IMG/VR virus record: IMGVR_UViG_3300030109_006185
Span: 1 to 27,424 of that record
Length of the DNA stretch: 27,424 bases
Strand: one strand, 5' to 3'
Source of the DNA: a virus
In this document: in pieces, positions 1 to 27,424 of the stretch
Layout of the letters: every line of letters begins with the position of its first letter
Position numbering within the stretch: the stretch's first letter is position 1
Translations under genes and position numbers: made by a program
The notes under the pieces: model-generated
What the model saw: the letters and a program-made list of their open reading frames with translations, nothing else
What the model was told of the DNA's origin: nothing
The model's database searches: none

Positions 1-224
1 AGCTGTCCATTTTCTATATATTGAAAATCAGCTACATATTTAATACCTTTAAATTTTTTACCTTCATAAGTAAAAGGTTCTAATAACTCATATGGTACTT
101 GCTCCTTTAAGTCTGAAATCAAACCAGACTTTTCTAAGATTTTTAATTCAGTTGCACGTCTTGATTCTTTTTTTGAATCGTAACCTAAAAACCGTTTAGC
201 ATTATATTTATTTTTAGAAAACAT
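1..224 (-). CDS. DUF1064 nuclease-like phage protein, 3' part beyond window edge
   Basis: The first 74 codons of a leftward gene that continues past base 1. It starts at ATG 224, three bases after the stop of the preceding gene, so it is probably translated by coupling; no clear Shine-Dalgarno is visible. The visible residues (MFSKNKYNAKR, then F/YDSKKE, a LEKSGLISDL helix, and YEGKKFKGIKYVADF) match the usual layout of small phage DUF1064 (PF06356) proteins. That family is thought to carry a PD-(D/E)XK-like nuclease core related to Holliday-junction resolvases. The Asp of VADF would be the first acidic ligand; the expected ExK pair would lie just outside the window, so catalytic competence cannot be judged. 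A recombination or replication role suits its place in the replication-gene operon. Family assignment fairly sure, function inferred. Confidence 0.75.
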   Translation of the reverse strand, partial: MFSKNKYNAKRFLGYDSKKESRRATELKILEKSGLISDLKEQVPYELLEPFTYEGKKFKGIKYVADFQYIENGQ

Positions 225-227
225 TAA

Positions 228-419
228 CTATTTATCTTGAATAGGAAACGCTAATAACTTACCAACTTCTATTTCCATTTTAATTTCAGAATCTACCAAT
301 TCAATTTTACCGCTAAAATAAGTTTTTCCCTGTTTACTAACATTTTCCCATAGTGCCACCTTTTTAGTGCCATTCCCATCATTAAAATATATATTCCATT
401 TAGGTCTTTTATTTTCCAT
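228..419 (-). CDS. small hypothetical phage protein, 63 aa
   Basis: Starts MENKRPKW, with a good AAAGGAG-type ribosome binding site about 9 bases upstream. Its start overlaps the last codons of the 402-residue repeat-protein gene by 11 bases, and its stop is 3 bases from the DUF1064 start, so all three are in one transcript. The protein is short, lysine-rich and predicted beta-rich (WNIYFNDGNG, TYFSGKIELVD, KMEIEVGKLLAF), looking like a small single-domain beta barrel or sheet. I do not recognise the family. Its leader (410-440) is almost the same as the leader of the upstream repeat protein (1607-1637), suggesting a copied translation-initiation segment. Confidence 0.75.
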   Translation of the reverse strand: MENKRPKWNIYFNDGNGTKKVALWENVSKQGKTYFSGKIELVDSEIKMEIEVGKLLAFPIQDK

Positions 420-1617
420 TTTTTTTATTCTCCTTTTTATCTCTTTTTATTTTTCTAGCTTTTTGCTTAACCGCTTCAAGCTTTACAGCCTCACTTGGAT
501 TGTCTATATACTGTATTGCACATCCATTTTGCTTAACCGCTTCAAGTTGCATTTGTTCACTTGGGTTATCTATATACTCTAATGCATAGCCACAGCTTTT
601 AACCGCTTCCAGTTGCATTTGTTGGCTTGGGTTTTTTATATTCCCTATTGAAAGACCCTTTTGTTTAACTGCTTCAAGTTGCATTTGTTCACTTGGGTTT
701 TTTATATACTTTAGTGAGTAACCATTTTGTTTAACCGCTTCAAGCTTTACAGCCTCACTACTTGGGTTATCTATATGCCTTATTGAGAGACCACAGCTTT
801 TAACCGCTTCCAGTTGCACAGCTTCGCTTGGATTGTCTATATACTTTATTGAAGAACCATTTTGTTTAACCGCTTCCAGTTGCATTTGTTCACTTGGGTT
901 TTTTATATACATTAGTGCAAATCCATGGCTTTTAACCGCTTCAAGCTTTAAAGCCTCGCTTGGATTTTTAATATAATGTATTGAGAGACCACAGCTTTTA
1001 ACCGCTTCAAGCTGAAATTCCTCACTTGGGTTTTTTATATACTGTATTGAGAGACCATTTTCTTTAACTGCTTCAAGCTGAACTTCCTCGTTTGGATTGT
1101 CTATATAATCTATTGAGAGACCTTTTTCTTTAACCGCTTCAAGCTGTACTGTCTCGCTTGGGTTTTTTATATACTCTAATGAATACCCACAGCTTTTAAC
1201 CGCTTCCAGTTGCATTTGTTGGCTTGGATTTTTTATGTGTTTTATTGAGAAACCACATTTTTTAACCGCTTCAAGCTTTACTGCTTCGGTTGGGTTATCT
1301 ATATACTGTATTAAATCTCCATATCTTTTAACCGCTTCAAGCTGTACTTCCTCGCTTGGATTGTCTATATACTTTATTGCAAACATATATCTTTTAACTG
1401 CTTCAAGCTGTACTGTCTCGCTTGGATTTTTTATGTGTTTTATTAAGTCTTCACCTTGTTTAACCGCTTCAAGCTTTACTGCTTCGGTTGGGTTATCTAT
1501 ATACTGTATTAATTCTGGATGTTTTTTAACCGCTTGAATCTGTAATTCCTCGCTTAGGTTATCTATACGCTTTATTAATTCTGGATTAATATTAACTACG
1601 TCATTATTATTTTCCAT
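409..1617 (-). CDS. solenoid protein of sixteen 22-residue repeats (DUF4116-like)
   Basis: 402 residues. I place the start at ATG 1617 (MENNNDVVNINPEL) because an AAAAGGAG site sits just upstream. A longer open frame exists to 1728, but its extra N-terminus lies over the separate 49-residue frame at 1634-1783. After a 19-residue lead the protein is 16 full copies plus one partial copy of a 22-residue unit, consensus NPSEAVQLEAVKQNGYSIKYI followed by D or K. LEAVK and NPS are nearly invariant, and one unit carries an extra Ser. The tail is a short basic Lys/Arg-rich stretch. The pattern resembles the half-repeat of DUF4116 and other alpha-helical solenoids: two short helices per unit, with variable residues at unit positions 13-16. 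No catalytic motif is visible. Likely a cytoplasmic protein-binding scaffold; a host-takeover or anti-defence role is only inference. Confidence 0.85.
   Translation of the reverse strand: MENNNDVVNINPELIKRIDNLSEELQIQAVKKHPELIQYIDNPTEAVKLEAVKQGEDLIKHIKNPSETVQLEAVKRYMFAIKYIDNPSEEVQLEAVKRYGDLIQYIDNPTEAVKLEAVKKCGFSIKHIKNPSQQMQLEAVKSCGYSLEYIKNPSETVQLEAVKEKGLSIDYIDNPNEEVQLEAVKENGLSIQYIKNPSEEFQLEAVKSCGLSIHYIKNPSEALKLEAVKSHGFALMYIKNPSEQMQLEAVKQNGSSIKYIDNPSEAVQLEAVKSCGLSIRHIDNPSSEAVKLEAVKQNGYSLKYIKNPSEQMQLEAVKQKGLSIGNIKNPSQQMQLEAVKSCGYALEYIDNPSEQMQLEAVKQNGCAIQYIDNPSEAVKLEAVKQKARKIKRDKKENKKNGK
502..1560 (-). repeat. 66-bp tandem coding repeats (x16, plus a partial copy)
   Basis: Sixteen consecutive 66-bp units (one of 69 bp) encode the 22-residue repeats; a partial unit continues to about 466. 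The DNA is far more alike than the protein needs: the LEAVK codons read CTTGAAGCGGTTAAA or a one- or two-base variant in nearly every unit. This points to recent expansion or ongoing gene conversion between units. Variation clusters in the codons for unit positions 13-16 and 22. Confidence 0.95.
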
Positions 1618-1633
1618 TTTATTATTCTCCTTT

Positions 1634-1783
1634 TTATTTTTTAATAATTGGTTTAAAGCCGTAATTAATAACCATTTCAGCATCGTTATAATCACGTAAT
1701 ACAGACTTAATTTCCTCGTTAATAACAATATTAACGGTATTAAGTGTATTTATATCGCTTGTTATAAGTTCTTCTAATTCCAT
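1634..1783 (-). CDS. small acidic hypothetical protein, 49 aa
   Basis: Frame MELEELITSDINTLNTVNIV... ending PIIKK. ATG 1783 lies five bases after the stop of the preceding beta-helix gene, and the stop at 1634 is followed directly by the ribosome binding site of the repeat protein, so it fills the gap exactly. There is no clear Shine-Dalgarno, so translation would rely on coupling. The residue pattern (amphipathic, EEIKSVLRDYNDAEMVINYGF) looks like a real helical protein rather than random sequence. Family not recognised. Confidence 0.55.
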   Translation of the reverse strand: MELEELITSDINTLNTVNIVINEEIKSVLRDYNDAEMVINYGFKPIIKK

Positions 1784-1788
1784 TTGTT

Positions 1789-2211
1789 TTAATAACAATC
1801 TATTGTTTTATGTTTAGTTTTATATTTGCCTATTTTAATACTGTCTGCCTTAATAGAAACCTCTGTATTCATGCTATATGTTTTAATCTTCTCTTTTACA
1901 CTAATTGCATATGCAGATATATTACGTGCATCAAGATTACGTGCTTTAATACAGCCTATTAAATCAATATTATGTGCTTTAACATCCCCCCATGAATTAA
2001 TCGTGCATGCATTAATATCATATGCATTAAGATTACACACACTAAGTTTTACAGCCTTAATATTTCCTTCAACATGCAAATCATATGGAAGCAGATCAGC
2101 ATCATCTATATCAAATTGGATATCTGAATTTACCGTTATAACATAAGTCTTTTTTCTTTTCCGTAGATTGTCTAAATCTTCTAAATTCTTAATATATTTT
2201 GTTTCTTTCAT
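1789..2211 (-). CDS. pentapeptide-like beta-helix protein, paralogue A (140 aa)
   Basis: Starts MKETKYIKNLEDLDNLRK. An N-terminal segment of about 45 residues (YIKNL-D-L-L then VNSDIQFDID) is followed, from about residue 48 to 125, by a five-residue periodicity of I/L/V-x-A/S-x-x steps (IKAVK, LNAYD, INACT, VKAHN, IKARN, LDARN, ISAYA), then a short basic tail. This is the pattern of a right-handed, pentapeptide-type beta-helix. It aligns along its length with the adjacent upstream gene at 2208-2663, so the two are tandem duplicates; their stop and start overlap in ATGA. No catalytic residues are visible. Known pentapeptide-repeat folds include DNA mimics that bind gyrase, but the acidic surface expected of a DNA mimic is not obvious here. 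Function unknown. Confidence 0.8.
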   Translation of the reverse strand: MKETKYIKNLEDLDNLRKRKKTYVITVNSDIQFDIDDADLLPYDLHVEGNIKAVKLSVCNLNAYDINACTINSWGDVKAHNIDLIGCIKARNLDARNISAYAISVKEKIKTYSMNTEVSIKADSIKIGKYKTKHKTIDCY

Positions 2212-2663
2212 TGTTCATCACCTTCTAAAAAATAAAAATAGGAAGCCGAGAGAGTCTTTTTATATTCATTTCCTATTTTTACATTATCAGCTCTGATACC
2301 ACCACTAGCGTCTATACTAGTTGCTATAATATCTTCTGCTATCACTTCTGAGGCTATTAAATTATATGCACGAATACGTTTTGCTTGAATTGAACTATAC
2401 AAATCTATAGTTTGTGCAGTTATCTCGTAACAATCAATTATTTTAAATGCTTCAATATTATGTGCTTCAATGTTCCACACTCTAATAGATTCTGCCTCTA
2501 AATTACCATTAACACGTAGATGAAATATCCAGTCTTTTGTTATAAAATCAACATAATCCATATCAAATTGAATGTCTGAATTAACATCTATAACGCCAGA
2601 GTGATTAGTCTTTTTAAGTTTATTTAAATCGTCTAAATTTTTAATATATATTTTTTCTTTCAT
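2208..2663 (-). CDS. pentapeptide-like beta-helix protein, paralogue B (151 aa)
   Basis: Starts MKEKIYIKNLDDLNKLKK, with an AAAAGGATAT ribosome binding site. It shares its N-terminal head (YIKNLDDL, DVNSDIQFDMD) with the neighbouring 140-residue gene. From about residue 50 it has the same five-residue beta-helix register (LEAES, IEAHN, IEAFK, ITAQT, IQAKR, LIASE, IIATS, IRADN). The C-terminus ends in a short aromatic, acidic tail (YFYFLEGDEQ) that the paralogue lacks. The last four bases overlap the start of paralogue A. The leader is very similar to that of the pentapeptide gene upstream (3061-3078), so the three solenoid genes seem to share a history. Function unknown. Confidence 0.8.
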   Translation of the reverse strand: MKEKIYIKNLDDLNKLKKTNHSGVIDVNSDIQFDMDYVDFITKDWIFHLRVNGNLEAESIRVWNIEAHNIEAFKIIDCYEITAQTIDLYSSIQAKRIRAYNLIASEVIAEDIIATSIDASGGIRADNVKIGNEYKKTLSASYFYFLEGDEQ

Positions 2664-2700
2664 TTTTATATCCTTTTCATATTTAATTCTTTTTTTTGTG

Positions 2701-3060
2701 CTAAATAAAATTTGACTTAATTGCTTCTATAGTTTTTTTTGTCAGTTTTATATATACATCTCTAATGTCAGCCTCGTTAAAATTAGCACCTTTAATATTA
2801 GCATTTATAAGATTAGCATGATAAAGATCAGCACCTCGAAGATCAGCACCTCTAAGATTAGCATCTAGAAGAATAGCCTGTTTAAGATCAGCATTTCGAA
2901 GATCAGCACCTCTAAGATTAGCATCTAGAAGATCAGCACCTCTAAGATCAGCATTATAAAAATTTATTTCTTGCTTAGGGTATTTTTCCCGATAAGCATT
3001 AAAAGCACTAACATCACTTCTAAGTAATTCTGTAAGTTCTACTTTGTCTAGATTTTTCAT
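2701..3060 (-). CDS. pentapeptide-repeat protein (119 aa)
   Basis: A 35-residue N-terminal head (LTELLRSDVSAFNAYREKYP) is followed from about residue 36 to 100 by about thirteen canonical A(D/N)LxG pentapeptides (ADLRGADLLDANLRGADL...), then a short helical C-terminus (KLTKKTIEAIKSNFI). The repeats should form a quadrilateral beta-helix of about three coils. The head is the one found on many bacterial pentapeptide proteins, and also on the second pentapeptide protein of this window at 18880-19188. The ribosome binding site AAAAGGATATTAAT precedes ATG 3060. Soluble, with no signal peptide. Some pentapeptide proteins (Qnr, MfpA) mimic DNA and bind gyrase; this one is shorter than those (about 180-220 aa), so such a role is not supported here. 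Confidence 0.9.
   Translation of the reverse strand: MKNLDKVELTELLRSDVSAFNAYREKYPKQEINFYNADLRGADLLDANLRGADLRNADLKQAILLDANLRGADLRGADLYHANLINANIKGANFNEADIRDVYIKLTKKTIEAIKSNFI
2836..2932 (-). repeat. 37-bp exact direct repeat inside the pentapeptide gene
   Basis: Bases 2836-2872 and 2896-2932 are identical and 60 bp apart, i.e. 20 codons or one full turn of the four-sided beta-helix. This is a recent internal duplication that added a coil in frame. Confidence 0.85.
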
Positions 3061-3103
3061 ATTAATATCCTTTTCATATTCATATATATTATATATAACA
3101 CGG

Positions 3104-3673
3104 TTATTTTAATAGAACAAATTTATTTTTTTCAGTTACTTTTTTAATATAATTTTTTTCAGCTTCCTTGGTAAAGGTTTCTTTTGCTTCTTTCATCAAA
3201 AACATGTGTGATTTTTGGGTACGTTTACGCAGTAAATTAATACCACCTTGAAACATAATAAATTTATCGACCACATCAATTTTAATAGGGTGTCCATCAT
3301 CCTTAATGCATGGTTGACCATTTAATTTACGTAGTAGAATATCAGTGTAGTAATTAACCCAGTCATTAATATATGTTTCTTTTTTTTGATTGTTTTCTGC
3401 CTTTTCTTTTAAAATTAAGGGTGTTAATAATTGGTTAATTTTAGGGAAAAAATGGCCACGTTCAACATTAGTTCTATGATGTGCAATTAATTCTTTTAAG
3501 GTATCTTTATCAACTCTATATCGTATTAAATAGTCTAGGTAGTCCAAAAAAACTATCTTATTTTCTAACGAAGTTATTGTTTTTTCGTAAGCTAAGAAAA
3601 GTTTAAGTAGTTCAGCAAATAAATTATGTTTTTTTGATTCATTAAATTTAATATTAATATTGTCTAAGCTCAT
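3104..3673 (-). CDS. probable helicase loader / replication protein (lambda P-like position)
   Basis: 189 residues, translated from ATG 3673, which overlaps the stop of the initiator gene (ATGA). Mostly helical, with the early motif LLKLFLAYEKTITSLENKIVFLDYLDYLI and a central RGHFFPKINQLL segment. The latter recalls the FP-containing segment of phage replication proteins that partner an O/DnaD-type initiator. There is no Walker A or B, so it is not a DnaC-type ATPase loader. Its place directly behind the initiator is the O-P order of lambdoid phages. No phage helicase is seen in the window, which fits loading of a host DnaB-type helicase. Role inferred mainly from position and shape. Confidence 0.5.
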   Translation of the reverse strand: MSLDNINIKFNESKKHNLFAELLKLFLAYEKTITSLENKIVFLDYLDYLIRYRVDKDTLKELIAHHRTNVERGHFFPKINQLLTPLILKEKAENNQKKETYINDWVNYYTDILLRKLNGQPCIKDDGHPIKIDVVDKFIMFQGGINLLRKRTQKSHMFLMKEAKETFTKEAEKNYIKKVTEKNKFVLLK

Positions 3674-4395
3674 GATGTTAGCTCCTTTAGTTCATTTAAT
3701 ATATTGTATTCATTTTTTTTGTTTTTATTTTTGAAACTATACACCCCTTCAAGTACTTTCTTAAAGTTTTCCTCTTTAATAAACCAGATAAATTTTATCT
3801 GAAAATCCTTAGTAAGAAACTTTGATTCAGTAGCGTTATCTATTGCTTGCTTTATATCGTCTAGCGAGTATTTTCTTTTAAGTAAAAACAAATAGTTTTC
3901 GTAGCGGAATAGGTTGCTAAGTGAAATAAGTTGTAGTTTCTTGCTATTGTTCCAGTAATTGATTATGTCGCTGTATATGTCTGCTTTGCTTTGTATTGGT
4001 TCTAGTTGTTGGCTTAATTTCGAGAGATGTTTGTTTAAGAACGAAGATGTTACCGTATTAGAGTTCGATTTTATCACGTTTTCGTCATTCTGACAACTAG
4101 CAAGCCTAGTCAAATTATTTAACCAGGCCTGGTTAAAATTTTTAACTAGGTGGTCAAAATTTTTAACTAGGACGGCTCTTTCTCTGCGTGAATTAAGGTA
4201 AAACTGGATATAGTCTTTTTCTTGCAATTCTTCCAAAATTTGTTTTTGTTGGTACTTTGTTAGCATAAATTTTTTTTCTAATTCAGAAACAGGCAAGATA
4301 AACGTTTCTTTTTTTCTACTCACAATATATGAGAGTATCACCCCTCCTAGAACGCTTAGTCTAGGAAGGATAGAAAAATCAATTAATAATTGCAT
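3670..4395 (-). CDS. replication initiator (replisome organiser, winged-helix type)
   Basis: 241 residues. An N-terminal winged helix-turn-helix (about residues 15-75: VILSYIVSRKKE, LPVSELEKKFMLTKYQQKQILEELQEKDYI) is followed by a linker at 76-130 and a C-terminal domain at about 135-225. The C-terminal domain has the DnaD/O-type ending (YSLDDIKQAIDNA, FIWFIKEENFKKVLEGVY). Such proteins bind origin repeats through the N-terminus and recruit the loader/helicase through the C-terminus. Three iterons lie inside this gene, exactly over the linker; two of them code for the repeated heptads LVKNFDH and LVKNFNQ (residues 76-89). This is the arrangement of lambda O and its origin. ATG 4395 shares one base with the ERF stop (TAATG). 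Confidence 0.7.
   Translation of the reverse strand: MQLLIDFSILPRLSVLGGVILSYIVSRKKETFILPVSELEKKFMLTKYQQKQILEELQEKDYIQFYLNSRRERAVLVKNFDHLVKNFNQAWLNNLTRLASCQNDENVIKSNSNTVTSSFLNKHLSKLSQQLEPIQSKADIYSDIINYWNNSKKLQLISLSNLFRYENYLFLLKRKYSLDDIKQAIDNATESKFLTKDFQIKFIWFIKEENFKKVLEGVYSFKNKNKKNEYNILNELKELTS
4105..4171. repeat. iteron array, putative replication origin
   Basis: Three copies of a near-palindromic unit run head to tail at 4105-4127, 4128-4150 and 4149-4171. Each has arms CCTRGTYAAA and TTTAACYAGG around a short A/T centre. Copies two and three are spaced 21 bp (two helical turns, seven codons). A fourth copy lies at 5781-5803 by the operon promoter. Position inside the linker part of the initiator gene suggests the initiator's own binding sites. 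Confidence 0.7.
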
Positions 4396-5159
4396 TATCT
4401 GAAATCCTGCTTAATATGATCGCTTAATACGTCAATTACTTTCTGGTACTCGTTATAGTAGCTAATTTCATCAAAGTTCTTCTTAAAATGTTCTTGTGTT
4501 ATTTCACTTAGTAAGGGCATTGTATTATTATGTAACGTGTTAATGGCTTCTATTTTCTGTAGCTTCATGGCATTAATAAGCTCGCTTGCTTCTTGTTTAG
4601 TCAAGTTGAGCAGAGAGCCTTTATTGAACATCGTCTTTAAAATATCAAACTGCTGAACGTTATTCGTTCCTTTAAAAAAAGGGTTTAAATATTTCATTTG
4701 CTTGTCTGTTATGGGTTCAGACGTTACTTTTGTTGTACCAACAGGAATATTATTAGGTAGTGCATCATTGCCTGAGTTATCCATGCTATCAGGGTCTTGA
4801 TTGTCATCAATAGCGAACAATCCACATAGTGCGTATTTTCGTGCGTAAGTCGAACTTGAACCAAAACACTGTGCAATGTCCATCCCCTTTTTATTAACGT
4901 CAACACCAGCATAAGCGGTATTAGTTATAGATACATCATCACAATATAATGTTGCGGTTGCTTTAATTACTGGTAAATCATTAATATTAGTTAAGTCATC
5001 ACTCAAAACTAATGCAAGGTTGTTAGCTTTAAGGAGTGGTTTTAATTGTTGTAATATAGTTTCAACTGACCTGTAATTAAATTTAGCAAAGGCGTTATGT
5101 TTGTCTTTTGTAGCTTTTAATTCTGTTTGAACGTTAATTAATTTTTCATATATATTCAT
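4395..5159 (-). CDS. erf: ERF-family single-strand annealing protein
   Basis: 254 residues. The N-terminal half (about 1-125) is a typical ERF core: MNIYEKLINVQTEL, FNYRSVETILQQLKPLL, then the family signature with GSSSTYARKYALCGLF near residues 100-116, followed by an acidic DDNQDPD segment. ERF proteins anneal complementary single strands in phage recombination, genome circularisation and break repair, acting as cytoplasmic rings. The C-terminal half (about 150-254) is helical and less conserved, as usual. Strong AAAAGGAGATATT ribosome binding site. It lies directly before the replication initiator, and a nuclease-like DUF1064 gene is in the same operon, making a compact replication/recombination set. 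Confidence 0.9.
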   Translation of the reverse strand: MNIYEKLINVQTELKATKDKHNAFAKFNYRSVETILQQLKPLLKANNLALVLSDDLTNINDLPVIKATATLYCDDVSITNTAYAGVDVNKKGMDIAQCFGSSSTYARKYALCGLFAIDDNQDPDSMDNSGNDALPNNIPVGTTKVTSEPITDKQMKYLNPFFKGTNNVQQFDILKTMFNKGSLLNLTKQEASELINAMKLQKIEAINTLHNNTMPLLSEITQEHFKKNFDEISYYNEYQKVIDVLSDHIKQDFR

Positions 5160-5178
5160 TTTAATATCTCCTTTTAAC

Positions 5179-5274
5179 TTAAATAAACAAAGCTCTGAAA
5201 CAAAGCAATGTTATAACAATGATGGTTAAGGCATAAATGTAATTACTTACAATGTTAATAGTTTTATTTCTCAT
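5179..5274 (-). CDS. 31-residue single-pass membrane peptide
   Basis: Frame MRNKTINIVSNYIYALTIIV... ending CFRALFI. ATG 5274 overlaps the end of the 61-residue gene by 11 bases and has a GAGGTG Shine-Dalgarno six bases upstream; the stop at 5179 is followed by the ERF ribosome binding site. One hydrophobic helix (about residues 12-30) follows a short polar, positively charged N-terminus, so N-in topology is expected. It sits in an early replication operon rather than a lysis module, so I do not call it a holin. Confidence 0.6.
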   Translation of the reverse strand: MRNKTINIVSNYIYALTIIVITLLCFRALFI

Positions 5275-5449
5275 TATTATCACCTCTAACAACGTCAATA
5301 AGCTCATCATAAGTATAACCTTCAATAATATACAAGTTAGTTAACTCTTGATTAGGTCTGTTTTTTCCTTTTACATATAAATCATAGTCTTCTTGTGTAA
5401 CGCTTTCCATGTCTATCATAAATTCTAAAAAATTAATATCCATATTCAT
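5264..5449 (-). CDS. small acidic protein, paralogue 2 (61 aa)
   Basis: Starts MNMDINFLEFMIDMESVTQ, with a strong AAAAGGAGATATT ribosome binding site. Acidic, with predicted helices and no catalytic motif. It matches the neighbouring 84-residue protein in two blocks: INFLEFMIDMESVTQEDYDLY against NLIDFLVSNDYITQWDADHY, and YTYDELIDVVRGD against KSIDELVDLIKAE. It seems a shortened tandem duplicate. Second gene of the leftward operon, so made early; function unknown. Confidence 0.8.
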   Translation of the reverse strand: MNMDINFLEFMIDMESVTQEDYDLYVKGKNRPNQELTNLYIIEGYTYDELIDVVRGDNNEK

Positions 5450-5462
5450 TTAATATCTCCTT

Positions 5463-5717
5463 TTATACGCCGTTAATCTCATCAATATTTGGAACATCTG
5501 TATCCTTTTCAGCTTTAATAAGATCAACAAGTTCATCAATCGATTTATCTTCAACATCAACAAAGTGCGTTAATACGCTATCAGCATCAGGGGAACCAAA
5601 AACAAGACGGCAAACATCGTCATAATGATCTGCATCCCACTGTGTTATATAATCGTTAGATACTAGAAAATCGATTAAGTTAAGATTACACCCTTTGGTT
5701 TTATTGTTCATATTCAT
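5463..5717 (-). CDS. small acidic protein, paralogue 1 (84 aa)
   Basis: First gene after the leftward promoter. Start ATG 5717 has an AAAGGAG site 9 bases upstream; a second in-frame ATG lies at 5711. Very acidic (many Asp/Glu, DEINGV C-terminus), helical, without membrane segments. It shares two blocks with the next gene (see the 61-residue paralogue). Being first from a strong early promoter, it is likely abundant early in infection. Small acidic early proteins are often inhibitors of host enzymes or defence systems, but nothing in the sequence proves that here. Confidence 0.8.
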   Translation of the reverse strand: MNMNNKTKGCNLNLIDFLVSNDYITQWDADHYDDVCRLVFGSPDADSVLTHFVDVEDKSIDELVDLIKAEKDTDVPNIDEINGV

Positions 5718-5750
5718 ATTATTTTGCTCCTTTCATATTAATATATATTT

Positions 5751-5779
5751 ATAATAAAAGGGTTTTTTTAGATTGTCAA
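5751..5779 (-). promoter_or_regulatory. leftward sigma70-type early promoter
   Basis: Read on the minus strand: TTGACA (5779-5774), a 17-bp spacer, then TATTAT (5756-5751). The -35 box is perfect and the -10 has five of six consensus bases. Transcription should start near 5744, about 27 bases before ATG 5717. Confidence 0.85.
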
Positions 5780-5780
5780 G

Positions 5781-5803
5781 CCTAGTTAAAAAATTTGACT
5801 AGA
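5781..5803. promoter_or_regulatory. operator-like palindrome, fourth iteron copy
   Basis: Arms CCTAGTTAAA and TTTGACTAGA with a 3-base centre form an imperfect palindrome matching the iterons at 4105-4171. It ends one base from the -35 box of the leftward promoter, and CAAGCCTAGT at its edge is identical to 4101-4110. A site for the initiator (or another phage regulator) that represses or activates the operon. Confidence 0.6.
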
Positions 5804-5889
5804 AAAAAAAGAGGTAAGTAGCACGGTAAAAAAAACATATTTTTATTTTGTAAAAATTTACTATTTATTTGCTTATTAAAAATAGTTAA

Positions 5890-5919
5890 TTGATAGGTTA
5901 TTATAGTTAAGCCTAGAAT
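5890..5919 (+). promoter_or_regulatory. candidate rightward promoter
   Basis: TTGATA (5890-5895), an 18-bp spacer, then TAGAAT (5914-5919); each box matches five of six consensus bases. It lies 50 bases before the first rightward gene (ATG 5969). The AAGCCTAG motif (5909-5916) overlaps its -10 box, as expected of a repressed promoter. ATAGTTAA is also repeated at 5882-5889 and 5903-5910, 21 bp apart. Confidence 0.45.
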
Positions 5920-5939
5920 GCTCCTTTCTATTTCTAGGC
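5911..5939. repeat. 8-bp inverted repeat in the rightward leader
   Basis: GCCTAGAA (5911-5918) and TTCTAGGC (5932-5939) are perfect inverted arms around a 13-base loop. There is no T-tract after it, so it is not a standard terminator. It overlaps the candidate -10 box and start region and may be an operator or a leader hairpin. Confidence 0.55.
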
Positions 5940-5968
5940 ACAAATTATATGAAAAAGGAAAATGTAAA

Positions 5969-6199
5969 ATGGAAAAATATACAACGTCTGATTTGGGTTT
6001 AGCCTCTTTTTTGTGTGTCAAAGGTATAGGCATCGTTGAGATTAAAAAAGTAAAAGGCTCTGAAAAAGCTATGCTTAGTTTTGAAAATATGGATATGTGC
6101 AAGAAATATCATATTGAGTTTTATAATTCTGAATGCTACAAAGTTTTGCAAGAACAAAAACGTTTGAAAGGAATGATAATTTCAGCACCAAAGGGGTAA
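5969..6199 (+). CDS. DUF5659-like small phage protein (76 aa)
   Basis: I start it at ATG 5969 (MEKYTTSDLGLASFLC), which has an AAAGGAA site eight bases upstream; the longer frame from 5918 lacks one and would begin inside the leader hairpin. The sequence has the layout of DUF5659 proteins: Y-T-T-x-D-L-x-L-A-x-x-L at the start, a beta-strand pair with one F/LSF strand in the middle (KAMLSFENMD), then FYN and a C-terminal helix ending LKGMI. First gene of the rightward operon. The biochemical role of the family is unknown to me. Confidence 0.7.
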   Translation: MEKYTTSDLGLASFLCVKGIGIVEIKKVKGSEKAMLSFENMDMCKKYHIEFYNSECYKVLQEQKRLKGMIISAPKG

Positions 6200-6200
6200 T

Positions 6201-6575
6201 ATGATGAAGATCAATGCACAATACTTAATCGGTAATTTACCGACTTTACGACTTATTGCTCATGCTAAAGTAAAGCCAGAGCTAAGAAGGAAAATACACC
6301 AGTTTTTAGAAGCTTGCGACAACGAGCTTGTTTTATTCGAGAAGGAAAAAATAAGAATCTATAACGAACTCAAGGAAAAGCATAAATTTGATAAAGAAAT
6401 AACTCCTAAAGCTCAAACAGAGATGACGAAAGAGTTAATGGAGTACACTAATCAAGAGATTGAAATAGAAAAGCCTGACATTGATGTTAATCAAGTATTA
6501 GTAGGAATTGAGGAGGCGGATTTAAAAATGTCGTATCAAGACGTTAAGCTTCTTATTGATTTTTTAGAGAAATAG
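6201..6575 (+). CDS. DUF1617-like phage protein (124 aa)
   Basis: Begins MMKINAQYLIGNLPTLRLIAH; start 6201 or the adjacent ATG 6204, with AAGGGG just upstream (spacing favours 6204). The protein has an N-terminal L-I-G-N-L-P-T-L-R segment, a long central charged helix (about 28-62), a beta-like EIEIEKPDI stretch and a C-terminal SYQDVKLLIDFLEK helix. This order recalls small phage proteins of the DUF1617 group, but the match is by eye and weak. One base after the DUF5659 stop and three bases before the glycosyltransferase, so co-translated with both. Function unknown. Confidence 0.65.
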   Translation: MMKINAQYLIGNLPTLRLIAHAKVKPELRRKIHQFLEACDNELVLFEKEKIRIYNELKEKHKFDKEITPKAQTEMTKELMEYTNQEIEIEKPDIDVNQVLVGIEEADLKMSYQDVKLLIDFLEK

Positions 6576-6577
6576 CT

Positions 6578-8293
6578 ATGTCAAAAGTTAATATAGTAGT
6601 ACCGTATTATAATAATCCATTAGATGATTTTAAGAAGTTGGTTTTTTCTTTAGAAGGTCAATGTTTTAAAGATTTTACTGTAACTGTCGTTTTTGATGGT
6701 GATTTAGAATCATTTAAAAAAGTTCAAAAAGAATATTATAATAATGAAGAATGTGTAACTGAGTTTCCTTTATTTCTGGAGTTGTTAAAAGAAAATAAGG
6801 GGGCATCTTATGCTAGAAATTATGGGGCTAAGATATCAGGGGAATCTATTTGTCCTAAAAATGGAAGTTCGTTAAGTGGGGAAATATTGTTTTTTATTGA
6901 TGCAGATTGTCAGCTTAGACCAGGAATGTTAAGAGAATGTGTAGATCAATTAGATAGTAATACAAATGTTGATTTTGTTTATGGAAATTACTTATTTGGC
7001 GATACAGAACAAAGGCATGAAGCAAAAAAGTTTTGTGCTTATGAACTTGAGACAATGAACTATATTAGTACTATGAGCCCAGTTAGACGTAGGGCATTTA
7101 ATAAAGTAAAGGGATTCAATACAAATTTACCTTATTTTCAGGATTGGGATTTGTTTTATAGAATTTCTAAAAATGGAAATGGTGGTAAATATATTAACGA
7201 AAACATTTTTATTACATCTATTCCAAAAGAAGGGGATATTTCATCAATTAAAGATACATTATCAAATAAAGCTAAAACGTTTAGAAAAGCTAACAAAATC
7301 GAAGATAAAGAATTAGTTGTTACAAGTTTTGGCGCCTCTTATCAAGCATTGCAACGAGCTAAAATGTTAGGAGCTGATTATATTCATGCCGAAGCTGTGC
7401 CTCGTCTTAATTATGATAATTGGAAAGGTACTTATATGGTAGGGTTATTCAATGAGACAGCCCAAGCGTTTAATAATCATTTAATGCATATGGTTGGTAA
7501 AAAAATATTCCATTTTATTGGAACTGATGCGTTTCAGTTATATAACAATCATAGTACGTTATTTTTAGATGCGTTTTATGAAGCGTTGCAAAAAGAAAAT
7601 GCTACTATATTTGCTAACTCTCCAAGGTTATTAAAAGAGTTAAAGCGGTGTGGGTTTGAAAAAAGTAAGTTGTTGTACAGTCCGATCTACAACATAGATC
7701 AATATAAATCAACAAAGCCGTTACCAAAAGAATTTACTGTAGGTGTTTATTTTACTGATTCAAACCCAATGACAATGCTACATGACAAATCTGGATTATC
7801 TAATATTCCTATGATTGTTGATGTTGCCTCACAATTACCACACATTAAGTTTAAGTTCTTTGGGGGAAGGGAAAAATACAGCCATAAGACATTGGATAAG
7901 CCATTCCCTGATAATATAGAGTTTTGCGGACGAATAAAAGAATATGAAATGGTTGAGTTTATTAATAGCTGTAGTTGTATATTAAGATCAACTATACACG
8001 ATGGATTCCCACAAAGCCCTATTCATTTTATGTTATGTGGAAGACAGGCTATTGTAAGTTGTCCTGATGAAGAACTTAAGTACAGTATAAAGCTGAAGTA
8101 TGAAGATATTTTGGAAAACATAGACGATGCAAAGAAAGATATGGTTGATTGTATAAAGCAAGCTTATGATAATTCTGATGCTTTGTTGAACAAAACAGAT
8201 GAAATAAAAAAATATTATGGAAATTTAATGTCAGTTAATGTTTTTAAAGAAAAAATATATGAAGCATTAAATGAAAATAAAATACAACGATGA
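6578..8293 (+). CDS. two-domain glycosyltransferase (GT2 fused to GT-B/GT4-like)
   Basis: 571 residues, two catalytic modules. Residues 1 to about 225 are a GT-A, family-2 domain: VNIVVPYYNN start, VVFDGD, NKGASYARNYGAK, the metal-binding DAD (108-110) in FFIDADC, and the acceptor-side FQDWDLFYRI near 187-196. Residues about 246-565 form a GT-B-like domain: a first Rossmann half with HFIGTDAFQLYNN, a second half from about 385 (EFTVGVYF), and the donor-site segment HDGFPQSPIHFMLCG (474-488), equivalent to the EGFP...E-A-M-A-C-G motif of GT4 enzymes but with His in place of the second Glu. Two activities, adding two different sugars, are plausible. The stop overlaps the next gene in ATGA. Acceptor unknown: surface glycan, phage protein or DNA. 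Confidence 0.85.
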   Translation: MSKVNIVVPYYNNPLDDFKKLVFSLEGQCFKDFTVTVVFDGDLESFKKVQKEYYNNEECVTEFPLFLELLKENKGASYARNYGAKISGESICPKNGSSLSGEILFFIDADCQLRPGMLRECVDQLDSNTNVDFVYGNYLFGDTEQRHEAKKFCAYELETMNYISTMSPVRRRAFNKVKGFNTNLPYFQDWDLFYRISKNGNGGKYINENIFITSIPKEGDISSIKDTLSNKAKTFRKANKIEDKELVVTSFGASYQALQRAKMLGADYIHAEAVPRLNYDNWKGTYMVGLFNETAQAFNNHLMHMVGKKIFHFIGTDAFQLYNNHSTLFLDAFYEALQKENATIFANSPRLLKELKRCGFEKSKLLYSPIYNIDQYKSTKPLPKEFTVGVYFTDSNPMTMLHDKSGLSNIPMIVDVASQLPHIKFKFFGGREKYSHKTLDKPFPDNIEFCGRIKEYEMVEFINSCSCILRSTIHDGFPQSPIHFMLCGRQAIVSCPDEELKYSIKLKYEDILENIDDAKKDMVDCIKQAYDNSDALLNKTDEIKKYYGNLMSVNVFKEKIYEALNENKIQR

Positions 8294-8991
8294 TGACTAA
8301 TTATATTGATACAATAAGTTATGTATTACCCGTACACAATCAACAATTATATATTAAGAAATGTTTAGATTCTCTAATAAAACAAGAGGTTAAGGGGGAA
8401 ATAATCGTTATTAATGACGGTAGTTATGATTTTACAAACGTAATACTCGATAAATATAAAAATAAGATAGATAAGCTTATAACAAATAAAACTAGGAGAG
8501 GTTCGGCTTATTCTAGGAATATTGGAAATGAAATTGCTAGTGGAAGTATCATAGCTGTTTGTGATTGTGATTATTATTTTCCAACTAGGTCAAAAAGTAT
8601 TTTAGAGTTTTTTAATCAATTCCCTGAAAAAGATGTGTATTATTCAGCTTTATATCTACGTGAGTACAACGAGTTGCAAGCAAGTAAGAGAATGTCGGCC
8701 TTAGAGTGGGATTACAATAGTAAATGTCCAATCAGTCACCCCACTGTAGCGTATAGATCTAAGGTAACAAAAAAGCATAAATATGATGAAAGTTGTATTG
8801 ATACGGATTTATACGAGTTTTTTTTGTTGGACTTAAAACGTGCAGGTCATGAATTTGGTGGTGATGATACTGTTAGAATGACTAAATTGGAAGGCGATAA
8901 AACAAGAGATAGAAGCAAAGCTAAAATTATTAAAGAGCAAAAATACAAAGAATATAAAATAAATTTAGGGGTAAGTGATGAAGAAATATAA
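8290..8991 (+). CDS. GT2-family glycosyltransferase (233 aa)
   Basis: A single GT-A domain: ISYVLPVHNQQLYIKKCLDSL start, nucleotide-binding VINDGS (40-45), TRRGSAYSRNIGNEIASG, and the metal-binding DCD (92-94) in AVCDCDYYF. The later part has SHPTVAYRSKV and a DTDLYEFFLLDLKR acceptor-side motif. At 233 residues it is a short, soluble, membrane-anchor-free enzyme. Its start overlaps the preceding GT gene by four bases and its end overlaps the dehydrogenase gene, so the three are translated together and probably act on the same glycan. Confidence 0.85.
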   Translation: MMTNYIDTISYVLPVHNQQLYIKKCLDSLIKQEVKGEIIVINDGSYDFTNVILDKYKNKIDKLITNKTRRGSAYSRNIGNEIASGSIIAVCDCDYYFPTRSKSILEFFNQFPEKDVYYSALYLREYNELQASKRMSALEWDYNSKCPISHPTVAYRSKVTKKHKYDESCIDTDLYEFFLLDLKRAGHEFGGDDTVRMTKLEGDKTRDRSKAKIIKEQKYKEYKINLGVSDEEI

Positions 8992-9790
8992 TATAGGTAT
9001 AATAGGAAATGGGTTTGTTGGAAGTGCTGTAAGTTTTGGTTTTTCAGCTCAATGCGGATTTGATGCCAATATTAGAATTTACGATGTAGACCCCAAAAAA
9101 AGCACACATAAGTTATTAAATGTATGTAATGATTCAGATTTTATTTTCGTTAGTGTTCCTACCCCAAACAAAGACGGTGTTATTGATTTATCAGCTGTTA
9201 ATCAAGTTTTTTATGAGATAAACCAAGTTAATAACAAAGATGATAATTATTTCTTTTTAAGATCAACGGTAACACCAAACACAACAAGAAAGTTAGCTGA
9301 AAATTACCCTTACCTTAATATTGTTTTTAATCCTGAGTTTCTGACTGAAAGAACAGCTAAGTTTGATTTTATTAATCCTAGTAGGATTATTATAGGAAAC
9401 GAAAAAGGGGAAAAAAACGAAAAAATAAAAAAGTTATTTGATGATAGGTTTAGCGGTTCAGTTAAAATACAATTTATGAAATATGAAGAAGCGGAACTAA
9501 TTAAATATATGTGTAACTGTTATTTTGCTACGAAGTTATCATTTTTAAATGAGATTTATCAAATAAGCGAAAAGCTAATGTGTGATTGGGAAACTGTTAG
9601 AACAGGATGGTTAAGTGATGGGCGAATTGGAAACAGTCATTCAGAAATAGCGTTAGATGGTAAGCTAGGTTATGGTGGTGCGTGTTTACCGAAGGATATA
9701 CAAGCATTAACAACCTTTGCTAATTCATTGGGAATAGATGCACAAACAATGAAAGGAGCAATAAAAACTAATAATTATTTAAGAAAATAA
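8978..9790 (+). CDS. short UDP-glucose/UDP-HexNAc dehydrogenase
   Basis: 270 residues from ATG 8978, chosen over the GTG at 8975 because AGGGG lies six bases upstream. The N-terminal Rossmann domain has GNGFVG (NAD-binding) and VSVPTPNKDG. The middle domain has RSTVTPNTTR, FNPEFLTERTAKFDF, RIIIGNE and the helix with ATKLSFLNE (catalytic Lys and Asn). GYGGACLPKD holds the catalytic Cys at about residue 235 (family form GGSCFPKD). Family enzymes (Ugd, WbpA, WbpO) usually have 390-450 residues; the C-terminal UDP-binding domain is absent here, and a stop follows 34 residues after the Cys. The reaction would be two-step NAD-dependent oxidation of a UDP-sugar to the uronic acid. The missing domain leaves activity or partner need open. 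Confidence 0.85.
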   Translation: MKKYNIGIIGNGFVGSAVSFGFSAQCGFDANIRIYDVDPKKSTHKLLNVCNDSDFIFVSVPTPNKDGVIDLSAVNQVFYEINQVNNKDDNYFFLRSTVTPNTTRKLAENYPYLNIVFNPEFLTERTAKFDFINPSRIIIGNEKGEKNEKIKKLFDDRFSGSVKIQFMKYEEAELIKYMCNCYFATKLSFLNEIYQISEKLMCDWETVRTGWLSDGRIGNSHSEIALDGKLGYGGACLPKDIQALTTFANSLGIDAQTMKGAIKTNNYLRK

Positions 9791-9796
9791 GGATAT

Positions 9797-9922
9797 ATGA
9801 ATATGAATATGAATGATGACGATTTTATAATTCCTGAATGACATTAAAAAATTTGAAGAAACAAGGGCGAATTAACATATGAAGATCGTGAGAAATATCA
9901 TTGTAGGAATATTGATTTATGA
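9797..9922 (+). pseudogene. small broken reading frame before the methyltransferase
   Basis: ATG 9797 opens MNMNMNDDDFIIPE and stops at 9839. Immediately after, the +1 frame reads DIKKFEETRAN (from 9840). The original frame, from about 9857, reads KGELTYEDREKYHCRNIDL and ends in a TGA that overlaps the methyltransferase ATG (ATGA at 9919-9922). Three coding-looking pieces in two frames look like one small gene of about 40 residues carrying two compensating indels. A programmed shift is less likely, as no classical slippery site precedes the first stop. Confidence 0.35.
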
Positions 9923-10578
9923 AATATAAAAGCAAAGAGGAAGCAATAAAAGATCATGTTGATAATTACCGTTCAGATGGTGTTGCTAAAAAAAAGGGGC
10001 ATATAAATGAGCGTGATTATCTTAGATTTAAGTTTGTTGTTGATCTAGTGCCTAGAAATAGCGTAGTTTTTGATATTGGTTGTAATACAGGGGCGTTAGC
10101 TTTGCTTTTAATGAATGAAAAGAAGTGTTTAGTTAGAGGAATCGATGTTGTTCCTGAATTGGTAGAAAAAGCTAAAAAGAATGGTGTTTTTGCTCAAATA
10201 GGGGAAGCCGAAAAACTGCCATTTAAAAACAATAATTTTGATGTTGTGATATGTTGCGAAGTTTTAGAACATTTATTTAATCCTGAAGATGCTGTAATTG
10301 AAGCTAAAAGAGTGTTAAAAAAAGATGGAATATACATAATTACTATTCCTCACTATGAAGCACATAAAGATAAGCCATTAGGGGATTATCACCAACAAAA
10401 CATAAAGGAGCGATGTATCAATGAAATTTTTTACAAGCATTTTGGTGAAGATAACTATTCTGTGGGGGGGATACCGTTTACTGAGGAATATTGTAAATCG
10501 ATTACAAAAACAGAAAAAGAGGCCAATTTATTACTAAAAAAGCCTTATTGGTTAGGGGCGGTAGCGATAAAAAAGTGA
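9919..10578 (+). CDS. SAM-dependent class I methyltransferase (219 aa)
   Basis: A Rossmann methyltransferase of the Methyltransf_11/25 type. It has motif I VVFDIGCNTG (D52-G58), an acidic ribose-binding end of strand 2 (RGIDVVPELVEKA), motif II NNFDVVICCEVLEHL, and motif III VLKKDGIYIITIPH. Length and motifs are those of small-molecule or sugar O-methyltransferases rather than DNA methylases (no DPPY/NPPY or PCQ motif). Lying between a dehydrogenase and a glycosyltransferase, it most likely methylates a sugar or nucleotide-sugar in the same glycan pathway. The target is inference. Confidence 0.85.
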   Translation: MKYKSKEEAIKDHVDNYRSDGVAKKKGHINERDYLRFKFVVDLVPRNSVVFDIGCNTGALALLLMNEKKCLVRGIDVVPELVEKAKKNGVFAQIGEAEKLPFKNNNFDVVICCEVLEHLFNPEDAVIEAKRVLKKDGIYIITIPHYEAHKDKPLGDYHQQNIKERCINEIFYKHFGEDNYSVGGIPFTEEYCKSITKTEKEANLLLKKPYWLGAVAIKK

Positions 10579-10584
10579 GGAAAT

Positions 10585-11709
10585 ATGGATAAAAAAGAAC
10601 CAAAAATAAAAATATTGTATGTACCATCTTTGAATATTGGTGTTACTACTTGGAGAATTGAAAACTATGCAAATGAGTTAGTAGAAGCTAATAACGATAT
10701 ATTAGTGCATGTAGATTACTTATCTGACCAAAATGTAGCGTGGGATAAAGTATGCTTTAATTGCGGCGAAACGTCAGACATTATTATTAGAACGTTAGAA
10801 GGTCATTTTAAATATTTTGATATTATCGTTTTCCAAAAAATACAAAATGAGGAAGGGCTTGTTTTAATTGAAAAATTAAAAAAGAAATATCCTAAAACAG
10901 TTATTATTGCTGAAATAGATGATGCTATAGGAGAAGTCACCCCTAGTAATAGGCATAAATTTACCGATCATCACAGCAAAGCCGCTAAACATTTAGTTAT
11001 AAGTGATGCAGTAATTTCTAGCACCCCATACTTAGCAAATAGTATAAAAAAAATAGTAGGTAATGATAAACCTATATATATAGCTCCTAATTGTTTAAAA
11101 TTACATAAAGATTTATTTAATTTTGATGAAAAAATTGAATTAGAAAAAAAAGATACTATTAATCTTGTTTATGTTGCAGGTGGTGGACATGATGAAGATT
11201 TAAGACTATTCATTAAACCAATTTTAAATATATTAGAAAAACGTAACGATGTTAGGCTAATAATTAGATATGGCGATCAGAAACCCGATTGCGTACCAGA
11301 TCATCCATATATTGATTTCAAAAGTAATGTTGTTGAAAAAAACACTGATAAATGGGCAGTAAAAAACTACCTAAACAGCATGTATAAATTAAATGCAGAT
11401 ATAGGGCTTGCTCCACTACGTGATACAGAATTTAACCGATGTAAAAGTGCAATTAAATATATTGAATGGGCATATTTACAAACGCCAGTTGTAGCTAGTT
11501 GGGTAGAACCGTATAAAAATGTTGAAGGGAGTTTGCATTTAACGGAGAATGACCCCTTACAGATACAAAAAACAATAGAAAACGTAATTAAATATGTAGG
11601 TAAACAAGATTATTCTTTCTTAAGAAATCAATGCTTACAATTATACAATATTAAAAATGAATCAAAAAAATTACTTGATTGGTTTTATAAATTAAAAGGT
11701 GATAAATAA
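10585..11709 (+). CDS. GT-B (GT4-like) glycosyltransferase (374 aa)
   Basis: Good GAGGA ribosome binding site five bases before ATG 10585. The N-terminal Rossmann half (IKILYVPSLNIGVTTWRIENYANEL, FDIIVFQK, IIAEIDDAI) precedes a C-terminal half from about residue 195 (INLVYVAGGGHDEDL, GLAPLRDTEFNRCKSAIKYIEWAYLQTPVVAS). The final segment is the GT4-type donor-binding region with KS...YIEW in place of the usual E-x7-E. No membrane helix. Last of three glycosyltransferase genes; its stop shares a base with the next start (TAATG). Specificity cannot be read from the sequence. Confidence 0.8.
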   Translation: MDKKEPKIKILYVPSLNIGVTTWRIENYANELVEANNDILVHVDYLSDQNVAWDKVCFNCGETSDIIIRTLEGHFKYFDIIVFQKIQNEEGLVLIEKLKKKYPKTVIIAEIDDAIGEVTPSNRHKFTDHHSKAAKHLVISDAVISSTPYLANSIKKIVGNDKPIYIAPNCLKLHKDLFNFDEKIELEKKDTINLVYVAGGGHDEDLRLFIKPILNILEKRNDVRLIIRYGDQKPDCVPDHPYIDFKSNVVEKNTDKWAVKNYLNSMYKLNADIGLAPLRDTEFNRCKSAIKYIEWAYLQTPVVASWVEPYKNVEGSLHLTENDPLQIQKTIENVIKYVGKQDYSFLRNQCLQLYNIKNESKKLLDWFYKLKGDK

Positions 11710-11879
11710 TGCATATCAGAAAACGTTTAGGATATAACCCTGTTCCCAATAAACCAAAACCAAAACCGAAGCCAAAACCGAAAATTGAAAAGCCTAAAGC
11801 TCCAATTTTAAAGCCAAAAAAACCACCAGAAAATAGTTGTTGTATGCCTATATTTTTTTTAGATGGTAATGGAAAATAA
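11709..11879 (+). CDS. Lys/Pro-rich mini-protein with C-terminal CC motif (56 aa)
   Basis: MHIRKRLGYNPVPNKP, then a Lys-Pro stretch (residues about 15-47, mostly KP/PK dipeptides), then ENSCCMPIFFLDGNGK. It starts at TAATG shared with the glycosyltransferase stop and ends 11-17 bases inside the following gene, so it exactly bridges them. Strongly basic and presumably extended. The adjacent Cys pair with a hydrophobic PIFFL could bind metal, dimerise or touch a membrane. No family recognised; the overlap pattern argues that it is expressed. Confidence 0.6.
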   Translation: MHIRKRLGYNPVPNKPKPKPKPKPKIEKPKAPILKPKKPPENSCCMPIFFLDGNGK

Positions 11880-12135
11880 AACTAAACAATTAATCCAAGA
11901 AAGGGCTAAAGATTACGGCAATCCAAAAACAACCTTTAAAATTATTTCTGATCTATGGAATTCTTATTTAAGAAATGTTAAAAACATTGATACCGAGTTA
12001 AAACCTAGCGATGTGTCTAATCTAATGGCTTTATTAAAATTAGGTAGAAATTTAAAAAAAAATAAAGATGATAATATTGATGATATGATTGCTTACGTAG
12101 AAATCACAAAATATTTAAAAAAGTTAAAATTATAA
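11863..12135 (+). CDS. DUF6378-like phage protein (90 aa)
   Basis: Start at ATG 11863, or in frame at 11869 (MENKTKQL); neither has a clear Shine-Dalgarno, so coupling to the Lys/Pro-rich gene is likely. The sequence follows the DUF6378 pattern: QERAKDYGNPKTTFKIISDLWNSYL, then KPSDVSNLMALLKLGR, then DDNIDDMIAYVEITKYL. The last block, with its paired acidic residues, resembles helical MazG-like nucleotide-hydrolase folds, but the metal-binding set is not complete enough to claim activity. It ends in TAATG with the terminase small subunit. Confidence 0.75.
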   Translation: MVMENKTKQLIQERAKDYGNPKTTFKIISDLWNSYLRNVKNIDTELKPSDVSNLMALLKLGRNLKKNKDDNIDDMIAYVEITKYLKKLKL

Positions 12136-12539
12136 TGACAAAAAAAGTTAAGGGTGAATTAATACAGGGGTTTTGGTCACAAGATAGACTAGACACATTA
12201 CGAACCTATGCATACTTACCACCGATACAGATTGCAAGTGTTTTTAGATTAACTTTTTCTGAATTTAAAAAAAAAATAAATGAATCAGAAGAAGCCTATT
12301 TTATTTTATATGAAGCACGAAATGACGTTATGCTTGAAAGTATTGCGTCTTTGAGAATGAACTCAAAAAGTGGGTGTTTTCAATCAGCCAAGTATTTACT
12401 TAATTTGTATGGTGGAGACAATAACGAGCCGTTAGACGAGCAATTAGGGAGTAACGCTTTATCGGCTAAAGAAATAAAAACGGCTATAAAAGCCTTATTA
12501 CACAAACATCCTGAACTCAAACCTAAACAAGATGAATGA
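12135..12539 (+). CDS. putative terminase small subunit (134 aa)
   Basis: Called mainly by position: directly before, and overlapping by eight bases, the large terminase gene. The N-terminal part has a helix-turn-helix-like segment (LRTYAYLPPIQIASVFRLTFSEFKKKI, about residues 22-50), as expected of a DNA-recognition domain. A helical middle (YEARNDVMLESIASLRMNSKSGCFQSAKYLLNLYGG) and a Lys-rich tail follow. Length and layout suit small subunits that recognise packaging sites and stimulate the motor. No unique signature. Confidence 0.7.
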   Translation: MTKKVKGELIQGFWSQDRLDTLRTYAYLPPIQIASVFRLTFSEFKKKINESEEAYFILYEARNDVMLESIASLRMNSKSGCFQSAKYLLNLYGGDNNEPLDEQLGSNALSAKEIKTAIKALLHKHPELKPKQDE

Positions 12540-14016
12540 TTTAGATTATTTACGTGAGTTGCAACAAAAATTGATAGACTATGACAAACAAAAGTCTATG
12601 CATGGTTTGCCTTTTATGGATTTTGATAGATATGTGAAGCAAAAAAAATTCAGAGATATTATATTAAACCGTGTAAAAACTGGTGTTGGAGCTAAAATAT
12701 TTGTATGTTTTGGAGGGAATAGATCAGGTAAAACAGAGTTAGGAGCATCTATTATAGCGGAGTTGATGAATAGTGAAAAAAAATTAAAACTTCTATGTGG
12801 AACAATTAATTATTCTATGTCTGTATCAGTTCAACAGATGAAAATAAATAATCTGATAAATAAAAAAACACTTACAAAGCGTAGCGGTGTGTATGATTCT
12901 ATTAGGGGATTTCCCCATGAAACAATAGAAAATGAGATTGGTAATATATGTTATTTTCGATCTTACGCACAGGGAAGAGAAACATTTCAGGGCTTAGACA
13001 TTGACTTTGCTTGGTTAGATGAAGAATGTAGTTTTACGTTATTTACTGAGGTTTTATCAAGAACAGCAGACAGAAACGGCGTTGTATTACTTACGTTTAC
13101 TTCATTGATGGGATATACCAAGCTAGTTAATTTTTTATATGATTCTGACAATCCATTAATACAAACTGAAACATTATCAATCTTAGATAACCCTTTTATC
13201 TCACAAAAAGCAAAAGAAGACATTATTTCTACATGGGATGAAGACGAGCTAACTATGAGGCGAGACGGAAAACCTCATATTAAAAGCGGTTTAGTGTATA
13301 AAGAATTTGATAACAATATACATTTAATTGAACCGTTTGATTATTTGAAGCATGTAAAAGGTAATCCTGATAGATACCAGATACATGAGGGCATAGACCC
13401 ACATACTAGAACGCCACATCATTGGCTACGATTTCTTTATGACAGAAAAAACGACATTCTGTATGTTGTAGATGAATGCAAAGCCCCGTATGAAAGCATG
13501 TTAATTGAAGATTATGCACGATTAATAAAAGCTAAAAGGAATGGTAATTACCCGATATATTGCCAAATAGACACAAGCTCGCAAACACCCGATGTTATAC
13601 ATAAAGTTCATTCAGAAACAGGAGAATATCAGGAAGATTTACATACAATTAGGCGAGAATTTGATAAGTGCGGTATATCTACAATATTATGTAGTAAAGA
13701 TAATAATCTAGGTATTAATGCGGTAAAAAACCGATTAAAAGTGGTTAAGACAAAAGACGGAGTGATAAAAAAAAATCCAAAATTATATGTATTTAATAAT
13801 TTAAGTGGTATACGTTATGAATTTAAACGCTATTCATGGCAAGCATACGCAAGTGATGTGATTGCTGAGAAAAAAGAAACCCTTAACAAAGTAAATAAAA
13901 AAGATGATCATTTCTTAGATTGTCTTAAATACGAGTGTATAAAAATATTAAATGATTACGAAATAAACGATTCAGTTATACCAAAATTGCCTATGGTAAT
14001 TGATGGAATGTACTAA
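12532..14016 (+). CDS. terL: terminase large subunit
   Basis: 494 residues, full length. The ATPase domain has Walker A GGNRSGKT (61-68), Walker B IDFAWLDEE (ending 165, with catalytic Glu) and the coupling motif LLTFTSLMG (187-195). The RNase-H-like nuclease domain has EGIDPH (D289), YCQIDTSS (D347) and DDHFLD (458-463), the three acidic metal-binding positions. It cuts concatemers and drives DNA into the prohead through the portal. NRSGKT Walker A and this length are common in short-tailed phages. The start overlaps TerS. The following gap holds a promoter. Confidence 0.95.
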   Translation: MNDLDYLRELQQKLIDYDKQKSMHGLPFMDFDRYVKQKKFRDIILNRVKTGVGAKIFVCFGGNRSGKTELGASIIAELMNSEKKLKLLCGTINYSMSVSVQQMKINNLINKKTLTKRSGVYDSIRGFPHETIENEIGNICYFRSYAQGRETFQGLDIDFAWLDEECSFTLFTEVLSRTADRNGVVLLTFTSLMGYTKLVNFLYDSDNPLIQTETLSILDNPFISQKAKEDIISTWDEDELTMRRDGKPHIKSGLVYKEFDNNIHLIEPFDYLKHVKGNPDRYQIHEGIDPHTRTPHHWLRFLYDRKNDILYVVDECKAPYESMLIEDYARLIKAKRNGNYPIYCQIDTSSQTPDVIHKVHSETGEYQEDLHTIRREFDKCGISTILCSKDNNLGINAVKNRLKVVKTKDGVIKKNPKLYVFNNLSGIRYEFKRYSWQAYASDVIAEKKETLNKVNKKDDHFLDCLKYECIKILNDYEINDSVIPKLPMVIDGMY

Positions 14017-14021
14017 AACAG

Positions 14022-14049
14022 TTGCAAAAGTATATAAATTAGCTATAAT
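14022..14049 (+). promoter_or_regulatory. sigma70-type promoter before the portal gene
   Basis: TTGCAA (14022-14027), a 16-bp spacer and a perfect TATAAT (14044-14049) lie in the 112-bp gap between terL and the portal gene. The start would be near 14056, about 70 bases before ATG 14129. It probably boosts the virion genes separately from packaging genes. Confidence 0.65.
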
Positions 14050-14128
14050 TTAAGTATATTAAGCTTTAAAATGTAAAATTTCTATTAAAATTCATATTAA
14101 ATTCTAAATTCAAAAAAATAAGGCTTAA

Positions 14129-16102
14129 ATGAGTAAACCAGAAAAATACCAGCTAGAAAGCGACGCTATGGAACATTTTTTAGGTTTGAAGAAAACGTAT
14201 CAAATGCAACGACAACCTTATGAACATGCATGGAATCAAAGTTTAGATGCTGTATACATGCGTGATGATAATTTAGATACAGTGTATGAAGGTAGAGCTC
14301 AAGTTAATAGCCCAGTAATGAAATGGAAAGTACAGGGAATACTTAGCAGAGTAATGAAAATATTATTTAATTCTTTGCCTATTGCACGAATTGAGCCAAC
14401 ACAAGATAGCAAGATTCATAAAGATGTAATTGCGTTATGGAATAAATATATTTTTTCTTATCAGCTAGATAAAATTAATTTTATGGATGCTTATAGGTTG
14501 TTTTTCAAGAATTGTGTTATTCAGGGAACGTCAGTTGCTAAGATAGCTCAAGCTTATGAAGAAAGGAATGTTGTTTTCTTTCCTGATGATGAAGAGTCAG
14601 ATAGTAATATGGTTGTAAAAGATAATACATACTTTGAGCCATTGTTATTAACTGAATTTTACAGTGATGTAAATAAATATTCACCACAAGATAGTTTAGC
14701 TTGTATTCAATCAACGGCTATTCGCTATGAAGATTTAAAAAAACAAGAAAAAAGAAAAGAAAAAGAAACGTTTGAAATAATTGACCAAGAAACAAACGAA
14801 GTTGTAAGAATTGAAGAAAAAGTTAAAGAAGTAGGAAAGTATCATAATTTAGATTTATTAATTTTTAATGAGGGGGGCAATACCCCACAACAGCAGGACT
14901 ATATACAGTTACTAGGATTTAACAGAACACAACAAACGCAATTTCAGAAAGCATTAAAAGAACAAAATAAAACAGGGTTAGTACAGATAGATGAATGTTA
15001 TGGTAAGTACTTTATTGATGGGGAAGAAAGAGAGGTAATTTGTACTATTGCGAATGGAAATGTTGTTATTCAATTAGAAGAAACACCGTTTAGACATAAA
15101 AAATATATTAGACCATTTATTGTTGGTAAATATGAACCGATACCTAACTGTTTATATGGCACAAGTAATGTAATTGCAGGATTATCACTACTAAAAGAAT
15201 TAAATGCGGCGAGGGCACAATCACGAGACGCAAATACACATAGTATATTTCCTATGACCTATGTTGATAAGACACGTAACATAAATTGGGACTATATGTG
15301 GAGACCTAACGGGGTTATTGAAGGGCAAGGTAGTAATGGCATAACTAGTATTGTTAATCCTAGTTTAGCGAATGTAAATATTAATGATAGTGCTGTTATC
15401 CAAAGAGATATAGATCAACTTTTCAGTTTATCACCAGTTCAAGAAGGTACGAGCGACAGATCAAAAATCCCACAAACAAAAGGGGCTACACTTTCAATTA
15501 TAGCCCAAAATGACATGCCACTTAACGAAATTATTAACGTTCAGACGAACGAAGTTTTAAAACCATTTATCGAAATGTTGTACGAAAGAGACATAACATT
15601 TAAGGATTCTGAAGACTTGCTAAGTGTTTATACACCCGAAGAGTTACAAAAATTATCTGTTAATGAAACTGTAAGGATGCAAGAATTGTATTTTAATTTT
15701 AATATTAAGGTATTAGGTAATTTAGAACTTTCTAACGAAATAGCACATCAAAACGGTTACATGAATTTCTTAAATTACGCTTCAGGAATTCCTACACTTG
15801 CTAAAAGGATTGATTGGCAAGTTGCAGGAGAGAAGCTGTTAGCTAGTTTTGGGATAAAAGACGATGCAGAAGGGTTATTTTTAGATGATGAACTAGTAGT
15901 GGAAACAGACAAGCAAATTGCACAAGAACAACAAATGGCAATGCAACAAGCGAGGCAGATGGAAAAGCAGGAAAGAATAGAAAAGAAAATAGAAGACATT
16001 GATAAATACAGAGCAGAAAAAGAAATTGATCTAGAAGCGCAACTTGTGGAAGATAATCATGAAGTTATGATTGAAGAGATGACAGGGCAGAAAATTGCAT
16101 AA
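14129..16102 (+). CDS. portal protein (podovirus-type head-tail connector)
   Basis: 657 residues, in the size range of P22-like and related long portals. It follows the terminase genes and precedes scaffold and capsid. N-terminal HAWNQSLDAVYMRDD and a wing/stem region with RRxVIVGKYEPIPN-like text (RPFIVGKYEPIPNCLYGTSNV, about 330-350) are typical of portals with a GxG...E/L-NxxRAQ helix (LLKELNAARAQSRDANTHSIFP). A DRSKIPQTKGAT segment sits near 446. The C-terminal 70 residues form a Gln/Glu-rich coiled coil (QEQQMAMQQARQMEKQ). A twelve-subunit ring at the head vertex, docking terminase and tail. AAGG site six bases before ATG. Confidence 0.85.
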   Translation: MSKPEKYQLESDAMEHFLGLKKTYQMQRQPYEHAWNQSLDAVYMRDDNLDTVYEGRAQVNSPVMKWKVQGILSRVMKILFNSLPIARIEPTQDSKIHKDVIALWNKYIFSYQLDKINFMDAYRLFFKNCVIQGTSVAKIAQAYEERNVVFFPDDEESDSNMVVKDNTYFEPLLLTEFYSDVNKYSPQDSLACIQSTAIRYEDLKKQEKRKEKETFEIIDQETNEVVRIEEKVKEVGKYHNLDLLIFNEGGNTPQQQDYIQLLGFNRTQQTQFQKALKEQNKTGLVQIDECYGKYFIDGEEREVICTIANGNVVIQLEETPFRHKKYIRPFIVGKYEPIPNCLYGTSNVIAGLSLLKELNAARAQSRDANTHSIFPMTYVDKTRNINWDYMWRPNGVIEGQGSNGITSIVNPSLANVNINDSAVIQRDIDQLFSLSPVQEGTSDRSKIPQTKGATLSIIAQNDMPLNEIINVQTNEVLKPFIEMLYERDITFKDSEDLLSVYTPEELQKLSVNETVRMQELYFNFNIKVLGNLELSNEIAHQNGYMNFLNYASGIPTLAKRIDWQVAGEKLLASFGIKDDAEGLFLDDELVVETDKQIAQEQQMAMQQARQMEKQERIEKKIEDIDKYRAEKEIDLEAQLVEDNHEVMIEEMTGQKIA

Positions 16103-16286
16103 CAGACATTTTTCTTTTGAAGAAATTGAAAATATTTTTAATGAAGAGATTGAAAATTTACACGTACATTTAGATCAGGCGTTAATAGATCAAAATCATA
16201 TTGATATGATGCAATTTTCATATAAACGAATAGCAATGAATAACGTTTTACAAATATTTAAATTAAAAATGAATAAAGGAGATTAA
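16095..16286 (+). CDS. small helical protein, TTG start (63 aa)
   Basis: TTG 16095 overlaps the portal stop by eight bases. The frame (HFSFEEIENIFNEEIENLHVHLDQALIDQNHID...) has no earlier ATG; the next ATG would lose over half the protein. Two amphipathic helices with a YKRIAMNNVLQIFKL C-terminus. The stop is directly followed by the next gene's ATG. Likely a minor head or assembly protein; family not recognised. Confidence 0.65.
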   Translation: MHNRHFSFEEIENIFNEEIENLHVHLDQALIDQNHIDMMQFSYKRIAMNNVLQIFKLKMNKGD

Positions 16287-16763
16287 ATGGAAAATGAAAT
16301 AAAAAATACTACTTTAGATTTGGAAAAAGTAGAAGAAAAAAAGAAGCCAATAAAAAGAAAAAAAGATATTCAAGACTATTTATATAAAGATGGGCAATAT
16401 GATGGTGAGCAATTTAAAAAGACTCATTTATTTAAATGTAAAGTAAGAGCATCCAAAAACTTTGGGGTCACGATTGATCATTTAGAAAGTGCGTATGTTA
16501 ATTTGAATGGAAAGAAAATTGACGGTTTTTATATTACGAAAATTATAGATAGGTTTGGATTCAGCAACGGGCAAATGTTAAGTAGGGCACAAATAGCTAT
16601 CCAAAACGGACACAATAGCGTTAAATGCGTGGAAGTTGTTGAAGAAAAAATAGCAAATATATTAAAAAATAAAAACGTAGTGCAAGCGTATCAGAAACAT
16701 ATTAAAGATTTTGCGGATGGTTTTTTGTACGAGACAAAAACCAAAACTATTTTTGGAGAATAA
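16287..16763 (+). CDS. hypothetical head-region protein (158 aa)
   Basis: Strong AAAGGAG site and ATG directly after the previous stop. A Lys/Glu-rich N-terminal 35 residues is followed by a folded part: HLFKCKVRASKNFGVTIDHLESAYVNLNGKKIDGFYI, then a helical region FGFSNGQMLSRAQIAIQNG and KNVVQAYQKHIKDFADGF. No membrane segment or catalytic motif. The place between portal and scaffold suggests a capsid-assembly role, but I recognise no family. Confidence 0.75.
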   Translation: MENEIKNTTLDLEKVEEKKKPIKRKKDIQDYLYKDGQYDGEQFKKTHLFKCKVRASKNFGVTIDHLESAYVNLNGKKIDGFYITKIIDRFGFSNGQMLSRAQIAIQNGHNSVKCVEVVEEKIANILKNKNVVQAYQKHIKDFADGFLYETKTKTIFGE

Positions 16764-16768
16764 ATGAA

Positions 16769-17653
16769 ATGGAAAATGAAAAAAACACAGACATACAAAG
16801 CATGTCTACAGATGAGTTACGTGATTTTATAAATAAAGAGAACGGAATCCCCGTAAACTCTGATGAAAACACAGAGCCGTCAACAGACAATGTGGAAAAT
16901 GAAACTGTTCAAAATGAAAATGAAACAGTTGAAGAAACGGACACTGTAGAAGTGAAACCAGAAGAATCGACAAATAACGAGAAGCCGTTTTATAAAGGAA
17001 AATCTCGTGATCAGCTTATTGATATGCAAGAAAACGCAACTAAAAAGATTTCGCAACAAGAAAATTATTTAAAAAAATTGGAACAGGAAATTGAAGCAAT
17101 AAAGAATAATCAAAATCAAGTAATGCAGAACAAAAAAGTAGCTGAAGAAGAAGATGATGATTTTCTTGAACGATACGATAAAGACGATGTTGAAGCGATA
17201 CTAAAGTTAGTTGACCGTAAATTGCAATCAAGAGAAAAGCAACAAATTAAGCAAACTGAGGAACAAAAGAAAGCTAATTTTTCAGAAAATGATATTCAGT
17301 TTAGAGCAATGCAAGACGCATTAGCGTTATCTGACATGGATTTATTTAATGAATTTAACGTAAGAGTAAATAAGGAGCTTTTAGAGAAAGGAAGAGAAAA
17401 AACCGCCGATAAAAAAGGATGGTTTAATAACTTCGCGACTAAAACGTTAAATGAAATTAAAAAAAATAAAGCTAATTCTGAGACCTTAGTTGCGGAAAAA
17501 AAACAAAAACTAGTATCTAGAAAAATTAATGCAAGCTCAATTCCAACAACTACAACAGGAAGTCAGTCATCCTCATGGAAAGGGAAACCAGAACCAAAAG
17601 GGGCAGAAGACTATCGAAAATGGTTAGTGGAAAATGCAGGTATTAAGCTCTAG
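16769..17653 (+). CDS. scaffolding protein (putative)
   Basis: 294 residues, highly charged, directly before the major capsid gene. An acidic disordered N-terminus (residues 1-75) precedes a coiled coil at about 85-125 (ATKKISQQENYLKKLEQEIEAIKNNQNQ), an acidic DDDFLERYDKDD patch, and a second helical block with REKQQIKQTEEQKK. The C-terminus is basic then ordered (SSSWKGKPEPKGAEDYRKWLVENAGIKL), the kind of short hook that binds coat protein in scaffolds. It would guide prohead assembly and leave before or during packaging. GGAG site about ten bases upstream. Confidence 0.75.
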   Translation: MENEKNTDIQSMSTDELRDFINKENGIPVNSDENTEPSTDNVENETVQNENETVEETDTVEVKPEESTNNEKPFYKGKSRDQLIDMQENATKKISQQENYLKKLEQEIEAIKNNQNQVMQNKKVAEEEDDDFLERYDKDDVEAILKLVDRKLQSREKQQIKQTEEQKKANFSENDIQFRAMQDALALSDMDLFNEFNVRVNKELLEKGREKTADKKGWFNNFATKTLNEIKKNKANSETLVAEKKQKLVSRKINASSIPTTTTGSQSSSWKGKPEPKGAEDYRKWLVENAGIKL

Positions 17654-17675
17654 TTACTGTTAAGGAGTAACTGCA

Positions 17676-18770
17676 ATGGCAGATCAAAAAACAACAGATG
17701 CAAGTATAGCCCCCGCGGTAAATACGTATTACGAAAAAAAGATTTTAGAGGATTTTGATGCAAAGGCTGTATGGTATACAAACAGTCCTGTAATGACACC
17801 AATTCCACAAGGTTCAGGTAACGTTGTACAGTTTACACGGTACAAAAAAATTAATGCATTATATCAAGATAATACTGATGAGTTTACAGCTCAACAATCG
17901 TATTTATCAGCGACAACTCTTAACGCTACACTACATGAAAGAGATTCTTATGTTCAACTTTCACGTGCTGTAGTATTAACTGCTATATCTAACGTACTAG
18001 ATACGGCTGCTAGAAAAGTGCAAGAGCAAGCTGTTAAAACACTTGATAAGCTTATTCGTAACGATATTGGTATGGCGGTTGCTGATGTAGCTAGTGCGTC
18101 ATCGGTTAATATGAATAACTTAGCGATTGATGGTGGAACGCAAAACTCTACTGGAATCACAGCACGTGTATGGTCTCATGATAAAGCAACTAGTGGCGAC
18201 AGATTTCCGATGTACCACAACAAGCAACGTCTTGCACAATCAGCATTAGTTACAAGTTTTGCATCTTCAGCAATGACAATTAATACATTACAGCGTGGTG
18301 TTGAAGTTTTAGAAAGCAAAGATGTACCACCTTGCGACAACGGTTACTATAAATTAATTTGTAGACCAGAGGTTGCGGCTGAACTTACAACAAGTGCAGG
18401 ATTTAAAGGTTGGATTTCTCCAACAAGTGCTGACCCAGCATTAAAGAGTCCATCAGAAGTTGGTATTGTAGCAGGGGTACAAGTACTTAAATCTACCTTA
18501 GCTTATAAGTATCCATTGTCAGGGGATACATTAAGCACTGCTTCTGGTAACTTGTATTGTTCATTACTATATGGTGATGAAGCTTATGGTGTTGCTATGA
18601 TTAGTGGAGAACAAAGTGAGTCAGGATTTAATTTCTACTTAAAACAAAGTGGTCCTGAATCAACTAATGATCCAACTAACAAGAAAAAACAAGCGGCTTT
18701 CTCTATCTACGGTGTAGGTAAAGTTCTTAATAAGTCAGCTGGTCTTTGGCTATTAACAACTAAGGTTTAA
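17676..18770 (+). CDS. major capsid protein, N4-gp56 family
   Basis: 364 residues. The N-terminal half has the typical N4-gp56-family text: APAVNTYYEKKILEDFDAKAVWYTNSPV, IPQGSGNVVQFTRYKKI, LSATTLNATLHERDSYVQLSRAVVLTAISNVLDTAARKVQEQAVKTLDKLIRNDI in successive blocks (about residues 12-132). The later part has YYKLICRPEVAAEL and GIVAGVQVLKSTLAYKYP. HK97-type coat fold is expected. Codons here are less biased to rare AT-rich choices than in neighbours (e.g. GGT, GCT, CGT), as often in highly expressed genes. GGAG ribosome binding site before ATG 17676, and two hairpins behind. Confidence 0.9.
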   Translation: MADQKTTDASIAPAVNTYYEKKILEDFDAKAVWYTNSPVMTPIPQGSGNVVQFTRYKKINALYQDNTDEFTAQQSYLSATTLNATLHERDSYVQLSRAVVLTAISNVLDTAARKVQEQAVKTLDKLIRNDIGMAVADVASASSVNMNNLAIDGGTQNSTGITARVWSHDKATSGDRFPMYHNKQRLAQSALVTSFASSAMTINTLQRGVEVLESKDVPPCDNGYYKLICRPEVAAELTTSAGFKGWISPTSADPALKSPSEVGIVAGVQVLKSTLAYKYPLSGDTLSTASGNLYCSLLYGDEAYGVAMISGEQSESGFNFYLKQSGPESTNDPTNKKKQAAFSIYGVGKVLNKSAGLWLLTTKV

Positions 18771-18781
18771 TAGTCTAAAAT

Positions 18782-18808
18782 AAAAGGCGATAGCTAAAAT
18801 TGCCTTTT
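18782..18808. terminator. hairpin behind the capsid gene, terminator-like
   Basis: AAAAGGCGAT (18782-18791) pairs with ATTGCCTTTT (18799-18808) with one G-U pair and a 7-base loop. The flanking A- and T-runs make it symmetric, so it could end transcription in either direction, though the T-run is only four long. Confidence 0.5.
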
Positions 18809-18843
18809 CCCTACTGGATATTTTACCCATCTATCCAGTAGGG
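18809..18843. repeat. perfect 12-bp stem-loop behind the capsid gene
   Basis: CCCTACTGGATA (18809-18820) and TATCCAGTAGGG (18832-18843) pair perfectly around an 11-base loop. There is no T-tract after it. It could stabilise the capsid mRNA 3' end or be a processing site. It is also the left border of the inserted two-gene block. Confidence 0.7.
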
Positions 18844-18879
18844 GGCGAAACATTAATATTAATATGAAAGTATATAAAC

Positions 18880-19188
18880 ATGAAAAAATTAACAAACAAA
18901 TATTTAGCAGATCTTCTTAAAAACAATGTTAAGGCATTTAATGACTACAGAGAAAAATTCCCAAATCATAAAATAGATTTTACAGAATTAGATGAGGCTA
19001 TTAACTTTAAGCATTCTAGTTTGAATCATGCTAACCTTAGCAACATGAATTTAGAAGGGTTGAATTTTGAAGACTCAGACATGGGTAAAGTTCAACTAAA
19101 AGAATCAAACATTAGTAATTGCAATTTTATTTGTATTTTATTTGTGGTTTTATTTATCTTTTTGTTTTTTGCTTTATCACATAGATAA
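18880..19188 (+). CDS. pentapeptide-repeat protein with C-terminal membrane anchor (102 aa)
   Basis: The head LADLLKNNVKAFNDYREKFP (about residues 8-28) is clearly related to that of the pentapeptide protein at 2701-3060, about half the head positions being identical. About eight degenerate pentapeptides follow (residues 42-84: FKHSSLNHANLSNMNLEGLNF...), and then a very hydrophobic helix, CILFVVLFIFLFFAL, ending SHR. The repeats should hang on the inner membrane face. The leader (AATATGAAA...ATGAAAAA) also resembles that of the left-arm gene. The gene lies between capsid and tail genes, where it has no structural role that I can see; it looks like cargo with the epimerase that follows. Function unknown. 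Confidence 0.8.
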   Translation: MKKLTNKYLADLLKNNVKAFNDYREKFPNHKIDFTELDEAINFKHSSLNHANLSNMNLEGLNFEDSDMGKVQLKESNISNCNFICILFVVLFIFLFFALSHR

Positions 19189-19206
19189 TTAAAGGAGTAA
19201 ATAATT

Positions 19207-20286
19207 ATGCAAAAATTAAAGGAAAGTATCACATATAACATTTTGGTTACTGGTGGGGCAGGATTTATAGGTTCACATATTATTGAAGAACTTTTGAAAA
19301 AAGAGGTTTTTTTTAAATTACCACTAAAAGAAATAAAAATTGAGTTTAAAATTTTTATTCTAGACAATTTTTCTACAGGCAAAATGGAGAATATAGAAGA
19401 TTTTTTAAATCATGATAATGTACGTCTAATAAAAGGTGATTTAACGGACTACAAATTTTTACTTGAGGTAATGCTAGGCATTGACTATGTTATACATCAA
19501 GGGGCTTTAGGCTCTGTTCCTAGATCATTTGACGAGCCTAAACTATATGCCCAACACAATATTATAGCGACAATGAACATATTTAATATTTCTGAAATTT
19601 ACAAAGATAAAATAAAAGGGATTGTTCAAGCGTCTAGCTCTAGTGTATATGGTGACACTGAAGAATTACCAAAACATGAAGAAATGAACGTAACTCCTAA
19701 GTCTCCTTATGCATTTAGCAAACTAGTATGTGAAGAAATGGCTCATAATTTTAATACAAGAACTAGAATACCAGTAACTAGTTTACGTTATTTTAATGTA
19801 TTTGGTGCAAGACAAAACTTAAATGGTATATACTCGCCTGTAATTCCTAACTTTATTAATGCTATTAATAATAATGAACCTTGCATAATTCATGGAGATG
19901 GAAACCAAACTAGAGATTTTACATATGTTAAATATGTAGCTGAAATAAATATTTTGTTAATGCTCCGTGATTTATATAGATATTATAATAATTGCTCTGA
20001 TAATGGATTTACGGGCATTGCTATAGATGATAAACCTATATCTGATATATATAACGTAGGTTTTGGTGAAAATCGTAGTATTAACGATATTTTCAAAGAT
20101 TTAGGGGGAACAAAAAAAAGACATACAGAAAGCAGAAAAGGGGATGTTAAGGACACATTAGCATTTACCAGAAAAAAAGGGTTTTATAAGTTAAGTGGGC
20201 TAGATTATAATGTTGTACTTTATAATAAAGACAAATTTAAAGAATATCTAGAAGAAACAGTTAAGTTTTATAAAAAAAATAAATAA
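19207..20286 (+). CDS. WbpP-like UDP-HexNAc 4-epimerase (extended SDR)
   Basis: 359 residues. NAD-binding GGAGFIGSH near residues 16-24, HQGALGSVPRSFDEP, QASSSSVYGD (catalytic Ser/Thr region), SPYAFSK (catalytic Tyr and Lys), SLRYFNVFGARQ and IHGDGNQTRDFTYV. This set, particularly the GALGSVPRS and NVFGxRQ blocks, is that of WbpP/Gne-type enzymes that interconvert UDP-GlcNAc and UDP-GalNAc (or their uronic acids) using bound NAD. Two insertions are visible: one after residue 30 (KEVFFKLPLKEIKIEFK) and one near 255-275 (YRYYNNCSDNGFTG). AAAGGAG site upstream. With the dehydrogenase and glycosyltransferases near 9 kb it could feed one sugar pathway. Exact substrate is inferred. Confidence 0.85.
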   Translation: MQKLKESITYNILVTGGAGFIGSHIIEELLKKEVFFKLPLKEIKIEFKIFILDNFSTGKMENIEDFLNHDNVRLIKGDLTDYKFLLEVMLGIDYVIHQGALGSVPRSFDEPKLYAQHNIIATMNIFNISEIYKDKIKGIVQASSSSVYGDTEELPKHEEMNVTPKSPYAFSKLVCEEMAHNFNTRTRIPVTSLRYFNVFGARQNLNGIYSPVIPNFINAINNNEPCIIHGDGNQTRDFTYVKYVAEINILLMLRDLYRYYNNCSDNGFTGIAIDDKPISDIYNVGFGENRSINDIFKDLGGTKKRHTESRKGDVKDTLAFTRKKGFYKLSGLDYNVVLYNKDKFKEYLEETVKFYKKNK

Positions 20287-20343
20287 TTCTTTAAACATAA
20301 ATAAAAAAATTAAATTAGTTGAAGAATACACAAAAAACCTTAT

Positions 20344-20371
20344 TTGACTTAAGAAATTAACGTGTTATTAT
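20344..20371 (+). promoter_or_regulatory. sigma70-type promoter before the tail genes
   Basis: TTGACT (20344-20349), a 16-bp spacer and TATTAT (20366-20371); both boxes match five of six bases. Transcription would start near 20378, just 21 bases before a strong terminator stem. Confidence 0.6.
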
Positions 20372-20398
20372 AAGATTATTCACTTAAACCGAAACAGG

Positions 20399-20436
20399 AA
20401 AGATGAATGGCATTAAAGCTGTTCGTCTTTTTTTTT
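20399..20436 (+). terminator. strong intrinsic terminator
   Basis: AAAGATGAATGGC (20399-20411) pairs over 13 positions with GCTGTTCGTCTTT (20418-20430), three of them G-U pairs, around a 6-base loop. A run of nine T (20428-20436) follows. It ends the epimerase transcript. As it also lies directly after a promoter, it may act as an attenuator or make a short RNA. Confidence 0.8.
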
Positions 20437-20457
20437 GTTTAAAAAATGGAGTAAGTT

Positions 20458-20766
20458 TTGCAACAAAACCAATATGACCAACCGAAAACTATATATTTTT
20501 CTTCTTATGATACCGATTTTGATACTGCTGATGGTACTGTTACGTTAGACGTTAAAGGAACATTGCTAAGAAATAGTGTGCAAGGGTATATTAACAATAG
20601 CACATCACATAATTTAATAATTAAATTTTCTGAAGATGGAACTAACTACGGGCAGAATATATTAGTGTTAGGAAATACACAATTTGATTGCAAAAGTATA
20701 AGTATTGCTAAAATACAATTAACAGCAACACAAAACAATTCGGCTTATGAAATTTTTTTAACATAG
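20458..20766 (+). CDS. small beta-rich virion protein, TTG start (102 aa)
   Basis: TTG 20458 with GGAG six bases upstream; no in-frame ATG fits better. The protein is beta-rich (TIYFSSYDTDF, GTVTLDVKGTLLRN, VQGYINNS, NLIIKFSEDGTNYG, SIAKIQLTATQN), like small decoration or head/tail accessory proteins placed between capsid and connector genes in phages. No secretion signal. Structural role inferred from place and composition. Confidence 0.65.
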   Translation: MQQNQYDQPKTIYFSSYDTDFDTADGTVTLDVKGTLLRNSVQGYINNSTSHNLIIKFSEDGTNYGQNILVLGNTQFDCKSISIAKIQLTATQNNSAYEIFLT

Positions 20767-20775
20767 GAGTATTAT

Positions 20776-20907
20776 ATGCCATTAAAAAAAGGAAAAAAAA
20801 ATATTGGATATAACATAAAAGAATTAAAATCTACAGGAAAGCCTAAAAAGCAATCTGTAGCTATCGCTTTAAAAAAAGCAAAGGTAAAAAAACGTTATGG
20901 GAAGTGA
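20776..20907 (+). CDS. small basic phage protein, DUF6496-like (43 aa)
   Basis: MPLKKGKKNIGYNIKELKS... then GKPKKQSVAIALKKAK and a basic tail. The MPLKKGKS...I..NI..L...G.P.KQAVAIAL pattern is a small, widespread protein of phage tail-gene regions. AGGAG site seven bases upstream. Eleven-base overlap with the adaptor gene. Basic charge suggests contact with nucleic acid; role unknown. Confidence 0.75.
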   Translation: MPLKKGKKNIGYNIKELKSTGKPKKQSVAIALKKAKVKKRYGK

Positions 20908-21610
20908 TTTAAGTTCATTAAGGAGTTTGTTAGAAACGCAATTAAATATAGGTGCAACGTCAACTAGTACTGACCCCACAAGTACTGTTTTAAACTCATA
21001 CATAAATAAATCGATACGAAAAATAGTTAGAGAATCAGAACCAGTTGAATTATTAAGTGCAACACCAACGAATATAAGCATAACAGCGAATCAAAATACT
21101 GTAAGTATACCAAGTACACTTTTAACAACTCATGAAGTATATTATAAAAGCTCTAGTGGTACGTTTAGACCTATGATAGCAAAAGATATTAAGGCTATGA
21201 TTGCACAGGTAGGAAGTAATAATTTTTTTAACACTGATTATTTAGGAGATCCAAGTTTTTACTGCGTAAGAGGTACTAGCATATTATTTAATAAATATTT
21301 TGATAGAACAGAAGCGGATAGTGTTAAAGTATACGGTGTAACTTCTCCTACTACATTAGTTTCAGATTCAGATACAACAGAATTACCAGTCGATTATGAC
21401 ATGTTAATTACTTACTTTTCAGCATATTTTTATTATCAACGTGATGACGATTTAGTTAATCAACAAAAATTTCAACAACTTGCGACCCAAGAACAAAATC
21501 AGTTAAAAATAGATTTAAATAGAAATAATGAAAAAATTATAACAATGGATCCTTCTTATTTTGGTAGCTCAAGAAGAATAAGTGACCCTAGTGTATATTT
21601 TAGTGGATAA
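20897..21610 (+). CDS. head-tail adaptor protein (putative, 237 aa)
   Basis: An N-terminal helix pair (LSSLRSLLETQLNIG, VLNSYINKSIRKIVRESEPVELL), a beta middle (NTVSIPSTLLTTHEVYYKSSSGTFRPMI) and the common ending LPVDYDMLITYFSAYFYYQRDDD with a helical tail. This is the usual shape of phage adaptor proteins that ring the base of the portal (gp4/gp6-like): the terminal YDxLxxYFxAYFYYQRxD helix is typical. It precedes a propeller-like tail protein as expected. No unique catalytic features. Confidence 0.7.
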   Translation: MGSDLSSLRSLLETQLNIGATSTSTDPTSTVLNSYINKSIRKIVRESEPVELLSATPTNISITANQNTVSIPSTLLTTHEVYYKSSSGTFRPMIAKDIKAMIAQVGSNNFFNTDYLGDPSFYCVRGTSILFNKYFDRTEADSVKVYGVTSPTTLVSDSDTTELPVDYDMLITYFSAYFYYQRDDDLVNQQKFQQLATQEQNQLKIDLNRNNEKIITMDPSYFGSSRRISDPSVYFSG

Positions 21611-21614
21611 ATAA

Positions 21615-23210
21615 ATGGGCAATTATCCTTATACAGAGATTAAATATTTTAGGGGGCTAACTAAGTCAAGAGATGTTTTAACCTCTTTAGATGGTCAGCT
21701 ACAAAAAAATCATAATTACCTATATATGCCTACAGGGGGATTAGAGGAGAGAGGGGGGGGAGCTAGACTTACACAGAACCCTAATGCAGGAAGCGATACA
21801 GAAGACCCTATATTTAGTTTAGCTAATTATATAGCTCCTAATAATTCAGAGTTTTTAATAACGAATCAGGACAATAAAGTATATTATTATAATAGTGGTT
21901 GGCAAGATGCTAACGCTAGTCTAGGTTTGACAGCTGATAAAAAAATAAGGTGGGAAATGGCAGGTTTTGGTGTTAATCGTGCTATATATGGGGCTAGTGG
22001 TGAAGATTATATAGTAAAAGTAATAGGAAACACGCCATCAGCAACAAAGGTAACATCAGGTATACCTAGCGGATTAATACAACTAAAACTACATAAAAAC
22101 AGGCTTTTTGGAGTTGATAATGAGGATACATTATATTTTACAAACGTTTTAGATTTTGATGACTGGAATACAACTGCTAACTCTATTGAGATAGCTCCAG
22201 GTATTGATGGTGGTATTAGAGCCTTAGAAGTATGGGGTGATGCATTGTTTATTTTTAAGGAAAAAGGCGTATATGTATTACCTAATGCCGATTTACCCGT
22301 GCCTAAAACAAACTGGAATGTATTACGAGCTGATGCGATTATTGGAACACAAAGTACTGATAGCGTGAAACGTACACGAGTAGGAATAATGTATTTAAGT
22401 ACCGATAACTATATTAGGTTAATTAGTCCTAATATTAGTTTTTCGAGTGGTGAGTATACTCTAGGCGGTTCAGGTAGTCCTATAATTTCTGAAGATATAC
22501 AAAATGATATTGTTGAGCTAATGGATACGACAATCAAAACAAATGCTAGTGCTGTAGTCTTTAACGATTTATATATTATAAGTTTTCAGTCAGTAAATAA
22601 TAGCTTAACCTATAATGATTTAACTTATTTTTGTGATACCACAAAATTTAATCAATTGCCTAGTATTCCACAACCACAGCCGTATTGGGGTGAATTTACT
22701 GGTTTTGATTATGATTTTTTTGCAACTCAAACATCAAGCAATAAACTAAAATTGTATGGTGCAAAAGGGCTAAATGGAGATGTGCAAGAAACCCTTAACA
22801 ATGATATTCATAACGATAACGGAGAGGCTATAGTGAGTAAAGCTATATTAGCATGGTTACCAATTGGCGGTTCAGGCACTGTTAAAAGAATTAATACTAT
22901 TTATTTTACGGGGGATACAGATAATTGGAACATCAACCTTAATTTTAATACGTATCGTTTGGGTAAAGAATTGCCATCAGAAGGGGAGGGAATTTCACGA
23001 GTATATACAACGTCTTTAACCTCTGCCGCTATAGTAGGATCTAGTATTGTAGGAACAGCTACAATAGGCGTAAGGGGTGTATCATCCAGTAAATATTCTT
23101 GTAATTTACGTGGTAATTATTTTGTTGCTGAGTTTGGAAACGAAAACGCAAACGAGTTTACAAGAATTTTAAAAGTTATTGTTTATTTTAGAAATTTATC
23201 ACAATCATAA
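21615..23210 (+). CDS. tail nozzle / stabilisation-type beta-propeller protein (531 aa)
   Basis: Beta-rich throughout, with repeated strand motifs such as EFLITNQDNKVYYYNSGW, WEMAGFGVNRAIYGASG, LIQLKLHKNRLFGVDNEDTLYFT and DFDDWN, then GDALFIFKEKGVYVLPN and RVGIMYLSTDNYIRLISP. The LKLHKNRLF...LYFTNV...FDDWN block is common in podovirus nozzle and DNA-stabilisation proteins (P22 gp10, T7 gp12 position). The C-terminal about 100 residues form a separate beta domain. It would continue the tail tube below the adaptor. Role by fold pattern and order. Confidence 0.75.
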   Translation: MGNYPYTEIKYFRGLTKSRDVLTSLDGQLQKNHNYLYMPTGGLEERGGGARLTQNPNAGSDTEDPIFSLANYIAPNNSEFLITNQDNKVYYYNSGWQDANASLGLTADKKIRWEMAGFGVNRAIYGASGEDYIVKVIGNTPSATKVTSGIPSGLIQLKLHKNRLFGVDNEDTLYFTNVLDFDDWNTTANSIEIAPGIDGGIRALEVWGDALFIFKEKGVYVLPNADLPVPKTNWNVLRADAIIGTQSTDSVKRTRVGIMYLSTDNYIRLISPNISFSSGEYTLGGSGSPIISEDIQNDIVELMDTTIKTNASAVVFNDLYIISFQSVNNSLTYNDLTYFCDTTKFNQLPSIPQPQPYWGEFTGFDYDFFATQTSSNKLKLYGAKGLNGDVQETLNNDIHNDNGEAIVSKAILAWLPIGGSGTVKRINTIYFTGDTDNWNINLNFNTYRLGKELPSEGEGISRVYTTSLTSAAIVGSSIVGTATIGVRGVSSSKYSCNLRGNYFVAEFGNENANEFTRILKVIVYFRNLSQS

Positions 23211-23220
23211 GGAGTAAAAC

Positions 23221-24351
23221 ATGCAAGGAATAAGCGAAAATTTAGGAGAAGCCCCAAACGCAAGCCCTATTGAGCAAGCTACATATTTAACACCAGAACA
23301 ACAAAAATTGGCAACTCAAACGTTTGAAACACAAGTACAGCCTTTAAGAAAAGGTTTTGAAGAGCGTTTAGAAACAGGGGTAGAAGGTTTAGCAAGAAGA
23401 GGGGTAGCTTTTGGGGGGGTTGGTTCACAAGGTTTAGCTGATATATTTGAAGCACAAACACAAGCAGAGGCACAATTAGCAGGGCAAATAGCAACAGGAT
23501 TAGGAGCAAGAAGTTTAGATCAAGCGTTTCAAGCATCGGAAACCGCAAAACAAAGAGAGTTTACACGAGGAGAAAGGTTAGGAACTCAAGAGTTTGCTAG
23601 AGGGGAAAGACTAGGAACTCAAGAGTTTGCAGGAGAAGAAGCTCTACAACAAAGAGAATTTATACAAAGTGAATCGGCATTAAATAGAGCATCGCAAATA
23701 GAGCAACTTAATATTAGTGCAGATCAAAAAGAAACCCTTATGCGATTAAATGCAGATTTAGATATGCAAGCTCAAGAAGAACAAAGAGATTTTACAACAC
23801 AAGAAAGAGAGGCAATACAAGAATATAATACAGCTTCACAACAAGCAGGGTTTGATCAGCAATTTGATATACTTAAATATCAATCACAACAAAATAGATT
23901 GCAACAAAATGAAAATAGACTATTAAATATGCTTAATACTGGTCAAATTACAGCAGAAAATTCTACAGAAATTATACGTAATTTATTAGATGATGTGCTA
24001 ACAAATCCTGAAACAGGAGAATTTGAAGGTTTTAATTTTACACCCCAAGATGAGCTTTTAATGCAACAGCAAGCAGAGCAAGCAGGACTTAGTGTTGATG
24101 AATATATAGATATTAGAAATAAATTAGGTTCAAAACAAAAAGACGTTATTTTAGAACAAATAGAAGATTTTGTTTATAATCCTGAAGTTATTAGACAGCG
24201 ACAAGAAGAATTAGCAGAAATACAGACAGAAGCATTTAAAGAAGATGATGAAGGTGTAGGTGTTGGGAAAGTGGCTGATGTTGCAACAGATATATTATTC
24301 CCACCTAAGTTTATTTTTAAAACAATTTTTGGAGGTAAAAATGCAGACTAA
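23221..24351 (+). CDS. Gln/Glu-rich internal virion (ejection-type) protein (376 aa)
   Basis: A long helical protein rich in Gln, Glu and Ala. The start (YLTPEQQKLATQTFETQVQPLRKGFEERLE) leads to a glycine stretch RRGVAFGGVGSQGLADIF (about 60-77), then 11-residue repeats (residues about 116-150, units like EFTRGERLGTQ and EFARGERLGTQ) and a long coiled coil to about 240. The C-terminus is globular, ending LFPPKFIFKTIFGGKNAD. Such proteins sit in the head over the portal and enter the cell with the DNA. AAGGAG site upstream. Confidence 0.7.
   Translation: MQGISENLGEAPNASPIEQATYLTPEQQKLATQTFETQVQPLRKGFEERLETGVEGLARRGVAFGGVGSQGLADIFEAQTQAEAQLAGQIATGLGARSLDQAFQASETAKQREFTRGERLGTQEFARGERLGTQEFAGEEALQQREFIQSESALNRASQIEQLNISADQKETLMRLNADLDMQAQEEQRDFTTQEREAIQEYNTASQQAGFDQQFDILKYQSQQNRLQQNENRLLNMLNTGQITAENSTEIIRNLLDDVLTNPETGEFEGFNFTPQDELLMQQQAEQAGLSVDEYIDIRNKLGSKQKDVILEQIEDFVYNPEVIRQRQEELAEIQTEAFKEDDEGVGVGKVADVATDILFPPKFIFKTIFGGKNAD
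23564..23630 (+). repeat. 33-bp tandem coding repeat
   Basis: Two adjacent 33-bp units sharing the exact 17-mer GGAACTCAAGAGTTTGC at 23581-23597 and 23614-23630. They encode 11-residue (hendecad) coiled-coil units EF(T/A)RGERLGTQ; looser copies extend on both sides. Confidence 0.8.
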
Positions 24352-24706
24352 TTTAATTCAAACTTTAGGACTTCAGGGTATTTTAGATATGAGAGAAAGA
24401 GAAGCGATGGGAAAAGGGCAGGCTTTAGTACAGGCTGATTTGGTTAGAAAACAGCAAGAAGAGCAAAAAAAACAACGTAAAGCTTCAACTTTTACAACAC
24501 TTATGACTTTAGCAGGAACTATCGGGGGAGCTGTTTTAGGTGGGGGAGCAGGAGCGGGGTTAGGAGCAACGGTAGGAAAAGGTTTAGGTGGTATGTTACA
24601 GCCTTCTAGCTCTACACAAAAGACTGCAATGCAAACCCCACAAATGCCAATGTATCAGTCATACCCATATAATCAACCACAATCACGAGGGGGTCTTTAT
24701 GCCTAG
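24341..24706 (+). CDS. small glycine-zipper internal virion protein (121 aa)
   Basis: ATG 24341 is chosen because GGAGG lies six bases before it and the 11-base overlap with the previous gene is typical; a longer open frame to 24260 has no such site. A helical, Gln/Lys-rich N-terminus (1-45) precedes a Gly/Ala-rich membrane-active stretch (about 53-85, GGAVLGGGAGAGLGATVGKGLGG). The tail is Pro/Gln/Tyr-rich. Gly-zipper segments of this type occur in ejection proteins that form a channel through the host envelope. Confidence 0.7.
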   Translation: MQTNLIQTLGLQGILDMREREAMGKGQALVQADLVRKQQEEQKKQRKASTFTTLMTLAGTIGGAVLGGGAGAGLGATVGKGLGGMLQPSSSTQKTAMQTPQMPMYQSYPYNQPQSRGGLYA

Positions 24707-25610
24707 TTTTGAAGAAATACAAGATAAGGGGTTGTTAGCCGCGAAAGGCTTACAGGCGTTACTTATGGAAGGCATAGGAGCGGTAGGTCAAGGAGTACAA
24801 GCAACTGGCAGAGGTTTAAGTTCGATGCTACAAAAACCAGTACAACAATTTAAAACGTTTGACCCATACACACGTGCAGAAATTGGGGGTTTAGCAGGGC
24901 AAGTCTTAGGGGAAGCTATAACAGGAAGAGAAGCACCAAGAACAGCCGAAGCTATTAGACAAGTTCCTAGTATTTTAAGGCAAAGAAAAGAGCAACAGCA
25001 ACAACAACAATTAGAAAAATTAAGATTGTTAAGACAGCAACAAAAGGAATCAAGAGAGATAAAAATAAAAGAGGAAGAGCTAGAATTAAAAAAACAACAG
25101 CTAGAAAGAAAAGAAGATAAAAAGAAAGAATTAAGTGCAAAAGACATTGTGATAGCGAAACAAGGTAGAAGGGCTGTAGATGTTGCAAAAAATTTATTAC
25201 AAGACATTTCAACAAGTGAATTATTTCAAGCTGAATTTGCGGGGCGTGTAGCGGGTCAAAGAGCAAAAAAGATAAGGTCATCATTAAGAAATGCTATTGA
25301 TCCATTAATACGTTTTAGAACAGGAGCGGCGATAACGCCTAATGAATTAAAATTTTATGAAGAATCTTTTTTACCTATGACGGGAGATTCGGAAGATGTT
25401 GTGTTATTTAAAATACAGCAATTAGATGACATGATTAAATACATGGAAGGTGAAGATCCTAGCCCCCTTGTTAATGATGGATTAAAAAAGATAGATAATA
25501 TATCAGAAGAAATTGAACAAGAAAAAGCAAGAAATATAAACCCATTATATTCAGGTAGCGTTAAATCATCTCAAGGAAATATTTCATATAAGAGAGTAGG
25601 GAGTAATTAA
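24699..25610 (+). CDS. internal virion / DNA-ejection protein (303 aa)
   Basis: ATG 24699 (MPSFEEIQDKGLL) has AGGGGG about seven bases upstream and overlaps the previous gene by eight bases. The first 95 residues contain Gly-spaced amphipathic helices (LLMEGIGAVGQGVQATGRGL). At about 95-155 a long Gln/Lys/Glu coiled coil begins with a poly-Gln run. The C-terminal domain has IDPLIRFRTGAAITPNELKFYEESFLPMTGDS, a pattern common in phage ejection proteins (R-x-x-G-A-A-I-T/P-x-E). It probably travels with its neighbours into the periplasm on infection. Confidence 0.7.
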   Translation: MPSFEEIQDKGLLAAKGLQALLMEGIGAVGQGVQATGRGLSSMLQKPVQQFKTFDPYTRAEIGGLAGQVLGEAITGREAPRTAEAIRQVPSILRQRKEQQQQQQLEKLRLLRQQQKESREIKIKEEELELKKQQLERKEDKKKELSAKDIVIAKQGRRAVDVAKNLLQDISTSELFQAEFAGRVAGQRAKKIRSSLRNAIDPLIRFRTGAAITPNELKFYEESFLPMTGDSEDVVLFKIQQLDDMIKYMEGEDPSPLVNDGLKKIDNISEEIEQEKARNINPLYSGSVKSSQGNISYKRVGSN

Positions 25611-26953
25611 TGGAATTAAATATAGAAGGATATGGAGTCTTTGATGTAGATGATACTTTTACAAGTTTACCAGAGAACGAGCAAAAAGATTTTATTAACA
25701 AAATAAAAGATGATTATAATGTGAATTTTGGCAAACCAGAACAAAAAGAACAAATAAATTTAGATAAAGATAAATTAAAAAAAGGAATTACAGCAGTACA
25801 AACTGGTTTAGGTTTTACGCCTATAAGCCCTATATCTGAATTTGTTTCAGAAACAGGAAAGGCTTTAATTGACGATAAGCCAATAAGAGAAGCTTTAAAA
25901 AAAGGTGCTACTGCATCAGCTATTGATATAGGGTTAAGATTGTCTTTAGGTGGCTTACCCGCAGGAGCAAGAAAAGTATTATCTAAAGATTTATTTGAAA
26001 AGTTAGATAAAGGATTTATAACTAGAGCTTTAGGTAAAAAAGTTTTTATGACAACAAAAGCAGGAAGTATAAGAAATGAAATAATTGATGAAGTTGTTGA
26101 AAATCCAAGTTTATTAGAGCAATCAAAAAAGACTATCGATCAACTAGGCGAAGATATGGCCACTTCAATAAAAAAAATTGAAAATGAAACGGGTAAATTT
26201 ATTGGTCAATTAAAAAAAGAAGCAAAAGCTACAAATATTTTAGTTCCAATGGATAATGTTATTAAATTGTCAGATGAAAAAGTTGCAAAAAGTTTAGCAG
26301 AAGATATAGCAGGAAAAAAGGCATTAAATAAAGCTAATACATATATAAAAAAATCAGATAAGAAAGATATTGAAACTGTTTTAAGAAATTTAGATGAAAT
26401 TGATAATTCTAGAGATTTTATAAAAATATATGATAAAAAAGTTAAAGGCGAAACATTGTCTTCAGGGCAAAGGGAAGCTCTTAATTTAAGAAGAGAATTT
26501 AATAATAAAGTTTTAAATGTAATTGATACAGTTATTGATAATAAAGATTTAAGAGATTTAAAAAATCAATATTCAAAAATAAAAGGTGTGCAAAAAAGCC
26601 CTATAACAAAAACTTTTTTTAAGGATGCTGATAGTGCTACCACAAAACTAAAACAAATTGCAAACACAGGAAAAAAAGGAGCTTATGACGAATTAAGAAG
26701 TTTTAGCAAAGAAGTGCCTGAAATTAATTCAATATTAGATGATGCAATAAGAATAAAATTAGAGCCTGAATTTTCAATAATTAATAGCTTGATTGGAAGT
26801 TATGGCAGAGAAGGGGGGCTTTTTAGAGCTGTTGGGACTGCTCCTAGTGTAATAGCAAAGCCATTATTGAGAAAAAGTCCTGTAGGGCAAGCTACTACAG
26901 GTTTAATAAGAAGAGGTGCTATAGAGGCACAAAAAATATTAACAGAGGAGTAA
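25610..26953 (+). CDS. large internal virion / ejection protein (447 aa)
   Basis: Starts in TAATG shared with the previous stop. The N-terminus IEGYGVFDVDDTFTSLPENEQKDFINKI is a short peptide module often placed at the start of phage internal virion proteins. A small Gly-rich hydrophobic segment (about 100-125, AIDIGLRLSLGGLPAGA) and long Lys/Glu-rich helical stretches follow to about 430. The end (APSVIAKPLLRKSPVGQATTGLIRRGAI) is amphipathic. No lytic transglycosylase or peptidase motif is visible. The last of four consecutive ejection-type genes, before the fibre. Confidence 0.7.
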   Translation: MELNIEGYGVFDVDDTFTSLPENEQKDFINKIKDDYNVNFGKPEQKEQINLDKDKLKKGITAVQTGLGFTPISPISEFVSETGKALIDDKPIREALKKGATASAIDIGLRLSLGGLPAGARKVLSKDLFEKLDKGFITRALGKKVFMTTKAGSIRNEIIDEVVENPSLLEQSKKTIDQLGEDMATSIKKIENETGKFIGQLKKEAKATNILVPMDNVIKLSDEKVAKSLAEDIAGKKALNKANTYIKKSDKKDIETVLRNLDEIDNSRDFIKIYDKKVKGETLSSGQREALNLRREFNNKVLNVIDTVIDNKDLRDLKNQYSKIKGVQKSPITKTFFKDADSATTKLKQIANTGKKGAYDELRSFSKEVPEINSILDDAIRIKLEPEFSIINSLIGSYGREGGLFRAVGTAPSVIAKPLLRKSPVGQATTGLIRRGAIEAQKILTEE

Positions 26954-26956
26954 ATA

Positions 26957-27424
26957 ATGTCAGAAGATTATATATCACAGTTTTATACGTGGGCTACTGG
27001 TAACACCATAACAGCGTCTAGGCTTAATGGTAATGTGTCAAATGTAACAGATGGACTATCAGGTGGTTCTAAGGCTGTTAATGTTGGTAAGGTTTTAGTT
27101 GGTGGAACTGAAGTCATAACATCAGGTAGAGCAATAAGTGTTACTGGTTTAACCTTAACAGGTGATATAACATCAACAGGGACAGCTATTGATTGGGATT
27201 TACAGGATAATGTTGCTTCAGCTTTAAGTTTTGATAGTGTAGGAAAAACAGGATTATTAGAATTTGTTACAACTGATTCAGCGGAAGGTTTAAAAACGAC
27301 TGGGTTTTTTAAAATTGTTTCTGATTCAGCATCATTAACAGCGGTAGGTGCTTTAGTTTTAGGGGCAGGGGGTGATGCAGGTTTATTTTTTAACGGAACG
27401 GATTTAACAATACAAACAGACGGT
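26957..27424 (+). CDS. tail fibre / spike-like protein, N-terminal part (cut by window edge)
   Basis: 156 codons open to the right edge. GAGGAG site eight bases upstream of ATG 26957. The start SEDYISQFYTWATGNTITASRLNGNVSNVTDGL is the common head of phage fibre proteins that fixes them to the virion. It is followed by Gly/Ser/Thr-rich beta repeats (GLTLTGDITSTGTA, VGALVLGAGGDAGLFFNGTDL) typical of trimeric fibre shafts. It should carry the host-recognition part further on, outside the window. Confidence 0.8.
   Translation, partial: MSEDYISQFYTWATGNTITASRLNGNVSNVTDGLSGGSKAVNVGKVLVGGTEVITSGRAISVTGLTLTGDITSTGTAIDWDLQDNVASALSFDSVGKTGLLEFVTTDSAEGLKTTGFFKIVSDSASLTAVGALVLGAGGDAGLFFNGTDLTIQTDG

Follow-up and report, generated by a model that had tools for sequence, protein, structure and literature searches.

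A probable lambda-type replication origin within the interdomain linker of a DnaD-like phage initiator gene

Why does the gene of a putative phage replication initiator carry a tandem array of near-palindromes in the middle of its coding sequence? The question is raised by the window analysed here, i.e. the whole linear IMG/VR record IMGVR_UViG_3300030109_006185 of 27,424 bases (31% GC) from environmental phage DNA, in which unit 1 (4105-4127, CCTAGTCAAATTATTTAACCAGG), unit 2 (4128-4150, CCTGGTTAAAATTTTTAACTAGG) and unit 3 (4149-4171, GGTGGTCAAAATTTTTAACTAGG), none of them assigned to a strand, were recovered by repeat search (copies starting at 4107, 4130 and 4151, hence 23 and 21 bp apart), by TRF (array 4104-4171, score 87) and by pattern and core matches. 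With up to three mismatches the pattern CCTRGTYAAAWWWTTTRACYAGG occurs at 4105-4127 (0 mismatches), 4128-4150 (0), 4149-4171 (2) and 5781-5803 (1), i.e. four times against 0.01 matches expected by shuffling, and the core RGTYAAANNNTTTRACY, like the pattern derived from these data, has exactly four matches in the window, namely in the three units and at 5781-5803, and none in 100 shuffles. In units 1 and 2, 9-10 of 11 base pairs of the palindrome can form. There is an overlap of 2 bp between units 2 and 3, and in one arm of unit 3 (GGTGG..) the outer CC is missing. When imperfect palindromes and pairs of similar palindromes were counted blindly in the window, their number did not exceed that in Markov shuffles, so the case for these sites rests on the array and on its conservation.

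The array occupies codons 75-97 of a 241-aa open reading frame on the minus strand (3670-4395), which the ORF list, PHROG 10469 and a structure model point to as an initiator (replisome organizer) with a predicted MarR-like winged helix (residues ~15-77), a linker and a helical, DnaD-like C-terminal domain. In the AlphaFold model, which is weak (mean pLDDT 57, built from six sequences), the last strand of the winged helix comprises residues 73-77, residues 88-139 are of low confidence and helices lie beyond, which places the array behind the predicted wing, where the low-confidence linker starts. The first 100 residues of the model match dimeric regulators of the MarR, SarA and MepR type (Z about 9), and a dimeric winged helix of the MarR type would suit palindromic sites. 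With respect to its family, the initiator matches PHROG 10469 (DnaD-like helicase loader) over residues 23-229 (E 1.9e-9), and its residues 142-225 match MT835477 (tblastn, E 2e-5), while a Pfam search gave no replication family, and no PF04492 up to E = 1. It is thus no member of the Pfam family Phage_rep_O (PF04492) and, having a DnaD-like C-terminal region, resembles the DnaD-type replisome organizers. Homology with the O-type proteins is not established, comparison with the profile of an O-type alignment (A7) yielding a probability of 5.5%.

Directly upstream of the initiator gene lies a gene for an ERF-type ssDNA annealing protein (4395-5159, minus strand; PF04404, E 1.4e-33; PHROG 155), the two forming a common replication module, and directly downstream lies a 189-aa reading frame (3104-3673, minus strand) whose start overlaps the 3' end of the initiator gene. 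The model of the latter protein (pLDDT 82) has its best solved match, a modest one, in lambda P bound to DnaB (9oa1_V; Z 6.3 against 4.6 for the next match, rmsd 8.7 over 145 residues), and weak matches amongst the BFVD viral models include DUF6475, G39P-N and replication protein P; it is likely to be a helicase loader of the lambda P or G39P type. Neither the initiator nor the loader model had a match in the PDB by Foldseek at E 0.001, and the loader alignment had none in the genome contigs. The fourth palindrome copy (5781-5803, CCTAGTTAAAAAATTTGACTAGA, not assigned to a strand) is non-coding and sits upstream of this leftward operon, between it and the rightward genes. It is abutted by the -35 box of a sigma-70-like promoter (TTGACA-17-TATTAT, 11/12, minus strand, 5751-5779), which is a consensus match only. 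It scores highest among 18 promoter-like sites in 3000-6300, a total not above that in shuffles.

The original prediction, which had read the three in-gene units as a lambda O-like origin, was accurate as to their number, their position between winged helix and C-terminal domain and the two heptads LVKNFDH and LVKNFNQ that two of them encode; its set of repeats was incomplete, as it missed both the fourth copy and the different reading frame of unit 1.

Conservation could be assessed in related phages reached via the major capsid protein (82-53% identity). Three of the capsid-related records hold a homologue of the initiator, each with the palindrome in the same linker, and a later search added a fourth near relative (L073/L078/L096). 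Each of these four near relatives (L064, L065, L066 and L073) has one palindrome with a 13-bp core and one with a 15-bp core in the initiator linker. Direct searches of the viral contigs for relatives of the initiator, and for the exact palindrome pattern, gave no hits; a scan of the same contigs for tandem palindromes returned the same four near relatives together with L102, which represents a third lineage. Its initiator (289 aa) is 30% identical to that of the window, the initiators of the near relatives and L102 together ranging from 30 to 33%, and the order ERF, initiator, loader is kept. The linker of L102 contains three palindromes, and the spacings of 11, 14 and 22 bp are identical in L102 and the near relatives. 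Searches with the L065 initiator against phages and with the L102 initiator against phages and plasmids yielded no match.

In these relatives the palindromes are accompanied by binding motifs for the host initiator DnaA. The consensus DnaA box TTATCCACA occurs in perfect form six times in G002, five times in G015 and three times in G004, and all 14 exact copies lie within about 140 bp of the linker, flanking the palindromes: two boxes share one orientation on one side, and on the opposite side the boxes are reversed (one in G004, three in G015 and four in G002), the reversed boxes being spaced at 21-bp steps. In the linkers of L064, L065, L066 and L073, with three, five or six perfect boxes per gene, these steps of seven codons add SVDN-type heptads to the protein. 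The single perfect TTATNCACA box of the L102 record and a box with one mismatch are both located at its linker. DnaA boxes are thus clustered in the near relatives, and L102 has one of perfect sequence besides a near match, whereas the window contains no DnaA box and no TTATNCACA anywhere. DNA within 150 bp of the window array is not unusually unstable (71st-82nd percentile), whereas in the near relatives and in the Acinetobacter phage Ab1656-2 unusually unstable DNA does adjoin the sites.

Since the same palindrome core is found in the same linker of initiators that are only 30-33% identical, and since the DnaA boxes beside it in the relatives constitute an independent origin signal, the array very probably represents that part of the phage's replication origin to which the initiator binds, embedded in the coding sequence for the linker between the initiator's own domains. 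As a functional plan, a lambda-type origin within the gene is convincing, and it is known in kind. On the other side of the balance, the copy at the promoter means that these sites need not be only an origin.

Could the repeats instead be a by-product of heptad duplication in a protein linker, with no function as DNA? Two units do encode in-frame heptads, and linkers tolerate repeats. However, unit 1 is in another frame, in which it encodes AWLNNLTR (core phases 0, 0 and 2), and the fourth copy is non-coding, which indicates that the DNA motif has been kept and not the peptide. In L102 and the near relatives, too, palindromes and DnaA boxes fall in several codon phases, again arguing for conservation of the DNA itself. 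At residues identical between the window and L065, the same codon is used at 9 of 10 positions in the linker versus 33 of 60 outside (Fisher p 0.035), and unit 3 matches the relative L096 exactly over 21 bp. The by-product explanation is already contradicted, and its probability is very small. A similarly slight chance is given to the array being a site for partition, for recombination by the ERF system or for the start of packaging: the ERF gene does adjoin the initiator gene and the record is a fragment, but the terminase genes are more than 7 kb away from the array, and the DnaA boxes of the relatives and the location within several types of initiator point to initiation.

Somewhat more weight, although it is still improbable, can be given to the palindromes being operators for a transcriptional regulator, which might be a phage repressor or the initiator. 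In that case the promoter copy would be the true target, the in-gene copies would titrate the protein or block elongation, and replication would start elsewhere. This would agree with the position of the fourth copy, immediately next to the -35 box of the operon's best promoter-like site, and with the resemblance of the winged helix to repressors of the MarR type. Against it, the near-relative records (fragments of 28.3, 15.7 and 11.3 kb) and L102 have palindromes only in the initiator linker and none at a promoter, DnaA boxes cluster with the palindromes in the linkers of the near relatives, and the same array is found in annotated genes for replication protein O.

The latter observation concerns phages with O-type initiators. 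In four ERF-linked loci (L017-L020), whose closest named relatives are Acinetobacter phages and which carry an ERF homologue at about 53% identity, the core GTTAAANNNTTTAAC lies in the linker of an initiator of 368-384 aa; these initiators match PF04492 weakly, just under the cut-off, and that of L017 matches PHROG families termed 'replication initiation O-like'. In Acinetobacter phage Ab1656-2 an annotated replication protein O gene, followed by an annotated P gene, has a tandem array with a period of about 23 bp in the O linker, and this array shares the exact 18-mer CTAGTTAAAAATTTTAAC with that of the window. The Acinetobacter O-P modules (Ab1656-2 and L017-L020) therefore agree with the window in having a linker array of about 23-bp period with palindromes of the (C)TAGTTAAAAATTTTAAC type; they differ in that the L017-L020 initiators give a weak match to PF04492 and, in profile comparison with the window protein, only the low probability noted above. 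The O gene of Pasteurella phage Pmp13 contains a different but similar array of 22 bp.

With these data the remaining parts of the original prediction can be judged. Relatives that share the initiator do carry such repeats at the corresponding position, in two further groups and with DnaA boxes alongside. The analogy with the lambda O plan holds for the site behind the wing in the linker, for the O-P gene order and for the conservation, but not for the promoter copy, which is foreign to lambda. The repeats had been called unrelated to those of the lambda O plan, and this fails for the wider O family because of the 18-mer shared with the near-identical array of Ab1656-2. The GC-skew plot proposed as a check gave no support, as the cumulative minimum lies at 5734, away from the array; it coincides with the switch in gene direction, which is a confounder.

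How does this locus compare with known origins? In iteron plasmids the origins consist of DnaA sites and of direct repeats that are not palindromic and are bound by monomers, whereas the units of the window are palindromic and a DnaA box is lacking there. In phage SPP1, oriL lies within gene 38. Both oriL and oriR are bound by SPP1 G38P, while G39P acts as helicase loader (PMC5615212). The window shares with this system the DnaD- or replisome-organizer-like C-terminus, a possible G39P-like loader and putative binding sites at two places, although a close sequence relationship of the initiators is not shown. In phage P1, oriL is located inside repL, with DnaA sites in the coding sequence; its AT-rich segment matters, and mutation of the DnaA sites was without significant effect (PMC9948254). 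The proposed in-gene origin of the window thus resembles that of P1, whose DnaA sites in coding sequence have their counterpart in the relatives of the window, whereas a palindromic array is not described for P1 in the abstract. In lambda, O dimers occupy near-perfect 19-bp inverted repeats within the O gene, AT-rich DNA next to these is opened, and the origin is activated by transcription from PR (PMC5043065); in Stx phages, additional iterons add residues to O (PMC7466680). Tandem near-palindromes of about 20 bp between the domains of the initiator, within its gene, and a helicase-loader gene (in the window a probable one) next to it are common to lambda, the Stx phages and the window. The window differs from lambda in that its initiator has no Phage_rep_O match and a DnaD-like C-terminus, in that a clear AT-rich tract for unwinding is missing beside the array, in the additional copy at the operon promoter, and in the presence of DnaA boxes in its relatives.

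If the array is an origin, initiation might proceed as follows. A leftward transcript from about 5745 would yield ERF protein, initiator and loader; initiator dimers would bind each palindrome via their MarR-like winged helices and, by analogy with lambda, line up next to one another, about two helical turns (21 and 23 bp) apart. This complex, together with transcription through the array, may open nearby DNA, and the DnaD-like C-terminal domain and the lambda P/G39P-like loader would then bring in the host DnaB helicase, again by analogy with lambda. In the relatives, host DnaA on the flanking boxes would help. The copy by the promoter may allow the initiator to autoregulate the operon, or may be a second binding site comparable to the oriL and oriR pair of SPP1.

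Origins within initiator genes are already known from lambda, P1 repL and others, and the advance is therefore one of detail and not of principle; in the present case the initiator is DnaD-like, and the relatives have a variant rich in DnaA boxes. No account of these arrays turned up in literature searches, a result that argues only weakly for there being none. Rather tentatively, and with the odds somewhat against it, the site type CTAGTTAAA-N3-TTTAAC might be proposed to serve in-gene origins of at least two classes of initiator, O-type (PF04492) and DnaD-like, between which there is no convincing sequence similarity. If this were true, site and winged helix would form an exchangeable origin cassette joined to different helicase-recruiting tails, to which some lineages would also have joined host DnaA boxes in an array that expanded by 21 bp at a time. 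More generally, such arrays offer a route from sequence alone to phage origins in fragments of uncultured phages. The comparative set, with no DnaA box, one or two, or three to six, allows a test of what host DnaA does at the origin of a phage, and also suits the study of how binding sites evolve under coding constraint in several reading frames.

A pattern scan of genomes returned 15 stretches, and among those inspected L112, from a Clostridia MAG, has an array in a winged-helix reading frame; such an array is rare in the class of L112 (1 of 291 genomes). The other inspected stretches are set in unrelated or non-coding contexts and were rejected. Both L112 (237-674) and L100 (1930-2715) encode winged-helix proteins with GTCAAANNNTTTGAC palindromes at or just beyond the end of the winged-helix coding region, and these look like the same plan in apparently other initiator families. 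A faecal phage (L127, 1443-2315) has a gene resembling DnaD-type replisome organizers whose linker contains tandem perfect palindromes (GTCACGTGAC), and contigs from Treponema MAGs (L106, L109 and L116) carry long arrays of 21-bp GTCAAAAGTTTTAAC-like repeats through which the reading frames run.

With regard to the other genes of the window, positions 409-1728 encode a 439-aa DUF4116 protein in which a 66-bp unit (22 aa) recurs about 17 times, and L102 also has a similar repeat protein near its replication genes. Pentapeptide-repeat proteins are encoded at 2701-3060 and 18880-19188, and both the relatives and L102 likewise have genes of this kind beside their initiator module. Finally, positions 6578-11709 and 19207-20286 contain genes for glycosyltransferases, a UDP-glucose/GDP-mannose dehydrogenase, a methyltransferase and a sugar epimerase, a block that is partly kept in the relative G004.
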